A stretch of 64,000 nt of DNA from Rhodobacteraceae bacterium WFHF2C18 (GTDB taxonomy: Bacteria > Pseudomonadota > Alphaproteobacteria > Rhodobacterales > Rhodobacteraceae), in the NCBI GenBank assembly GCA_002166865.1, contig NHTQ01000003.1, positions 1-64,000 on the forward strand. Reading direction: 5' to 3'. Each line of letters begins with the position of its first letter. Position 1 is the stretch's first letter. Shown one piece after another: positions 1 through 64,000 of the stretch. The notes under the pieces are model-generated. The model ran no database searches and was not told the DNA's origin. It worked only from the letters and a program-made list of their open reading frames with translations. Made by a program: the position numbers and the translations under genes.

Positions 1-480
1 AGCGGCACCGTCCATCCGCGCGACTACGTCACCATCGTGCCCATGGGCGCCGACCCGGACGCCAGCCGCGACTACGCCCGCGTCGGCGGCAAGGACGCGG
101 CCAAGCTGAAGGCCCCGGCAGACCCGGGCATGTACGAGGTCCGCTACGTCCTCAACGAGGGCAAGCGCGTCATGGCCTCCCGGACCATCGAGGTGACAGA
201 GCCTGAGGTCACCGTCGGCGCCCCCGGCAGCACCCTGACCGGCTCCGCCTTCGAGGTCACCTGGAGCGGCACCGTCCATCCGCGCGACTACGTCACCATC
301 GTGCCCATGGGCGCCGACCCGGACGCCAGCCGCGACTACGCCCGCGTCGGCGGCAAGGACGCGGCCAAGCTGAAGGCCCCGGCGGACCCGGGCATGTACG
401 AGGTCCGCTACGTCCTCAACGAGGGCAAGCGCGTCATGGCCTCCCGGACCATCGAGGTGACAGAGCCTGAGGTCACCGTC
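1..480 (+). repeat. Near-identical 264-bp tandem repeat within the coding region
   Basis: Bases 1-216 recur at 265-480 with one difference (A at 120, G at 384, a silent change). The period is 264 bp or 88 codons. The match ends abruptly after base 216/480, where the linker to the next repeat begins. The first copy continues out of the window, so more copies may exist upstream. Confidence 0.95.
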
Positions 481-1014
481 GACGCCCCCGCGGAGATTCG
501 CGCCGGCGACAAGATCCCCGTGGAATGGTCCGGCACCGTGCATCCGCGCGACTACATCGTCCTGGTGCCGGCGGGCAGCGGCAAGGATGCCGATGGCGAG
601 TATTTCCGCGTCGGGAACCGCAACAGCCGGGACATGTCCGCGCCCGGTACCAAGGGGCTGTATGAACTGCGCTACGTTCTCAACCAGGGCAAGCGGATCC
701 TGGCCAGCACCCAGATCGAGGTGCTTGACGAAAACGCCGCGCTGGAAAGCGGTGCAAGCCTCGACGCCCCCGAAACGGCCGCGCCCGGCGCGGCCATCCA
801 GGTGGGCTGGAGCGTCGCCAGCGAAAGCGCGGACCAGCGCCTTACCCTCGCCCGCCCGAACCAGGCGATCTTCACCTGGATCACGGCGGTAAAAACGCAG
901 GATGGTCCGCCGGTGCGGATAACCCTGCCCGACGAGCCGGGCTTCTACGAGTTGCGCTTTCTGGACGTGAGCAACCAGGCCGTCCTGGCCCGGCAGGTCA
1001 TCAAGGTCGAATAG
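1..1014 (+). CDS. C-terminal part of a secreted/envelope protein built of tandem ~88-residue Ig-like repeats (5' end outside window)
   Basis: The frame is open from the first base, so the start lies upstream and 337 residues are visible. They form a partial repeat, a second nearly identical repeat, a third diverged copy and a fourth poorly conserved copy. Each has a core of the type W-S-G-T-V-H-P-R-D-Y, then G-x-Y-E-V-R-Y-V-L-N-x-G-K-R and a closing A-S-x-x-I-E-V strand. That alternation of short beta segments suggests Ig-like folding. I recall similar C-terminal repeats in rhodobacterial proteins with a von Willebrand A domain at the N-terminus, but that part is not visible, so the VWA assignment is inference. 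A strong hairpin follows the stop codon. Confidence 0.75.
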   Translation, partial: SGTVHPRDYVTIVPMGADPDASRDYARVGGKDAAKLKAPADPGMYEVRYVLNEGKRVMASRTIEVTEPEVTVGAPGSTLTGSAFEVTWSGTVHPRDYVTIVPMGADPDASRDYARVGGKDAAKLKAPADPGMYEVRYVLNEGKRVMASRTIEVTEPEVTVDAPAEIRAGDKIPVEWSGTVHPRDYIVLVPAGSGKDADGEYFRVGNRNSRDMSAPGTKGLYELRYVLNQGKRILASTQIEVLDENAALESGASLDAPETAAPGAAIQVGWSVASESADQRLTLARPNQAIFTWITAVKTQDGPPVRITLPDEPGFYELRFLDVSNQAVLARQVIKVE

Positions 1015-1015
1015 G

Positions 1016-1037
1016 GGGCGGGGGTGTGCCCCCGCCC
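1016..1037. terminator. Hairpin between convergent genes
   Basis: A perfect 9-bp stem (1016-1024 with 1029-1037) closes a TGTG loop directly after the stop of the repeat protein and just before the end of the leftward stress-protein gene. No T-run follows, so it may act as a bidirectional terminator or an mRNA 3' end stabiliser. Confidence 0.6.
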
Positions 1038-1043
1038 GCCGCC

Positions 1044-1571
1044 TCAGCGTACCGTGACCACGGTGGTCCTGGCGTCCTTGTTCACTTTCTCCGCCACGCT
1101 GCCCTGCAGCCAGCGCTGCAGGGCGCCCAGCCCGCGGTGGCCGACCACGATCATGTCGGCTTCCACCTCCTCGGCCATCCCCAGGATGGCGTCGGCGGGG
1201 TCACCCTGGGATGTCGTGGTATGGACCGACTTGACGCCAATATCCTTGGCACGGTCGGCCCCGCGCCGCACCAGCTCGTCCCCGATCATCGTCATGACCC
1301 GAACCGAATCGTCCCGCGGCCGGCTTTCGGCGAAAAGATCGGCCATAGACCCGGTCATCGACTGGAAATTGATGTGTGGGCTTCGGCTGACATGTTCGAC
1401 AAGGTGTTCCGACTCGGCCATCCGGTCCAGTTCCTCGCTCGTCTTGTCGAACTGCAGGACGTGGCCCAATGTCAGCGGCACCTCGAACTTCGCGGCGATC
1501 TCGGCCGCCAGGTCCACCGCCCGCATCGCCGTGTCGGACCCGTCGGTGGCGACGAAAATATGTTTGTGCAT
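1044..1571 (-). CDS. Universal stress protein, UspA family
   Basis: This 175-residue single-domain protein has the UspA alpha/beta fold signature. The N-terminus (HKHIFVATDGSD) carries the first strand and the conserved Asp. The C-terminal ATP-binding loop G-x2-G-x9-G-S is intact at about residues 144-158 (GHRGLG...GS), so it is expected to bind ATP. A longer than usual insert after the second strand holds a His- and Met-containing helical segment. It stands alone, pointing left, with a 110-bp gap to the next gene. Members act in the cytoplasm in stress endurance; no specific role can be read from the context. Confidence 0.88.
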   Translation of the reverse strand: MHKHIFVATDGSDTAMRAVDLAAEIAAKFEVPLTLGHVLQFDKTSEELDRMAESEHLVEHVSRSPHINFQSMTGSMADLFAESRPRDDSVRVMTMIGDELVRRGADRAKDIGVKSVHTTTSQGDPADAILGMAEEVEADMIVVGHRGLGALQRWLQGSVAEKVNKDARTTVVTVR

Positions 1572-1681
1572 TGTGTCCTCTCCCTTTCTTGACCGCGCCC
1601 GGGCGGGCGGCCCTGCCGCCTGACACCGTAGTGCCCGGTGCTTGGTGTGGCCTTGACGCGTGTCAACTCCGCTTACGCGGC

Positions 1682-2020
1682 CTATGCTCCGCCGGCCAAC
1701 CCCTCGTCGTCAAGCATATGTCGTCCGCGCCTGTCCTCCACTTCGATCACCCACAGGTCGGGATCAAACTGCCGCTGCCGCGCGATCGCCGCATCCGCCG
1801 CCGCCTCGTCACCCTCCGACAGGACCACCCACTGCCGCGCCCCGCTCTGCAAGTCGAAGCCCCGCTGGTAGACGCGGGCCTGCCCGTCCAGGGTGTTCAG
1901 CTTGATGAGGACCGCGCCCGCGGTGTCATCGCCATGGGCGGTCACGAAGGCCGGGATCGCCGCTTGTTCCAGCCGCGCGAGATAGGCATGCACCCAGAAT
2001 GCCGTGGCCAGCCGGGTCAT
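1682..2020 (-). CDS. DUF1491 family protein
   Basis: This 112-residue cytoplasmic protein starts MTRLATAFWVHAYL. The start codon at 2020 was chosen because the family begins with R-L-A-T-x-F-W-V-x-A-Y-L-A-R and the frame upstream reads as era shadow. Conserved features are the VLIKLNTLDG strand and the later ...WVIEVEDRRGRH segment. The family is widespread in alphaproteobacteria and usually sits next to era, as here (22-bp gap). Its biochemical role is unknown. It is probably the last gene of the long leftward operon. Confidence 0.8.
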   Translation of the reverse strand: MTRLATAFWVHAYLARLEQAAIPAFVTAHGDDTAGAVLIKLNTLDGQARVYQRGFDLQSGARQWVVLSEGDEAAADAAIARQRQFDPDLWVIEVEDRRGRHMLDDEGLAGGA

Positions 2021-2042
2021 CGCCTGCCGCGCAGGGGCGCCA

Positions 2043-2951
2043 TCACGAATCCCCCTCGCGGAAATCAAGGCCCATTTCCGCGTAGCGCTCGGCCTCGTCC
2101 TGCCAATCCGGCCGCACCCGCACCTGGCAGAACAGATGCACCCGCCGGCCGAGGAAGGCCTCGAGGTCCTCGCGCGCGGCCTTCGAGACAGCCTTGATCG
2201 TCTCGCCCTTCTGCCCCAGCACGATCCCCTTGTGACCCGCCCGTGCGACATAGATCACCTGCTCGATCCGGGCGGATCCGTCGGGCCGCTCCTCCCAGGT
2301 CTCGGTCTCCACGGTCAACTGATAGGGTAGCTCCTGATGCAAGCGCAGGGTCAGCTTCTCGCGCGTGATCTCGGCAGCGATCATTCTCAGGGGCAGGTCG
2401 GCGATCTGGTCCTCCGGATAGAGCCACGGGCCCTCCGGCACGGTCTCGGCCAGCCAGCGGCGCAGGTCCTCCACCCCGCGCCCCTTTTCCGCCGAGATCA
2501 TGAACGTCCGGGCGAAATCGACCCGCGCATTCAGCGCCTCGGCCAGTTTCAGCAGCGTCTCGGGACGCACGCGGTCGATCTTGTTGATGGCCAGCGCGAC
2601 GGTTCTGCCCGGCGCCACCTCGGGCAACTGTTCGAGAATGGCCGCGACCCCTTGGGTGATGCCGCGGTGCGCCTCCACCAGCAAAACGATCACATCGGCA
2701 TCCGCCGCGCCGCCCCAGGCGGCCGCCACCATGGCGCGGTCCAGGCGCCGCCGTGGCTGGAACAGGCCCGGCGTGTCCACGAAGATCAGCTGGGCCTCGC
2801 CCTCCATCGCCACTCCGCGCAGGCGCGCGCGCGTCGTCTGCACCTTGTGCGTGACGGCGGCGACCTTGGCGCCCACCATGCGGTTGAGCAGGGTGGATTT
2901 GCCCGCATTGGGCTCTCCGATCAGGGCGATGAAGCCGGCGCGTGTCGTCAT
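2043..2951 (-). CDS. era: GTPase Era
   Basis: Ribosome-assembly GTPase that binds 16S rRNA near its 3' end during 30S maturation. The 302 residues show the P-loop GEPNAGKST (12-20), the G3 motif DTPG (59-62), the G4 motif NKID (about 124) and the G5 SAEKG segment. A C-terminal KH RNA-binding domain follows, with the GxxG-type loop in VLGQKGETIKAV. The length is usual for the family. It lies downstream of rnc, the common bacterial arrangement, but is separated from it by 200 bp containing a hairpin rather than overlapping it. Confidence 0.97.
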   Translation of the reverse strand: MTTRAGFIALIGEPNAGKSTLLNRMVGAKVAAVTHKVQTTRARLRGVAMEGEAQLIFVDTPGLFQPRRRLDRAMVAAAWGGAADADVIVLLVEAHRGITQGVAAILEQLPEVAPGRTVALAINKIDRVRPETLLKLAEALNARVDFARTFMISAEKGRGVEDLRRWLAETVPEGPWLYPEDQIADLPLRMIAAEITREKLTLRLHQELPYQLTVETETWEERPDGSARIEQVIYVARAGHKGIVLGQKGETIKAVSKAAREDLEAFLGRRVHLFCQVRVRPDWQDEAERYAEMGLDFREGDS

Positions 2952-3151
2952 GTGCGTTCCTGCCTTTCAGGGGTACGGGTTTATCCCATCGCGGCGCGGT
3001 GCACCAGCCGCCTTTGTCGCCGTCCCCGCCGGCGCGGATCACGGCAAGACGCGTGTTTCCGGGGGTTTGGGGGCAGCGCCCCCAAGGCCTGCGTGGCCCG
3101 AACGCGAACGCGCGGCCTGCGCCGAAAGGCGCGCATTCCGGGAAACCGCGG
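2952..3151 (-). other. rnc-era spacer with perfect hairpin
   Basis: This 200-bp non-coding spacer lies inside an otherwise tightly packed operon. It holds an 8-bp perfect stem with a 3-nt loop (3067-3074 with 3078-3085, TTGGGGGC/GCCCCCAA) about 70 nt after the rnc stop codon. The stem lacks a T-run on the leftward strand. G/C palindromes of this look are common between genes in Rhodobacteraceae genomes as I recall them. Possible roles are processing, attenuation or a small interspersed repeat. Confidence 0.55.
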
Positions 3152-3835
3152 CTAGCCGGCCTCCACCCGCGCCAGAAGGGCCCGGGCCGCGGCCTGTTCG
3201 GCCTGCCGCTTGGACCTGGCCGTGGCGGACTCGGTGGCGCCATTGTCCAGTCGCGCCTCGATGGTGAATTGCGGCGCGTGATCCGGCCCGCTGCGCGCCG
3301 TCTCCACGTAGGCCGGCGGCGCCAGCCCCCGCGCCTGCGCCCATTCCTGCAGGGCCGTTTTGGCGTCACGGGCATCCGCCTCCACCGTGTGGATCCGCGC
3401 CCCCCAGAGACGCAGAACCGTCTTCTTGGCGGCTTCGAAACCGGCGTCGCGGTAGACGGCGGCAATCACCGCCTCCATGGCATCGCCCAGAAGGGCCTGC
3501 TTGCGCCGTCCGCCCGACAGCATCTCGGACCGGCCGAGCTTGAGCACCTTGCCCAGATCGACCTCGCGGGCCACCTCCGCGCAGGTCTCCTTGCGCACAA
3601 GCGCGTTGTAGCGCGGGGCGAGCTGGCCCTCCGTGGCGGCCCGGTCCCGCTCCAGCAGGGCCTCGGCCATCACCAGGCCCAGAACCCGGTCGCCCAGGAA
3701 CTCCAGCCGCTGGTTGTCGTCACGGGTCGGCGAGGCCATCGAGGAATGCGTCACCGCCCGCACCAGCAGCGCGGGATCGCCGAAACGATGCCCCAGCCGG
3801 TCCTGGAACGCCTTCAGCTCGCCCGAGAGTTTCAT
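3152..3835 (-). CDS. rnc: Ribonuclease III
   Basis: Double-strand-specific endoribonuclease that processes the rRNA precursor and structured mRNAs. The 227-residue protein has the RNase III signature [10 protein letters not shown] (41-50), containing the catalytic metal ligands Glu45 and Asp49. A further acidic pair lies near [13 protein letters not shown]-terminal dsRNA-binding domain covers about 155-225, ending in the [13 protein letters not shown] helix. Its start overlaps the lepB stop by 4 bp (ATGA), so the two are translationally coupled. Confidence 0.97.
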
Positions 3836-4671
3836 TCCAGCTTCTCGAAGAAGCGGTCGCCCCGCCAGGTCCAGAAGAACAGCATCGACCGGCCCGCCGA
3901 CGAGAAAATCACGCGCCCGGCCCGGCCGATCAGGTTCTCGTGCGGCACGAAGCCGACGCCGCCGACCGCCTGCGGAAACCGCGAATCGGTTGAGTTGTCC
4001 CGGTTGTCCCCCATGAAGAAATAGTGCCCGTCCGGGACGGTATAGACACCGGTGTTGTCCGACCGCTGCGACGTGATGTTCAGCACGTGGTGCGACTCGC
4101 CATTGGGCAGCGTCTCGATGAAGCGCGACTTCTCGCAGATCGCGCCTTGGCCCACCACGCCATTCTCGCAGCGCGGACGGATGCGCACCGGGCCCTGCGC
4201 GCGGAATTCCTCCTCGAAGGTGCCCGCGGGCTCCATCTGCACCGCCGTGCCGTTGATGTGCAGCACGCCGTCCTTCATCTGGATGCGGTCACCGGGCAGG
4301 CCGATGACCCGCTTGATGAAATCGGTCCCCTGCACTGGGTGGCGGAAGACGATGATGTCGCCGCGCTCCGGCGTGTCGCCCAGGATCCGGGTGTTGTCGC
4401 CGTCGAGGAACCAGCAGATGTCCTTGGCGTCGATGTCGATGCCGAACCGCTCGATCCGGACCGAGGGGCAGGAGGCATAGGAATAGCCGTAGGCCATCTT
4501 GTTCACGAAAAGGAAGTCGCCGATCAGCAGCGTGTCCTTCATGGATCCCGAGGGGATCCAGAACGGCTGAAAGAAGAGGGTGCGGAAGATGCCCGCGATG
4601 ACCAGGGCCCAGAAGATCGTCTTCAGGGTCTCGACAACGGTGTTGCTCTTCTTGGCTTCCTGCTTGGCCAT
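3832..4671 (-). CDS. lepB: Signal peptidase I
   Basis: Inner-membrane serine protease that removes signal peptides from exported preproteins. The 279 residues contain one N-terminal transmembrane helix (about 16-33) and then the catalytic region. Ser43 lies in [10 protein letters not shown] and the general-base Lys120 lies in [14 protein letters not shown]. The late signature [11 protein letters not shown] is present near residue 220. The genes lepB-rnc-era-DUF1491 run in one direction, so secretion, RNA processing and ribosome assembly genes are probably co-transcribed. A 69-bp gap separates it from acpS. Confidence 0.97.
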
Positions 4672-4740
4672 CCGGCCCTCCGATCCTTGCCCACCCGGCG
4701 GTACATGCGGTGCGGGCGGCGGGGTGTCAAGGCGACCGCC

Positions 4741-5148
4741 TCAGTCACCGTCCAGCGGCCGGGCCTCGATCAGGACGATGGCCTGCGCCCAGGGGTGGTC
4801 ATCCGTCAGTGTGACATGGATGATCGCCTCATGCCCCGGCGGGGTCATCTCGGCCAGCCGGTCGGCGGCCCAGCCGGTGACCTGCATCCGCGGCTGGCCG
4901 GTGTCGATGTTGCTCACGGCCATGTCCTTCCAGGCGATGCCCATGCGCAATCCGGTGCCGAGCGCCTTGGAACAGGCCTCCTTCGCCGCCCATCTCTTGG
5001 CGTAGGTGCCGGCGACGTCGGCGCGCCGCGCGGCCTTGCGCTGCTCCGTCTCGGTGAACACCCGGTTGCGGAAACGGTCGCCGAAACGGTCCAGGGTGCC
5101 CTGGATGCGATCGATATTGGCCAGATCGGTCCCGATGCCGAGGATCAT
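4741..5148 (-). CDS. acpS: Holo-[acyl-carrier-protein] synthase
   Basis: Transfers 4'-phosphopantetheine from CoA to apo-ACP, activating fatty-acid synthesis. The 135-residue protein begins [15 protein letters not shown], with the Mg2+ ligand Asp8. The second signature, [16 protein letters not shown], has Glu57. The start at 5148 overlaps the stop of the upstream exporter gene by 4 bp. Longer reading into that gene gives no family similarity. Confidence 0.96.
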
Positions 5149-5759
5149 GGCAGCCGCGCCGTCAGGAGTTTCAGACTGGCCGCGCCGAACAGCACCCCGA
5201 AAGCCGCGTCGAAGGCCCGGCTCAGCCGCGCATAGCCGCGCGCCACCGGCCCCACCGAGAAGACCAGGGCATAGCCCAGGAAAATCACCGCGGAGGTGCC
5301 GAAGAACAACGCGAAGAGCTGCCAGACCTGCGCGGCCCCGGCGCCCGCGGGCAGGGCCAGCGCGAACAGCGCGCCCCACGCCAAGACCGCCTTGGGATTG
5401 GTCAGGTGGATGAGCATGCCGCGCAGGAACAGCCGCCCCTGCGGCGTGGGCGCCATCGGCGCCGCGGCCGGGCGCAGCGCGCGGCGCAGGCTCTTGACCG
5501 CCAGGTAGAAAAGATAGACCGCCCCGACCGCCTTCACCGCCGCAAATATCCAGGCGTGCGCCAGCATCACCGCGCTCATCCCAAGGGCGGCGGCCACCCC
5601 CCAGGAGGCAGAGCCGCTGGCCACGCCGGCAGCGGTGGCCAGCCCCGCGCCGCGCCCCCGTGCCATGGCCGACCCCGAAATCGCCAGCGTCGCCGGCCCG
5701 GGGCTCGCCGCGGCAACGGCCCAGGCCGCGACCAGAAGGGCGATCTCGCTGCCGGTCAT
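5145..5759 (-). CDS. LysE/RhtB-type amino-acid exporter
   Basis: A 204-residue inner-membrane protein with about six hydrophobic helices. The family signature lies near the N-terminus ([20 protein letters not shown]). A conserved L-I-H-L-T-N-P-K-A segment opens the second half. The family exports amino acids or related metabolites by proton exchange; the substrate here is unknown. It overlaps its upstream and downstream neighbours by 4 bp each, so it is co-translated in the operon. Confidence 0.85.
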
Positions 5760-6193
5760 TCGATCTCTCCGCGGCTGCGCATGGTATTCAGCTGGCTGCC
5801 CGCCCCCAGCCCCAGGAACAGGCGGTTCGAGATGAGATAGCCCCCCGCGTAGACGCAAAGCAGCACCCAGAACGCCTGCGAGCCGACGGGCGCCGCCGCC
5901 AGCCTGGCGAATTCCGGCGCCAGTCCCGCCGAAAGGAAGGCCAGCCCCAGATTCAGCAAAAGCGCCAGCGCCGTCGCCAGCCAGGCGAAGGTCCAGGCCG
6001 GCCCGGTGGCGGGTTTGCGCTTGTGGCGCTTGGCGTGTTGCTGGCCCTCGATGGCGGCGGCGACCATCGCGGGCACCAGCACCTGCATGGAGGAGCCCAG
6101 GGTCGAATCGACGTGGACCTGCAACACCTTCACCAGCGCCGCCGCCCCAAGGGCAACGGCCAGAAAGACGATGGCGTAGCGCGGATAGTTCAT
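5756..6193 (-). CDS. Small four-helix membrane protein (ABZJ_00895-like)
   Basis: 145 residues with about four hydrophobic segments: 6-22, 35-50, 68-92 and 103-127. A basic H-A-K-R-H-K-R-K loop sits between the second and third. I recall the overall pattern from the uncharacterised ABZJ_00895 family found beside pdxJ/acpS in related bacteria, but the match is from memory. The 4-bp overlaps with pdxJ and with the exporter show translational coupling. No function can be assigned. Confidence 0.65.
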
Positions 6194-6960
6194 GGCTGGG
6201 AATGCTCTTCGGCGGCGCGCGCCGCCGCCATCAAGCGGCGCATCTCGGCGATGGCGCCCTCTAGCCCCTGGAAGATCGCCTCGCCGATCAGGAAATGGCC
6301 GATGTTGAGCTCGCGCACCTCGGGAAGCGCGGCCACCGGCATGACGGTTTCATAGTCCAGCCCGTGGCCCGCGTGCACCTCCAGTCCCAGTGAATGGGCG
6401 TAGGCGGCCATCTCGCGCAGGGCCGCGAACTCGGCATCGCGGTCCTCTGGGCGGCCCTCGGCGTGGGCGTCGCAGTAGGCCCCTGTGTGCAACTCGACCA
6501 CCTGCGCGCCGACGCGGTCCGCCGCCTCGATCTGCACCGGGTCGGCCGCCACGAAAAGCGATACGCGCGCACCGGCCGTGCGCAGCGGGTCGATGAAGGC
6601 GGCGAGCTTTGCCTCTTCGTGGGCCACGTCCAGCCCGCCCTCGGTTGTGCGCTCTTCGCGCTTTTCGGGCACCAGACAGACGGCGTGAGGGGTGTGGCGC
6701 AGGGCGACCGCCTGCATCTCGTCGGTCGCGGCCATCTCCAGGTTCAAAGGCACGCCCAGCGCCTCCGTCAGCCCGGCGATATCGGCGTCCGAGATGTGCC
6801 GGCGGTCCTCGCGCAGGTGCGCGGTGATGCCATCGGCGCCCGCCCTCTCGGCCAGCTTTGCCGCGCGCACCGGATCGGGCGTGCGCCCTCCCCGGGCGTT
6901 GCGCACGGTGGCAACGTGATCGATGTTCACTCCCAGGCGCAGGGGAAGGTCATGGGCCAC
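6190..6960 (-). CDS. pdxJ: Pyridoxine 5'-phosphate synthase
   Basis: Condenses 1-deoxyxylulose 5-phosphate with 3-amino-2-oxopropyl phosphate in the DXP-dependent route to vitamin B6. The 256 residues have the TIM-barrel start [19 protein letters not shown] and the motif D-P-V-R-A-A. The phosphate-binding C-terminal segment contains [11 protein letters not shown] and [12 protein letters not shown]. The pdxJ-acpS linkage is common in proteobacteria, here with two membrane-protein genes inserted between them. Confidence 0.97.
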
Positions 6961-6974
6961 GGGTCGCTCCTTGT

Positions 6975-7658
6975 CTAATCGTCCGATTCCCGGGAAGAGT
7001 AGTCCCGTTCACCCTCGGCGTCATTATTGGTCGCCGCCTTTTCCTTCAACGCCTCCCACTTCGCCTTGATCAGACCGCGGCGGCGGTTCTGGTAGGCGGC
7101 GATGAGCGGCAGGCTGACATAGTAGCCGATCATGCCGAAGATCAGCCCGGGAAGGATCCCGCCCACGAGGTAGGGCAGGAAAACGTCGTCGAAGAAAACC
7201 GACAGCCGGTCCCAATCCGCCTCGGCCGGGGTGAAGGCCGCCCAGACATTGGCCTTGAGGTCCATCCAGGCCTGCGTGAAGGCGCGGCCGAGCGATTCCA
7301 TCACGCGCCGTTCGCCGTCGTCCTTTCCCAGCAGGAAATAGCCCGTCCGGATCGAGATCGCGGCGATCGGAACGAAAGTCAGCGGATTGCCCACGAAGGT
7401 CGCCAGCAGCGACGCGATGAGATTGCCGCGCAGGATCCAGGCCAGCCCGATCGCGGCAAGGAAATGGAACCCGAACAGCGGCGAGAAAGTCACGAAGATG
7501 CCCGCGAAGATCCCCCGTGCGATCCGGTGCGGGGGATCCGGCAGCCGGCGCAGCCGGTGCTTGACATAGTGGAAGGCACGCGACCACCCGCCCTTGGGCC
7601 AGAGGAAATCCGCGACGATCTTCCAGAAGGGGCGTCTGTCTCTGCGCTTGAAAACCAC
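6975..7658 (-). CDS. DUF2062 membrane protein
   Basis: A 227-residue protein with a short basic N-terminus and the conserved DUF2062 core ([23 protein letters not shown]..., then [11 protein letters not shown] and [10 protein letters not shown]). Two hydrophobic hairpins are visible at about 55-85 and 90-115, with a further helix at about 165-190. It lies 12 bp after the RSH gene and 14 bp before pdxJ. The family is common next to RSH genes in Rhodobacterales. Its function is unknown. Confidence 0.82.
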
Positions 7659-7670
7659 CTCGCGCGGCTC

Positions 7671-9815
<2,145 letters not shown>

Positions 9816-9846
9816 GCGCTCCGCGTCCCCGGGCTGGGGAACAGGC

Positions 9847-10203
9847 TCAGCCTTGCCCTTGGGCTTCCATGAGGGCTCGGAGGAGTTTCTCTTCGGACAT
9901 GTCATCTTCGGCAGGCTTGTCTACCTCTCCACCGCCCATCAGCAGCGACATCGAATCCTCTTCGGGCTCGTCCACTTCGATCTGGGTCTGGTTGGATTCG
10001 ATCAACCGCTCGCGCAGCTCCTCGGCCGACTGGGTCTCTTCGGCGATCTCGCGCAGGGCGACGACGGGGTTCTTGTCGTTGTCGCGGTCAACCGTCAGCG
10101 GCGCGCCGGCCGATATCTCGCGCGCGCGGTGCGCGGCCAGCATGACCAGCTCGAACCTGTTCGGAACCTTGTCGACGCAATCTTCGGTGGTAACGCGGGC
10201 CAT
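9847..10203 (-). CDS. rpoZ: RNA polymerase omega subunit
   Basis: The 118-residue protein starts [20 protein letters not shown] and continues through [21 protein letters not shown], the conserved omega segment that clamps the beta' C-terminus. An acidic C-terminal tail of about 40 residues is typical of alphaproteobacteria. It is the promoter-proximal gene before RSH (31-bp gap). Omega is the site through which ppGpp acts on polymerase in E. coli, so the pairing has functional sense. Confidence 0.96.
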
Positions 10204-10276
10204 GAGACCTCCGGGAAAGACCTGAACTTGGAGATGTGAGACTTAAGGCTTCGGCGCCGGATTTACAAGCGGAGAA

Positions 10277-10843
10277 TCACAGCGGCCGGGCCTCCGCCAC
10301 GGCCGTGGGCGGCAGATCCGACAGCATCTGCCGAACCGACCGGTCCAGAAGTGGATGCACCCAGTCCGGGGCGATGTCGGCCAACGGCACCAGCACGAAG
10401 GCGCGCTCGTGCATCCGCGGGTGGGGGAGGATTAGGTCTTGCGGCGCCTCGCGCTGTTGCGCCTCTGCCGGAAGGCTGCGCCAGGCGGCGTGCGTCTCGG
10501 GGTCGGGCAGCACCGTCTGGCCGCCGACAAGCAGGTCGAGATCGAGGGTCCTCTGTCCCCACCGCTGCACCCGCTCGCGGCCGAAATGCGCCTCGACCCG
10601 GTGCAGGATGTCCAGCATCGCCCCAGGCCCCTCGGCGCAGCCGATTTCGGCCGCGGCGTTCACATAGTCCGGCCCGGCCCCCGGCGGGAAGCAGGGCGTG
10701 CCGAAAAAGCGGCTCACTTGCAGGATGCTGACGCCTTCGTCTTTAAATCGTTCAAGCGCGGCTCGCAGGGTTTCCTCCGGCGGCCCGACACCAGAAGGCA
10801 GATTTGCACCCAAGGCGATCAGATAGGTTTGATCAAAAGTCAT
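10277..10843 (-). CDS. folK: 2-amino-4-hydroxy-6-hydroxymethyldihydropteridine diphosphokinase
   Basis: Transfers pyrophosphate from ATP to hydroxymethyl-dihydropterin in folate synthesis. The 188 residues include LIALGANLPSG near the N-terminus and the family signature around QRWGQRTLDLDLLV, with catalytic Asp residues. ILPHPRMHERAFVLVPLADIAPDW closes the active site. It is the most upstream member of the leftward cluster and is divergent from the NYN gene, with a 140-bp shared control region. Confidence 0.95.
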   Translation of the reverse strand: MTFDQTYLIALGANLPSGVGPPEETLRAALERFKDEGVSILQVSRFFGTPCFPPGAGPDYVNAAAEIGCAEGPGAMLDILHRVEAHFGRERVQRWGQRTLDLDLLVGGQTVLPDPETHAAWRSLPAEAQQREAPQDLILPHPRMHERAFVLVPLADIAPDWVHPLLDRSVRQMLSDLPPTAVAEARPL

Positions 10844-10875
10844 GGAGCCCCTATGATTAAGGCCGTGAAAGGCTC

Positions 10876-10903
10876 TTGTGCAATCTCGCAGATTACCTAG
10901 TTT
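10876..10903 (+). promoter_or_regulatory. Possible promoter for the NYN-domain gene
   Basis: A -35-like TTGTGC (10876-10881), a 16-nt spacer and a -10-like TAGTTT (10898-10903) lie about 80 bp before the NYN start, in the divergent folK/NYN spacer. The match is imperfect and rests on sequence resemblance only. Confidence 0.3.
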
Positions 10904-10983
10904 GCTCGGTTAGCCCTGGCGGACGCCACCACTCACATACGCGACACTTCCGTCGGGGCAAGCAATTTTGGAAGGATACCCTG

Positions 10984-11556
10984 ATGTTTTACAAAGACGA
11001 CCGGCTCGCGCTGTTCATTGACGGCTCGAACCTCTACGCGGCTGCCAAGGCGCTGAGCTTCGACATCGATTACAAGCTCTTGCGCGCCGAATTCATGCGC
11101 CGCGGCAAGCTCTTGCGCGCTTTCTACTACACTGCGCTGCTGGAGAACGACGAATACTCTCCCATTCGGCCTCTTGTCGACTGGCTGAACTACAACGGGT
11201 TCGCAATGGTCACCAAGCCGGCGAAGGAATATACCGACAGCCAGGGCCGCCGAAAGGTCAAGGGCAACATGGACATCGAACTGACCGTCGATGCCATGGA
11301 ACTGGCGCCGCGCGTCGACCATGTGGTCCTGTTTTCGGGCGATGGCGATTTCAAACCGCTGGTGGAAAGCCTGCAGCGGCAGGGGGTGCGGGTCTCGGTG
11401 GTGTCCACCATCCGAAGTCAGCCGCCTATGATCTCGGACGAGTTGCGCCGACAGGCCGACAACTTCATTGAACTCGACGACCTCAAGGAGGTCATCGGCC
11501 GTCCACCGCGCGAACCACAGGGCGAGCGTGCAACCACGCAGGAGCGCGAGGGCTGA
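10984..11556 (+). CDS. NYN-domain (LabA-like) putative ribonuclease
   Basis: The start at 10984 is set by a good ribosome site (GGAAGGA) just upstream. The 190-residue protein is a PIN-like NYN domain. Conserved acidic sites are in ALFIDGSNLYAAAK (about 9-22), KGNMDIELTVDAMELA (about 96-111) and FSGDGDFKPLVESL (about 118-131). These match the metal-binding Asp residues of the LabA/YaiI-type group. The likely role is RNA cleavage, but no substrate is known for this branch. It is close to folK and ispH only by position. Confidence 0.85.
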   Translation: MFYKDDRLALFIDGSNLYAAAKALSFDIDYKLLRAEFMRRGKLLRAFYYTALLENDEYSPIRPLVDWLNYNGFAMVTKPAKEYTDSQGRRKVKGNMDIELTVDAMELAPRVDHVVLFSGDGDFKPLVESLQRQGVRVSVVSTIRSQPPMISDELRRQADNFIELDDLKEVIGRPPREPQGERATTQEREG

Positions 11557-11661
11557 CGCCGCACCGGGGCCGCGGACCGCGCTCTTGAGCGCCCGCGCGG
11601 GATCGTCTCTGGACGCGGGCGGCGGCACGTCTTACCTCTGGCCCCAAGTTCAGGAGGCGCC

Positions 11662-12612
11662 ATGACCAGACCACCGCTCACCCTCTACCTGGCCGCTCCC
11701 CGCGGGTTCTGCGCGGGGGTGGACCGGGCCATCAAGATCGTCGAGATGGCGCTGGAGAAATGGGGGGCGCCCGTCTACGTGCGGCACGAGATCGTCCACA
11801 ACAAGTTCGTGGTCGATGACCTGCGCGCCAAGGGCGCCGTCTTTGTCGAAGAGTTGGAGGAATGCCCCGACGACAGGCCCGTGATATTCTCGGCGCACGG
11901 CGTGCCCAAGTCCGTGCCGGCCGAGGCCGCGCGGCGCGAGATGCTCTATGTCGACGCGACCTGCCCGCTGGTATCCAAGGTGCACATCGAGGCCGAGCGG
12001 CATCACCAGAACGGCTTGCAGATCGTCATGATCGGTCACGCCGGACATCCCGAAACCATTGGCACGATGGGCCAGTTGCCGCAGGGCGAGGTTCTGCTGG
12101 TCGAGACGCCCGAGGATGTCCAGGATCTGGCAGTCCGCGATCCGGCGCGCCTTGCCTTCGTCACCCAGACGACCCTGTCGATCGACGACACCGCCGATAT
12201 CGTGGCGGCGCTGAAGGCGCGCTTCCCCACGATCAAGGGGCCGCACAAGGAAGACATCTGTTACGCCACCACCAACCGGCAGGAGGCGGTCAAGGCCATG
12301 GCGCCCCTGATCGACGCCATGCTGGTCGTGGGGGCACCGAACTCCTCGAATTCCCGCCGGCTTGTCGAGGTGGGGTCCAAGGCGGGTTGCGGCTATTCCC
12401 AGCTTGTCCAGCGCGCCACCGACATCGACTGGCGCGCGCTGGACGGCGCCCGCGCCATCGGCATCACCGCCGGCGCCTCCGCGCCAGAGGTCCTCGTGGA
12501 CGAGGTCATCGCGGCGCTGAAGGCGCGCTACGACGTGACGGTCGAACAGGTCGAGACCGCGCAGGAAAACGTGGAATTCAAGGTGCCCCGCGTCATGAGG
12601 GAACCCGCATGA
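11662..12612 (+). CDS. ispH: 4-hydroxy-3-methylbut-2-enyl diphosphate reductase
   Basis: Last step of the MEP pathway: reduces HMBPP to IPP and DMAPP with a 4Fe-4S cluster. The 316-residue protein keeps the three cluster cysteines Cys17 ([10 protein letters not shown]), Cys101 (DATCPLVSK) and Cys200 ([10 protein letters not shown]). The VTQTTLS loop and the NSSNSRRL substrate-binding segment are also present. Its stop overlaps the DUF3429 start by 4 bp (ATGA), opening a small rightward operon that ends with rnhA. Confidence 0.97.
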
Positions 12613-13061
12613 ACGACATCCCCCGCGCGCCCCTCGCTCTTGGGCTGGCGGGGCTCATCCCCTTCGTCTGGGGCGCGCTCACCGTGCTGTCGCCCGATCT
12701 GAGCCTCTGGACCGTGCAAACGATCGGGCCCCGTTTCGCCGGGCCTTACGTGATGCTCTTTTACGGGGCCATCATCCTGTCCTTCATGTCCGGGGTGCTC
12801 TGGGGGTTTTCCTCGCGGCTCGACGGCGCCCGCGCCACCACCGGCTACGTCCTGTCGGTCCTGCCCGCGCTCTGGGCCTTCTTCATGACGGGCGGCGGAC
12901 CGACGGGCGCGGGCATTTCGCTCATGGTGGGCTTCGCCGGGATCCTCGGGCTCGACTGGCTGTTCTGGCACCACCGCGCCGCGCCAGCGTGGTGGCTGCC
13001 CCTGCGCATACTCCTCACGGGCGTGGTCCTGATCTGCCTGGCCGTGGGGGTCTTCGCATGA
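12609..13061 (+). CDS. DUF3429 membrane protein
   Basis: 150 residues with four to five hydrophobic helices, starting [22 protein letters not shown]. The pattern L-G-x-x-G-L-I-P-F near the start and the [15 protein letters not shown] motif in the second helix are typical of DUF3429. It is translationally coupled to ispH and to the methyltransferase by 4-bp overlaps. Function unknown. Confidence 0.8.
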
Positions 13062-13648
13062 GCACCGATCCCGAAACCCTGGCCGCCTACGGCGCACGCG
13101 CCGATGCCTATGCCCGCCGCGTTGCGGACTGGGACGATCCGGCCCTGCAACGGTTCATCGACGCCCTGCCGCCCGGGGCGCAGGTGCTCGACCTGGGCTG
13201 CGGGCCCGGCCACGCCGCCGCCGCCATGGCCGGGGCGGGCCTTCGGGTCGAAGCGACAGACGCCGTGCCGGAGATGGTCGCGCTTGCCGGCGAGACACCC
13301 GGCGTCACCGCCCGGCTGGCCACCTTCGACGACATCGTGGAAGAAGACGCCTACGACGGCATATGGGCGAGTTTTTCCCTCCTGCACGCACCGCGCGATA
13401 CCCTGCCCCGGCACCTCGCGGCGCTGCGGCGCGCGCTGAAACCGGGCGGGCTGTTCCATATCGGCATGAAACTGGGCACCGGTGAGGCCCGCGACGCGCT
13501 TGGCCGCCTCTACACCTATGTCACCGAGGCGGAATTGCGCGGCCTGCTGAAGGACGCGGGGTTCGCACCCGGCGCGGCCACGCAGGGCCGCGATCGCGGG
13601 CTTGACGGCACCCTGGCGGACTGGATCGTGATCACGGCCCATGGCTGA
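13058..13648 (+). CDS. Class I SAM-dependent methyltransferase
   Basis: A 196-residue Rossmann-type methyltransferase. Motif I is [15 protein letters not shown] (about 45-59), followed by the acidic D at the end of strand 2 ([11 protein letters not shown]). A later segment ([16 protein letters not shown]) matches the post-motif-III region. The start at 13058 overlaps the DUF3429 stop. No substrate can be inferred; linkage to ispH and rnhA is probably only operonic. Confidence 0.85.
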
Positions 13649-14108
13649 GCTTTTCGCCTATACCGATGGCGCCTGCTCCGGCAATCCCGGGCCCGGCGGC
13701 TGGGGCGTGTTGCTGCAGGCGGTCGAGAACGGCGATGTGGTCAAGGAACGCGAGCTCAAGGGCGGCGAGGCACAGACGACCAACAACAGGATGGAACTTC
13801 TGGCGGCGATCACCGCGCTGGAGACGCTGGCCAAGCCTTCGCGCATCACCATTGTCACCGACAGCGCCTACGTGAAGAACGGGGTCACCGGCTGGATCCA
13901 CGGCTGGAAGCGCAACGGCTGGAAAACCTCGGCGAAGAAACCGGTGAAGAACGCCGAACTGTGGCAGCGGCTGGATGCGGCGCAGCGGCGCCACGACGTC
14001 CGCTGGGAGTGGATCAAGGGCCATGCCGGCCATCCGCAGAACGAACGTGCCGACGCGCTGGCGCGCGCGGGGATGGCCCCTTTCAAGTCGGGGGCGCCCA
14101 GCGGGTAG
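13641..14108 (+). CDS. rnhA: Ribonuclease HI
   Basis: Cleaves RNA in RNA-DNA hybrids. The 155 residues hold the four carboxylates Asp9 ([16 protein letters not shown]), Glu52 (NRMELLAAI), Asp74 (VTDSAYV) and Asp138 (NERADALA), plus the catalytic-loop His near residue 128-131 (GHAGHPQN). The basic protrusion [17 protein letters not shown] is present, as in E. coli RNase HI. It overlaps the methyltransferase by 8 bp. Confidence 0.97.
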
Positions 14109-14120
14109 GGCCGGCCGCCG

Positions 14121-14363
14121 CTACCGCCACGGCCGCCAATGCGTCGGCACGATCAGTAGCGCCCCGACGGCTGACAGGATCGCGTCAACGCCCGGCGCGC
14201 CGAAGCGGATGCCGAACATGATCCGCAGGAAATAGAACAGGAAGGCCCCGCCGACGCAGATGATGATCGACGGCAGGTACCCGTTGCGGGTGAAGCCGGT
14301 CTTCTCGCTCGCGTAGCCGACGATGCCCGCAATCACCACGGTGCCGATCATTGTGGGAAACAT
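14121..14363 (-). CDS. Small membrane protein, transglycosylase-associated (GlsB/YeaQ-like)
   Basis: An 80-residue protein with three hydrophobic helices. The pattern G-x-V-G-Y-A-S-E-K-T-G, then a helix of small residues, then F-G-A-P-G-V-D-A-I-L-S-A-V-G-A resembles the small transglycosylase-associated/GlsB family. These are inner-membrane proteins of unclear function, often stress-linked. It lies 11 bp downstream of fmt in the same direction and meets rnhA tail to tail. Confidence 0.6.
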   Translation of the reverse strand: MFPTMIGTVVIAGIVGYASEKTGFTRNGYLPSIIICVGGAFLFYFLRIMFGIRFGAPGVDAILSAVGALLIVPTHWRPWR

Positions 14364-14374
14364 ACGCGCCCCTC

Positions 14375-15280
14375 CTAAAGCCGCGTCCCCGCCGGCACGG
14401 CCATGCCGCGCAGGAAATCCTCGGCCGATTGCGGCGCGCGCCCGGCACGCTGCAGACGCAGCAGTTGAACCGCGCCTTCCCCGCAGGCAACGGTCAGATT
14501 GTCGTCAAGGACTTCTCCCGGCGCACCTTGGCCCTCGGCGCGACGCGAGGCCAGGATCTTCACCCGGTCTTCCCCGATCTCGCACCACGCCCCGGGAAAG
14601 GGCGAAAGCCCGCGGATGCGGGCATCGACCTCGGCCGCCGGCCGGGTCCAGTCGATCCGGGCCTCGGCCTTGTCGATCTTGTCGGCGTATGTCACGCCGG
14701 CCTCCGGCTGCGGCTGCGGGTGCAGCGAATCGAGCCGCTCCAGGGCCTCGACGATCAGCCGCGCGCCCATGCGCGACAGCCGGTCGTGCAGGTCGCCGGC
14801 GGTCTCCTCCGCCCCGATGGGCGTCGCCTCGCGCAGAAGGACCGGGCCGGTATCCAGGCCCGGTGCCATCTGCATGATGCAAATGCCGGTCTCGGCATCG
14901 CCGGCCATCACCGCGCGCTGGATCGGGGCCGCCCCGCGCCACCGCGGCAGCAAGGAGGCATGGATGTTCAGGCAACCGTGCCGGGGCGCCTCCAGGATCG
15001 GCCGGGGCAGGATCAGCCCGTAGGCCACCACCACCGCCACGTCGGCCCTCAGCGCAGCGAAGGCCGCCTGTTCGTCGTCGCCCTTCAGGCTTGCGGGATG
15101 GCGCACCTCGAGGCCCAGGTCGCAGGCCCGCGCCTGCACGGGGCTCGGGCGTTCCTTCTTGCCGCGGCCGGCCGGGCGCGGCGGCTGGCAATAGACCGCC
15201 GGGATCTCGTGCCCCGCCACCACCAGGGCCTCCAGCACCGGGACCGAGAAGTCCGGCGTTCCCATGAAGATCACGCGCAT
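14375..15280 (-). CDS. fmt: Methionyl-tRNA formyltransferase
   Basis: Formylates initiator Met-tRNA using 10-formyl-tetrahydrofolate. The 301-residue protein has the catalytic triad Asn105, His107 and Asp143 in [20 protein letters not shown] and [11 protein letters not shown]-terminal OB-fold domain (from about residue 205) binds the tRNA. It sits directly downstream of the deformylase-like gene (7 bp) and def, the classic def-fmt pairing. Confidence 0.97.
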
Positions 15281-15287
15281 GCCGACC

Positions 15288-15785
15288 TCATCCCGCCCGT
15301 TTCCGTGCGCGACGCAGAAGCATGTCGCGCTTCACCTTGCTCAACCGATCGAAATACATGCGCCCGGCCAGGTGATCGATCTGGTGCTGAACGCTCGTGG
15401 CCCAGAGGCCGACGAAGTCGCGCTCCTCCGTTTCGCCCCCGGCATTCAGGAAGCGCACCGTCACCGCGCGCGGCCGCGCGATCCGGGCCGAGACGCCGGG
15501 CAGGTTCGGACTGGCTTCCTCGTGCGGGCGCAGCTCCACGCTGGCATGCAGGATTTCGGGATTGGCCATGCGGATGGCCTGCCCGCGCTCGGAACTGGCA
15601 TCCACCACGGCCAGCGCCGCCATCACGCCGATCTGGGGCCCCGCCAGGCCCACACCCGGCATCGCCTCCATCGTGTCGATCATGTCATCCCAGTGTCCGC
15701 GCACCGCGTCAGTGATCCCGGCAACCGGCGCGGCCGGCGTGCGCAGCCGCGTGTCCGGCCAATACAGGCAGCGCCGCACCGCCAT
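15288..15785 (-). CDS. Peptide deformylase-like protein lacking catalytic residues
   Basis: 165 residues with clear overall deformylase similarity, but all three catalytic motifs are altered. Motif 1 is GVGLAGPQ (44-51, family GxGLAAPQ). Motif 2, normally EGCLS with the metal-binding Cys, reads EEASPNLPG (89-97). Motif 3, normally HExxDH, reads QHQIDH (133-138) with Gln135 in place of the catalytic Glu. Metal binding and hydrolysis therefore look unlikely. The frame is intact and codon use is normal, so it is not a decayed gene. It lies 5 bp after def and 7 bp before fmt. A regulatory or binding role in N-terminal processing is inference. Confidence 0.88.
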
Positions 15786-15790
15786 GTCCG

Positions 15791-16309
15791 TCAGGCCCGC
15801 GCCTTGCCGCGCTTGAGTTTCTGCATCCGCCGGGTGATCATCTGCCGCTTCATCGGGCCGAGGTAATCGATGAAAAGCTTCCCGTTCAGGTGGTCGATCT
15901 CGTGCTGGATGCAAGTGGCCCAGAGCCCGTCGAACCCCGCCTGCTGCGGGTGGCCGTCTTGGTCGATCCAGCGGACCTGCACCTCCGCGGGGCGGGTCAC
16001 TTCGGCATATTCCTCGGGAATCGACAGGCAGCCCTCCTCGTAGACGTTCGTCTCGTCGGACGCGGCCACGACCTCGGGGTTGAACATCACGACAGGATGG
16101 GGCGCGGCGCCCTCTTCCTTGACGCAATCCAGCACGATCAGCCGGCTCAACACGCCGACCTGCGGCGCCGCCAGGCCGATCCCGGGCGCGTCGTACATGG
16201 TCTCCAGCATGTCGTCCGACAGTTGCCGCAGATCATCCGACAGGTCGTCCACGGGCGGGCAGACCTTCTTAAGCCGCGGGTCGGGATGGATGAGGATGGG
16301 CCGTTTCAT
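15791..16309 (-). CDS. def: Peptide deformylase
   Basis: Removes the N-formyl group from nascent proteins at the ribosome. From the start at 16309 (MKRPILIHPDPRL) the protein has 172 residues and intact motifs: GIGLAAPQ (43-50), EGCLS with metal ligand Cys94, and QHEIDH with His136, Glu137 and His140. It is the catalytically competent partner of the adjacent homologue. The 94-bp gap to the divergent aminotransferase probably holds the promoters of both. Confidence 0.97.
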   Translation of the reverse strand: MKRPILIHPDPRLKKVCPPVDDLSDDLRQLSDDMLETMYDAPGIGLAAPQVGVLSRLIVLDCVKEEGAAPHPVVMFNPEVVAASDETNVYEEGCLSIPEEYAEVTRPAEVQVRWIDQDGHPQQAGFDGLWATCIQHEIDHLNGKLFIDYLGPMKRQMITRRMQKLKRGKARA

Positions 16310-16403
16310 GACGATGCATTTAGGGGATGGCGGGCCGAACCGCAACGCCCCTTGCACCCGCCACGCAATCCGATAGCGTACCGCGCAACCAGGGAGGCTA
16401 TGA

Positions 16404-17576
16404 ATGAACTTCGACGAAGTGATCGACCGTCGCGGCACCCATTCCCAGAAATGGGACAAGATGGAGGCGCTCTATGGCGTCTCGCCCGACGGCGGGATCC
16501 CGATGTGGGTGGCCGACATGGACTTCCGGCCGCCGCAGGCGGTCAGCGACGCCCTGCAGCGGATGATCGACATCGGGGTCTACGGGTATTTTGGCGACGA
16601 TCGGGCCTACCGCACCGCGATCCAGTGGTGGATGGCCGAGCGCCACGGCTGGAACATCGAGCAGGACTGGATATTCACCACGCACGGGCTGGTGAACGGG
16701 ACGGCGATGTGCGTCGAAACCTTCACCGACCCGGGCGATGCCGTTGTGCTTTTCTCACCGGTCTATCACGCCTTCTACCGCGTCCTGCAGGCCGCCGGGC
16801 GCGAGATCACGGAATGCCCCCTCGCACGGGACGGCGACCGCTACGAGATGGATTTCGCCGCCTACGACGACCTCATGACGGGACGCGAGAAGATGGTGAT
16901 CCTCTGCTCGCCGCACAATCCCGGCGGACGCGTCTGGACGCCGGAGGAGCTTAGGGGCGTCGCCGATTTCGCGCGCCGGCACGATCTGATCGTGGTCTCC
17001 GACGAGATCCATCACGACCTTGTGTTTCCCGGCCACACGCACACCCCGATGCCGCTGGCGGATCCGGACATCGCCGAGCGGCTGCTCATGCTCAGCGCGA
17101 CGACCAAGACGTTCAACATCGCCGGCTCCCATCTGGGCAACGTCATCATCCCCGGCGAAAGCCTGCGCCGGGCCTTCGCGCGGCGAATGGCGGGGCTGGG
17201 GATATCGCCCAATTCCTTCGGCATGCAGATGGTCACCGCGGCCTATTCGCCCGAAGGCGCCGACTGGGTGGATGCGCTGATGGGGTATCTCGACGGCAAC
17301 CGGCGCCTTCTGGACGAGGGCATCAACGCCATACCGGGCCTGCGCTCCATGCCGCTCGAAGCGACCTACCTGGCCTGGGTGGACTTCGCGGGGACCGGCC
17401 TCAGCGAGCCCGAGGTCACTGCCCGCATCCAGCAGGATGCCCGCATCGCCGCCAGCCACGGCACCACATTCGGCACGGGCGGGGAAACCTTCATGCGGTT
17501 CAATTTCGCCACGCCCCGCGCCGTCGTGGAAGAGGCGGTCAGCCGCCTGCAGGCCGCCTTCTCCGACCTGCAATAG
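16404..17576 (+). CDS. PLP-dependent cystathionine beta-lyase of the MalY/PatB type
   Basis: A 390-residue fold-type I PLP enzyme. MalY/PatB hallmarks are the N-terminal W-D-K and I-P-M-W-V-A-D-M-D-F segment, C-S-P-H-N-P-G-G-R-V-W, S-D-E-I-H-H-D-L-V-F (PLP-binding Asp) and the Schiff-base Lys in SATTKTFNIAG. A C-terminal Arg in FMRFNFATPR binds the substrate carboxylate. The family cleaves C-S bonds of cystathionine or cysteine conjugates and sometimes acts as an aminotransferase. It stands alone between divergent def and a convergent unknown gene. Confidence 0.88.
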   Translation: MNFDEVIDRRGTHSQKWDKMEALYGVSPDGGIPMWVADMDFRPPQAVSDALQRMIDIGVYGYFGDDRAYRTAIQWWMAERHGWNIEQDWIFTTHGLVNGTAMCVETFTDPGDAVVLFSPVYHAFYRVLQAAGREITECPLARDGDRYEMDFAAYDDLMTGREKMVILCSPHNPGGRVWTPEELRGVADFARRHDLIVVSDEIHHDLVFPGHTHTPMPLADPDIAERLLMLSATTKTFNIAGSHLGNVIIPGESLRRAFARRMAGLGISPNSFGMQMVTAAYSPEGADWVDALMGYLDGNRRLLDEGINAIPGLRSMPLEATYLAWVDFAGTGLSEPEVTARIQQDARIAASHGTTFGTGGETFMRFNFATPRAVVEEAVSRLQAAFSDLQ

Positions 17577-17590
17577 GGCGGCCGGCCGGC

Positions 17591-17941
17591 TCAGTCCCGG
17601 CCGATCAGGGCCACCGGGGCGTCCGGCCCGCGCGGATAGTCCAGCGGCTGGTCCGCCTCGGCCTCGGTCACGCGCTTGAGGTCGAAGCGAAGCTCGCCGC
17701 CCTCTTCCTCGCAGGCGACGATCAGGCACTGGCGCAGATGCCGCGCCCCGTCGTAGAGGTCCACCAGCCCCCGCAGCTGCGGGGCGCGAGCCGCATCCAG
17801 GGCGAAGCCCCCGTCCCAGGCGCGCAGAACGCGGTAGCTTCGGGCGCCTGCCTCCACCCGCAGGCGGTGGCGCCTCGACAGGGCGCGCTTGCGGGCCTTG
17901 TCCAGGCCCGCCTGCACCTCGGGCGGCAAATAGGTGGTCAT
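17591..17941 (-). CDS. Conserved hypothetical protein
   Basis: 116 residues, start at 17941 chosen for a GGAG site 8 nt upstream. The N-terminus (TTYLPPEVQAGLDKARKRALSRRHRLRVEAG) is basic and helical. A beta-rich part follows with the segments YRVLRAWDGGFALDA, LVDLYDGARHLRQCLIV and LRFDLKRV. The beta-rich region loosely recalls PilZ-type barrels, but I cannot see a clear PilZ motif. I do not recognise the family with certainty. It ends 14 bp from the end of the convergent lyase gene. Confidence 0.6.
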   Translation of the reverse strand: MTTYLPPEVQAGLDKARKRALSRRHRLRVEAGARSYRVLRAWDGGFALDAARAPQLRGLVDLYDGARHLRQCLIVACEEEGGELRFDLKRVTEAEADQPLDYPRGPDAPVALIGRD

Positions 17942-18268
17942 GGCATGCGCTCCCACGTCGGCTTTCTCCAGAATGCCGGCAAAGGCGCGGCACGTCACCT
18001 CAAGAATTCCGATCGTCCGGGAATCGGGCGCGCACTGTCGCTTCTGCGCGCAACGCGCCCGCAGGAACAGGCTCCGGACGCTCACCGCCTGACGAGGCTT
18101 CACCGGGTGACCGGCTCCATCGCGCGCCACCCGGCGCCCCGGCGGCACCGGGCCCGCCATCCCTTCCTCGCCGATCCCCACGATTGTGCAACCACGGCGC
18201 AGAGGTGGCGCCCGGCAAGGGATTTCGCAGATTGTCCAGGTTCCATCATGCTGCGAAGCGCGGGGGCC
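17942..18268. other. 327-bp intergenic region, no gene recognised
   Basis: Lies between two leftward genes (cobH-like and the 116-residue hypothetical). Short open frames exist on both strands but none has a good ribosome site or recognisable sequence. The promoter of the hypothetical gene is presumably here. I see no riboswitch core or strong terminator. Confidence 0.5.
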
Positions 18269-18913
18269 TCACGCCTCGGGCGCCGGGTCATCAGCGGCAA
18301 GGGCATTGACCGCGGCCGCCGCCATGGAAGGGCCGCCGCGCCGGCCGCGCAGGGCCACGAAATCGCACCCCCGCGGGCGCGCGGCCAGTTCCGCCTTGCT
18401 TTCGGCCGCGCCCACGAGGCCCACCGGGAAGCCAAGGATCACCGCCGGCCGCGGTGCCCCCTGATCCAGCAGGTCCAACAAGTGAAACAGCGCCATCGGC
18501 GCGGCACCCGAGGCCACGACGGCGCCCGCCAGATGATCGGTCCACAGGTCCACGGCCGCCGCCGACCGGGTCTTGCCGATCCCAGCTGCGATCGCCGGCA
18601 CGCGCGGGTCGTTGAGGGTCATTACCACCGGGTTCTCCGCGGGAAGGTCCTGCCGAAGGAGCCCGGCCGCCACCATCTCGCAGTCGCACAGGATCGGCGC
18701 GCCTGCCGACAGGGCGGCGTGCCCGGCATCGAAGGCCAGTGGCGAGTAGACCAGCCTGTCGGCCACCTCGACCATTCCGCAGGCCTGGATCAGCCGGATT
18801 GCCAATGTCTCCATCCCCGGGCCGAAGCGCGCCAGGCGCGCCTCGCGCCGGATGGTGGCGCGGCTCTCGGCCTCGATCACCGCGGGATCGGCCTGGTAGG
18901 GGCGCAGGGCCAT
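18269..18913 (-). CDS. cobH: Precorrin-8X methylmutase-like protein (CobH) with His43 replaced by Gln
   Basis: 214 residues with the full CobH layout: PAVIEAESRATIRREARL, then LIQACGMVEVADRLVYSP, LCDCEMVA, TLNDPRVPAIA, GKTRSAAAVDLW and the late GFPVGLVGAAESK. The enzyme moves the C-11 methyl group of precorrin-8 to C-12, giving hydrogenobyrinate. The catalytic residue of the Pseudomonas denitrificans enzyme is His43, in a context H-A-C-G. Here the same position 43 is Gln (codon CAG, read from the DNA). It is also alone, with no other cob genes in the window. It may be a non-catalytic paralogue. Confidence 0.85.
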   Translation of the reverse strand: MALRPYQADPAVIEAESRATIRREARLARFGPGMETLAIRLIQACGMVEVADRLVYSPLAFDAGHAALSAGAPILCDCEMVAAGLLRQDLPAENPVVMTLNDPRVPAIAAGIGKTRSAAAVDLWTDHLAGAVVASGAAPMALFHLLDLLDQGAPRPAVILGFPVGLVGAAESKAELAARPRGCDFVALRGRRGGPSMAAAAVNALAADDPAPEA

Positions 18914-19232
18914 CGCCTACCACCGTTCATCGCGCGCGTCCTGCGCCGGCGCCAAAGGTGTCATGGGTGTCCTCTTTTTCCAGCGGCTCTGCCTTGCCAC
19001 GCCCAACCGCCAAGGCACGGCCCTTCAGTAAAGAAATCAAGACGCGCCCAATGTGCCCTGTGTACGCGGCCGCCTTGGACCTTGCATAGGCGGCGCGCAC
19101 CGGCATTGCAAACACGCAAACACCGCCGGCGCGCGGCCCTGTGCGCCGCCGCACGGCGACTGCGCGGGCAGCGACGTTTGTGCAACTCTGGCCCGGGTAT
19201 AGGTGTTGGGAGTGCAGGAAAGGAGGCCGCGA
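18914..19232. other. 319-bp divergent intergenic region between cobH and the glutathionyl-hydroquinone reductase gene
   Basis: Holds the start regions of two divergent genes. A leftward open frame of 59 codons (18927-19106) encodes a basic, amphipathic-looking peptide with MPVRAAYARSKAAAYTG at its start. Its third-position GC looks lower than in neighbouring genes and no clear ribosome site is visible, so I do not call it. I see no cobalamin riboswitch. Confidence 0.45.
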
Positions 19233-20207
19233 ATGGGCAAACTGGTCAGGGGCGTCTGGCGCGACGAGGGCCATGACACCGACTCCACCGGCGGAGAATT
19301 CGTTCGTGACACCTCGAACTTCCGCAACTGGATCACCCCGGATGGCAGCGCCGGCCCCACGGGCGAAAGCGGTTTCCCGGCGGCCTCGGGCCGGTATCAC
19401 CTCTACGTGTCGCTCGCCTGTCCCTGGGCGCACCGCGCGCTGATCTTCCGCCGGCTCAAGGAACTGGACGGTCACGTCGGCGTATCGGTGGTGCATCCCG
19501 ACATGCTCTCGGAGGGCTGGGAACTCAGCGATGCCTACCCGGGTGCCACCGGCGATCCTCTCTACGGTGCCGATTACCTGCGCGAAATCTATCTCAAGGC
19601 CGATCCCCGGATCTCTGGCCGGGTCACGGTGCCGGTGCTGTGGGACCGCGCGCGCGAGACCATCGTGTCCAACGAATCGGCCGAAATCATCCGCATGTTC
19701 AATTCGGCCTTCGACCGCGTGACCGGCAACACCGACGACTACTATCCGGCCGAGTTACGCGACGAGATCGACAAGGTGAACGCCCGGATCTACGACACAC
19801 TCAACAACGGGGTCTACAAGGCGGGGTTCGCCACCTCCCAGGCCGCCTACGAGGCGGCGGTCTATCCCCTGTTCGACACGCTCGACTGGCTTGAGGCCCG
19901 GCTGGGCGAAAACCGCTACCTGATCGGGCCGCGCCTGACCGAGGCCGACTGGCGGCTGTTCACCACCCTCGTCCGCTTCGACAAGGTCTATCACACGCAT
20001 TTCAAGTGCAACCGCAACCGCATCGTGGATTTCCCCAACCTCTGGGGTTATCTGCGCGAGCTTTACCAGTGGCCCGGCGTGGCCGAGACGGTGGATTTCG
20101 CGCATATCACGCGCCATTATTACTACAGTCATGACTGGGTGAACCCGCACCGCATCGTCCCGATCAACCCCGACCCCGATTTCGAGGCCCCGCACGGGCG
20201 CGGATGA
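19233..20207 (+). CDS. Glutathionyl-hydroquinone reductase (Xi-class GST, ECM4/YqjG family)
   Basis: Reduces glutathionyl-hydroquinones to hydroquinones with release of GSSG. The start at 19233 follows a strong AAGGAGG site. The 324-residue protein has the catalytic Cys in the S-L-A-C-P-W-A-H-R signature (about 65-73). Family segments DPLYGADYLREIYLKADP, RVTVPVLWD, NESAEIIRMFN, DDYYPAELRDEID and the C-terminal helical domain (FDKVYHTHFKCN) follow. It acts in the cytoplasm in quinone detoxification and stands alone. Confidence 0.93.
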   Translation: MGKLVRGVWRDEGHDTDSTGGEFVRDTSNFRNWITPDGSAGPTGESGFPAASGRYHLYVSLACPWAHRALIFRRLKELDGHVGVSVVHPDMLSEGWELSDAYPGATGDPLYGADYLREIYLKADPRISGRVTVPVLWDRARETIVSNESAEIIRMFNSAFDRVTGNTDDYYPAELRDEIDKVNARIYDTLNNGVYKAGFATSQAAYEAAVYPLFDTLDWLEARLGENRYLIGPRLTEADWRLFTTLVRFDKVYHTHFKCNRNRIVDFPNLWGYLRELYQWPGVAETVDFAHITRHYYYSHDWVNPHRIVPINPDPDFEAPHGRG

Positions 20208-20277
20208 GCGGATGAACCGCCCGGATCACCCGTACGGACCGTACCGCGGCGGGCGCCCGATTTCCCGCCCCGCCCCC

Positions 20278-20306
20278 TTGACGGCCCGCGGCTTTGGCCG
20301 TAAAGA
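20278..20306 (+). promoter_or_regulatory. Sigma-70 type promoter for rpmB
   Basis: TTGACG (20278-20283), a 17-nt spacer, and TAAAGA (20301-20306). This is the best housekeeping promoter match I found in the window. It would give a leader of about 80 nt before the L28 start codon. Confidence 0.65.
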
Positions 20307-20395
20307 CCTGCGGACGGATTTCGGGGCGCTGCCGCTGGCGGTGCCCGTTTGCATTGTGAGGGGCGCGTTGCCCTACCCAAGACGAGGATGAACCC

Positions 20396-20686
20396 ATGTC
20401 GCGCCGCTGCGAACTGACCGGAAAAGGGCCGCTGTCCGGCTACCACTCCAGCCACGCCAACAACAAGACCAAGCGTCGCTACCTGCCCAACCTGCAGGAC
20501 GTGACCCTGCAGTCGGAGGCCTTGGGCCGCGGCATCAAGCTGCGGATCACCTCTGCGGCGCTGCGCAGCGTCGATCACCGCGGCGGGCTGGACGCGTTCC
20601 TGGCCAAGGCCAAGGATGATGAGCTGTCCCCCAACGCCCTGAAGGTCAAAAAGGAAATCGCGCGCGCCCAGGCTGCCAACGCCTGA
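20396..20686 (+). CDS. rpmB: 50S ribosomal protein L28
   Basis: The 96-residue protein starts [19 protein letters not shown] and has the L28 core [15 protein letters not shown]. The C-terminal extension [18 protein letters not shown] is typical of alphaproteobacterial L28. It is a monocistronic unit with its own promoter and terminator, as expected for a highly expressed gene. L33 is not adjacent. Confidence 0.97.
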
Positions 20687-20714
20687 GCCCCGGTTTTTCC
20701 GAAAGTGCACGACG

Positions 20715-20750
20715 GCCCCGCCGCCCCCGCGGCCGGGGCTGTTTCCTTTT
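20715..20750 (+). terminator. Rho-independent terminator after rpmB
   Basis: A 10-bp G/C stem with one bulged base (20715-20724 with 20729-20739) and a 4-nt loop, followed by the T-rich run GTTTCCTTTT. It lies 28 bp after the rpmB stop codon. Confidence 0.75.
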
Positions 20751-20792
20751 GTCGCTTGTGCCGCCTTGGCGGGACTGTCTATATCCGGGGCG

Positions 20793-21143
20793 ATGACGCG
20801 TGCAGTCCGCTTCTCCCTGGCCCTTGTGCTGGCGGCCCTGCTGGTCCTGACCGGCCAGGGCACGGCCGTAGCGCGCACGGCGCCCGGTCCGGCCGGCCAG
20901 ATGGTGATCTGCACCGGTAGCGGCCCCCTTACCGTTCTCGTCGATGCGACCGGCCAGCCCACCGGCACGGTGCGGATCTGTCCGGACTGCCTGGCGTCCC
21001 TGATCGACGCCGCGCCGGGGGCGTCTCCAGACGCGCCCGTCCCGCTGGCGGCTGCGCCGGCCCCGCGGTTGGGACACCCGCCTGCCCGGCATTCCGCGCA
21101 ACCGCGGCGGGCCCGCGCCCGGTCGCCGCCCGCCGGGGCGTGA
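20793..21143 (+). CDS. Small exported protein, DUF2946-like
   Basis: 116 residues. The start at 20793 gives a clean signal peptide (TRAVRFSLALVLAALLVLTG...). The exported part begins with a G-Q-M-V-I-C-T-G segment and contains R-I-C-P-D-C, then a Pro/Ala/His/Arg-rich tail. The M-V-I-C-T segment and the C-x2-C pair recall DUF2946 proteins, which accompany copper-handling genes. It lies 50 bp before the PCuAC gene, which supports a metal-related role. The assignment is by resemblance and context. Confidence 0.6.
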   Translation: MTRAVRFSLALVLAALLVLTGQGTAVARTAPGPAGQMVICTGSGPLTVLVDATGQPTGTVRICPDCLASLIDAAPGASPDAPVPLAAAPAPRLGHPPARHSAQPRRARARSPPAGA

Positions 21144-21193
21144 TCCCGCATTATCACTTGCATTCAATACCCTACCCGAAACGGAGAAACCCA

Positions 21194-21667
21194 ATGTCGA
21201 TCAAATCGACCGTTCTGGCGGCCTTGGCCGCCACCACCTTCGCCATGCCAGCAATCGCCCAGGACATCATGGTCAAGGACCCCTATGCGCGGTCCTCGGC
21301 GATGTCCGCCAAGTCCGGCGCGGCCTTCATGATGATCGAGAACACCGGCGATGCCGATGACCGCCTGATCGCCGCCGCCTCGCCGGCCGCCGAGATGGTG
21401 CAGCTTCACACCCACGAAGAGGATGACATGGGCGTGATGCGCATGATCCACGTTGAGGAGGGCTTCGCGGTGCCCGCGGGCGAGACCCTGATGCTGAAAC
21501 GCGGCGGCCATCACGTGATGTTCATGGGCCTGACCGCCCCGTTCGAGCAGGGCGACATGATCCCGCTTACCCTGACGTTCGAGGAGGCGGGCGAGATGGA
21601 GATCGAGGTGCCCGTGGACCTGGAACGCAAACCCATGCACGGCCACCAGCACGGCCACAGCGACTAA
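21194..21667 (+). CDS. Periplasmic copper chaperone, PCuAC family
   Basis: 157 residues with a signal peptide (cleavage near AIAQ-DIMV). The cupredoxin-like PCuAC domain has Cu(I) ligands in QLHTHEEDDMGVMRM and GGHHVMFMGL, in line with the family pattern of a His, two Met groups and an H-x-M pair. Its Met- and His-rich tail (KPMHGHQHGHSD) could bind further copper. PCuAC proteins deliver copper to the CuA site of cytochrome oxidase. Start 21194 was chosen for the signal peptide and the upstream GGAG. It probably forms an operon with the DUF2946-like gene. Confidence 0.92.
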   Translation: MSIKSTVLAALAATTFAMPAIAQDIMVKDPYARSSAMSAKSGAAFMMIENTGDADDRLIAAASPAAEMVQLHTHEEDDMGVMRMIHVEEGFAVPAGETLMLKRGGHHVMFMGLTAPFEQGDMIPLTLTFEEAGEMEIEVPVDLERKPMHGHQHGHSD

Positions 21668-21674
21668 CGCGCAG

Positions 21675-21702
21675 GGGCCGTCCCCGGGGGCGGCCCGTCT
21701 TT
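21675..21702 (+). terminator. Rho-independent terminator after the copper chaperone gene
   Basis: A stem of eight or nine pairs (21675-21683 with 21688-21696, including one G-T pair) with a CCGG loop, followed by GTCTTT. It lies in the 34-bp gap between convergent genes, so it probably serves the rightward operon. Confidence 0.75.
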
Positions 21703-22394
21703 CAGGCGCCGAGGATCTCTTCGACCCAGGCGGGCACGATCTTCGACGCCGGGCCATGCCGGTGCTCGGCGAAATCGCGGGCATTGTCGGCCGGGTCGAG
21801 GTTAAGCTGCACGGTGTGCGCCCCGGCGCGCGCCGCTTCCTGTCCGAAGGCAGCCGCCGGATAGACCTGGCCCGACGTTCCGATCGCCGCGAAGAGGTCC
21901 GCCGCGTCGAGGTGCTGCCAGATCTCGTCCATGTGGTGCGGGATTTCGCCGAACCAGACCACATCGGGGCGGGTTGCCCGTGCGCCGCAGGCCGGGCAGG
22001 CATCCTCGGGCTGCATCTTGGCCGGGGCCGGCCAGCGGTGGCCGCAGGTCGCGCACAGCGCCCCGGAGAGCCGGCCGTGCATATGCAGCACGCCTCGCGC
22101 GCCCGCCGCCTCGTGCAGCGAATCGACGTTCTGGGTCACGATCACCACCTCGCCGGGCGCCGATTGCTGCAGACGCGCCAGCGCCTGGTGCGCGGGGTTC
22201 GGCCGCGCCTCCGATGCCTGCGCGCGCCGGGCATTGTAGAACCCATGCACCAGCTGCGGATCGCGCGCGAATCCTTCGGGGGTGGCCACGTCCTCTATCC
22301 GGTGGCGAACCCACAGGCCGTCCTCGTCCCGAAAGGTGCCCAAGCCGCTTTCGGCCGAGATACCTGCGCCGGTGAGAATTACGATCTTTTGCAT
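21702..22394 (-). CDS. cobB: NAD-dependent protein deacylase (sirtuin)
   Basis: Removes acyl groups from lysines using NAD+. The 230-residue protein has the NAD-binding GAGISAESGLGTFRDEDGLW, the TQNVDSLHEAAGA motif, the catalytic His in LHMHGRL and a zinc site of four Cys (C-A-T-C and C-P-A-C). The class III type (short, bacterial CobB) has Tyr and Arg for succinyl-lysine recognition; F-Y-N-A-R-R-A is compatible. Start at 22394. It is divergent from the LMW phosphatase across 42 bp. Confidence 0.94.
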   Translation of the reverse strand: MQKIVILTGAGISAESGLGTFRDEDGLWVRHRIEDVATPEGFARDPQLVHGFYNARRAQASEARPNPAHQALARLQQSAPGEVVIVTQNVDSLHEAAGARGVLHMHGRLSGALCATCGHRWPAPAKMQPEDACPACGARATRPDVVWFGEIPHHMDEIWQHLDAADLFAAIGTSGQVYPAAAFGQEAARAGAHTVQLNLDPADNARDFAEHRHGPASKIVPAWVEEILGA

Positions 22395-22436
22395 GCCGCC
22401 TCCTTGTCCTATCTGTTTTGCCGAAAGGAGGCGCGC

Positions 22437-22874
22437 ATGACCACCCGCATTCTCTTCGTCTGTCTGGGCAACATCTGCCGGTCGCCGGCGGCCGAGGGGG
22501 TGTTCCGCACCCTCGCACCGGAGATCGAGACCGACAGCGCCGGCACGGGCGATTGGCACGTGGGCAAGCCACCGCATCCCCCGATGCAGCGGGCGGCCGG
22601 GGCCCGGGGGCTGGATATCTCGGACCTGCGTGCCCGGCAGATATCCCCGGCCGACTTCGACCGATTCGACCTGATCGTGGGCATGGACGCCTCCAACCGC
22701 GCCGATATCGAGGCCCTGCGGCCGGCGGGCAATGCCACCCCGGTCACGCTGCTGACGCAGTACGCGCCCCGGGCCGGGATCGATCATGTGCCCGACCCCT
22801 ATTTCACCGGGGATTTCGACGGGGTCCTGGACCTGATCGAGGAAGCCGCCCGCGGCCTGCGTGCCAGCCTCTGA
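22437..22874 (+). CDS. Low-molecular-weight protein-tyrosine phosphatase
   Basis: 145 residues. The start at 22437 follows AAAGGAGG. The P-loop C-L-G-N-I-C-R-S (about 9-16) matches C-x5-R-S and the general-acid Asp lies in V-P-D-P-Y-F-T-G near the C-terminus. The length is typical of single-domain LMW-PTPs. With no kinase or exopolysaccharide genes nearby, the target is unknown. Confidence 0.94.
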   Translation: MTTRILFVCLGNICRSPAAEGVFRTLAPEIETDSAGTGDWHVGKPPHPPMQRAAGARGLDISDLRARQISPADFDRFDLIVGMDASNRADIEALRPAGNATPVTLLTQYAPRAGIDHVPDPYFTGDFDGVLDLIEEAARGLRASL

Positions 22875-22883
22875 CCGGGCCGG

Positions 22884-23858
22884 TCAGGGTCCGACCCGCG
22901 CCAGCACCTCTTGCGCGGCCACGGTGGCCGTGATCCGGCCCTCGGCCACGCGCGCGGCGTAGTCCGCCATGACCGCCCGCGCCTCCGGCGTCTCGAGCCG
23001 CGCGAGAAGCCCCTGGCGCACCTCCTGTTCGAACCAGTAGCGCGCCTGCGCGGCGCGGCGGGCATCGAAATGGCCCTGCTCCCGCCGCCAGTTGGTGAGG
23101 GCCGTCATTTCCTGCCATGCCTTCTGCAGGCCCTCTTCCTCCTTGGCGGAGACCATGAGCGCCTTGGGGAATCCTTCGGGATCCTGCGGGCGTTTGCGCA
23201 GCAGGCGCAGCGCGCCGGCATAATCGGTGCAGGTGCGCGTCGCGGCCGGTTTGAGATCGCCGTCGGCCTTGTTGACCAGGATGATGTCGGCGATTTCCAT
23301 GATGCCGCGCTTGACGCCCTGCAACTCGTCCCCGCCCGCCGGCGCGATAAGCAGAACGAAGAGATCCGACATCTCGGCCACGACCGTTTCGGACTGGCCC
23401 ACGCCCACCGTCTCGATCAGCACCACGTCGAAGCCGGCCGCCTCGCAGACCGCGACCGCCTCGCGCGAGCGCCGGGCGACGCCGCCCAGGTGGCTTTGCG
23501 CCGGCGAGGGCCGGATGAAGGCGCGTGGGTCGCGGCTGAGCCGTTCCATCCGCGTCTTGTCGCCCAGGATCGACCCGCCCGAGCGCGCGCTGGAGGGATC
23601 CACCGCGAGCACCGCCACCCGCAGGTCCATGCCCGTCAGCATCGAGCCGAAGGCCTCGATGAAGGTGGATTTGCCCACGCCCGGCGTACCCGACAGGCCG
23701 ACGCGGATGGCCTGCCGCCCGCTGTCCTTGAGGCGTTCCATGAGCTCGGCGGCCTGCTCCCGGTGGTCGGCCCGCGCGCTTTCGATCAGCGTGATCGCCC
23801 GGGCCAGCGCGCGCCGGTCGCCGTTGATGATTCTGTCGCTGAGATGTGCGATGTTCAT
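22884..23858 (-). CDS. meaB: Methylmalonyl-CoA mutase-associated GTPase MeaB
   Basis: G3E-type P-loop GTPase that protects and loads adenosylcobalamin-dependent methylmalonyl-CoA mutase. From 23858 the protein has 324 residues. It shows Walker A GTPGVGKST, the switch segment VDPSSARSGGSILGDKTRM, VLIETVGVGQSE and the base-recognition NKAD. No mutase gene lies in the window. Its partner must be encoded elsewhere, which is common in Rhodobacteraceae. Confidence 0.95.
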   Translation of the reverse strand: MNIAHLSDRIINGDRRALARAITLIESARADHREQAAELMERLKDSGRQAIRVGLSGTPGVGKSTFIEAFGSMLTGMDLRVAVLAVDPSSARSGGSILGDKTRMERLSRDPRAFIRPSPAQSHLGGVARRSREAVAVCEAAGFDVVLIETVGVGQSETVVAEMSDLFVLLIAPAGGDELQGVKRGIMEIADIILVNKADGDLKPAATRTCTDYAGALRLLRKRPQDPEGFPKALMVSAKEEEGLQKAWQEMTALTNWRREQGHFDARRAAQARYWFEQEVRQGLLARLETPEARAVMADYAARVAEGRITATVAAQEVLARVGP

Positions 23859-23945
23859 GTGCGCTGCCGGTCTTGCCCCTGGTCCGGCCCCTATGCCTCG
23901 GGCGGTGGCCGAATGTCCAGCCCGGCCCCATTTGGCGGAGGAACG

Positions 23946-24647
23946 ATGCGACGGACATTCCTGATGCTGCTGGCCCTGGTGGCCGGCCCCCTTGCGGCCG
24001 CCGAGGAGCGCCGCAACATGCGGTTCGACGTGCATCTGATCGGCGTGAAGGTCGCCGAACTGGCCGTCGGCGCGGCCGAGGGCGGTGCCAGATACAGCGC
24101 GGCGGCGCGCCTGGTCACCACCGGCCTTGCCCGCGCGCTGAAGGACCTGCGGGCCGATGTCGCGGTCACGGGCCGGATGTCGGGCGGCGCGCTTGCGCCG
24201 CTGCGCTATCGCGAAGAGATCGACAACGGGCGCCGTGTGTCACGCCTGCAGGTGCAGTATGCCGGCGGGCGCCCGGTGGCGGTCAGCGGCGATTCGGGCA
24301 GCGATGCGCCGGCCGCGGAAAAGGCGGCCCTGACCGGCGCCCTGGACCCGATGACCGTGCTCTATACCTTGCTGCGGGACCAGCCGGCGGCAAGCCTGTG
24401 CACGCTGGATGCGCCGGTGTTCGACGGCCACCGGCACGCGCATATCGATCTGACCCGCACGGAGCAATCGCCGGGGCAGGTGACCTGTTCGGGCGAATAC
24501 CGCCGGGTTTCGGGCTACACGGCGAAGGAACGGCGCGAGAAGGCGATCACGATGTCCATCGATTACGCGGCCCGGGGCGACGCCATGCGCGCCACGCGCG
24601 TCCGGGTGCAGACGCGGTACGGCCCCGCGGTGCTGACGCGCCGATAG
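23946..24647 (+). CDS. DUF3108 family exported protein
   Basis: 233 residues. The start at 23946 gives a short signal peptide (RRTFLMLLALVAGPLAAAEE). The DUF3108 pattern is visible: F-D-V-H-L-I-G-V-K-V-A-E-L, then alternating beta segments, then L-D-P-M-T-V-L-Y-T-L-L and the F-D-G-x-R segment (VFDGHRHAHID). The family is a periplasmic beta-rich protein of unknown function. It is 87 bp from divergent meaB and about 56 bp before hrpB. Confidence 0.8.
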   Translation: MRRTFLMLLALVAGPLAAAEERRNMRFDVHLIGVKVAELAVGAAEGGARYSAAARLVTTGLARALKDLRADVAVTGRMSGGALAPLRYREEIDNGRRVSRLQVQYAGGRPVAVSGDSGSDAPAAEKAALTGALDPMTVLYTLLRDQPAASLCTLDAPVFDGHRHAHIDLTRTEQSPGQVTCSGEYRRVSGYTAKERREKAITMSIDYAARGDAMRATRVRVQTRYGPAVLTRR

Positions 24648-24703
24648 GCGCGCGGCGCAAGCCGGCTATGGAAATGCGGGAAGGCATGGCCGATAAGGCG
24701 GCC

Positions 24704-27163
24704 ATGACGCCATCATTGCCGATCCATGACGCGATTGCCCCCCTCATCGCGGCGCTCAAGGCGCGACGGCGTGCCGTCCTTCAGGCGCCGCCGGGCGCCG
24801 GCAAGACCACCGTGGTGCCGCTGGAGATCCTGTCGGCGGGCTTGACCGAGGGGCGCATCCTGATGCTGGAGCCCCGGCGCCTGGCCGCGCGCGCCGCCGC
24901 CGAGCGCATGGCCCGGACCCTGGGCGAGGCACCGGGCGGCACCGTCGGCTACCGCATGCGCGGCGAGGCGAAGGTTTCCGACCGGACCCGCATCGAGGTG
25001 GTCACCGAGGGGATCCTGACGCGCATGCTGCAATCCGACCCCGAGCTTGCCGGTGTCGGGGCGGTGATCTTCGACGAGTTCCACGAACGCTCCCTCAATG
25101 CAGACCTGGGCCTTGCCCTTTGCCTGGAGATCGCCGAGGCCCTGCGCGACGACCTGATCCTGCTGGCGATGTCGGCAACGCTCGATGCGGCGCCCGTGGC
25201 CCGCTTGATGGGCGAGGCGCCGGTCGTGACATCCGAGGGCCGCAGCTTCGCCGTCGATACCCGCTGGCTGGATCGCCCCCGGCCCAGGACCCAACGGTTC
25301 GAGCCCGCCGTGGCCGCCCTGGTGGAACAAGCGGTGGCCGACAGCCGGGGCGGGCTGCTTGTCTTCCTGCCCGGCGAAGGCGAGATCCGCCGCACCGAGG
25401 CCTTGCTGAAGGAGCGGCTGCCGCCGGAGTGTCGCATCCGTCCGCTTTTCGGCGCGATGGACTTCGCTGCGCAACGCGCGGCGATCCGGCCCGAGGCGGA
25501 GGGCCGCAAGGTGGTGCTGGCAACGGCGATCGCCGAGACCTCGCTGACCATCGAGGATATCCGCGTCGTCGTCGACGGTGGCCGGGCGCGGCGGGCGCGC
25601 TTCGATCCGGGCTCGGGCATGTCGCGACTTGTGACCGAGCCGGTGTCGCGCGCCGAGGCCGCGCAGCGCGCGGGCCGGGCGGGCCGGCTGGCGGAGGGGC
25701 TGTGCTACCGCCTCTGGACGCGGGGAGAGGAGGGCGCCCTGCCCGCCTATCCGCCCGCCGAGATCGAGGTGACCGACCTGGCCGGCCTGGCGCTGGAACT
25801 GGCGCTCTGGGGCGCGGCACCGGAGGACCTGTCGTTTCTGACACCGCCCAATCCCGGCGCCTACGCCGAAGCGCAGGCGCTGCTGCGCATGCTGGGCGCG
25901 CTCGACGCGCAGAACCGGATCACCCCCCACGGCAAGGCGCTGGCCGCACTTCCGCTGCATCCCCGGCTTGGCCACATGCTTGCCCGGGTGGGCAAATCCG
26001 CCGCGCCGCTGGCCGCCCTGCTGGCCGATCGCGACCCGCTGCCGCGCACCGCGCCCGTGGACCTTTCCCTGCGGCTTGCCGCGATCCGGGACCCGCGCGG
26101 CTATGCGGACCGCCAGCCGCACCCCGCCAAGCACGGCACGGTCGAACGCATCCGGACCGAGGCGCGGCGCCTGCGCCGGCAGGCGGGCGGGACAGCGCCG
26201 CCCGCGGCGCCGAGCGATGCCGCCACGGCCGCCCTTGCCTATCCCGACCGCATCGGTTTGCGGCGCAAGGGCGATGCCCCGCGCTACGTTCTGTCCGGCG
26301 GCAAGGGGGCCGTCATGCCCGAGGGCGATCCGCTTGCCGGGGCGCGGCTGATCGTGGCCACCGGCCTTGACGGCGATCCGCGGGAGGCCCGGATCCGCCA
26401 GGCGATCCAACTGGCCGAGGCCGAGTTGCGGGAGCTCTACGGTGCCCAGATCCGCTGGCACGCGGTCTGCGAATGGTCGCGGCGCGCGCGGCGGGTGCGC
26501 GCCAGGCAGCAGGAACGCTTCGGTGCGCTCGTCCTTGACGACCGCGTCTGGAAGGACGTGCCCGAGACGGCGGTGGCGCGTGCCATGCTTGATGGTGTGC
26601 GGGAACTGGGCCTGGTCTGGACCGACGCGGCCCGCCGGTTCGCCGCCCGGGTGGAATTGCTGCGCGCAGAGGGCGCGGACCTGCCGGCGATGACCGAAAC
26701 CGCGCTGATGGCCGATCTGGACACTTGGCTGCTGCCCTATCTGACCGGCGTGAAGACCGCCGAGGACTGGAAGCGGTTCGACATCCTGGAGGCCCTGCGC
26801 GCGCGGCTGGACTGGGACCAGATGCAACGGCTCGACAGCGAGGCACCGGCGCATTTCACCACGCCACTGGGGCGCCGGGTCCCCATCGACTACAGCGCGG
26901 AGCCGCCCGAGATCAGCCTGCGCCTGCAGGAGATGTTCGGCCAGACGACCCATCCTAGCGTCGGCGGGACGCCCCTGCGCGTGACCCTGCTGTCGCCGGC
27001 GGGCCGGCCGGTGCAGACAACCACGGACCTGCCGGGGTTCTGGCGATCGTCCTATGCCGATGTCCGCAAGGAGATGCGCGGCCGCTACCCCAAGCACCCC
27101 TGGCCGGAGGACCCCACGGTCGCCGACCCGACGCTGCGCGCGAAAGGCAAACGGCGGGAATGA
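24704..27163 (+). CDS. hrpB: ATP-dependent helicase HrpB
   Basis: DExH-box helicase of about 819 residues. It has Walker A APPGAGKTT, motif Ia LEPRRLAARAAAER, the Walker B variant DEFHERS, motif III SATLDA, motif VI Q-R-A-G-R-A-G-R, then the HA2 and HrpB C-terminal domains ending in WPEDP. The start is uncertain: ATG at 24686 has its ribosome site too close, while 24704 (MTPSLPIHDAIAPLI) matches where the family begins. The role of HrpB is poorly known; it is dispensable in E. coli. Confidence 0.93.
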   Translation: MTPSLPIHDAIAPLIAALKARRRAVLQAPPGAGKTTVVPLEILSAGLTEGRILMLEPRRLAARAAAERMARTLGEAPGGTVGYRMRGEAKVSDRTRIEVVTEGILTRMLQSDPELAGVGAVIFDEFHERSLNADLGLALCLEIAEALRDDLILLAMSATLDAAPVARLMGEAPVVTSEGRSFAVDTRWLDRPRPRTQRFEPAVAALVEQAVADSRGGLLVFLPGEGEIRRTEALLKERLPPECRIRPLFGAMDFAAQRAAIRPEAEGRKVVLATAIAETSLTIEDIRVVVDGGRARRARFDPGSGMSRLVTEPVSRAEAAQRAGRAGRLAEGLCYRLWTRGEEGALPAYPPAEIEVTDLAGLALELALWGAAPEDLSFLTPPNPGAYAEAQALLRMLGALDAQNRITPHGKALAALPLHPRLGHMLARVGKSAAPLAALLADRDPLPRTAPVDLSLRLAAIRDPRGYADRQPHPAKHGTVERIRTEARRLRRQAGGTAPPAAPSDAATAALAYPDRIGLRRKGDAPRYVLSGGKGAVMPEGDPLAGARLIVATGLDGDPREARIRQAIQLAEAELRELYGAQIRWHAVCEWSRRARRVRARQQERFGALVLDDRVWKDVPETAVARAMLDGVRELGLVWTDAARRFAARVELLRAEGADLPAMTETALMADLDTWLLPYLTGVKTAEDWKRFDILEALRARLDWDQMQRLDSEAPAHFTTPLGRRVPIDYSAEPPEISLRLQEMFGQTTHPSVGGTPLRVTLLSPAGRPVQTTTDLPGFWRSSYADVRKEMRGRYPKHPWPEDPTVADPTLRAKGKRRE

Positions 27164-27235
27164 TTTGCACTTTGCCGCGGGCCTTCTTACCTATGTAGGC
27201 CGTACGCGATCGACATCCCAAGCCCTTGGAGGCCC

Positions 27236-27727
27236 ATGCCCCATGCCCTGAAAACCGTCTGGACCGAGATGGTCCGCCCGCTGCTGCGGCGCCCGCCGGG
27301 CCTGCAGGTTGCGGCGCTGTGCTGCCGGGCGGGCGAGGAGGGCCGCGAGGTGCTGCTTGTCACCAGCCGCGACACCGGCCGGTGGGTCCTGCCCAAGGGA
27401 TGGCCCATCGACGGCAAGGACGCGCCGGGCGCTGCGCTGCAGGAAGCATGGGAGGAAGCGGGGGTGCGTGCCCGCTCGGTCGCGCCACGGCCCATCGGGC
27501 GCTTCACCTATGCCAAGCGCTTCGACGGCGGTTACGAGGTGCCGGTCGAGGCGCAGGTCTTCGAGGTCGTCGTGGACAGTCTGGCCCGGCATTATCCCGA
27601 GGCCGGCCAGCGCGAGCGGATATGGGTCAGCCCGGACCGCGCCGCCGAGATGGTCGACGAACCCGATTTGCGGAGCCTGCTGCTGACCATCCAGTCGCCG
27701 CCGGACCCCGACACGGCCGACGCCTGA
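27236..27727 (+). CDS. Nudix hydrolase
   Basis: 163 residues of the alphaproteobacterial Nudix group that recalls diphosphoinositol-phosphate hydrolases. The Nudix helix is present (GWPIDGK...QEAWEEAGV, about 57-79). The metal-binding E-x2-E-E core is kept, but the first Glu of G-x5-E is Lys and the Arg before it is Gln. The preceding W-V-L-P-K-G-W segment is typical of this group. The substrate is unknown. It lies 72 bp after hrpB and 25 bp before the phosphate permease. Confidence 0.88.
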   Translation: MPHALKTVWTEMVRPLLRRPPGLQVAALCCRAGEEGREVLLVTSRDTGRWVLPKGWPIDGKDAPGAALQEAWEEAGVRARSVAPRPIGRFTYAKRFDGGYEVPVEAQVFEVVVDSLARHYPEAGQRERIWVSPDRAAEMVDEPDLRSLLLTIQSPPDPDTADA

Positions 27728-27752
27728 GGCCCAGACCGCGGGAGATGCGCCC

Positions 27753-29213
27753 TTGGCCGACGACGGAACGCGGTGGCGAACGCTGGACAGGGATCTGAGC
27801 CGGATCTCGCACGTGGAATATGCGACCTTCGCCGTGGCGCGCCCCTTGGTCGCCCTGGGCCTCGGACTGGCCTTCATGATGCTGGCGGGCGTCGTTGCCC
27901 TCGTCGCCGCCGGACAGTCCCCCGACATGCTCATGGTTGCCGCCGCGGCCGTTTTCGGGGCCTATATGGCGCTCAACATCGGGGCCAACGACGTCGCCAA
28001 CAACATGGGGCCCGCCGTTGGCGCCCGGGTGCTGACCATGGGAAGCGCCATCGCACTGGCCGCCGTCTGCGAAAGCGCCGGGGCGCTGTTGGCGGGCGGC
28101 GATGTCGTCGAGACGATCGCGCAGGATATCGTGGCGCCCGAGGATCTGGCCGACCCGCGCGTCTTCGTCTGGGCGATGATGTCGGCGCTGGTTTCCGCGG
28201 CGCTCTGGGTCAACCTGGCCACCTGGACCGGCGCGCCGGTTTCCACGACCCATTCGATCGTCGGGGGCGTCCTGGGCGCGGGGCTGGCCGCGGCGGGGGC
28301 GGGCACCGTCAACTGGCCGACGCTGGGGGCGATCGCCGCCGGCTGGGTGGTCGCGCCGCTGCTGGGCGGCGTGATCGCGGCCGCGGTGCTGGCCCTCATC
28401 AAGGACCGCATCCTCTACCGCGACGACAGGATCGCGGCGGCGCGGGTCTGGGTGCCGATCCTTGTCGGGCTCATGGCGGGGGCCTTTGCGACCTACCTTG
28501 CGATCAAGGGGTTGAGCCGGGTCGCGGAGGTCGGCCTTGGCCCGGCGCTGCTGATCGGAGTGGCGGTCGGCGCGGTCGTTCACGGGCTCGCGCGTCCCGC
28601 GGTGCGGCGCCGCGCGCAGGGGATGGAGAACCGCAACCGGGCGCTCAAGGACCTGTTCACGCTGCCGCTGATCCTTTCGGCCGCGCTGCTGTCCTTCGCG
28701 CACGGGGCCAACGATGTCGCCAACGCCGTCGGGCCGCTGGCGGCCATCGTCCAGGCCAGCAGCGGCGGCGGCGCGGCACCGACCGCGGTGATCCCGCTGT
28801 GGGTGATGGCCATCGGCGCCCTGGGGATTTCCGCGGGGCTGGTGCTTTTCGGGTTGCGACTCATCCGCATGGTCGGCCGGCGGATCACGCGGCTCAACCC
28901 GATGCGGGCCTATTGCGTGGCCCTCAGCACCGCGGTGACGGTGATCCTGGCCAGCTGGCTGGGGCTGCCCGTCAGTTCCACCCATATCGCGGTGGGGGCG
29001 GTCTTCGGCGTCGGGTTCTTCCGCGAATGGTACATGGAGCAGCGGCGGCGCAACCGGCCGGCCGCGCGCATCGCGCCGGAGGAGCGCCGCCGCCGGCGCC
29101 TTGTCCGGCGCAGTCACCTGCTGACGATCGTCTCGGCCTGGGTCATCACGGTGCCCGCCGCGGGCAGTGTCGCGGCGGTTCTGTTCCTGGCGCTCCGGGC
29201 GCTCGTCGGGTAG
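27753..29213 (+). CDS. Inorganic phosphate permease, PiT family
   Basis: A 486-residue membrane protein with about ten to twelve helices. It carries the two inverted PiT signatures G-A-N-D-V-A-N-N-M-G-P (near residue 73) and G-A-N-D-V-A-N-A-V-G-P (near 320). Each is followed by the T-G-A-P-V-S-T-T-H-S or G-L-P-V-S-S-T-H-I-A loop. It imports phosphate or metal-phosphate with protons or sodium. The likely start is TTG at 27753, with a GGAG 8 nt upstream. No in-frame ATG gives a better choice. Confidence 0.93.
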   Translation: MADDGTRWRTLDRDLSRISHVEYATFAVARPLVALGLGLAFMMLAGVVALVAAGQSPDMLMVAAAAVFGAYMALNIGANDVANNMGPAVGARVLTMGSAIALAAVCESAGALLAGGDVVETIAQDIVAPEDLADPRVFVWAMMSALVSAALWVNLATWTGAPVSTTHSIVGGVLGAGLAAAGAGTVNWPTLGAIAAGWVVAPLLGGVIAAAVLALIKDRILYRDDRIAAARVWVPILVGLMAGAFATYLAIKGLSRVAEVGLGPALLIGVAVGAVVHGLARPAVRRRAQGMENRNRALKDLFTLPLILSAALLSFAHGANDVANAVGPLAAIVQASSGGGAAPTAVIPLWVMAIGALGISAGLVLFGLRLIRMVGRRITRLNPMRAYCVALSTAVTVILASWLGLPVSSTHIAVGAVFGVGFFREWYMEQRRRNRPAARIAPEERRRRRLVRRSHLLTIVSAWVITVPAAGSVAAVLFLALRALVG

Positions 29214-29248
29214 GGCCGTCGCGCCCCGTGGCAAAGACGGCGGCGCCC

Positions 29249-30655
29249 TCAGCTGTCGTGCCACCACGGGCCGTGGTGGGTGCCCTCCTGCCCCAGCCGC
29301 ACGAAGCCGTGCCGGCCGAAATAGTCGCGCTGCGCCTGGACAAGCCCGGCCGGCCCCTGCCCCTGGCGCATCGTGTCGTACCACGCCAGGCCCGCCGACA
29401 GCGCCGGCACCGCGTGACCGCCGCCGACGGCCGCCGCGAGCACCTCGCGCAGGGCGGGGATGCACAGCGCCAGTTCCTTCGCGATCGCCGGGGCGAGGAT
29501 CAACTCCCCCTCGGGCGGGGATCCGCGGAAGGCCTCCGCGATGTCGTCCAGCAGGGCCGAGCGTATGATGCAGCCGGCCCGCCAGATCTCGGCGATGCGG
29601 GCGGAATCGAGGGGCCAGTCGTAGGCGGCGGCCGCGGCCGACAGAATGCGGAAGCCCTGCGCATAGCCAAGGATCCGGGCGGCCCGCACCGCCTCTTCCA
29701 ACGTCGCGACGGAGATGCCGAGGGCCTGGCGCGCGCCGCCCAGGGCATGTTCGGCGATCTGGCGGGTCTCTTTCTCGGCCGACCAGCTGCGCGCGGCCAC
29801 GGCGGCCTCGATCATGCTGGCCGACTGCCCCATGCGCAGCGCTTCGATCACCGTCCAGCGGCCGGTTCCCTTCTGCCCCGCGGCATCCTTGATGACATCC
29901 ACCATCGGGTGGCCGGTCTGCGGATCGCGGGTTTTCAGGATATCCGCCGTGATGCCCACAAGGTAGGCGTGCAGCCGGCCGGCGTTCCAGTCACCGAAAA
30001 CCGCCCCGATGTCAGGCGGGGACAGGCCCAGGCCATTGCGCATCAGGCCGTAGACCTCGGCGATGACCTGCATTTCGGAATACTCGATCCCGTTGTGCAC
30101 CGTCTTGACGAAATGGCCCGCCCCGTCCGGGCCCAGATGATCGACGCAGGGATCGCCGCGATAGCGGGCGGCGACGGCCTGCAGGATGGGGCGCAGCCTT
30201 TCCCAGCTTTCCGCGCTGCCGCCGACCATCATGGAAGGGCCGTGGCGCGCGCCCTCTTCGCCACCGGAGATTCCCAGGCCCACGAAATGCAGATCCCGGC
30301 TGCGGAGCGCCTGGGCCCGGCGGCGCGTATCGTGGAAATCGGCATTGCCCCCATCGATCACCGTGTCGCCCGGCGCAAGCATCGGCACGATCTGGTCCAG
30401 AGCCGCGTCCAGCGGCCCGCCCGACGGGATCATGAAGAGGATCAGGCGGGGCCGTTCCAGCGCCGCCACGAAATCCGCCAGCCGCGCGTGGCCCTGCAGG
30501 TTGTCCGACAACGCGCCGGCGCGGTCCAGCAAGGTGTCGATCCACGGGGCCTCGCGGTTCGTCACGGCCACGGTCATGCCGGTCTCGGCCAGATTGAGCG
30601 CCAGGGCGCTGCCCATCGTGCCGAGCCCGAAAACGCCGATCTGCGCGGATGACAT
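29249..30655 (-). CDS. gnd: 6-phosphogluconate dehydrogenase, decarboxylating
   Basis: Oxidative pentose-phosphate enzyme yielding ribulose 5-phosphate, CO2 and NADPH. The 468-residue length is that of the full-length class. It has the Rossmann start IGVFGLGTMGSALALNL and VIDGGNADFHDT. The signature G-I-S-G-G-E-E-G-A-R-H-G-P-S-M and the catalytic Lys/Asn in H-F-V-K-T-V-H-N-G-I-E-Y are present. The C-terminal tail R-x-G-x-x-G-x-H-H-G-P-W closes the partner active site. It is a single-gene unit. Confidence 0.96.
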   Translation of the reverse strand: MSSAQIGVFGLGTMGSALALNLAETGMTVAVTNREAPWIDTLLDRAGALSDNLQGHARLADFVAALERPRLILFMIPSGGPLDAALDQIVPMLAPGDTVIDGGNADFHDTRRRAQALRSRDLHFVGLGISGGEEGARHGPSMMVGGSAESWERLRPILQAVAARYRGDPCVDHLGPDGAGHFVKTVHNGIEYSEMQVIAEVYGLMRNGLGLSPPDIGAVFGDWNAGRLHAYLVGITADILKTRDPQTGHPMVDVIKDAAGQKGTGRWTVIEALRMGQSASMIEAAVAARSWSAEKETRQIAEHALGGARQALGISVATLEEAVRAARILGYAQGFRILSAAAAAYDWPLDSARIAEIWRAGCIIRSALLDDIAEAFRGSPPEGELILAPAIAKELALCIPALREVLAAAVGGGHAVPALSAGLAWYDTMRQGQGPAGLVQAQRDYFGRHGFVRLGQEGTHHGPWWHDS

Positions 30656-30747
30656 AAGGCGACCCCCCAGACGGATGGAACGCGATCAGCCTAGTGCAAC
30701 GCAACGCGGGTGCAAGGGGCGGGCGGGCCGTGGCGGGGCGCCGCGCC

Positions 30748-31674
30748 TCACAGGCCCAGGCACCAGCGCATGATCGCCTTCTGCGCGTGCAAGCGATTCT
30801 CTGCCTCGTCGAAGACGACGGACTGCGGGCCGTCCATGACCTGGCTGGTGACCTCTTCGCCCCGGTGGGCCGGCAGGCAATGCATGAACAGCGCGTCCGG
30901 CTTGGCATGGGCCATGAGCGCGTCGTTGACCTGATAGGGGCGCAGCATGTTGTGGCGCCGCTCCTTGGCCGACTGGCTGTCGTGCATCGAGACCCAGGTA
31001 TCGGTGACGACAAGGTCGGCGTCCGCCACGGCCTTGGCCGGATCGCGCTCGATCCTGACCTCGGATCCCGCCTTGCGCGCAAGGCCCACGAATTCCTCTT
31101 CGGGGTCCAGCTGCGGCGGACCGGTGAAGGTCAGATCGAATCCGAACTGCGCGGCAGCATGCAGGAAGGACGCGCAAACATTGTTGCCGTCCCCGGACCA
31201 GACCACTTTCTTGCCCGCCATCGGGCCGCGGTGCTCTTCGTAGGTCATGACGTCGGCCATGATCTGGCAGGGATGGGTGCGGTCGGTCAGGCCGTTGATC
31301 ACCGGAACGTCGGCGTAGTCTGCCATCTCGGCCAGGACGCTTTCGTCGAAGGTGCGGATCATGATGAGATCGACGTAGCGGCTGAGCACGCGGGCGGTGT
31401 CGGCGATGGTTTCGCCGTGGCCGAGCTGCATGTCGGCGCCCGAGATGACCATGGTCTCGCCGCCCATCTGCCGCACACCCACGTCGAAGCTGACACGGGT
31501 CCGCGTCGACGGCTTCTCGAAGATGAGGGCGACCATGTGGCCCGCCAGCGGCTGGTCGTCATCGGGGGTGCCGTGCTTGCGGCCGTGGCGCGCGCCCTTC
31601 ATCGCCCGGGCGTGGTCGATCATGGCCCGCAGATCGGCGGGGTCGGTCTTGTGAATGTCTAGAAAATGGTTCAC
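30748..31674 (-). CDS. argF: Ornithine carbamoyltransferase
   Basis: Converts ornithine and carbamoyl phosphate to citrulline in arginine synthesis. GTG at 31674 ([11 protein letters not shown]) is preferred over an in-frame GTG at 31704 that overlaps the argD stop: it has an AGGGA site 7 nt upstream, and M-N-H-F-L-D-I is the usual family start, giving 308 residues. Carbamoyl-phosphate loop [13 protein letters not shown] and the ornithine-binding H-C-L-P-A-H-R are intact. It follows argD in one operon. Confidence 0.96.
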
Positions 31675-31700
31675 GGTCTTGTCCCTCTGGGTACCGCCGG

Positions 31701-32885
31701 TCACGCGGTCGTCTTGATCTTGACCTGGGTCGCCGCGAGATCCAGGCGCGAAAGCGCCGCGGCGATCTCCTCTTCGCTGATGGTCAGCGGCGGAAGCAGG
31801 CGCACCACGTTGTCCGCGGCCGGCACGGTGATCAACTGCTGGTCATAGGCCGCCTGCACCACCTCGGCATTGGCCGCCCGGCAGGTCAGCCCCAGCATCA
31901 GGCCGCTGCCCCGCACCTCTTCGAAAACCTCGGGGTGGGCCGCCACGAGGCCCTCAAGCCCCTGCCGCAGGCGCCCGCCCTTGCGCCGCACCTCGGCCAG
32001 GAAATCCGCGTCGGCGACGATGTCCATGACCTTGGCCCCCACGGCGCAGGCCAGCGGATTGCCCCCGTAGGTCGAGCCGTGCGTGCCGGCGGTCATGGCG
32101 GCGCCGGCCGCCTCGGTCGCCAGGACGGCGCCCAGGGGGAAGCCGCCGCCGATCCCCTTGGCCACCATCATGATGTCCGGGTCCACCCCCGCCCATTCAT
32201 GGGCGAAGAGCTTGCCGGTCCGGCCCATGCCGCACTGGACCTCGTCGAGGATCAGCAGGATGCCCTTTTCGTCGCACAGATCGCGCAGCCCCTTCAGGCA
32301 CTGGTCGGGCAGCGGGCGGATGCCGCCCTCGCCCTGGACCGGCTCTATCAGGATGGCGGCGGTCGTCTCGTCGATGGCGGCATGGAGGCCGTCATGATCG
32401 CCCCAGCCCACCTGCGTGAAGCCGGGCAGGACCGGGCCGAATCCTTCGATCATCTTCTGCGAGCCCGCCGCGGCGATCGCGGCGTGCGAGCGGCCGTGGA
32501 AGGCGCCGTGAAAGGCGACGATGTTCACCCGCTCGGGCTGGCCGGCCTCGAAGAAGTGTTTGCGCGCCATCTTCACGGCCAGTTCGCAGGACTCGGTGCC
32601 CGAATTGGTGAAGAAGACGGTATCGGCGAAGGTCGCCGCGACCAGCCTGTCGGCCAGGGCTTCCTGCTGGGGGATCCTGTAAAGGTTCGAGGTATGCCAG
32701 AGCTTGCCGGCCTGTTCGGTCAGGGCGGCGACCAGATCCGGGTTGGCATGGCCAAGCGCATTCACCGCGATCCCCGCCCCCATGTCCAGGAATCGGCGTC
32801 CGTCCGCCTCGGTCAGCCAGCTTCCCTCGCCCTTGACGAAGCTCAGGGGCGCACGGTTGTAGGTCGGAAGAACGGAAGGGATCAT
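31701..32885 (-). CDS. argD: Acetylornithine aminotransferase
   Basis: Class III PLP aminotransferase making N-acetylornithine from N-acetylglutamate semialdehyde; it often also serves as succinyldiaminopimelate transaminase. From 32885 ([16 protein letters not shown]) the protein has 394 residues. It shows [12 protein letters not shown], the [12 protein letters not shown] segment with the PLP-binding Asp, and the Schiff-base Lys in [15 protein letters not shown]. It is 26 bp upstream of the chosen argF start. Confidence 0.95.
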
Positions 32886-33200
32886 ATGCCTGTCCTTTTG
32901 CCGGAAAGCCCTTTGAGTGCACATCGGCACGGGCCAAGTCAATATTGTCTGGGAAACAAGGCGCACCACATGCGCCGCGATCGGGGCCGGGCGTCAGACG
33001 CGGGCGCGTCGACGTCGTTGTGCAGCGTGTGCCGGTCCCTGGATCATGGGCCTGTCATATCCGGTTCGGCGCCGAAGGGGAACCGGAATCCGCCGTAAAG
33101 GGCGCCGGAACCGCCCTGCCGGCGGGGACGGGGCGTGACGTGACGCGACCTTTGACAAGCAAGCCCCGGTTCCGGCTAACCTCGGGCAGGGAGAGAGGAG
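32886..33200. other. 315-bp divergent intergenic region upstream of argD
   Basis: No gene recognised. On the minus strand a TTGACT (32937-32942) with a weak CACTCA 17 nt downstream (32914-32919) could be the argDF promoter; the -35 is good and the -10 poor. A GGGAGAGAGGAG ribosome site for the rightward gene lies at its right end. I could not identify an ArgR-type operator. Confidence 0.4.
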
Positions 33201-33593
33201 ATGCCGCTCGCTGTTCTGTTGCCCCTGGTCGTCGCCGGTATCGCGGGCATCGCGGTGCTGACCTATCTGCTGGGCCTGTCGCGCCCGGCGGTCCTGGCCG
33301 ATACCGCGGCGGCGCGGGCGGCATGGTGCCGCGAGTTTCCCGATGACGCCCCGCGGCGCGTGGTTCTCAGCCACGACCGGCACGCCGCGCTTGTCGAGAC
33401 CGCCACGGGCAGCGGCATCGTCTGGCCCATGGGCGCCGACACCACGGCCCGGTACCTGTCGGGGGCGCGGATCACGCGCACCGCAACGGGGCTGCGGGTG
33501 GATCTGCCGGACTACACGGCGCCCCGGATTCACCTTGCGCTGGACGACGACGAGGCCCGGCGCTGGCCCACGCTCATGGAGGCATCCGCATGA
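33201..33593 (+). CDS. Hypothetical protein with N-terminal membrane anchor
   Basis: 130 residues with a strong GAGAGAGGAG ribosome site. One hydrophobic helix (about 3-27) is followed by a soluble domain containing a single Cys (WCREFPDD) and the beta-rich segments RRVVLSHDRHAALVET, IVWPMGADTTARYLSG and RIHLALDDDEARRW. I do not recognise the family. It overlaps the start of the sterol-desaturase-like gene by 4 bp, so the two are translationally coupled and may work together. Confidence 0.65.
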   Translation: MPLAVLLPLVVAGIAGIAVLTYLLGLSRPAVLADTAAARAAWCREFPDDAPRRVVLSHDRHAALVETATGSGIVWPMGADTTARYLSGARITRTATGLRVDLPDYTAPRIHLALDDDEARRWPTLMEASA

Positions 33594-34546
33594 CCGATCA
33601 ACTCAGCTATCCAGATGTCGTCACCTGGGCGGTGCCCTTCTTCATGGCGGCGATCCTGGCCGAATTGTTCTGGATCGTGATCAAGGGCCGCGGCGGGCGC
33701 TATGAAACCCGCGACGCGCTGACCTCGCTGGTCATGGGGGCCGGCAACGTGGGCAGCGGTTTGCTGCTGGGGTTCATTGCCTACGGGTTTTTCATGGCGC
33801 TGTGGCAGATCACGCCGCTCGACCTCGGGACGGCGTGGTGGGTGGTCTTGCTGTGCTTCGTGCTGGACGATCTGCGCTATTACTGGGTGCACCGCTTCGG
33901 CCACCGGATCCGGTGGGTCTGGGCCAGCCACGTCAACCACCATTCCAGCCAGCACTACAACCTGACCACGGCGCTGCGGCAGACATGGACGGGCACCTTC
34001 ACCTTCATGATGCTGGTGCGGGCGCCGCTGATCCTGCTGGGCTTTCACCCGGCGATGGTGCTGTTCTGCGGCGGGCTGAACCTGATCTACCAGTTCTGGA
34101 TCCATACCGAGGCGATCGGGAAGATGCCCCGCTGGTTCGAGGCGGTGATGAACACCCCCTCGCACCACCGTGTCCACCACGGGCGCAACGCCCGCTACCT
34201 CGACGCCAACTACGCCGGCGTCTTTATCGTCTGGGACAAGATGTTCGGCACCTTCGTGCCGGAGTTGGAGGCGGAGCGGCCCGATTATGGCCTGGTGCGC
34301 AACCTTGGCACGTTCAACCCGGTCCGGGTGGCCTTTCACGAATGGGTCGGGATCTTCCGCGATGTCATCCAGCCGGGCCTGACATGGCGGGAACGGCTGA
34401 TGTATTGCCTGGCCCCGCCGGGATGGAGCCACGACGGCTCACGCGACACCTCGGAGGCGATCAAGCGCAAGCATCTGTCCCGCAATCCGCAGGACGCCGG
34501 GACACCGGGTTTCCCTGCTCCGCCCGACGGCCCGGTGCAGAACTGA
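33590..34546 (+). CDS. Sterol desaturase/fatty acid hydroxylase family membrane protein
   Basis: A 318-residue integral membrane di-iron protein. The histidine clusters are H-R-F-G-H (about 101-105), H-V-N-H-H (about 114-118), a further membrane His, and H-H-R-V-H-H (about 190-195), matching the family H-x3-H, H-x2-H-H and H-x2-H-H pattern. Four or so hydrophobic helices surround them. Members hydroxylate or desaturate lipids with O2. The lipid substrate is unknown. Confidence 0.88.
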   Translation: MTDQLSYPDVVTWAVPFFMAAILAELFWIVIKGRGGRYETRDALTSLVMGAGNVGSGLLLGFIAYGFFMALWQITPLDLGTAWWVVLLCFVLDDLRYYWVHRFGHRIRWVWASHVNHHSSQHYNLTTALRQTWTGTFTFMMLVRAPLILLGFHPAMVLFCGGLNLIYQFWIHTEAIGKMPRWFEAVMNTPSHHRVHHGRNARYLDANYAGVFIVWDKMFGTFVPELEAERPDYGLVRNLGTFNPVRVAFHEWVGIFRDVIQPGLTWRERLMYCLAPPGWSHDGSRDTSEAIKRKHLSRNPQDAGTPGFPAPPDGPVQN

Positions 34547-34603
34547 CCGGCAAGGCGGAAGGCCCCGTGGCGCGGGAAATCGGCTCCTGGAACGTATATA
34601 CAT

Positions 34604-34969
34604 TTGTTATGCATTTTCGAACAACCCAACGAAACGGACGGAGACATCACGACAGTCAGGGGCGTGGGCCCCGCCATGGCGAAGGCCCTTGCCGACCAGG
34701 GCTTCGGGACGGCGGATCACTTGGCACGGGCCGCGCCCGAGGAGCTGGGCCGCGTTCGCGGTATCGGCCCGCTGACGGCACCGCGGTTGATTGCCGCCGC
34801 GCGCGCAAGCCTGGCCCAGGTGCCCGACGCCCAGCCAGCGCCGGCACCGGAGGCTGCAACGCCGGATAAGGCGCCTGAACCGGTCAGCCCGGAGGCCGCT
34901 GCGGAGATGCCGGCGCCGGCGAACGACAACTCCGCGAAAGAGCCGGACAAGAAGAAAAAGAAATCCTGA
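34604..34969 (+). CDS. Helix-hairpin-helix protein with unclear start codon
   Basis: The open frame encodes two HhH-like segments (V-R-G-V-G-P-A-M-A-K-A-L and V-R-G-I-G-P-L-T-A-P-R-L), a Pro/Ala-rich linker and a basic tail of five Lys, suggesting DNA or nucleic-acid binding. The start is problematic. TTG at 34604 lies in an AT-rich patch with no ribosome site. GGAG at 34640-34643 is followed in frame only by ATC, ACG, ACA and GTC. GTG at 34664 or ATG at 34676 would cut into the first HhH. The coordinates give the longest version. Confidence 0.6.
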   Translation: MLCIFEQPNETDGDITTVRGVGPAMAKALADQGFGTADHLARAAPEELGRVRGIGPLTAPRLIAAARASLAQVPDAQPAPAPEAATPDKAPEPVSPEAAAEMPAPANDNSAKEPDKKKKKS

Positions 34970-34981
34970 AACCGCGATTTC

Positions 34982-35308
34982 TTAACCGGCCCGGCGTTTT
35001 TCGAGCTCGGCGCGCAACCGTTCGGCTTCGTGGCGGGCTTCGCGCAGGCCGTCCATCGTGGCCGATAGCTCGGCCTCGGTCTGGGACAGCTGGTTGGTCA
35101 GCTCCGCTTCGCGCTGCTGCAGGTAGGTGATGGCCTGGTCGCGGGTTTCCTCTGCCTCGTGCAACTCCTGCGCCATCTTCTCAAGTTCGCCCACGTCGGA
35201 TTGCGGCACGCGGATGAAACGGTGGACCAGCCAGTTCGCGAACCACCCAAGGCAAAAGGCCACGAACAGAACGAGGGCCGTGACGAGTATGAATTCAGTT
35301 CTGTTCAT
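34982..35308 (-). CDS. Small membrane-anchored coiled-coil protein
   Basis: 108 residues. The start at 35308 gives one N-terminal transmembrane helix (about 6-28). A long charged helix then extends from about 40 to the end (GELEKMAQELHEAEETRD..., then repeated E/Q/R heptads), predicted coiled coil. Its start overlaps the end of the OmpA-family gene by 14 bp, so the two are likely made together. The family is not recognised; a scaffold or partner role for the OmpA-like protein is inference. Confidence 0.7.
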   Translation of the reverse strand: MNRTEFILVTALVLFVAFCLGWFANWLVHRFIRVPQSDVGELEKMAQELHEAEETRDQAITYLQQREAELTNQLSQTEAELSATMDGLREARHEAERLRAELEKRRAG

Positions 35309-37211
35309 TCGTGGCCCCTTCTTCCGTCTCGGCCGCGGCCTCCTGCTCGGCCGTGTCCTCGGACGGTCCGTCAGCTTCGCCATCCCCGTTCTGCGCGATC
35401 TTTTCGGGGCGGACCAGCTTGAATTCGATGCGCCGGTTGGCTTCGCGCCCCTCCTCGCTCTCGTTGTCCGCGATCGGCTGGCTTTCGCCATATCCCTTCG
35501 CGGTGAAAGATGATGTCAGCACACGCCGCATCCGAAGCTCGTTGAGGACGGCCCGCGCCCGCGCCTGGCTGAGCCGCTGGTTCATGACCTCGCGGCCCTG
35601 GCTGTCGGTGTGGCCGCCGATTTCCATGCGGATCTCGCCGCATTCCTTGAGGATCTCGGCGATCTCGTCCAGGATCTTGGCGCCGCTGGGGTTCACGTTG
35701 GATGAGCCCGGCTCGAAGTTGATCTTGCGGTCGGCCTGAACCTCGGCGATGCGCGCCTCGCATTCCTGGGGCGTGGGCTTGCTGGCGACCGGGTCGAGGT
35801 CTTCCTGATAGGTCACGTCGATGGAAAACTGCGCCGCCTTGCCGAGCTTGTTCGACAGCAGGGCGGATATGTCGGCGCTTGCCTCCTTGCGGCCGGTATT
35901 GCCGACCACCTTGAATTCATCCGGCGTCACCGTGACCGCCCCGTTGGACAGAAGGGCGAGCGCCTCGATGCCCGTGAGCACGCGGCGGGACCAGCCCCCG
36001 GGCAGGCCCTCGGCGACCCGGGCGGTGGTGTGGACCGCATCGGACGAAAAGCGGGCCTTGGCGAGGCTGGCCACCGTGTCGCGGCTGTCCTCGCTGGCAA
36101 GCCGGCCGCGGATCTGGACCAGACCTTCCGGCGACAGGGTGGCCACGAACTCGGATTTGTCGGGCTCGCTTTCGTCGGGGGGCTCGGGCAGGACGGCATG
36201 CAGCGCGAAAACCTCGGGCAGGGCGTTCTCGAGCCGGCCCACGACGTCATCGAATGTGTCCTGCGGCGTGCCGCGCGCGGCCACGAGCGAGATGTCGGCA
36301 TCCGAAAAGGTCACGCTGCCCGCGCCCAGTTCGGCAAGCGCGGTGATCGCCTGCGCCGCGGCGTCCCCCCATTTCGGCGAGGGCACGCCAAGGCCGATCA
36401 CGCATTCGGCCTTGCGCCGCAGGCCGGCCTTGCCCGCGGCGGTCAGGATCTTTTCCAGCGCCGCCGCGGAATCGGCCGAACAGGCATCGAACCGGGCCTT
36501 GCCGTCTTCGATCAGGAACCGAAGCGTGAAAGGGGTTATGACGGGCCGCGGCGCCGAGATGTCCAGAGCCAGGCGGACGCCGGACGGCGCCTCGCGGGCC
36601 AGGTCCGTTTCCAGGCTGCGCTTGTCCGCGGCGCTGTCGGCCATCGCTGTGATGCCAACCCGTTCCGCATCGACCGAGATCTTGGCCCGGGGCAGGCGTT
36701 CCAGCATGGCGACGGCGTAGTCCAGGGCCGCGCCCCAGGTCTCGGGCACGGGATAGTCCGCCGTTTCCAGGAAGTCGGTGATCTCCTCGTCCTGGGTCAC
36801 GGCGGCGATCTCGGCGACCAGCTCGGCGCGGTCGGTGTCCTCCGGGGTCAGCCCGATCAGCGAAACCCCGCTGTCATTGCGCAGGATCTCGATCGAAAAG
36901 CGCGGCGGCTCGATCTCGGCCTGCTCGGCGACAAGCATCTGGTCGATGATCCGCGCGGCGTCCACGACCGTGCCGGCAGTGGAAAGCGCCTTGAAACGCT
37001 GAGCCTCGGAAGGGGCGGTGCCCGCCAGGAAGATCTGCAAGCCGTTGGTATCCACCGTGGCCCACTGGATGCCCCTGTCCTCAAGCCTGTGGTTGACCGC
37101 CGTGTGCGTCGTTTCCTCGATCACGGTGACCGAGAATCGGGCCGCGACCAAGGAAAGGGCGGCGGCCAGCACGAAGGTGGCGGAGATCGTGACGATGGAT
37201 GACAGGCGCAT
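35295..37211 (-). CDS. Large OmpA-family envelope protein
   Basis: 638 residues. The N-terminus has a hydrophobic helix (about 6-24) with no clear cleavage site, so it may be anchored in the inner membrane. The middle (about 40-470) holds several BON-like alpha/beta repeats, with recurring segments of the type V-x-I-x-G-x-L-A-S. The C-terminal OmpA domain (about 485-600) binds peptidoglycan, with I-N-F-E-P-G-S-S-N-V, G-H-T-D-S-Q-G and N-Q-x-L-S-x-x-R-A. A low-complexity Glu-rich tail follows. This suggests a cell-wall tether spanning the periplasm. Confidence 0.85.
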   Translation of the reverse strand: MRLSSIVTISATFVLAAALSLVAARFSVTVIEETTHTAVNHRLEDRGIQWATVDTNGLQIFLAGTAPSEAQRFKALSTAGTVVDAARIIDQMLVAEQAEIEPPRFSIEILRNDSGVSLIGLTPEDTDRAELVAEIAAVTQDEEITDFLETADYPVPETWGAALDYAVAMLERLPRAKISVDAERVGITAMADSAADKRSLETDLAREAPSGVRLALDISAPRPVITPFTLRFLIEDGKARFDACSADSAAALEKILTAAGKAGLRRKAECVIGLGVPSPKWGDAAAQAITALAELGAGSVTFSDADISLVAARGTPQDTFDDVVGRLENALPEVFALHAVLPEPPDESEPDKSEFVATLSPEGLVQIRGRLASEDSRDTVASLAKARFSSDAVHTTARVAEGLPGGWSRRVLTGIEALALLSNGAVTVTPDEFKVVGNTGRKEASADISALLSNKLGKAAQFSIDVTYQEDLDPVASKPTPQECEARIAEVQADRKINFEPGSSNVNPSGAKILDEIAEILKECGEIRMEIGGHTDSQGREVMNQRLSQARARAVLNELRMRRVLTSSFTAKGYGESQPIADNESEEGREANRRIEFKLVRPEKIAQNGDGEADGPSEDTAEQEAAAETEEGATNEQN

Positions 37212-37273
37212 GATTGCGTGGCGCTTCTTGATCGTGGCGGGCCATGTTTACGGTGCCAGCCCTGCGAGTGCAA

Positions 37274-38239
37274 TCACAGCAGCAGCGCGACGGCAAAAAA
37301 CGGCAAAGGCAGCAGGCCGGCGTCCCGGTTGGACCGGAAGAGCATGAGCAGCCGGTCCCCGTCGTCCATGTCCAGCTTGCGCAATTGCCAGTGCAGGTGC
37401 ATCGCCATCGCACCCGTCCCGGCGAGCGCGACGATGAGCGCGATCACCGATCCCCCGGCCCCCGCCAGCACGATGGCCAGCCCCTGCAGGAGGACCAGCC
37501 CCGCCAGGAACAGCCGCAGCCAGCCCGGCGTGCGCGACCCGAACAGCCGGGCGGTGGATTTCACCCCGATCAGCGCGTCGTCCTCCTTGTCCTGGTGCGC
37601 GTAGACGGTGTCGTAGAACAATGTCCAGCAGATACCCGCCAGGTAGAGGACGACAGCGGGCCACTCCAGCCGGCCGGTGTGCGCGGTCCAGGCCAGCAGC
37701 GCGCCCCAGTTGAAGGCCAGCCCCAGGAACACCTGCGGCCACCAGGTGAACCGCTTGGCGAAGGGATAGATCGTGACTGGCACGAGCGACAGGATCCCCA
37801 GCAGGACGGCGGCGATGTTGAAGGTCAAGAGAATCGCGAGGGCGGCAAGCGCCTGCAGCGCCAACCAGGCAAGCGCCCGGGTCACGCTGACCTGGCCGCC
37901 GGGGATGGGCCGCGAGGCGGTGCGCGCCACGCCGCTGTCGATGTCGCGATCAGTTATGTCGTTCCAGGTGCAACCCGCCCCGCGCATCAGCCAGGCGCCG
38001 ATGCCGCAGCCCGCGAAGATCCAAAGATCGTGCCAATAGGCCCGGCCGTCGTGCAGCATCGCCAGCAGCAGCCCCCACCAGCAGGGCAGCAGCAACAGCC
38101 AGGTTCCGATCGGCCGGTCCGCGCGGCTGAGGCGCAGGTAGGGCCGCAGCGCGGCCGGCGCCCGCCGGTCAACCCAGTTGCCCTTGACGGCGTCGGAGAC
38201 CGCGCCGGCGGCCTCTGGCATCTGGTTGTCAGCGCTCAT
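37274..38239 (-). CDS. ubiA: 4-hydroxybenzoate polyprenyltransferase
   Basis: Membrane prenyltransferase attaching the ubiquinone side chain to 4-hydroxybenzoate. The 321 residues have about eight or nine helices. The first Asp-rich motif is N-D-I-T-D-R-D-I-D and the second is the Y-D-T-V-Y-A-H-Q-D-K-E-D-D segment. The K-R-F-T-W-W-P-Q motif is also present. No ubiC is adjacent. Its start codon is only 11 bp from that of the divergent rsmE. Confidence 0.95.
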   Translation of the reverse strand: MSADNQMPEAAGAVSDAVKGNWVDRRAPAALRPYLRLSRADRPIGTWLLLLPCWWGLLLAMLHDGRAYWHDLWIFAGCGIGAWLMRGAGCTWNDITDRDIDSGVARTASRPIPGGQVSVTRALAWLALQALAALAILLTFNIAAVLLGILSLVPVTIYPFAKRFTWWPQVFLGLAFNWGALLAWTAHTGRLEWPAVVLYLAGICWTLFYDTVYAHQDKEDDALIGVKSTARLFGSRTPGWLRLFLAGLVLLQGLAIVLAGAGGSVIALIVALAGTGAMAMHLHWQLRKLDMDDGDRLLMLFRSNRDAGLLPLPFFAVALLL

Positions 38240-38250
38240 ATGGTGGCCTC

Positions 38251-38991
38251 ATGTCGGACACGAAGATCAGGCTTTATGTAGATCACCCCCTGGGGGCAGG
38301 GCAAACCATTCCTCTGGGGCGCGATCAGGCGCATTACCTGTTCGGGGTGATGCGCCAGCGGCTTGGCGATGCCGTCCTGGTGTTCAACGGCCGCGACGGC
38401 GAATGGCGCGCCGAGGTGACCGAGGCCGGCAAGCGGGCCGGCTGCCTGCGCGCGACAGAGCGGACGCGCCCGCAGCGCATGCCGCCCGACCTCTGGCTGC
38501 TTTTCGCCCCGATCAAGAAGGCGCGCACCGATTTCATCGTCGAGAAGGCGGCCGAGATGGGCGCGGCGCGCATCCTGCCCGTGCGGACGGATTTCACCAA
38601 TGCCGAGCGGGTGCGCCGCGACCGGTTGCAGGCCCATGCGGTGGAGGCGGCCGAGCAGTGCGGCGGCACCTTCGTCCCCGAGGTGGTCGAGATGCAGACG
38701 CTCGGCCGCCTTCTGGATGCCTGGCCCAAAGACCGCAACCTCATGTTCTGCGACGAGCTGCTGGCGGAAGAGGCCGGCGCCGGGGGCCTGCCCGGTGACG
38801 CCTCCGCCGGCACGGGCCCCTGGGCCATCCTGATCGGTCCCGAGGGCGGCTTTTCCGGGGCCGAGCGGGCCCGCCTGCGATCCCTGCCCTTTGCGCATCC
38901 GGTCGCGCTTGGCCCGCGGGTGCTGCGCGCCGATACCGCGGCCGTCGCCGCCCTGACCCTCTGGCAGTTGGCCCTGGGGGATTGGCGGTGA
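38251..38991 (+). CDS. rsmE: 16S rRNA (uracil-1498-N3)-methyltransferase
   Basis: SPOUT-class methyltransferase acting on U1498 of 16S rRNA. The 246-residue protein begins MSDTKIRLYVDHPLGAGQ with a PUA-like domain. Then come PIKKARTDFIVEKAAEMGA and the trefoil-knot SAM site L-I-G-P-E-G-G-F-S and L-G-P-R-V-L-R-A-D-T-A. All expected motifs are intact. Confidence 0.96.
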   Translation: MSDTKIRLYVDHPLGAGQTIPLGRDQAHYLFGVMRQRLGDAVLVFNGRDGEWRAEVTEAGKRAGCLRATERTRPQRMPPDLWLLFAPIKKARTDFIVEKAAEMGAARILPVRTDFTNAERVRRDRLQAHAVEAAEQCGGTFVPEVVEMQTLGRLLDAWPKDRNLMFCDELLAEEAGAGGLPGDASAGTGPWAILIGPEGGFSGAERARLRSLPFAHPVALGPRVLRADTAAVAALTLWQLALGDWR

Positions 38992-39497
38992 GCTTCGTCC
39001 GGCCGGAGGCGCGCGCGGCCCTGTGGCGCTGGCGCGAGGTCCTGACCGCCCTGAGCGTTCTGGCCCTGGGCCTGTGGTGGGCCCTGGCGACCGGCGGGAT
39101 CCTGCGCTGGCTGGGATACGCGCTGATCGCGATCGCCCTGGTTCTGCTTGCGGCCGGGACGCAGCGGGTGCGCTTTCGCGTGGCCCGGCAAGGGCCCGGC
39201 GCGGTGCGGGTGGACGAGGGCCAGGTCGCCTATTTCGGCCCCTTGACCGGGGGCGCGGTGGCGTTGTCCGAACTCAGCGAGCTGTCCCTCGATCCGCGCG
39301 GCACGCCGCACTGGGTGCTTCGCCAGCCGGGACAGCCGGATCTGCACATCCCGTTGACGGCAGACGGGGCCGACGACCTTTTCGACGCCTTCGCGAGCCT
39401 GCCGGGAATCCGGACCGAGCGGATGCTGGCACAGATGCGCCGGCACCCCGATCACCCGGTCGTGATCTGGCAGGCGCCGCGCAGGCGGCTGCATTGA
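38988..39497 (+). CDS. Hypothetical membrane protein, two N-terminal helices
   Basis: 169 residues when started at GTG 38988, which overlaps the rsmE stop (GTGA). Two hydrophobic segments (about 16-36 and 39-56) are followed by a soluble beta-rich domain with VRVDEGQVAYFGPLTGG and LSELSELSLDPRGTPHWVL. The arrangement recalls short bacterial PH-like membrane proteins. It is co-translated with rsmE and 64 bp before gshA. Function unknown. Confidence 0.7.
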   Translation: MSFVRPEARAALWRWREVLTALSVLALGLWWALATGGILRWLGYALIAIALVLLAAGTQRVRFRVARQGPGAVRVDEGQVAYFGPLTGGAVALSELSELSLDPRGTPHWVLRQPGQPDLHIPLTADGADDLFDAFASLPGIRTERMLAQMRRHPDHPVVIWQAPRRRLH

Positions 39498-39561
39498 CAC
39501 TCCCGCCGTTTGCGGACACTTCTGGCATTCGTCAGCGCGTGGCAAGGCAGGAGGCGCCCCC

Positions 39562-40932
39562 ATGTCCATTCCCCAGTCCGGAGGCGGGCCGGTCGAGAAC
39601 TTCGCCCAATTGGCGGAATATCTTGAACGCGGCTGCAAGCCCAAGGACCAATGGCGCATCGGCACCGAACACGAGAAGTTCGGCTATTGCCGCGAGACGC
39701 ATCGGCCCATTCCCTACGAGGGTGAGCGCAGCGTTCTGGCGGTGCTGGAAGGGCTGCGCGACCTGCACGGCTGGGCGCCGCTGGAAGAGGGCGGCAAGCT
39801 CATCGGGCTGGAAAAGGACGGGGCCAACGTCAGCCTGGAACCGGGCGGGCAACTGGAACTCAGCGGCGCGCCGCTGGAGAACATTCACGAAACCTGCGAC
39901 GAGGTGAACGCGCACCTGGCCGACGTGAAGGACATCGCCGACAGGGTCGGCGTGGATTTCATCGGGCTGGGCGCCGCGCCCGAGTGGCGCCACGAGGACA
40001 TGCCGCGCATGCCCAAGGGCCGCTACAAGTTGATGACCGACTACATGGACCGGGTGGGCACCCTGGGAAAGGCGATGATGTATCGCACCTGTACCGTGCA
40101 GGTGAACCTCGACTTCGGGTCCGAGGCGGACATGATCAAGAAGCTGCGCGTGGGCCTGGCGCTGCAGCCCGTCGCGACCGCGCTTTTCGCCAATTCCCCG
40201 TTCTTCGAGGGCAAGCCGACAGGTTACAAGTCCTGGCGTAGCCGGGTCTGGCGCGACCTGGACGCCGACCGCACGGGCATGCTGCCCTTCGTGTTCGAGG
40301 ACGGTTTCGGCTTCGAGGCCTGGGTGGATTACGCCCTGGACGTACCGATGTATTTCGTTCACCGAGACGGCGTGTACATCGACGCCCTGGGCCAGTCGTT
40401 CCGGGATTTCCTGGCCGGCCGGCTGCCCGCCCTGCCGGGCGAGACGCCGACGCTGAGCGACTGGGCCGACCACCTGACCACGATCTTTCCCGAGGCGCGC
40501 ATCAAGAGCTTCATGGAGATGCGCGGCGCGGACGGCGGACCGTGGCGGCGTCTCTGCGCCCTGCCCGCCCTTTGGGTGGGCCTGCTTTACGAGCAGAGCG
40601 CCCTGGATGCGGCCTGGGATCTGGTGAAGGACTGGGACGCGCCCACGCGCGAGGCATGGCGCGTTGCGGCGGCCGAAGAAGCGCTGCAGGCCGAGGTCAA
40701 CGGGCTGCGCATGTCCGATCTGGCGCGGCAGGTGCTGGACATCTCCGAGGCCGGGCTCAAGGCGCGCGGCCGCGAGGGCGGCGGCGGCATGATTCCCGAC
40801 GAGACGCATTTCCTCAATACGCTCAGGGAAAGCGTCGAAAGCGGCCAGGTGCCGGCCGACGAATTGCTGGAGAAATACTACGGAGAATGGAACGGCGATC
40901 TGAGCCGGATCTACGCCGAGTATTCCTACTGA
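39562..40932 (+). CDS. gshA: Glutamate-cysteine ligase, plant/alphaproteobacterial type
   Basis: First step of glutathione synthesis (ATP-dependent joining of glutamate and cysteine). The 456 residues match the GCS2-like class: W-R-I-G-T-E-H-E-K-F-G near the start, G-A-N-V-S-L-E-P-G-G-Q-L-E-L-S-G, M-M-Y-R-T-C-T-V-Q-V-N-L-D and E-M-R-G-A-D-G-G-P. A GGAGG ribosome site precedes the ATG. It fits the presence of glutathione-dependent enzymes in this window (glutathionyl-hydroquinone reductase, glutathione peroxidase). Confidence 0.96.
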   Translation: MSIPQSGGGPVENFAQLAEYLERGCKPKDQWRIGTEHEKFGYCRETHRPIPYEGERSVLAVLEGLRDLHGWAPLEEGGKLIGLEKDGANVSLEPGGQLELSGAPLENIHETCDEVNAHLADVKDIADRVGVDFIGLGAAPEWRHEDMPRMPKGRYKLMTDYMDRVGTLGKAMMYRTCTVQVNLDFGSEADMIKKLRVGLALQPVATALFANSPFFEGKPTGYKSWRSRVWRDLDADRTGMLPFVFEDGFGFEAWVDYALDVPMYFVHRDGVYIDALGQSFRDFLAGRLPALPGETPTLSDWADHLTTIFPEARIKSFMEMRGADGGPWRRLCALPALWVGLLYEQSALDAAWDLVKDWDAPTREAWRVAAAEEALQAEVNGLRMSDLARQVLDISEAGLKARGREGGGGMIPDETHFLNTLRESVESGQVPADELLEKYYGEWNGDLSRIYAEYSY

Positions 40933-40937
40933 CCGCG

Positions 40938-40961
40938 CGCCGGCCCCGCACCGGGCCGGCG
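40938..40961. terminator. Hairpin between convergent gshA and plsY
   Basis: A perfect 9-bp stem (40938-40946 with 40953-40961) with a 6-nt loop in the 55-bp gap between the two stop codons. No T-run on either side. Probably a bidirectional 3' end structure. Confidence 0.55.
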
Positions 40962-40987
40962 GGCATGTCCCCGATGCCCGGATCCTG

Positions 40988-41593
40988 TCATTTCTGGCCG
41001 ATCCTGGGCTCCGTGCCGGCGCGCAGCCGGACGATGTTTTCGCGGTGCCGCCAGAACACCAGCAGCGTCAGCACCGCGCCAAGCAGGAAGGTGTCGTCGA
41101 TTCCCAGCACCAACATCCAGAAGGTCGACAGCGCCGCGGCCATGATCGCCGAGAGCGAGGAGATACGGCCGATCGCGGCGGTCACCGCCCAGGTCAGGCA
41201 GCACAAAAGCCCCACCTGCCAGACAAGCGCCAGCATGAGCCCCAGGAAGGTGGCCACGCCCTTGCCGCCCTTGAACGACAGCCAGACCGGGTAGCAATGG
41301 CCGAGGAAGGCCGTGAGCGCCGCGAGCTGGGCCGCGCCCTCGCCGGCGAAGGCCCGCGCCAGAAGAACCGCCGCCGCCCCCTTGCCCGCGTCCAGGAGCA
41401 GCGTGGCGGCGGCCGCGCCCTTGTTGCCGGTGCGCAGCACGTTGGTCGCCCCGATGTTGCCCGATCCGATCTGGCGCAGATTGCCCAGCCCCATGAGCTT
41501 GCTCAGCAGGAGACCGAAGGGAATCGCGCCGAGCAGATAGCCGATCACGGCCCAGAGGATCAGGATGCTGTTGGCACTGTCGATAACGGGCAT
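40988..41593 (-). CDS. plsY: Acyl-phosphate:glycerol-3-phosphate acyltransferase PlsY
   Basis: Integral membrane enzyme making lysophosphatidate from acyl-phosphate. The 201 residues have five or so helices and the conserved loops G-S-G-N-I-G-A-T-N, the central G-H-C-Y-P-V-W-L-S-F-K-G-G-K-G-V-A-T and the late H-R-E-N-I-x-R-L. Its start overlaps the pyrC' stop by one base (TGATG), linking phospholipid and pyrimidine genes in one transcript, as in other alphaproteobacteria. Confidence 0.96.
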   Translation of the reverse strand: MPVIDSANSILILWAVIGYLLGAIPFGLLLSKLMGLGNLRQIGSGNIGATNVLRTGNKGAAAATLLLDAGKGAAAVLLARAFAGEGAAQLAALTAFLGHCYPVWLSFKGGKGVATFLGLMLALVWQVGLLCCLTWAVTAAIGRISSLSAIMAAALSTFWMLVLGIDDTFLLGAVLTLLVFWRHRENIVRLRAGTEPRIGQK

Positions 41594-42912
41594 CAGGGGG
41601 CCTCGAACACGGGGTTGCCGGCGACGTAGCTTGCGCGCACCTTACCCTGCAGCCGCTGACCGTCAAACGGCGTGTTCTTCGATTTCGAGCGCAGCGTCGC
41701 GCGGTCGAGCACGAAGGGCGCATCGGGATCGAAAAGCACCAGGTCGGCCGGGGCGCCCGCGGCCAGCCGGCCGGCCTCCAGCCCAAGGCGGCGCGCGGGA
41801 TTGAGCGCCATGGCCCGAAACAGCCCCGGCAGGTCCATCTCCTGCGCATGATAGAGCCGCAGCGCCGCCGGCAGCAGCGTCTCCAGCGCCACCGCGCCGC
41901 TGGCCGCCTCCTCGAAGGGCAGGCGCTTGGACTCCACGTCCTGCGGGGTGTGCATCGAGCAAAGCATATCGATCAGGCCCTCGCGAAGCGCGGCAACCAC
42001 CGCCTGCCGGTCCTCCTCGGCCCGCAGGGGCGGCTTGAGCTTGAAGAAGGTCCGATAGTCGGCCACGTCGAACTCGTTGAGCGTGACGTGATGGATCGAG
42101 GTGCCGGCCGTGATGTCCAGCCCGTTGCGCTTGGCCCGTTGCAGCGGCGGCAGGGCGCGGGCCGTGGTGATCTGGTCGGCATGGTAGCGCACGCCCGTCA
42201 TCTCGACCATGCCGATATCGCGGTCCAGCCCCATCCGCTCGGCCATGGGCGAGACACCGGGCAGGCCGCGCAGCGAGGCGAACTTGCCCGAGGTGGCGCA
42301 AGCCCCCGCCGACAGGACCGGCTCCTGGCAGTGGCCGATCACCAGCGCGCCGAGGCCCCGGGCATAGGCCAGGGCCCGCGCCAGAACCTTGGTATCGCGC
42401 ACGACGGTGTCGCAATCCGTGAAGGCCACGGCGCCGGCATCCAGCAGGAAGCCGATCTCGGTCATCTCCCGGCCCGCGCGCCCCTTGGTGAGCGCGGCCA
42501 TGGGCAGGACATTGACCGGCGCGGCCTCGCGCGCACGGCGGCTGACGAATTCCAGGGTCTCGGGGCTGTCGATGGCCGGCACGGTGTCGGGACGGGTGAC
42601 CATGGTCGTCACGCCGCCGGCGGCGGCGGCCAGGCCGGCCGAGCGATAGGATTCCTTGTGCCGCTCGCCCGGCTCGCAGACCTTGACGCCGATGTCCACG
42701 ATGCCGGGCGCCAGACAGTGCCCGCCGCAATCGACGCGCCGGGCGGCGTCCGGCAAAGCGCCACCCTGCCCCGTGGCCCGGATCACCCCGCCCTCGGCCA
42801 GCAGCCAGCCCGGCGCGTCGGTGTCCGCTTCGGGGTCGATCAGCCGGGCGTTGGTGAACAGGACCCGCCCCTGCGCAGGGGCGTCGGCCCGATGCGGTTC
42901 GTCACTTGCCAT
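41593..42912 (-). CDS. pyrC': Dihydroorotase-like subunit (PyrC'), metal ligands missing
   Basis: 439 residues of the amidohydrolase fold. The start at 42912 is set by an AAGGGGG site. The active dihydroorotase motif D-x-H-x-H-x-R-E-P-G reads DIGVKVCEPG (73-82), so both first metal His are replaced (Gly75, Lys77) and the substrate Arg by Cys. The late catalytic D-H-A-P-H region reads S-M-H-T-P-Q. It should be inactive. In Pseudomonas an inactive PyrC' is a structural partner of PyrB in the ATCase complex, and pyrB lies in this same operon. A true PyrC is expected elsewhere. Confidence 0.9.
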   Translation of the reverse strand: MASDEPHRADAPAQGRVLFTNARLIDPEADTDAPGWLLAEGGVIRATGQGGALPDAARRVDCGGHCLAPGIVDIGVKVCEPGERHKESYRSAGLAAAAGGVTTMVTRPDTVPAIDSPETLEFVSRRAREAAPVNVLPMAALTKGRAGREMTEIGFLLDAGAVAFTDCDTVVRDTKVLARALAYARGLGALVIGHCQEPVLSAGACATSGKFASLRGLPGVSPMAERMGLDRDIGMVEMTGVRYHADQITTARALPPLQRAKRNGLDITAGTSIHHVTLNEFDVADYRTFFKLKPPLRAEEDRQAVVAALREGLIDMLCSMHTPQDVESKRLPFEEAASGAVALETLLPAALRLYHAQEMDLPGLFRAMALNPARRLGLEAGRLAAGAPADLVLFDPDAPFVLDRATLRSKSKNTPFDGQRLQGKVRASYVAGNPVFEAP

Positions 42913-43483
42913 TCTCGTCCCCCTTCTGATCGGCGGCATCTTCATGTTCGGGGGAAACCCGCTTCTCGTAGCGGCCGACGACGACGAAGACCGCCGCGCT
43001 GACCAGCAGGATCAGATGCGTGGCGCCCAGCACCAGCAGGTCGTAGGGATCGCCGGGATCCCCGGCCAGCACTTCGTGGACCAGATGGATCCCGGTGATG
43101 ATGACCAGGGTCGCGGCGATGCGCGTCTTCACCGGCTGGAACTCGTCGCTGTAGATGAACAGCCCGTCCCGCCGCAACCCGCGCCGGGTGGCGGCGAAAT
43201 AGGCATTGTAGGCGGACACCATGACCATCACGATCAGGTTGGCGATGAACACCATGTCCAGAAGGTCCAGCACCAGCAGGATCGTCTTGTCGCGGTCCAG
43301 GAAATCCAGGGTGTAGACGGCCTCGCCCAGGGCGTAGAAGAAACTGACGGTGAGCACCAGGAGCGCGAGCATCAGCCCGAAGAACAGCGGCAGCTGAAGG
43401 ACGTGGATGCTCAGCACCGCCCGCCGCAACACCCGCTCGGCCCGCGGTCTTTGATCTGCGGGGGCGTCCGTCTTGTCGCTCAT
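42902..43483 (-). CDS. UPF0114 (YqhA-like) membrane protein
   Basis: 193 residues with three or four hydrophobic helices. The core L-D-L-L-D-M-V-F-I-A-N-L-I-V-M-V followed by a Y-N-A-Y-F segment and G-I-H-L-V-H is typical of UPF0114/YqhA. The family is uncharacterised. It overlaps pyrC' by 11 bp and the upstream PH-like gene by 4 bp, so it is tightly built into the pyrimidine operon. Confidence 0.82.
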   Translation of the reverse strand: MSDKTDAPADQRPRAERVLRRAVLSIHVLQLPLFFGLMLALLVLTVSFFYALGEAVYTLDFLDRDKTILLVLDLLDMVFIANLIVMVMVSAYNAYFAATRRGLRRDGLFIYSDEFQPVKTRIAATLVIITGIHLVHEVLAGDPGDPYDLLVLGATHLILLVSAAVFVVVGRYEKRVSPEHEDAADQKGDENGK

Positions 43484-43911
43484 CCTCGACCTCCGGCAAT
43501 GGCGCGTTCAATTCGCTGCCTGGTGGCATCGCGGTCGGCCTGATATTTCAGCAGGTGCTTGTCGCCGCCGCGGGTAATCACCTGGACGGCGCTGCCCAGG
43601 GTGCGGGTTCTCTCGATATCGCTGAGGTGCACCGACCGCCCGTCCGGGCCCAGCAAGCGCCGGTTCGTCAGGTCCCAGCGGGCCTCGGCCTCTTCCGAGG
43701 CCAGATAGAAGGCACGCACCGCGACCGCCGCAAGGCCGCCGATGGCGCCTGTCCAGACATGGGGGTTGCCGATGGCCCACAGCACCCCCATCCCCAGGGC
43801 CATGGCCAGCGCCGCAAGCCAGGCGTGATCGCGCCAGTACGTCCGCCGGTCGGCGGGAAAGGAGACCAGGAGCCGCTCGCCCTCGCCCAGGGGAACCTCA
43901 GGCCCGCTCAT
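43480..43911 (-). CDS. Small membrane protein with bacterial PH-like domain
   Basis: 143 residues. Two hydrophobic segments (about 29-47 and 53-68) are followed by a C-terminal region with W-D-L-T-N-R-R-L-L, S-V-H-L-S-D-I-E-R-T and V-Q-V-I-T-R-G-G-D. This pattern resembles the membrane-associated bPH (YdbT-like) fold. 4-bp overlaps join it to both neighbours. No function can be assigned. Confidence 0.7.
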   Translation of the reverse strand: MSGPEVPLGEGERLLVSFPADRRTYWRDHAWLAALAMALGMGVLWAIGNPHVWTGAIGGLAAVAVRAFYLASEEAEARWDLTNRRLLGPDGRSVHLSDIERTRTLGSAVQVITRGGDKHLLKYQADRDATRQRIERAIAGGRG

Positions 43912-44450
43912 GCGAGGATCACCACGAGCAGGAGCCCGGCCAGCAGCAGGCCCGCCAGGGCCACAATCGCGGCGCGGCGGGCGCCGCGGGCCGCGCGCGT
44001 ATCCTCGGACGGGGCGGTGGCCACGCTTCCCTTGGCCGATTCCGACGGCAGGGGGCCGAAGCTGACCGGCTTGCGCCGCTCGTGGAACGTGGCGACATGG
44101 CGCAGGGGATGCCGCGGCGACAGGGCCTGGTCGGTGCCGCCGAAGGCGCGCGAGGTTACCACCATGACCGGCCCGCTCAGCGCCTCCAGGCGGCCGCGCA
44201 TGTCATCGAGTTCTTCGAACGGGATCCCCAAGCCCTCTTCGAGGTAGCCCGGAAGGCCCACGCCCTCCAGATCGGAGACGGGGAAAACCTCGACGTGGTC
44301 GGGATCAAGGTGCTCTGCACCCAGGGCCTCGCGCAGCGGCCAGGTGCCGTTACTGTTGGTGAAGCGGGCGATCTCGTGCTCGGGGAGGTCCACCTGGAAG
44401 ACCCGGACGACGCCGTGTTCGTTGGCCGGGACCTGGATTCGCGCGCTCAT
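43908..44450 (-). CDS. Conserved hypothetical protein with C-terminal membrane anchor
   Basis: 180 residues. The N-terminal part (about 1-110) is a soluble alpha/beta domain with [19 protein letters not shown] and the segment [13 protein letters not shown] disordered linker leads to one C-terminal hydrophobic helix (about 160-179), making it a tail-anchored protein. It starts inside the pyrB stop (4-bp overlap). I recall proteins like it beside pyrB in Rhodobacteraceae but know no function. Confidence 0.7.
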
Positions 44451-45397
44451 GCCATCACCTCTGCGGTCCGGGCGCGCAGGTTGCGGGCCAGCAGGTCCAT
44501 CGCGGCCATGCGCACGGCCACGCCCATTTCCACCTGTTCGCGGATGACGGAGCGGTTGATATCGTCGGCGATCTCGCCGTCGATCTCCACCCCGCGGTTC
44601 ATGGGGCCGGGATGCATGACGATGGCATCGTCGCGGGCCACGGCCAGCTTCTCGGCGTCCAGCCCGTAGCGGAAATAATACTCCCGCTCCGACGGCACGA
44701 AGCCGCCGTCCATCCGCTCGCGCTGCAGGCGGAGCATCATCACGACGTCAACGTCGCGCAGCCCCTCTTCCATGTCCTCGAAAACCTCGACGCCGAAATC
44801 GCCGATCCGCGCGGGCATCAGCGTGGGCGGCCCCACAAGGCGGACGCGGTTTTCCATCTTGCCCAGAAGCTGGATGTTGGACCGCGCCACGCGGCTGTGC
44901 GCGATATCGCCGCAGATCGCGATCGACAGGCGGTGCAATCGCCCCTTGGCGCGGCGGATGGTCAGGGCGTCCAGCAGGGCCTGGGTGGGGTGCTCGTGCC
45001 GGCCGTCGCCGGCGTTCAGCACCGCGCAGTTCACCTTCTGCGCGAGCAGATCGACGGCCCCTGACTGGGGATGGCGCACGACCAGAAGATCTGGATGCAT
45101 CGCGTTCAAGGTCATCGCCGTGTCGATCAGCGTCTCGCCTTTCTTGATGGAACTGGCCTGCATCGCCATGTTCATCACGTCCGCCCCCAGCCGCTGGCCG
45201 GCGATCTCGAAACTGGCCTGGGTGCGGGTGGAGCTTTCGAAGAACATGTTGATCTGGGTCAGGCCTGCCAGGGCCTCGGCGTGCTTCACCTCGCGGCGGT
45301 TCAGCGCGACGTAATGCTCGGCCAGATCCAGGATCGCGGTGATCTCGGCGGGGGCCAGGGGCTCGATCCCCAGAAGATGGGACTGTGTAAAGCTCAT
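44447..45397 (-). CDS. pyrB: Aspartate carbamoyltransferase catalytic subunit
   Basis: Committed step of pyrimidine synthesis. From 45397 ([14 protein letters not shown]) the protein has 316 residues. The carbamoyl-phosphate loop [12 protein letters not shown], the loop-80 region [11 protein letters not shown]-x-Q-A-L-L-D and the M-H-P-G-P-M-N-R-G segment are intact. No pyrI is present, consistent with the class-A ATCase that pairs PyrB with a dihydroorotase-like subunit. It heads the leftward operon. Confidence 0.96.
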
Positions 45398-45514
45398 CCG
45401 CCGCTCCGTTCGTGATCCAGCCCGCTTATAGAAACCACGCGGCGGCGGGGCAAGGCGGGCGGGTGACGCATTGCCCGCTTTTCCCGCGGCGGGCGCCGGG
45501 ATAGCTTGTTCGGC

Positions 45515-46324
45515 ATGGAATCGGCGCTGGACCCGCACACCGCGAAAGCCCTGCTGGAATGGCAGATCGAACTCGGCGCGACCGAGGCCATCGGGGATGT
45601 GCCCGTGAACCGCTACGCCGATGCGCGGACCCCGGCAACGGCCGATGCGCCCCCGGCCCGGGAGCCCGCCCCCCGCGCCGGCGCCACGGCGGCCGCGCCG
45701 GCGCAGGACACGGAGGACGACCCCGTCACCGAGGCCCGGGCCGCCGCCGCCGCCGCCGGCGATCTGGCGGATCTGCGCACTGCGCTGGCCGCCTTCGACC
45801 GCTGCGATCTGAAGCGCGGGGCGCGCAACCTGGTCTTCGCCGACGGCAACGCCCAGGCCCGGGTGATGATCGTGGGCGAGGCGCCGGGCCGCGACGAGGA
45901 CATGCAGGGCAAACCGTTTGTCGGCCGGGCGGGCCGTTTGCTTGACCGCATGCTGGAGGCCATCGGCATGGCCCGCGATGCCGAAAGCGCCGAACACGCG
46001 GTCTACATCACCAACGTGCTGCCCTGGCGGCCGCCGCAGAACCGCGACCCCAAACCCGAGGAAATCGCCATGCTGCGCCCCTTCGTGCAGCGCCACGTCG
46101 AACTGGCGGCGCCGCGCCTGGTGGTGCTGATGGGCAACATCAGCTGCCAGGCCGGCCTGGGCCGGCGCGGCATCACCCGCCTGCGCGGGCAGTGGGCAGA
46201 GGCCTATGGGCGCCCGGCGCTGCCGATGTTCCACCCCGCCTACCTGCTGCGCAACCCCGGCGCCAAGCGCGAGGCCTGGGCAGACCTTCTGGAGTTGCAG
46301 GCGCGATTGAGAGAGGCCCCATGA
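45515..46324 (+). CDS. Uracil-DNA glycosylase, family-4-like without Fe-S cysteines
   Basis: 269 residues. An N-terminal Ala/Pro-rich low-complexity region (about 35-85) precedes the glycosylase domain, with motif [10 protein letters not shown] (121-129), G-K-P-F-V-G-R-A-G and the late motif [10 protein letters not shown]. Family 4 enzymes hold a 4Fe-4S cluster with four Cys; here only Cys97 is in a comparable place, NVxKC reads NVLPW, and the last Cys is Leu. It may belong to the cluster-free alphaproteobacterial class described for Bradyrhizobium BdiUng (from memory). ATG 45515 is preferred to TTG 45506. Confidence 0.85.
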
Positions 46325-46920
46325 AAATCCTCGCCTTTTCCGACCTCCACCACTCCCGTCGGCGCGCCGAGGCGCTGGTCGCGGCCAGCACCGAGGCCGA
46401 CCTGGTGATCGGCGCCGGCGACTTCTGCAACATGCGCGAGGGCCTGGAGGAGGCCCTGAACCTTCTGTCGGGCCTCGCGGCGCCGATGGTGGCCGTGCCC
46501 GGCAATGCCGAAAGCGCCGCGGAACTGCGCGCCGCGGCGGGATCCGGCATGACGGTCCTGCACGGCGAGGGCACCACGGTGGCCGGCGTGGCGATCTTCG
46601 GGCTGGGTTACGGCGTGCCCCGGACGCCCTTCGGCGCCTGGTCGTGCGACCTGTCCGAAGACGAGGCCGAGCACATGCTCGCCGCCTGCACGGGGGCCGA
46701 CATCCTTGTCACCCATTCGCCACCGAAGGGCGTGGCCGACCGGACATCGCAGGGGCTGTCCGTCGGCTCGACAGCGATCCGCGATGCGACCGAACGGCTT
46801 CAGCCGCGGTTGGCGCTCTGTGGTCACGTGCATGACAGCTGGGGCGTGACCGGGCGGATCGGGGACAGCCGGGTCGTCAATCTGGGGCCCACGGCGAATT
46901 GGTTCGAGGTGAGCACGTGA
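46321..46920 (+). CDS. Metallophosphoesterase
   Basis: 199-residue calcineurin-like phosphoesterase. The di-metal motifs are F-S-D-L-H (6-10), G-A-G-D-F (about 32-36), P-G-N-A-E (the family G-N-H-D/E with His replaced by Ala), T-H-S-P-P and G-H-V-H-D. The His-to-Ala change in the GNHD motif removes the usual general acid but occurs in several members. It overlaps the glycosylase stop by 4 bp. Substrate unknown. Confidence 0.86.
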
Positions 46921-47537
46921 TCGACCCCCTGCAACTGCTGGCCTTTCTGCCCGCCGCGATCGCGCTGAACCTGACACCGGGCGCGGACATGATGTTCTGC
47001 CTGGGCCAGGGGCTGCGCGCCGGGGCACGGCCCGCGGTGGCGGCCAGCGCCGGCGTGGCGGCCGGGGTCATGGTGCACGTGGCGCTGGCCGGGATCGGCG
47101 TCGGCGCGGCGGTGCGCGCCCTGCCCTGGCTGTTCGACGCGATCCGATGGGCCGGCGTGGCCTATCTGCTGTGGCTGGCCGGCGCGGCGCTGCGCCACCC
47201 CTTGCGCACCGGCGCCCCCCTGCCGCAGGGCAGCGCCCGCGCGTTTCGGCAGGGTCTCGTGGTGAACCTCACCAATCCCAAGGTGATCCTTTTCGTTCTG
47301 GCCTTCGTGCCGCAATTCGTGACACCGGCCGACGGTGGCGTGCTGGGACAGTTCCTGATCCTTGGCACGCTTCTGGCTGCGGGGGGATTCGTCGTGAACG
47401 GGATCGTCGGTATCTTCGCCGGGGGCCTGGGTCGGCGGCTTGCCGGATCGGCCCGGGTCGCGCGGACCCTGAATTACCTGAGCGCGGGAATCTTCGGCGC
47501 ACTCGCCCTGCGCCTGGCATTGATGGAAAGGACCTGA
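46917..47537 (+). CDS. LysE/RhtB-type amino-acid exporter
   Basis: 206 residues, GTG start at 46917 overlapping the phosphoesterase stop (GTGA). About six helices, the L-N-L-T-P-G-A-D-M-M-F-C-L-G-Q-G-L-R-A-G signature near the start and V-N-L-T-N-P-K-V-I-L-F at the mid-point. The substrate is unknown. It is the second LysE-type exporter in the window and is not closely similar to the one at 5.1-5.8 kb. Confidence 0.87.
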   Translation: MIDPLQLLAFLPAAIALNLTPGADMMFCLGQGLRAGARPAVAASAGVAAGVMVHVALAGIGVGAAVRALPWLFDAIRWAGVAYLLWLAGAALRHPLRTGAPLPQGSARAFRQGLVVNLTNPKVILFVLAFVPQFVTPADGGVLGQFLILGTLLAAGGFVVNGIVGIFAGGLGRRLAGSARVARTLNYLSAGIFGALALRLALMERT

Positions 47538-47543
47538 ACAAGA

Positions 47544-48086
47544 ATGAGCCGCCTCGACGAAAGCAAGGAATTCATCCCCGTCCGCATCGCCGTCCTGACG
47601 GTGAGCGACACCCGCGCACTGGATCAGGACCGGTCGGGCGAGGTCCTGGCCGGCCGGATCGAGGCCGCAGGGCACATCCTGGCCGATCGCATGGTGGTCC
47701 GTGACGAGCGCGCGCAGATCGCCGACCAGCTGCGCGAATGGGTCGCAGACGCGGGCGTGGATGTCGTGATCTCGACGGGGGGGACCGGCCTGACGGGCCG
47801 GGACGTGACCGTCGAGGCGCATCGCGACGTCTACGAGAAGGAGATCGACGCCTTTGGCACAGTCTTCACGATCGTGTCCATGAACAAGATCGGCACCAGC
47901 GCCGTGCAGTCGCGGGCCACCGGCGGTGTCGCGGGGGGCACCTACCTTTTCGCGCTGCCGGGAAGCCCCGGGGCATGCAAGGATGCCTGGGACGAGATCC
48001 TGGCGCATCAGTTCGACTACCGCCACCGGCCCTGCAACTTCGTCGAGATCATGCCGCGCCTGGACGAGCATCAGCGACGGAAATAA
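47544..48086 (+). CDS. moaB: Molybdenum cofactor biosynthesis protein B
   Basis: MPT-binding protein of the MoaB/Mog fold, expected to adenylylate molybdopterin. The 180-residue protein has I-A-V-L-T-V-S-D-T-R, the central S-T-G-G-T-G-L-T-G-R-D-V-T segment and the late L-P-G-S-P-G-A-C. It is 6 bp after the exporter gene. No other moa/mog gene is in the window. Confidence 0.94.
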   Translation: MSRLDESKEFIPVRIAVLTVSDTRALDQDRSGEVLAGRIEAAGHILADRMVVRDERAQIADQLREWVADAGVDVVISTGGTGLTGRDVTVEAHRDVYEKEIDAFGTVFTIVSMNKIGTSAVQSRATGGVAGGTYLFALPGSPGACKDAWDEILAHQFDYRHRPCNFVEIMPRLDEHQRRK

Positions 48087-48181
48087 CCCCGGCCCGCGTA
48101 TCATGCCCCAACTTGGCATCCCCCGCACCGTGACTACATAATGCAGCATTCAATCAAAGGCCCCAGCGAGGGTAGCGGTCC

Positions 48182-49642
48182 ATGCGGTTTCTGCGTCACA
48201 GCCTGACAGGCCTGTTCCTTCTGTCCCTGACCCTCGGGCTGCTCGTCTATGCCGGACACATGGTCTTTTCGGCCGTTCAGGCTCGGCTTTCCGAGGAAAG
48301 CGAGGTGCCGCAGCGGCGCGAACGGGTCTTTGCCGTCAACGTGGTGGAGGCGCGGGAAAAGACGATCGTGCCGGTGCTGACCGCCTTCGGCGAGATCCAG
48401 AGCCGCCGCACCCTTGAAATCCGTGCCAAGACCGCGGGCACGATCCTTGAACTGGCGCCCGAATTCCAGGAGGGCGGCAAGGTTCGGGCAGGGCAGACCC
48501 TCGTCCGGATCGATCCCGCGGATGCCCAATCCGCTCTCGACCGGGCCAAGAGCGACATGCTGGACGCCCGCGCCGAACAGCGCGAGGCCGAGCGCGCGCT
48601 GGAGCTGGCACAGGACGAACTGGCCGCCGCGCGCGCGCAGGCGGCGCTGCGTCAGCGTGCCTTCGAACGCCAGAAGGATCTCGAAGGGCGCGGCGTGGGC
48701 ACGGCGGCGGCCGTGGAAACCGCCGAACTCGCCGCCGCGCAAGCCCGGCAGGCCGTCCTGTCCAGCCGGCAGGCGCTGGCCGTGGCCGAGGCCCGCGTGG
48801 ACCAGGCCGAGACACGTCTGGCCCGCGCCGAGATCGCGCTGGAAGAGGCCGAGCGGCAGGTCGCCGACACCCGCATCACCGCCGACTTCGCGGGCACGCT
48901 CAACGCTGTCTCGGTGGTCGAGGGCGGGCTCGTCTCGGTCAACGAACAGCTGGCCGAACTGGTCGATGGCGACGCGCTGGAAGTGGCCTTTCGCGTCTCC
49001 ACCCCGCAGTACGGCCGGCTACTTGGAGAGGACGGGGCGCTCATCAAGGCCCCGGTGAAAGTCGCGCTGGATGTCTATGGCCTCGACCTCGCCGCGCGGG
49101 GCATGATCACGCGCGAGGGCGCCGATGTCGGCGAGGGGCAGACGGGGCGACGGCTCTTCGCGCAGCTGGAGGCGGCCAGCGGTCTCAAACCCGGCGATTT
49201 CGTCACCGTCAAGATCGAGGAGCCACCGCTGTCCGAGGTGATCCGGCTGCCGGCGACGGCGCTTGGCGCCGACGGGACGGTGCTGGTGCTGGACGGCGAG
49301 GACCGCCTGAAGGCCATGCCCGTCACGCTGATGCGCCGCCAGGGTGACGATATCCTTGTGCGGGCCGCGGACTTGGCGGGGCGCTCGGTCGTGACCGAGC
49401 GGTCCCCGCTCCTGGGAGAAGGGATCAAGGTGCGCCCGCTGCGGCAAACCCCGGATGCGAAGGCCATCGAAACACCCGGCATGCTGGAACTCGCCCCCGA
49501 TCGCCGAGCGCGTCTCGTCGCCTTCGTCGAGGCCAGCACCGACATGCCCGACGCCGTCAAGACCCGCCTGCTGGGCCAGTTGCAGCAACCGCGGGTCCCC
49601 GCGGGCATGGTGCAGCGGCTGGAAACCCGGATGGGGGGCTGA
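48182..49642 (+). CDS. RND efflux periplasmic adaptor (membrane fusion protein)
   Basis: 486 residues. One N-terminal membrane anchor (about 8-33) is followed by a lipoyl-like barrel (GTILELAPEFQEGGKVRAGQ...), a long coiled-coil hairpin (about 115-220, with the Q-R-A-F-E-R-Q-K-D-L segment), then beta-barrel and membrane-proximal domains. It links the inner-membrane pump to an outer-membrane channel. The pump gene follows after 3 bp. No outer-membrane factor gene is adjacent. Confidence 0.92.
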   Translation: MRFLRHSLTGLFLLSLTLGLLVYAGHMVFSAVQARLSEESEVPQRRERVFAVNVVEAREKTIVPVLTAFGEIQSRRTLEIRAKTAGTILELAPEFQEGGKVRAGQTLVRIDPADAQSALDRAKSDMLDARAEQREAERALELAQDELAAARAQAALRQRAFERQKDLEGRGVGTAAAVETAELAAAQARQAVLSSRQALAVAEARVDQAETRLARAEIALEEAERQVADTRITADFAGTLNAVSVVEGGLVSVNEQLAELVDGDALEVAFRVSTPQYGRLLGEDGALIKAPVKVALDVYGLDLAARGMITREGADVGEGQTGRRLFAQLEAASGLKPGDFVTVKIEEPPLSEVIRLPATALGADGTVLVLDGEDRLKAMPVTLMRRQGDDILVRAADLAGRSVVTERSPLLGEGIKVRPLRQTPDAKAIETPGMLELAPDRRARLVAFVEASTDMPDAVKTRLLGQLQQPRVPAGMVQRLETRMGG

Positions 49643-49645
49643 GCC

Positions 49646-52600
49646 ATGCCGCGCCGGGTTTCCGCCGCGGCCGGGGGGCTGCTGTCCTACTTCACGCGCC
49701 ATCGCACGGCCGCCAACCTGCTGCTGGTTGTCCTGATCGTGCTGGGGCTTGCCGCGATGCCGCGCATGCGCGCACAGTTCTTTCCGGACGTGGTGGTGGA
49801 TTCCGTGACCGTTTCGGTCGTCTGGGAGGGGGCCAGCGCCGAGGATGTGGATTCGGCCATCGTCCAGGTCCTGGAACCCGCCCTTCTGGCCGTCGACGGC
49901 GTCGAAAGCAGCGAGGCCACCAGCCGCGAAGCGCGCGCCAGCGTCCAGTTGGAGTTCGAGCCGGGCTGGGACATGGGCCGCGCCGCCGACGAGGTGCAGG
50001 CGGCGGTGGACAGCGTCACCACGCTGCCCGAGGAGGCGGAGGAGCCTGAGGTCCGCCGCGGCGCCTGGCGCGACCGCGTGACGGACGTGGTCGTCACCGG
50101 CCCCGTGGCCACCGACCAGTTGGGCCTGTTCGCCGACGAATTCGTCACCCGCCTGTTCGATGCCGGCGTGACACGGACCACGATCCGCGGCGTGGCCGCG
50201 CCCGAGACCATCGTCGAGGTGCCCTCGGCCAACCTGATCGCCCACGACATCACCATGGCCGAGATCGCGCAGGCCATCGCCGGCGAAGTGGACGCGGACC
50301 CCGCCGGGGACGTCACGGGGGCCAATGCGCGCGTCCGCACGGGCGTGGAAAAGCGTGCCCCGGACCAGATCGCGGGGATCGTCCTTCGCTCGAACCCCGA
50401 TGGATCAAAGCTGACGGTGGGCGACGTCGCCAGCGTGCGCGTGGAGGGCATCGCGCGCGAACTCAGCTATTTCGTGGGCGAGGCGCCGGCCATGTCGATC
50501 CGGGTGGACCGCTCGGCCCGGGGCGACGCCATCGAGATCCAGAAAACCGTGGAAGAGGTCGCCGCCCGCATGGAGGAGACGCTACCCGAAGGCGTATCCA
50601 TCGACCTGATCCGCACGCGGGCCGAGTCGATCTCGGGCCGGCTCGACACCCTTCTGGACAACGGGCTGACCGGGCTCGCGCTGGTCGTGGCGCTTCTGTT
50701 CATGTTCCTGAACGCGCGCACGGCCTTCTGGGTGGCCGCGGGCATTCCCGTGGCGATGCTGACGGCCATCGCGCTGATGTACGTGGGCGGACTGACGATC
50801 AACATGGTCTCGCTTTTCGCGCTCATCATCACCCTGGGGATCGTGGTGGACGACGCCATCGTGGTCGGCGAACACGCGGATGCCCGCGCCCGCAAGTTCG
50901 GCGAGGCGCCGGCCGTGGCCGCCGAGCGCGCCGCGCAGCGCATGGCACTGCCCGTCTTCTCGGCCACGCTGACCACGCTCATCGCCTTCTTCGGGCTGGT
51001 GGCTGTCGGAGGACGTTTCGGGGACCTCATCATCGACATCCCCTTCACGGTGATCGTCGTGCTGCTGGCCTCTCTGGTGGAATGCTTCCTCATCCTGCCT
51101 CACCACATGGCCCATGCCCTGCATCACACGCGCGAGCGGCACTGGTACGATTGGCCAAGCCGCATGGTGAACCGCGGCTTCGTCTGGGTGCGCGAGCGCC
51201 TGTTCCGCCCCTTCATGGCCGGCGTGATCCGCGCCCGCTATCCCGTTCTGGCCGGGGTCGTCGTGCTGCTGGCGTCCCAGGCGGCGCTGTTCGTCGAGGG
51301 ATCGGTGCAGTGGCGGTTCTTCAACGCGCCCGAGCGCGGCAGCGTCACCGGCAATTTCGCCATGGCCCCGGGCGCGACACGCGCAGATTCGCTCGAGATG
51401 ATGCGCGAGATGCAACGCGCGACCGAGGAGCTGGGCGCCGAGTACGAAGAGCGCCACGGCCGCAACCCGCTTGACTACGTCATGGCACAGGTGGGCGGAA
51501 ACACCGGTTACGGCCTTGCGGGGGCGGACACCAAGGAGCCCGACCAGCTGGGCGGCATCGCAATCGAGTTGATCGATGCCGACCTGCGGCCCTATTCCAG
51601 CTTCGCCTTCGTGGGCGAGCTGCAGGAGCGCGTCGAGCGGCATCCCCTGGCCGAAACCGTCAGCTTCCGCGGCTGGCGCTCGGGCCCCGGGGGCGACGCG
51701 CTGGACGTGGAGTTCTTCGGCGCCGCGGCGGAGGATCTCAAGGACGCGTCGGAGGGCCTGAAGACGGCGCTGTCACGCTATCCCGAGGTTTCGGGCGTGC
51801 AGGACAACCTGGCCTACGACAAACAGGAACTGATCCTCGATCTCACGCCGCAGGGTCAGGCGCTGGGGTTCACCATCGACGATCTGGGCCGCGTCCTGCG
51901 CCACCGGCTGGGCGGCATCGAGGCGGCAACCTACCCGGTGGGGCCGCGTAGCGCCGCGATCCGGGTGGAACTGCCCGAGGGCGAGCTGACCGCGGACTTC
52001 CTCCAACGAACGCAACTGCGCACGCCGCGCGGCGGCTATGTGCCGCTGGCAGACATCGTGCAGGTCGATCGCCGGACCGGCTTTTCCACCGTCCGGCGCG
52101 AGAACGGCGTCCGCCTGATCAGCGTGACCGGCGACATCTCCGAGGACGATCCGGCCCGCGCGGCCGAGGTGATGACGGCACTGGAGGAGGACATCCTGCC
52201 CGGCATCGCCGCCGAACACCAGGTGGAATGGCGCCTGTCAGGGCTGTCGGAACAGGAGGACGATTTCCTCAACGATGCGCGGCTGGGGCTCATCCTGACG
52301 CTCACCGGCATCTACCTGGTGCTGGCCTGGGTCTTTGCCAGCTGGACACGGCCGCTGGTGGTCATGGCCATCATCCCCTTCGGCGTGGTGGGAACGATCT
52401 ACGGCCATTACCAGTGGGACGTACCGCTGAGCATGTTCACCGTGGTCGGACTGTTGGGGATGACCGGGATCATCATCAACGACTCCATCGTCCTGGTCAC
52501 CACCATCGACGAACATGCGCGCGAGCGCGGGCTCGTCCCCGCGATCATCGAGGGCGCGGCGGACCGCCTGCGGCCGGTGATCCTGACCACGGCGACCACG

Positions 52601-53053
52601 GTGCTGGGGCTGACCCCCCTGCTGTTCGAACGGTCCCAGCAGGCGCAGTTCCTGAAACCCACGGTCATCACCCTGGTCTACGGGCTGGGCTTCGGCGTGG
52701 TGCTGGTGCTGCTGGTGGTGCCGGCGCTGATGGCCGTCCAGCGCGATGTGCAGCGTCAGACGACCGCGCTGCGCCGCGCCCTGCGGGCCCGGCGGCGTCG
52801 ACTGCGCCTGGGGCTCGTCTTCGGGCTGGCGGCGGTTCTGGGCTGGCTGGCGGCGACCATGGGCACGACCCTGGCAACGGGCCATCTGCCTGCCATCCTT
52901 GGCCGGGCGGCGCCGCCGCTGCAAGAGATGGCGCCAATGACGGCCGCACTGCTGCTTTTCCTGGCGGGGGCCGCGGGGCTGGCGCTGGTCCTTTATGCCG
53001 TCATGGCCCTGAACGAGGCCCTGCGCCGCCGTCAACCTGCGGGACAGCCCTGA
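49646..53053 (+). CDS. RND efflux transporter permease
   Basis: Inner-membrane proton-driven exporter of 1135 residues. It shows the RND repeat structure: TM1 (about 20-38), a large periplasmic loop, TMs 2-6 (N-A-R-T-A-F-W-V-A-A-G-I-P-V and the central L-G-I-V-V-D-D-A-I-V-V-G-E with paired Asp), a second loop, and TMs 7-12 (G-M-T-G-I-I-I-N-D-S-I). After the usual end the protein continues with a basic stretch and two further hydrophobic segments. The substrate is unknown. Its last 22 bp overlap the convergent gene. Confidence 0.93.
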   Translation: MPRRVSAAAGGLLSYFTRHRTAANLLLVVLIVLGLAAMPRMRAQFFPDVVVDSVTVSVVWEGASAEDVDSAIVQVLEPALLAVDGVESSEATSREARASVQLEFEPGWDMGRAADEVQAAVDSVTTLPEEAEEPEVRRGAWRDRVTDVVVTGPVATDQLGLFADEFVTRLFDAGVTRTTIRGVAAPETIVEVPSANLIAHDITMAEIAQAIAGEVDADPAGDVTGANARVRTGVEKRAPDQIAGIVLRSNPDGSKLTVGDVASVRVEGIARELSYFVGEAPAMSIRVDRSARGDAIEIQKTVEEVAARMEETLPEGVSIDLIRTRAESISGRLDTLLDNGLTGLALVVALLFMFLNARTAFWVAAGIPVAMLTAIALMYVGGLTINMVSLFALIITLGIVVDDAIVVGEHADARARKFGEAPAVAAERAAQRMALPVFSATLTTLIAFFGLVAVGGRFGDLIIDIPFTVIVVLLASLVECFLILPHHMAHALHHTRERHWYDWPSRMVNRGFVWVRERLFRPFMAGVIRARYPVLAGVVVLLASQAALFVEGSVQWRFFNAPERGSVTGNFAMAPGATRADSLEMMREMQRATEELGAEYEERHGRNPLDYVMAQVGGNTGYGLAGADTKEPDQLGGIAIELIDADLRPYSSFAFVGELQERVERHPLAETVSFRGWRSGPGGDALDVEFFGAAAEDLKDASEGLKTALSRYPEVSGVQDNLAYDKQELILDLTPQGQALGFTIDDLGRVLRHRLGGIEAATYPVGPRSAAIRVELPEGELTADFLQRTQLRTPRGGYVPLADIVQVDRRTGFSTVRRENGVRLISVTGDISEDDPARAAEVMTALEEDILPGIAAEHQVEWRLSGLSEQEDDFLNDARLGLILTLTGIYLVLAWVFASWTRPLVVMAIIPFGVVGTIYGHYQWDVPLSMFTVVGLLGMTGIIINDSIVLVTTIDEHARERGLVPAIIEGAADRLRPVILTTATTVLGLTPLLFERSQQAQFLKPTVITLVYGLGFGVVLVLLVVPALMAVQRDVQRQTTALRRALRARRRRLRLGLVFGLAAVLGWLAATMGTTLATGHLPAILGRAAPPLQEMAPMTAALLLFLAGAAGLALVLYAVMALNEALRRRQPAGQP

Positions 53054-53841
53054 ATATCCACCGCCTTGCCGTCGCCCAGCACCGTGACGCGCAGGCCCGA
53101 TCGATCCAGCGCGAAGGCCTTGCCGTCGACGTGGTAGAGTTCGGTTTCCGCCACCAGGCTTCGACCGCGGCGTTCCGATTGCGCCTGGGCGACCCAGACG
53201 GCCGGGTTGTCGGTCTCGATCACGGCGATCTCGTCGCGGCCCTGGCGGGGCAGATCGATCTCGGCCCTCAGGCGCAGCCCCCCCTCGATCGGGCTGACCC
53301 GGCAGGACACGTCAGCCACGCCCGCTTCCTGCGCGGTGAAGGGTCTTGCCGCCAGCGCGGCAACGATGCGCGGGTCGCGGCCTGTGTCATCCGCCGGCAG
53401 CTCGTGGGACAGCTTGAGCGAGACGGGCACGCAGACATCCTTGCAGATTCCCATTTCCACCGCGCCCTTCAGGGTCACGGGCCGGCCGGTGTCCTGCGGG
53501 CTGATGCGCAAGGGAAGGACGACGGAGTCGGCATACCCGATGGTGCGCACGCCGTTCTGCGAGATGGTCCGGGGCACCGGCCAGACGACGCCGACATCGC
53601 CCAGGTTGCGCGATCCGCGCCAGTCGAACCGCGGCGGAATGCCGGCATCGCCCGGGGCCCGCCAATAGGTTTTCCATCCGTCGCGCAGGGAAATCTCCAA
53701 CGCGCCGATATGCGTGCCATCGGCCGCCCGCCACCCGGGCAGAAGCCGCGCCTCCACCATGTCGGCCGCCGGCGCGGCCTGCGCCGGGGCAGTCAGGGCT
53801 GCCGCCGCAGCCAGAACCATGAGTGTCATGTACCGGATCAT
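53032..53841 (-). CDS. Exported protein with DsbD N-terminal-type domain
   Basis: About 269 residues from the ATG at 53841; starts at 53859 or 53829 are also possible. A signal peptide (ending near A-Q-A-A-P-A) precedes a domain like the periplasmic alpha-domain of DsbD, with the W-K-T-Y-W-R-A-P-G-D-A-G-I-P-P segment and the redox-type cysteines M-G-I-C-K-D-V-C-V-P. The membrane and thioredoxin parts of DsbD are absent. It may accept electrons from a separate CcdA-like protein. It overlaps the RND gene tail to tail by 22 bp. Confidence 0.82.
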   Translation of the reverse strand: MIRYMTLMVLAAAAALTAPAQAAPAADMVEARLLPGWRAADGTHIGALEISLRDGWKTYWRAPGDAGIPPRFDWRGSRNLGDVGVVWPVPRTISQNGVRTIGYADSVVLPLRISPQDTGRPVTLKGAVEMGICKDVCVPVSLKLSHELPADDTGRDPRIVAALAARPFTAQEAGVADVSCRVSPIEGGLRLRAEIDLPRQGRDEIAVIETDNPAVWVAQAQSERRGRSLVAETELYHVDGKAFALDRSGLRVTVLGDGKAVDIQGCPAG

Positions 53842-53976
53842 GCCCTTGACATGGCCCATCCGCCGGTGAATTCCAAGTCACGTTCCGGCGAGAATTCGCC
53901 GCCTCCATGCGAACCCGCGCTTGCACAGTGGCCTTCGCGCACCCATTGTTGACGCAGTCGGAAACGGAGCCCGCGC

Positions 53977-54543
53977 TTGACGAGCGATATCGACCTTACC
54001 GGAAAACTCCTGATCGCCATGCCCGGCATGGGGGATCCGCGCTTCACCCATTCCGTGATCCATGTCTGTGCCCACTCCGACGAAGGCGCGATGGGGCTTG
54101 TCTTGAACAAGCCGACCGGCGAGCTTCACCTGCATGACCTGCTTGAGCAACTTTCGATAACGGCGGGGCCCGAGGCGCGCAATTTGCCGGTTCATTTCGG
54201 CGGCCCGGTCGAAACCGGTCGCGGTTTCGTCCTGCACGACGAGGGCTATCACTCCTCGATCTCGACGCTCTCGGTTGGCGCAGGGCTCGCGATGACCGCG
54301 ACGCTGGACATCCTTGAGGACCTCGCGCAAGGCCAAGGGCCGGCCAAGGCGCTCATTGCGCTCGGGTATGCCGGATGGGGCCCCGGCCAGTTGGAGGCCG
54401 AGATCGCCCAGAACGGGTGGTTGACCTGTGACCCCGGTTCCGCCCTCGTTTTCGACACCCCGGACAACGAGAAGTGGGAAGCGGCGCTCAAGACCCTCGG
54501 GATCAACGCGCTGGCCCTTTCGGCGGACGCCGGCCGCGCCTGA
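53977..54543 (+). CDS. YqgE/AlgH family protein (UPF0301)
   Basis: 188 residues. The start is TTG at 53977, with an ACGGAG site 7 nt upstream and [12 protein letters not shown] following directly. Further family segments are [26 protein letters not shown] and [13 protein letters not shown]. The biochemical role of YqgE/AlgH is unsettled. It stands alone. Confidence 0.9.
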
Positions 54544-54561
54544 CGTGCATCGCGTTTCGCC

Positions 54562-55326
54562 TTAATCGTCCATAAGGCGCCGGATATCTTCCACGCGCTG
54601 CGCGTTGTCGCGCGCCAGCGTGCCATCCGCGCGCCAAAGCGAGTTCTCGAAGCCAACGCGCACCTTGCCACCCATGTCGATCGCATGGCGCAGGCAGGCG
54701 GTTTCCCCCCGGCCAAAGGCGCAGACGGCCCAGTCGGGGACAAGGCCCCGGGCCGCGAGGTCGCGCAGGAACGGGTCGAGGTCCCCCGGCGCGCTGTCGC
54801 CGGTTTCGGCGTAACGCCCCAGAACGAAGAGAAGTTGCAGGCCCCGGTCCGCCAGCAGCGCAGGCGGAAGCACGCGCGTCAGAAGCGCCAGGTCGGCCGT
54901 GTCATAAAGAATGTGCTGCACCGCGATGCCGGCCCCGGCGCAGCGGTCGTAGAAGGCAGCCGCCTGCGCGTTCGGCGTGTCGCGGCAGATTTCGCGGACC
55001 GAGGCCGAGATCAACGCCGCCCCGCTGTTCAGCGCGACCTTGCGCTGATGCTCGGGGCCGTAGCGGCCCGCCGCCTCGGTCGTCGCCTGAATGCGCATGC
55101 CCGGCACGGCCTCGGCCAGTTCGGCCAGTGCCGCGCGGTACAGACCCGCGTCCAGCACGTGTCGGCCGGCGTCATCGCGCAGGTGCAGATGCAACCCGTC
55201 GGCGCCCGCCGCGTGGCAGGCCCGCGCGCAGTCCACGATCTCGCGCAGGGTGACGGGCAGCGCGGGGTGATCGGCCTTTCCGCGCCTTGCCCCGTTGGGC
55301 GCGACCATCAGCCGGGGAAGGCTCAC
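54562..55326 (-). CDS. BKACE family enzyme (beta-keto acid cleavage, DUF849)
   Basis: 254-residue TIM-barrel protein. Family members use Zn2+ and acetyl-CoA to split beta-keto acids into acetoacetate and an acyl-CoA; the founding enzyme cleaves 3-keto-5-aminohexanoate. The zinc pair H-L-H-L-R-D-D appears (about 46-52), with A-P-N-G-A at the N-terminus and the T-T-E-A-A-G-R-Y-G-P segment of one BKACE subgroup instead of S-T-G-G. It is shorter than many relatives. The 4-bp overlap with the aminotransferase suggests that the latter supplies its keto-acid substrate. Actual substrate unknown. Confidence 0.85.
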   Translation of the reverse strand: MSLPRLMVAPNGARRGKADHPALPVTLREIVDCARACHAAGADGLHLHLRDDAGRHVLDAGLYRAALAELAEAVPGMRIQATTEAAGRYGPEHQRKVALNSGAALISASVREICRDTPNAQAAAFYDRCAGAGIAVQHILYDTADLALLTRVLPPALLADRGLQLLFVLGRYAETGDSAPGDLDPFLRDLAARGLVPDWAVCAFGRGETACLRHAIDMGGKVRVGFENSLWRADGTLARDNAQRVEDIRRLMDD

Positions 55327-56648
55327 GTGCCCAGCACCTCCGCCAGGGCGGTGTCGAGCTTGCCCACCAGTTCGTCGATCTGTGCCTCGTCGAGGATGAA
55401 GGGCGGGGCCAGCAGCACGTGGTCACCATTGCGTCCGTCGATCGTGCCGCCCATGGGATAGCAGATCAGCCCGGCGTCGAAGCAGGCGCGCTTGATATCA
55501 CGGTGCACGGCGCGTTCGGGCGGAAACGGCGCCTTGGTTTCGCGATCGGCCACGATTTCCAGGCCGCGGAACATGCCGCGCCCGCGAATGTCACCCACGT
55601 GGGGGTGCCGGCCGAAGGCCCCTTCCAGTGCGGCGGCGAGGGTCTCGCCCATGCGCGCGGCGCGGTCGGTCAACCCGCCGTCCGTCAGCTTGTGAACAAC
55701 CGTGTCCGCGGCCGCGCAGGCGGTGGGATGGCCCATGTAGGTGTGCCCGTGCTGGAACAGGCCCGAGCCCGCCGCGACAGCCGCGTAGATTGTCTGGGAA
55801 CACAGCATGGCGCCGATCGGTTGGTAGCCCGCGCCCAGCCCCTTCGCGATGGTCACGATGTCGGGGCGCACGCCGTCCTGTTCGCAGGCGAACAGCGTGC
55901 CGGTCCGTCCCATGCCGCACATCACCTCGTCGAGGATCAGCAGGATACCGTAGCGGTCGCAGATCTCGCGGATTCGTTTGAAATAGCCCGGCACCGGTGG
56001 CACGGCCCCGGCAGTGGCACCAACCACGGGTTCGGCCACGAAGCCGATCACCTGTTCGGGGCCGACGCGCAGGATCTCGGCCTCAAGCTCGTCAGCCACG
56101 CGGCGTCCGTAGTCCTCGCGCGTCTCGCCCGCGGCGCGATCGCGGTATTCGTAGCACGGCGCGATATGCGAGGTTTCGATCAGCATCGGCGCGAAGGGCG
56201 CGCGCCGCCACGCGTTGCCGCCCGTGGCCAGCGCCCCCAGCGTGTTGCCGTGATAGCTCTGCCGCCGGGCGATGAAGCGGTGGCGCTCCGGCTGGCCGAT
56301 CTCAAGGAAGTACTGCCGTGCGAGTTTCAGCGCGGCCTCCATCGCCTCGGATCCGCCGGAGACGAAATAGACCCTCTCGATCCCGTCGGGCGCGTGGGCG
56401 ATGAGCCGGTCGGCCAGTGCTTCGGCCGGCGCGGAGGTGAAGAATCCCGTATGCGCGAACGGCAAGGTGTCCACCTGCGCCTTGATCGCGGCGATCACGT
56501 CCGGGTCGGAATGGCCCAGGCAAGACACCGCCGCGCCGCCCGACCCGTCAAGGTACCGCTTGCCGTCCGCGTCGATCAGGTAAGGGCCGTCGCCGCGCTG
56601 TGCCCGCGGTGGCGCCGATTTCGTGTGTCTTGGAAAAACGTGGCTCAT
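55323..56648 (-). CDS. Class III PLP-dependent aminotransferase
   Basis: 441 residues from 56648 (MSHVFPRHTKSAPP). The fold-type I class III signature is clear: D-G-S-G-G-A-A-V-S-C-L-G-H, V-S-G-G-S-E-A-M-E-A-A-L-K, L-I-L-D-E-V-M-C-G-M-G-R-T-G with the PLP Asp, and the Schiff-base Lys in T-I-A-K-G-L-G-A-G-Y. This class acts on omega- and beta-amino groups. With the BKACE gene it suggests deamination of a beta-amino acid to a beta-keto acid, then CoA-dependent cleavage. It is divergent from the RpiR regulator. Confidence 0.9.
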   Translation of the reverse strand: MSHVFPRHTKSAPPRAQRGDGPYLIDADGKRYLDGSGGAAVSCLGHSDPDVIAAIKAQVDTLPFAHTGFFTSAPAEALADRLIAHAPDGIERVYFVSGGSEAMEAALKLARQYFLEIGQPERHRFIARRQSYHGNTLGALATGGNAWRRAPFAPMLIETSHIAPCYEYRDRAAGETREDYGRRVADELEAEILRVGPEQVIGFVAEPVVGATAGAVPPVPGYFKRIREICDRYGILLILDEVMCGMGRTGTLFACEQDGVRPDIVTIAKGLGAGYQPIGAMLCSQTIYAAVAAGSGLFQHGHTYMGHPTACAAADTVVHKLTDGGLTDRAARMGETLAAALEGAFGRHPHVGDIRGRGMFRGLEIVADRETKAPFPPERAVHRDIKRACFDAGLICYPMGGTIDGRNGDHVLLAPPFILDEAQIDELVGKLDTALAEVLGT

Positions 56649-56671
56649 CGTATCCTCCGCCCCCGCGCAGT

Positions 56672-56709
56672 TGAAACAGAATACGCAAAAGTTGACAAGG
56701 CGTGAAACA
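56672..56709. promoter_or_regulatory. Candidate RpiR operator: TGAAACA direct repeats
   Basis: TGAAACA occurs at 56672-56678 and 56703-56709, exactly 31 bp apart (about three helical turns), in the 103-bp divergent spacer between the aminotransferase and regulator genes. A TTGACA (56692-56697) between them could be the -35 of the regulator promoter. The arrangement suits binding by the adjacent RpiR protein; this is inference from sequence. Confidence 0.45.
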
Positions 56710-56751
56710 AATGGAACGCTCGCAGCGGAGGTCAACAGGGGGAGGCACGTC

Positions 56752-57615
56752 TTGCAGGGCTCGTTCGAGCAAAGGCTGGCCGAAAGGTACGACGTGTTGA
56801 GCACGCGCCTGCGCGAAGCGGGCGACTACGTGGCCCGCAACCCCGTGGACACGGCGACCCGCAGCCTGCGCGCGGTGGCCGAGGAAAGCGGCCTGTCTCC
56901 GGCGACCTTCTCGCGCCTTGCCCGGACGCTGGACTACGGCAGCTACGAGGACCTGCGCGAAGGCATGCGCGAGACGATCGGGCGCCGCGTCCACAGCTTC
57001 GCCGACCGCGCCGACCGGCTCCAGGGCGACGAGAGCGCGGGCGGCGCCGCCTTTTTCGACGCCCATCGCACAGCGTGCCTGGCCAACCTTCAGGGACTGG
57101 CCGACAGTATCGACCGCGACGAGCTTGTCGCCACGGCCGAGCGCCTGGCGCAAGCGCGCCGCGTGATGCTGGTGGGGGCCCTGGGATCCACGGGCGTGAC
57201 CGAATACATGGCCTACATGGCCAGTTTCCTGACCGACAACTGGCAGATGGCCGGGCGCATGGGGGCCTCGATGGGCAGCGCGCTGGCCGATCTGGACGAC
57301 CGCGACGCACTGGTCATCGTCACCAAGCCGCCCTTCGCGCGCAAGGCGCTGCTCGCCGCCGAGGCTGCGCGCGAGCAGGGCGCCTACGTGGTGGTACTCA
57401 CCGACAGTTACGCCTGCCCGGCCCTGCGGCAGGCGCACGCGGGCTTTCTGGTGCCATCGGACAGCCCGCATTTCTTTTCGTCCTACGTGGCAACCCTTTT
57501 CCTGGTGGAAACGATCATCGGGATGCTGGCCCACCGGGCCGGCCCCGAAGCCACCGAACGGATTGCCCAGGTCGAATACCGGAACCGCCGCCTGGAAGAA
57601 GTGGGCGACGGTTGA
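56752..57615 (+). CDS. MurR/RpiR family transcriptional regulator
   Basis: 287 residues from a TTG at 56752, chosen for the GGGGGAGG ribosome site 6 nt upstream; the frame further upstream reads intergenic sequence. The N-terminal HTH_6 domain (about 1-75) has S-L-R-A-V-A-E-E-S-G-L-S-P-A-T-F-S-R-L-A-R. The C-terminal SIS domain (about 120-260) has V-M-L-V-G-A-L-G-S-T and the T-K-P-P-F segment, and normally binds a phosphosugar or small acid. It lies between the BKACE/aminotransferase genes and the TAXI transporter and probably controls both. Confidence 0.9.
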   Translation: MQGSFEQRLAERYDVLSTRLREAGDYVARNPVDTATRSLRAVAEESGLSPATFSRLARTLDYGSYEDLREGMRETIGRRVHSFADRADRLQGDESAGGAAFFDAHRTACLANLQGLADSIDRDELVATAERLAQARRVMLVGALGSTGVTEYMAYMASFLTDNWQMAGRMGASMGSALADLDDRDALVIVTKPPFARKALLAAEAAREQGAYVVVLTDSYACPALRQAHAGFLVPSDSPHFFSSYVATLFLVETIIGMLAHRAGPEATERIAQVEYRNRRLEEVGDG

Positions 57616-57651
57616 GCCTTCAACGCAATGACATCAACCAAGAGGGAGTAC

Positions 57652-58623
57652 ATGATGTTCTCGAGATTCAAATTCACGATCGCAGGGGCCGCCGCAGCCG
57701 CGTTGTTGGCGCCGGCCGCCTTTGCGCAGGAATTCATCACCATCGGCACCGGCGGCGTGACCGGTGTCTACTACCCGACCGGTGGCGCGATCTGCCGTTT
57801 GGTGAACAAGAACCGCGATGAGCACGGCATCCGCTGTTCGGCGGAATCCACCGGCGGTTCGGTCTACAACCTCAAGACCATTCGCCAGGGCGAACTGGAC
57901 TTCGGCGTGGTGCAGTCCGACTGGCAGTACCATGCCTACAACGGGACCTCGATCTTCGAGGAGGACGGCGCGTTCAAGGATCTCCGCGCGGTCTTCTCGG
58001 TCCATCCCGAGCCCTTCAACGTCGTCGCCCGCGCCGATGCCGGCATCGAGACCTTCGACGACCTCAAGGGCAAGCGCGTCAACATCGGCAACCCCGGATC
58101 CGGCCAGCGCGGCACCATGGAAGTGCTGATGGAGGCCAAGGGCTGGACCAAGGACGATTTCGAACTGGCGACCGAGCTGAAGTCGGCCGAGCAGAGCCAG
58201 GCGCTGTGCGACAACCAGATCGACGCCTTCGTGTTCACCGTGGGCCATCCTTCGGGATCGCTGAAGGAGGCGACGACAGCCTGTGAGGCCGTGCTGGTGG
58301 ACGTGACCGGCCCGGCCGTGGACAAGCTGGTCGAGGAAAACCCCTACTACCGCAAGGCGACCGTGCCCGGCGGCATGTATCGCGGCACCGACGAGGACAC
58401 GCAGACCTTCGGCGTCGGCGCGACCTTCGTCAGCTCGACCGACACCTCCGAGGATGCGGTCTATACGGTCGTGAAATCGGTCTTCGAGAATTTCGAAAGC
58501 TTCAAGGGTTTCCACCCGGCCTTCGCGAACCTCGAGCCGAAGGACATGATATCGAGCGGGCTGTCGGCGCCGCTGCACGCCGGGGCCGAGACTTACTACG
58601 AGGAAAAAGGCTGGATCGAATGA
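57652..58623 (+). CDS. TAXI-family TRAP transporter solute-binding protein
   Basis: 323 residues. Start 57652 (MMFSRFKF) follows AGAGGGAG. The signal peptide is cleaved near A-F-A-QEF. TAXI features are [28 protein letters not shown] and [11 protein letters not shown] pair of Cys (about 43 and 55) may form a disulfide. It captures a substrate, in known cases an organic or amino dicarboxylate, in the periplasm for the following permease. The link with an aminotransferase suggests an amino-acid-like substrate. Confidence 0.94.
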
Positions 58624-58641
58624 TCCGGCCCTGACGACAAC

Positions 58642-58671
58642 TGACCGGGGGCGGCACACCGCCCCCGGTCA
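58642..58671 (+). terminator. Strong hairpin between TRAP binding protein and permease genes
   Basis: A perfect 13-bp stem (58642-58654 with 58659-58671) closing a CACA loop, 19 nt after the stop of the binding-protein gene. No T-run. It probably stabilises the binding-protein mRNA or partly terminates, so that binding protein is made in excess over permease. Confidence 0.7.
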
Positions 58672-58742
58672 CCCAGGTATCCTTTCCACGATACTCTTTT
58701 CACGGCAGCCGCGCATGGCTTCCGGCAATTGGAGGCACACGG

Positions 58743-61358
58743 ATGGCCCAGGACAAGCCCGGCAGCAGCCAGCTGAGCGAGGAAGAGCTTCAGGATCTTG
58801 TCGCCTCGACCGATGCCGGCGCGCGCAGCCCCTCCGGCCCGGTGGGCACCTTCCTGGCCGTGGTGGCGATCGTCTGGTCGCTCTACCAGGTTCTGCTGGC
58901 CTCGCCGATCGCCAACTATGTCATCCCCACGGATATCGTGAACAATTCGCGCCAGGTGCACCTGGCCTTTGCCATCTTCCTGGCCTACACGGCCTATCCC
59001 GCGCTGCGGTCGAGCCCGCGCAGCTACATCCCCATCCAGGATTGGATCATGGCCGTCGTTGGCGCCTTCATCGCGCTTTACGGGCTGATCTTCTATGAAA
59101 AGATCGTCAGCAACGGCGGGCTGGCCGACGACACCGACAAGTGGTTCGCGCTGGCCGGTCTGATCCTGCTGTTCGAGGGCGCGCGCCGCGCCCTGGGCCC
59201 GGCCATGGCCGTGATCGCCACGATCTTCCTGCTCTACGTCTTTTTCGGCGACAGCGAATGGGTCCCGGACGTGATCCGCTGGAAGGGCGCCTCGCTGCAG
59301 AAGGCGATGAGCCACATGTGGACGACCTCCGAGGGCGTGTTCGGCATCGCGCTTGGCGTGTCCACGAAGTTCGTGTTCCTCTTCGTGCTCTTCGGCGCCA
59401 TGCTGGAGAAGGCCGGCGCCGGCAACTACTTCATCAAGATGGCCTTCGGTGCATTGGGCCACCTGCGCGGCGGCCCCGCCAAGGCGGCGGTCGTCGGTTC
59501 GGCCGCGACCGGGCTGATCTCGGGGTCGAGCATCGCCAACGTGGTGACCACCGGCACCTTCACCATCCCGCTGATGAAGCGCGTGGGCTTTACCTCCGAA
59601 AAGGGCGGCGCGGTCGAGGTGGCCTCTTCGGTCAACGGCCAGATCATGCCGCCCGTGATGGGCGCCGCGGCCTTCCTGATGGTCGAATATGTCGGCATCT
59701 CCTATGTCGCGGTCATCACACACGCCTTCCTGCCGGCGGCCATCAGCTACATCGCGCTGGTCTACATCGTCCATCTGGAGGCGGTGAAGAACAACATGCC
59801 CACCCTGGGCGACCGGGTGGTCAGCCTGGGCCGCACGATCGGCGGCATGGCGGCCTTTTTCGCGGGTTTCGCGCTGCTTTGCTACGCGGTCAAGTTCCCC
59901 GTGGGCTGGATCACCGCGCTGGTGCCCGATGGCGCGACATGGATCTTCGCGGTCGTGATCGGTATCGCCTACCTGGGCCTTTTGTGGTTTGCCGCGCAGG
60001 TGCCCGACCTTGAGCCCGACGACCCCATGGCCGAGGACGTGCGCCTGCCGGTCGTGGGCGAGATCTACCGCTGCGGGCTGTATTACCTGCTGCCGATCAT
60101 CGTGCTGGTCTATCTGCTCATGATCGAACAGAAATCGCCCGGCCTCAGCGCCTTCTGGGCCACCGCGCTGATGTTCGTCATCCTGCTGACGCAGCGGCCG
60201 ATCAAGGCGGCCTTCCGCGGCGAAAGCGATATCGCCATGGCCGTGCGCTATGGCGTGATCGACTTTCTCGGCGGGCTGATCGACGGGGCGCGCAACATGA
60301 TCGGCATCGCGCTGGCCACCGCCACGGCCGGCGTCATCGTGGGCACCGTGACGCTGACCGGCGTGGGGCAGGTGATGGCCGGGCTGGTGGAGTTCATGTC
60401 GGGCGGCAACCTCGTGCTGATGCTGCTGATGGTCGGCCTGCTCAGCCTCGTGCTGGGCATGGGGCTGCCGACGACGGCCAACTACATCGTCGTGAGCTCG
60501 CTGATGGCCGGCGTGGTGGTGCAGCTGGGTGCCGAGGGCGGCCTGCTGGTGCCGCTGATCGCCGTGCACCTGTTCGTGTTCTATTTCGGGATCATGGCGG
60601 ATGTCACCCCACCCGTCGGATTGGCCAGTTTCGCCGCCGCCGCCGTGTCCGGGGGCGATGCGATCCGCACGGGTTTCACCGCCTTCTTCTATTCGCTGCG
60701 CACCGTGATCCTGCCCTTCATGTTCATCTTCAACACCGATCTTCTGCTGATCGACGTGGGCTGGCTGCAGGGGATCTTCATCTTCGTCGTCGCGTCGATC
60801 GCGATCCTGGTATTCACCGCCGGGTCGATGGGGTGGTTCCTGACGCGCAACCGCATCTACGAAAGCGTTCTGCTGATCCTCGTGGCGTTCTCTTTGTTCC
60901 GGCCCGATTTCTTCATGGACCGGATCCAGCCGCCCTTCGACACCGTGGAGCCGGCCAAGCTGGAACAGGCACTGGACCGTGCCGAGGTGGGCGACGAAGT
61001 GCGCATGGTGGTCTCCGGCGTCGATTTCCTGACCGGCGAACCCAAGGAGACGACCTTGCTGCTGGCCATCGAGGAAGAGGGCAGCGGCGCCGAGCGGCTG
61101 GAGCGGACGGGGCTGACCATCCGCACCGAAGACGGAGTCGCGAAGCTCGAACAGCCTATGTTCGGCACGCCCTACGAGGAGGTGCTCAAGAGCTTCGACT
61201 TCTACGCCGACACGCCGGTGACGGTCGAATCCGTGAAGGCACCGGCCGATCAGCCGCCGCAGGAACTGATCTTCATCCCGGCCTTCGTGCTTCTGGGCCT
61301 CATTGCCCTGTTGCAGCGCATGCGGATGAAACGCCAGCCCGAAGGAGTGCCCGCATGA
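58743..61358 (+). CDS. TRAP transporter fused permease (4TM + 12TM) with C-terminal DUF3394-type domain
   Basis: 871 residues. The N-terminal small-subunit-like helices (about 33-140) are fused to the large M-type permease (about 140-690), with L-G-P-A-M-A, G-L-I-S-G-S-S-I-A-N-V-V-T-T-G and the second-half G-M-G-L-P-T-T-A-N-Y-I-V. This fused form is standard for TAXI systems. The end (about 715-871) has soluble segments with E-V-R-M-V-V-S-G and a final helix, as in DUF3394-tailed TRAP permeases. It drives sodium-coupled uptake. Its stop overlaps the UspA start by 4 bp. Confidence 0.94.
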   Translation: MAQDKPGSSQLSEEELQDLVASTDAGARSPSGPVGTFLAVVAIVWSLYQVLLASPIANYVIPTDIVNNSRQVHLAFAIFLAYTAYPALRSSPRSYIPIQDWIMAVVGAFIALYGLIFYEKIVSNGGLADDTDKWFALAGLILLFEGARRALGPAMAVIATIFLLYVFFGDSEWVPDVIRWKGASLQKAMSHMWTTSEGVFGIALGVSTKFVFLFVLFGAMLEKAGAGNYFIKMAFGALGHLRGGPAKAAVVGSAATGLISGSSIANVVTTGTFTIPLMKRVGFTSEKGGAVEVASSVNGQIMPPVMGAAAFLMVEYVGISYVAVITHAFLPAAISYIALVYIVHLEAVKNNMPTLGDRVVSLGRTIGGMAAFFAGFALLCYAVKFPVGWITALVPDGATWIFAVVIGIAYLGLLWFAAQVPDLEPDDPMAEDVRLPVVGEIYRCGLYYLLPIIVLVYLLMIEQKSPGLSAFWATALMFVILLTQRPIKAAFRGESDIAMAVRYGVIDFLGGLIDGARNMIGIALATATAGVIVGTVTLTGVGQVMAGLVEFMSGGNLVLMLLMVGLLSLVLGMGLPTTANYIVVSSLMAGVVVQLGAEGGLLVPLIAVHLFVFYFGIMADVTPPVGLASFAAAAVSGGDAIRTGFTAFFYSLRTVILPFMFIFNTDLLLIDVGWLQGIFIFVVASIAILVFTAGSMGWFLTRNRIYESVLLILVAFSLFRPDFFMDRIQPPFDTVEPAKLEQALDRAEVGDEVRMVVSGVDFLTGEPKETTLLLAIEEEGSGAERLERTGLTIRTEDGVAKLEQPMFGTPYEEVLKSFDFYADTPVTVESVKAPADQPPQELIFIPAFVLLGLIALLQRMRMKRQPEGVPA

Positions 61359-61792
61359 CCCGCGAGAAACCGGTGCTCTGCGCCGTCGACATCAGCAACG
61401 AGGACCGCGACGCAAAGGTGCTGGCGCGCGCGGCGCAACTGGCCGAGATGGACAGGGCGCAACTGGACGTCATCACCGTGGTGCCCGATTACGGCATGAG
61501 CGTCGTGGGCAGCTACTTCGACAGCCACCACCACGAAAAGGCGGTCGAGGAAGCACGCCGGCGCCTCAACGAGCTGGTGGAGGAAACGCTCGGCGCCGAG
61601 GCGAACGAGAAGGTCCGCCACATCGTCGCCACCGGAAACGCCTATGACGAGATCCTGCATGTCGCCTCGGCCGACGGCGCGGGGCTGATCGTGATCGGCG
61701 CGCACAAGCCGGATTTCAAGGATTACCTGCTGGGGCCGAACGCCGCCCGGGTGGTGCGCCACTCGGAGTGCTCTGTCTACGTCGTGCGTTGA
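61355..61792 (+). CDS. UspA-family protein coupled to the TRAP transporter
   Basis: 145-residue single Usp domain starting MTREKPVLCAVDISNED. It overlaps the permease gene by 4 bp, an arrangement known from TeaD, which regulates the TeaABC TRAP transporter of Halomonas. The ATP loop usually reads G-x2-G-x9-G-S/T; here G-A-H-K-P-D-F-K-D-Y-L-L-G-P-N departs at the second Gly and at the final G-S. ATP binding may be weak or changed. A regulatory role on transport is inference. Confidence 0.88.
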   Translation: MTREKPVLCAVDISNEDRDAKVLARAAQLAEMDRAQLDVITVVPDYGMSVVGSYFDSHHHEKAVEEARRRLNELVEETLGAEANEKVRHIVATGNAYDEILHVASADGAGLIVIGAHKPDFKDYLLGPNAARVVRHSECSVYVVR

Positions 61793-61974
61793 ACGGCCGC
61801 GGGGATGCCGAATCGCGCATCGTCGCGGAAACGGTCAACCGGACAGCTTCGGCGGCAGGGCGCAGGACTGTGCTGGCGCGCGGTTCAAGGGGGACTTGCA
61901 CGCACCACATCAAGACACGATACCCCGGCGGGGCGGGCCATCAGCCGGTCTTGCAATCCGGTTGGAAAAGGTCG

Positions 61975-62051
61975 TGGTAGCGGAGGAGGGACTTGAACCC
62001 CCGACACATGGATTATGATTCCACTGCTCTAACCGACTGAGCTACTCCGCC
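61975..62051 (-). tRNA. tRNA-Met (CAT anticodon), elongator type
   Basis: 77 nt including an encoded CCA end. The minus-strand sequence folds into a cloverleaf: acceptor GGCGGAG/CTCCGCT, D arm GCTC...GAGC, anticodon stem GTGGA/TCCAT with loop ATCATAA (anticodon CAT), and T arm GGGGG TTCAAGT CCCTC. The loop and arms resemble the alphaproteobacterial elongator Met tRNA. An Ile2 (lysidine) identity cannot be fully excluded by eye. Confidence 0.93.
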
Positions 62052-62128
62052 AGACCGCGCTGCTGGGTATGACAGGCCATCCACGTCGTCAAGGGCGATT
62101 GGGACAGAAATGTCGACCTCCGGTGCCA

Positions 62129-62671
62129 TCATCCGGCGGCAAGCAGCGCCTCGATCTCGCGGGTCAGGCGCGGCGCCTGAGGGCGCACCATCGACCCGTA
62201 GGTCGCCACGACCTCGCCCCGGGGACCCAGCAGGATCTTGTTGAAGTTCCACGCGGGCGCGAACCCCGTCGATGCCGCCACCCATTTGTAGAAATCATGG
62301 GCCCCCTCCCCGCGGACCGGGGTGATCGTGGTCATCGGCATGTCGAGGTCGAAGTTCAGTTCGCAGAACTCCTTGACCTTCTCGTTCGTCGCGAGTTCCT
62401 GCTTGAAATCCTGCGAGGGCACCGCCAGCACAACGAGGCCCGCATCGCGGTAACGGTCGTACAGTGCCTGCAATCCGTCGTACTGATCGGTGAAGCCGCA
62501 GCGGGACGCGGTGTTGACCACCAGGATCGGCTGCCCCTGCCACTGTGACAGCGTGATCTGCCCGCCATCGATCGAGTCGAAGCGCCAGTCGTTCTCTGCC
62601 GCGGCGGCGGCACCGACGGCCGTGACGGCGAGGAAAAGACAGACAAGGCGGCGCAGGATGGGCAGGGGCAT
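62129..62671 (-). CDS. Exported glutathione peroxidase family protein
   Basis: 180 residues from the ATG at 62671, chosen for a GGAG 9 nt upstream; an ATG at 62686 has no such site. A signal peptide (about 1-25) indicates export. The peroxidatic Cys58 lies in N-T-A-S-R-C-G-F-T-D-Q-Y. Other family segments are L-A-V-P-S-Q-D-F (catalytic Gln) and W-N-F-N-K-I-L-L (catalytic Trp/Asn). Bacterial members of this type usually use thioredoxin-like reductants to remove hydroperoxides. It is divergent from the FAD-dehydrogenase gene. Confidence 0.92.
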   Translation of the reverse strand: MPLPILRRLVCLFLAVTAVGAAAAAENDWRFDSIDGGQITLSQWQGQPILVVNTASRCGFTDQYDGLQALYDRYRDAGLVVLAVPSQDFKQELATNEKVKEFCELNFDLDMPMTTITPVRGEGAHDFYKWVAASTGFAPAWNFNKILLGPRGEVVATYGSMVRPQAPRLTREIEALLAAG

Positions 62672-62769
62672 GATCTCGGTCTCCATGATGCTTGGGGGAA
62701 AGCTTAGAACACCGCCCGTAAACGTCCAGCCCGCTTGTGCCCCGGGCGCGGCTGTCGCAATGTTCCGCC

Positions 62770-64000
62770 ATGACAGACGCAGCGAACACCGACATCCTTG
62801 CCGAGCTCGAACAGATCGTCGGCCCCGCGAACGTGGCACAGGGCGCGGCCGCGGCGGCCTGGACACGCGATTGGACCGGCGCCTACAGCTGGACGCCGCT
62901 GGCGGTCGCGCGCCCCGCTGCAACGCCCGAAGTGGCCCGGATCGTCCGCCTTGCCAACCAGACCGGCACGCCGCTGGTGCCCGTTGGCGGCAACACCGGC
63001 CTGTCGGGGGGCAGCGCGGGCGAAGGTGCGATCATGGTCTCGCTGGACCGCATGACCGCCGTGCGCGAAATCCGCCCCGAGGCCCGCATCGCCGTGGTGG
63101 AGGCCGGCGTGATCCTCTCGCGCCTGCACGACGCGGCCGAGGAGGCGGACCTGATCTTTCCGCTGACCTTTGGCGCCCGGGGATCGGCCATGATCGGCGG
63201 CTGCCTGTCCACGAATGCCGGCGGGTCGAACGTGCTGCGCTACGGCAATGCGCGGGATCTGTGCCTGGGGCTGGAGGCGGTGCTACCCACGGGCGAGGTG
63301 CTGGACCTGATGAGCGCGCTGCACAAGGACAATTCGGGCTACGACCTGCGCGACCTGCTGATCGGTGCGGAAGGGACGCTCGGCATCATCACCGCCGCCG
63401 TTCTGAAGCTTCACCCCAGGCCGCGCGCGCATGCCACGGCAATGGTCGCCGCGCCCTCGCTCGATGCGGCGCTCGGCCTTCTCAACCGCCTGCAGGCGGA
63501 AACCGGCGGAGCGGTGGAAGCCTTCGAATACATGCCCGGTGCCTACCTGGACGCCTATGCGAGGAAATTCCCCGACAGCCGCCCGCCCTTCGCCGACCGG
63601 CACGAGGTGAATATCCTCGTGGAGGTTGGCGCCTTGTCGGCGCGTGACGCGCACCCAGCCCCCGATGGCAGCCTGCCGGTGGTCAACCACCTCGAGACGG
63701 TCCTGGCCGATCTTCTGGAAACCGGCGCCGTTCTGGATGCCGTGGTCGCCAGGACCGAGGCGCAACGCAGCGAGATGTGGGCCCGGCGCGAGGCGGCGGC
63801 GGAGGTAGCCCTCACTCGCAAGCCCATGGTCAACAACGATATTTCTGTGCCGCTGGACAAGGTCCAGACCTTTCTGGAGACCATGGCGCGGCGCCTGCGG
63901 GAAATCGAACCCGGGGCGCGGGACATGACCGTGGCGCACCTGGGCGACGGCAACATCCATTACACCGTCTGGCCGGCCACCGACGCGCCGGCGGTGCACG
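62770..64000 (+). CDS. FAD-linked oxidase/2-hydroxyacid dehydrogenase (GlcD/D2HGDH-like), 3' end outside window
   Basis: The frame stays open to the last base (410 codons visible). The FAD-binding type-4 domain has P-V-G-G-N-T-G-L-S-G-G (about 77-87), T-N-A-G-G-S-N-V-L-R-Y-G (about 155-166) and G-A-E-G-T-L-G-I-I-T (about 200-209). The C-terminal FAD-oxidase domain includes the H-L-G-D-G-N-I-H metal site near the window edge. Relatives oxidise D-lactate, glycolate or D-2-hydroxyglutarate. The substrate cannot be fixed. The start at 62770 follows only a weak ribosome site. Confidence 0.92.
   Translation, partial: MTDAANTDILAELEQIVGPANVAQGAAAAAWTRDWTGAYSWTPLAVARPAATPEVARIVRLANQTGTPLVPVGGNTGLSGGSAGEGAIMVSLDRMTAVREIRPEARIAVVEAGVILSRLHDAAEEADLIFPLTFGARGSAMIGGCLSTNAGGSNVLRYGNARDLCLGLEAVLPTGEVLDLMSALHKDNSGYDLRDLLIGAEGTLGIITAAVLKLHPRPRAHATAMVAAPSLDAALGLLNRLQAETGGAVEAFEYMPGAYLDAYARKFPDSRPPFADRHEVNILVEVGALSARDAHPAPDGSLPVVNHLETVLADLLETGAVLDAVVARTEAQRSEMWARREAAAEVALTRKPMVNNDISVPLDKVQTFLETMARRLREIEPGARDMTVAHLGDGNIHYTVWPATDAPAVH

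What the first reader, a model, noticed from the sequence alone, without database searches (positions are those of the whole stretch)
54562..61792. Divergent RpiR-controlled locus: TAXI-TRAP uptake plus aminotransferase plus BKACE cleavage, an uncharacterised catabolic route
Seen: a class III aminotransferase and a BKACE enzyme overlap by 4 bp; an RpiR regulator diverges from them and is followed directly by a TAXI binding protein, fused permease and UspA. Known: BKACE enzymes cleave beta-keto acids with acetyl-CoA, and class III transaminases can make beta-keto acids from beta-amino acids. Inference: the compound is imported by TAXI-TRAP, transaminated to a beta-keto acid and cleaved to acetoacetate plus a CoA ester. 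I know of no described pathway with exactly this set.
Basis: partly seen in the sequence, partly recalled or inferred. Interest (0 to 1): 0.72.

Follow-up and report, generated by a model that had tools for sequence, protein, structure and literature searches.

The report
Glutamate-type uptake and cleavage operon
Six neighbouring bacterial genes form one conserved unit that appears to import a glutamate-like amino acid, strip its amino group and split the product into building blocks; a possible food is beta-glutamate, an osmolyte of marine archaea.

Summary
In detail: BKACE-family gene, class III aminotransferase (AT), RpiR regulator, TAXI binding protein, fused permease and UspA. They are a true unit: all six lie together in 53 of 80 related loci, and recur in other orders, some on plasmids. 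A paired TGTTTCA element lies between the divergent halves. New: (1) The TAXI protein is 65% identical to the L-glutamate protein VcGluP; a genome whose replicon sizes fit Cereibacter sphaeroides 2.4.1 has TAXI-permease-UspA-AT-BKACE, and a Na+-dependent L-glutamate TAXI-TRAP was mapped to that organism's chromosome 2. (2) In 10 of the 19 loci without TAXI, AT-BKACE adjoins glutamine-type ABC genes. (3) The BKACE is a distinct clade: zinc ligands and Arg kept, proposed catalytic Glu replaced by Ile, conserved Asp by Asn, a new invariant Glu gained. (4) 3-oxoacid CoA-transferase genes follow the BKACE in one operon; in another locus a 3-oxoadipate-type BKACE and CoA-transferase follow the AT. 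Best reading: a beta-amino dicarboxylate, perhaps beta-glutamate, is imported, transaminated and cleaved to acetoacetate plus an acyl-CoA.

The parts
54562..55326 (-). BKACE-family (PF05853) TIM-barrel enzyme of a distinct clade, 254 aa
55323..56648 (-). class III aminotransferase (PRK07483 group), 441 aa, overlaps the BKACE gene by 4 bp
   Evidence: NCBIfam NF005685 774.3 bits (cut-off 485); Pfam PF00202; both run on 55323-56654, two codons longer
56672..56709 (.). putative RpiR operator: two TGTTTCA boxes 31 bp apart around TTGTCAA, read on the - strand
   Evidence: exact 31-bp pair in 50 of 60 divergent loci; only site in the own genome at up to 3 mismatches, reversed control 0
56752..57615 (+). 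MurR/RpiR-type regulator (SIS domain), about 287 aa, TTG start inferred
   Evidence: SIS over, HTH_6 under its Pfam cut-off (run on 56623-57615); 287 aa is the commonest length, 10 of 61
57652..58623 (+). TAXI-family TRAP substrate-binding protein, glutamate type
   Evidence: TIGR02122 361.3 bits (cut-off 84.35); 65.1% identity to VcGluP 8s4j over aligned columns
58743..61358 (+). fused TRAP permease (DctM + DUF3394)
   Evidence: TIGR02123 628.4 bits (cut-off 320.65); Pfam DctM and DUF3394
61352..61792 (+). universal stress protein (UspA type), overlaps the permease gene
   Evidence: Pfam PF00582 89 bits (cut-off 24)

Best explanation
The locus is an RpiR-controlled operon pair for uptake and catabolism of a glutamate-type amino acid. 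Step 1 (homology here, published genetics on an operon that appears to be of the same type): the TAXI protein and DUF3394-type permease import L-glutamate and probably a close isomer. Step 2 (inferred): the class III AT moves the amino group of a beta-amino dicarboxylate to a keto acid such as pyruvate, giving a beta-keto dicarboxylate. Step 3 (inferred from context): the BKACE-family enzyme cleaves this with acetyl-CoA to acetoacetate and an acyl-CoA, using Zn held by H46/H48/E227 and R223, and probably a relocated base (E84, just after strand 3) in place of the missing strand-5 glutamate. Step 4 (inferred): a CoA-transferase encoded elsewhere in this genome activates acetoacetate for thiolysis. 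Most likely specific substrate (weakly supported): beta-glutamate (3-aminoglutarate), giving 3-oxoglutarate and then malonyl-CoA plus acetoacetate. My own estimates: functional unit 0.97; glutamate-type ligand 0.85; acetoacetate-forming cleavage of a beta-keto acid 0.65; beta-glutamate as main substrate 0.35.
For: Unit: all six genes in 53 of 80 loci. Other orders: TAXI-permease-UspA-AT-BKACE with divergent RpiR, RpiR-AT-BKACE-TAXI-permease-UspA in Thalassospira marina, RpiR-AT-BKACE-TAXI-permease, no UspA listed, in Haematobacter. Ligand: 54 of 54 full-length linked TAXIs (window included) keep VcGluP contacts V44, Y45, Y46, S75, Q93, H123, E125, G156, G203 (contacts from PMC11574862). G051, whose replicon sizes fit C. 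sphaeroides 2.4.1 (reference sizes recalled), holds TAXI-permease-UspA-AT-BKACE; a TAXI-TRAP with three probably co-transcribed downstream genes was mapped to chromosome 2 of that organism, and its deletion lost the Na+-dependent growth on L-glutamate (PMC12632250, passages). GlnH, GlnP, GlnQ beside AT-BKACE in L009 pass NCBIfam glutamine cut-offs. Cleavage: in L140 AT, BKACE, 3-oxoacid CoA-transferase A and B overlap by 4, 4 and 1 bp. In L096 a BKACE over the 3-oxoadipate:acetyl-CoA cut-off (488.6 of 350) starts 7 bp after AT, then CoA-transferase A and B. In L133 and L075 a carnitine-dehydrogenase-like gene (279.4 of 414 and 295.8 of 592 bits, below cut-offs) adjoins the BKACE, a second way to a beta-keto acid. 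Substrate: Kce E14 is R in 66 of 81. Beta-glutamate was 730 mM in Nitrosopumilus maritimus and higher at depth than at the surface in two seawater profiles (PMC8269262, passages).
Against: The Glu that BKACE15 needs (E171; E171L abolished activity, PMC11961710, passages) is Ile in 81 of 81 clade members and the Asp after the zinc Glu is Asn in 81 of 81; the 7 other family members compared keep both. Of 12 fetched TAXI loci without the clade BKACE nearby, 8 keep the AT, and only L096 of these shows another BKACE among the genes I looked at, so the BKACE step is dispensable or done elsewhere. C. sphaeroides genetics show L-glutamate, an alpha-amino acid whose transamination gives no beta-keto acid; some growth on L-glutamate remained in the mutant. 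R14 is T, S or N in 15 of 81, and the two 3-oxoadipate-like members have Val there. AT-BKACE pairs also adjoin other transporters. No malonyl-CoA decarboxylase was found in the own genome, but the controls gave nothing either. I saw no ligand, enzyme or growth data for beta-glutamate.
Confidence: 0.45

Rival explanations
1. The transporter is an L-glutamate importer, and the AT and BKACE serve another compound or an undescribed glutamate side-route; they share the operon because they are induced together.
For: L-glutamate genetics on the C. sphaeroides transporter (PMC12632250); glutamate pocket; 71 of 117 genomes with a TAXI match at E 1e-60 lack a clade BKACE match at E 1e-40; TAXI without AT in L102, L103 and L157.
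Against: AT-BKACE stays with this transporter through several gene orders and on plasmids, and adjoins glutamine-type genes in 10 of 19 loci without TAXI.
Confidence: 0.25
2. The clade enzyme is no longer an acetyl-CoA-dependent BKACE: it cleaves, hydrolyses or decarboxylates the keto acid with Zn and E84 in another way.
Against: CoA-transferase genes directly after a clade member, and a 3-oxoadipate-type BKACE with CoA-transferase in its place, fit acetoacetate as product; these are two loci.
Confidence: 0.2
3. The order is reversed: BKACE acts first and the AT transaminates a beta-aminoacyl-CoA, like Kat in lysine fermentation.
For: Kat is a class III AT acting on 3-aminobutyryl-CoA, the product of Kce (PMC3149608, abstract and passages).
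Against: Clade BKACEs lack Kce E14 and E143, recalled as substrate-amine contacts; AT occurs beside TAXI without the clade BKACE in 8 of 12 loci.
Confidence: 0.07
4. The substrate is beta-alanine or another small beta-amino acid, giving malonate semialdehyde and formyl-CoA.
For: BKACEs with a beta-alanine:pyruvate transaminase do this in an engineered E. coli (PMC11961710, passages).
Against: The TAXI pocket keeps residues that hold both carboxylates of glutamate in VcGluP.
Confidence: 0.06

Closest known systems
VcGluP/VcGluQM TAXI-TRAP (V. cholerae) and the C. sphaeroides Rsp_1412/1413 L-glutamate TRAP
   Same: linked TAXIs are 61.3-66.8% identical to VcGluP; same pocket core; a UspA gene after the permease also in V. 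cholerae; the C. sphaeroides operon appears to be of this type
   Different: VcGluP genes adjoin argR and mdh (PMC11574862), no AT or BKACE named there; pocket positions 40, 157 and 201 differ from VcGluP in 54 of 54 linked TAXIs
Kce / canonical BKACE family (PF05853)
   Different: E141 to Q, E143 to I, D231 to N, G84 to E
Kat-Kce lysine fermentation genes (PMC3149608)
   Same: class III AT with a BKACE and an AtoA/AtoD CoA-transferase
   Different: lysine fermentation, AT acts on CoA esters; no TAXI-TRAP or RpiR named in the passages seen
Glutamine ABC transporter GlnHPQ
   Same: all three subunits of L009 pass equivalog cut-offs beside the same AT-BKACE pair
   Different: comes with a C45 hydrolase and another RpiR gene; stands where TAXI would be (G056 has a TAXI on another contig too)

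Membership tests
BKACE (PF05853) | Pfam score over cut-off and TIM-barrel fold | tested here: met
BKACE (PF05853) | Zn ligands His46, His48, Glu230 and Arg226 (Kce numbering, ligand roles recalled) | tested here: met
   81 of 81, column match
BKACE (PF05853) | catalytic Glu (E171 of BKACE15, matched by me to Kce E143 by equal spacing to the Arg) and Asp231 | tested here: not met
   I and N in 81 of 81; E and D in 7 of 7 others. Filed therefore as a BKACE-family variant clade, not a canonical BKACE
BKACE (PF05853) | acetyl-CoA-dependent acetoacetate formation | not testable with these tools
   only genomic context
Named BKACE activities (Kce, 3-oxoadipate, 3,5-dioxohexanoate) | NCBIfam equivalog cut-off | tested here: not met
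   91.3 of 382, 72.4 of 350, 75 of 430 bits
Class III aminotransferase | PF00202 over cut-off | tested here: met
   322.6 of 30.5 bits
TAXI-TRAP glutamate transporter | TIGR02122 binding protein and TIGR02123 fused permease | tested here: met
   361.3 of 84.35 and 628.4 of 320.65 bits
TAXI-TRAP glutamate transporter | residues contacting L-glutamate in VcGluP | tested here: inconclusive
   9 of 13 compared positions identical in the window; 40, 157, 200, 201 differ; T201 also in T. thermophilus 1us4 and G40 in 9oz4
TAXI-TRAP glutamate transporter | binds or transports glutamate | not testable with these tools
   published growth genetics only for C. sphaeroides (PMC12632250)
RpiR/MurR regulator | SIS domain and HTH_6 | tested here: inconclusive
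   SIS 44.5 of 25, HTH_6 23.8 of 28.3

The most novel reading that the evidence does not exclude
A widespread alphaproteobacterial route that eats beta-glutamate, with interchangeable feeder modules: TAXI for the free acid, GlnHPQ plus a C45 hydrolase for an amide such as beta-glutamine, and a re-tuned TAXI plus an FAD/GcvT demethylase for an N-methyl form. All feed one AT plus a cleavage enzyme whose catalytic base has moved from strand 5 to the end of strand 3 of the barrel. It would be a sink for the most abundant metabolite identified in an ammonia-oxidising marine archaeon.
Probability: 0.22. Interest if true: 0.82.

Novelty: new variant of a known kind. Interest (0 to 1): 0.6.

Why it matters
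Beta-glutamate has been measured at 730 mM in a marine archaeon and is more abundant at depth (PMC8269262, passages). Among the papers listed by three library searches that name it (25 of 68 listed; 20 of 78; 2 of 2) and the passages I opened, I saw biosynthesis and osmolyte roles but no catabolic pathway. A conserved operon with a testable prediction could give marine nitrogen and carbon cycling a marker gene. Separately, a BKACE clade without the Glu proposed as base in 2025 tests that mechanism and may show a relocated base or a new reaction. The C. sphaeroides operon gives a tractable laboratory host, and suggests what the genes downstream of its L-glutamate transporter do: the main text of that paper has no occurrence of 'aminotransferase', 'BKACE' or 'universal stress'.

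Tried and rejected
Chance neighbourhood: rejected. Canonical Kce or another named BKACE activity: rejected by cut-offs and residues. A wide RpiR regulon: not seen; one site in the own genome, and 21 of 23 family sites lie by TAXI or BKACE, the other two by genes that look unrelated by eye. The pocket/demethylase link (TWA in 10 of 10) cannot be counted as ten events: the tree gives one origin, with a long-branch warning about VcGluP. Malonyl-CoA decarboxylase search: uninformative, controls silent. Paper search for 3-keto-5-aminohexanoate cleavage plus aminotransferase plus TRAP transporter: 0 papers. Loop and C-terminal differences as proof of lost CoA binding: not pursued, no model coordinates at hand. 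My first longest-ORF maps miscalled genes in high-GC loci and were replaced by a codon-scored caller of my own (on), which still misses genes, e.g. UspA of L154 (found by tblastn) and the BKACE of L146; it writes M for each first codon. The permease of L154 matched in two frames, not followed up. The 12 TAXI loci without nearby clade BKACE were picked by me from 71 or more such genomes, not drawn at random.
Full report
What is there. The window holds, on the minus strand, a BKACE-family gene (54562-55326) overlapped by 4 bp by a class III aminotransferase gene (AT, 55323-56648), and on the plus strand RpiR (about 56752-57615), a TAXI binding protein (57652-58623), a fused DctM-DUF3394 permease (58743-61358) and UspA (61352-61792). 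Starts of AT, TAXI and RpiR follow relatives' lengths.

It is a unit. A scan of genome contigs with the BKACE gave 119 relatives, of which the best 80 were kept. At identity floors of 40-60%, AT is within 9 kb in 75 of 80, TAXI in 61, RpiR in 60, permease in 59, UspA in 56, and all five together in 53; 73 of the 80 have at least 6.5 kb upstream of the match. The five without AT are L037, L059, L061, L062 and L075. In an even draw of 198 genomes of the family (own genome included), the clade BKACE occurs in 50 (51 places, E 1e-40), the TAXI in 117 (E 1e-60), both in 46, and they lie within 7 kb in 32 of those 46. Under random placement (p = 14 kb / 3 Mb) that has a binomial probability near 6e-64; shared descent is not corrected for. 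The same genes also occur in other orders: divergent RpiR then TAXI-permease-UspA-AT-BKACE in one direction (L083, L089, L094 and a Paracoccus plasmid), RpiR-AT-BKACE-TAXI-permease-UspA on a Thalassospira marina plasmid, and RpiR-AT-BKACE-TAXI-permease, no UspA listed, on a Haematobacter plasmid. On these three plasmids the BKACEs are 41-53%, the ATs 65-71% and the regulators 26-29% identical to the window's, so the regulator is the least constant part.

Regulation. Between RpiR and AT, 60 divergent loci (window included) were compared. TGAAACA/TGTTTCA is in all 60, against at most 9 loci for any 7-mer in 20 sets of mononucleotide shuffles. 50 of 60 have two exact TGTTTCA boxes 31 bp apart, with TTGTCAA between in the consensus; 10 do not. 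In the window the element is at 56672-56709, the only match in the genome at up to 3 mismatches. In the 198 family genomes there are 23 sites in 22 genomes at up to 2 mismatches, none for the reversed pattern; 21 of 23 are within 2.5 kb of a TAXI or clade BKACE match. Eight sites are in genomes with the TAXI but no clade BKACE, and G163 has one by the BKACE although it has no TAXI match. An exact pair was absent from 20 of 24 fetched loci of other arrangements. I read the element as the operator of this RpiR type; binding is not shown.

Transport. The TAXI protein matches VcGluP (8s4j) best in the Protein Data Bank, at 462.7 bits. VcGluP binds L-glutamate at 0.065 uM and L-glutamine at 11 uM (PMC11574862, parts 1 and 2 of 3 of the Results read). 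Of 13 contact positions compared, nine are identical in 54 of 54 full-length linked TAXIs; S40 is G and M201 is T in 54 of 54, D157 is Q (50) or A (4), Y200 is Y (49) or F (5, the window among them). G40 is also in 9oz4 and T201 in T. thermophilus 1us4, so these changes do not exclude glutamate. One held genome (G051) has replicons of 3188524, 943018, 114179, 114045, 105284, 100827 and 37100 bp, which I recall as those of C. sphaeroides 2.4.1. On the 943-kb replicon lie TAXI (70% identical), permease (58% and 48% in two frames), UspA (40%), AT (70%) and BKACE (53%) in one direction. Published work maps a Na+-dependent L-glutamate TRAP transporter of the TAXI type to chromosome 2 of that organism, with three probably co-transcribed downstream genes; the deletion mutant lost Na+-dependent growth on L-glutamate, with some growth remaining (PMC12632250, passages only). 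That those three genes are UspA, AT and BKACE is my inference.

Alternative feeders. Of 102 loci with a called clade BKACE, 11 have a GlnP-type permease, 10 a GlnH-type binding protein, 11 a C45-family hydrolase (one of them, L080, with another transporter) and 10 a second kind of RpiR. In the 80 loci that is 10 of the 19 without TAXI. GlnQ, GlnP and GlnH of L009 pass their equivalog cut-offs (434.9/379, 362.7/303, 372/303), and Paracoccus pantotrophus carries the set under those names. Other transporters also occur: an ABC set in P. aminovorans, one in Sulfitobacter THAF37 and one with a branched-chain-type binding protein in L080; so glutamate-type transport is the commonest but not the only partner. 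In 11 loci an FAD/GcvT protein of the dimethylglycine-dehydrogenase type is present by BKACE-AT. The 10 of these with an adjacent TAXI all have T157/W200/A201 in the pocket, which none of the other TAXIs compared has (54, 18, 6; L091 has T/W/L without such a gene called). These 10 TAXIs form one clade (100/100), so this counts as one event.

Context for the chemistry. In L140 the order is AT, clade BKACE, 3-oxoacid CoA-transferase A and B, overlapping by 4, 4 and 1 bp, with both subunits over their subfamily cut-offs. In L096 the TAXI set and AT are followed, after 7 bp, by a canonical family member that passes the 3-oxoadipate:acetyl-CoA cut-off (488.6 of 350), and then CoA-transferase A and B. 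In L075 and L133 a carnitine-dehydrogenase-like gene, below its NCBIfam cut-offs, adjoins the BKACE, a possible route from a beta-hydroxy to a beta-keto acid. These are four loci, but they point the same way: a beta-keto acid enters, acetoacetate leaves, and in one case the substrate is of 3-oxo-dicarboxylate type. Against this, of 12 fetched TAXI loci without the clade BKACE nearby, 8 keep the AT (L095-L101, L139), three do not (L102, L103, L157), and L104 has only a distant AT.

Substrate. A glutamate-type transporter, an AT, and a cleaver of beta-keto dicarboxylates fit beta-glutamate: transamination gives 3-oxoglutarate, cleavage gives malonyl-CoA plus acetoacetate (reaction type of the family; inference here). 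Beta-glutamate is an osmolyte of methanogens and beta-glutamine of Methanohalophilus (PMC1224877, passages). It was the most abundant identified metabolite of Nitrosopumilus maritimus at 730 mM and more abundant at depth than at the surface (PMC8269262, passages). Three library searches that name beta-glutamate (capped lists) showed no catabolic route among the titles, abstracts and passages I saw. The own genome has an adjacent pair of CoA-transferase family genes (PF01144). The direct test is binding and coupled assays, then mutants in C. sphaeroides.

Verdict. I rate it a new variant of a known kind.

Noticed in passing
G000:C5, L119:6344-8630: A second AT-BKACE pair in the same genome: AT 45% identical, BKACE over the 3,5-dioxohexanoate cut-off (481 of 430 bits), after ABC transporter genes that look polyamine-type by eye.
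   Followed up: partly
G000:C9, L120:6695-12064: A BKACE next to genes that look by eye like a GlxA-type regulator, an SDR, a 3-hydroxyacyl/carnitine-type dehydrogenase and an acyl-CoA dehydrogenase.
   Followed up: no
L118:8001-11436: Clade BKACE beside a class IV aminotransferase and a BhcC-like 3-hydroxyaspartate aldolase (665.1 bits, just under the cut-off of 690), a different enzyme set around the same BKACE.
   Followed up: partly
L136 (G176:C4:243788-243825): An operator-like site with one mismatch in a region that looks suf-type by eye, in a genome without TAXI or clade BKACE matches.
   Followed up: partly
L154:6954-9567: The permease gene of the putative C. sphaeroides operon matches the window permease in two reading frames.
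   Followed up: no
L127 and L124: Sinorhizobium meliloti pSymB (CP073680) carries a clade BKACE about 19 kb from a TAXI gene 61% identical to the window's; no class III AT among the listed features beside the BKACE, in an incomplete gene table.
   Followed up: partly
window 53032-53859: A DsbD N-terminal-domain protein with no NCBIfam match, next to YqgE/AlgH.
   Followed up: no
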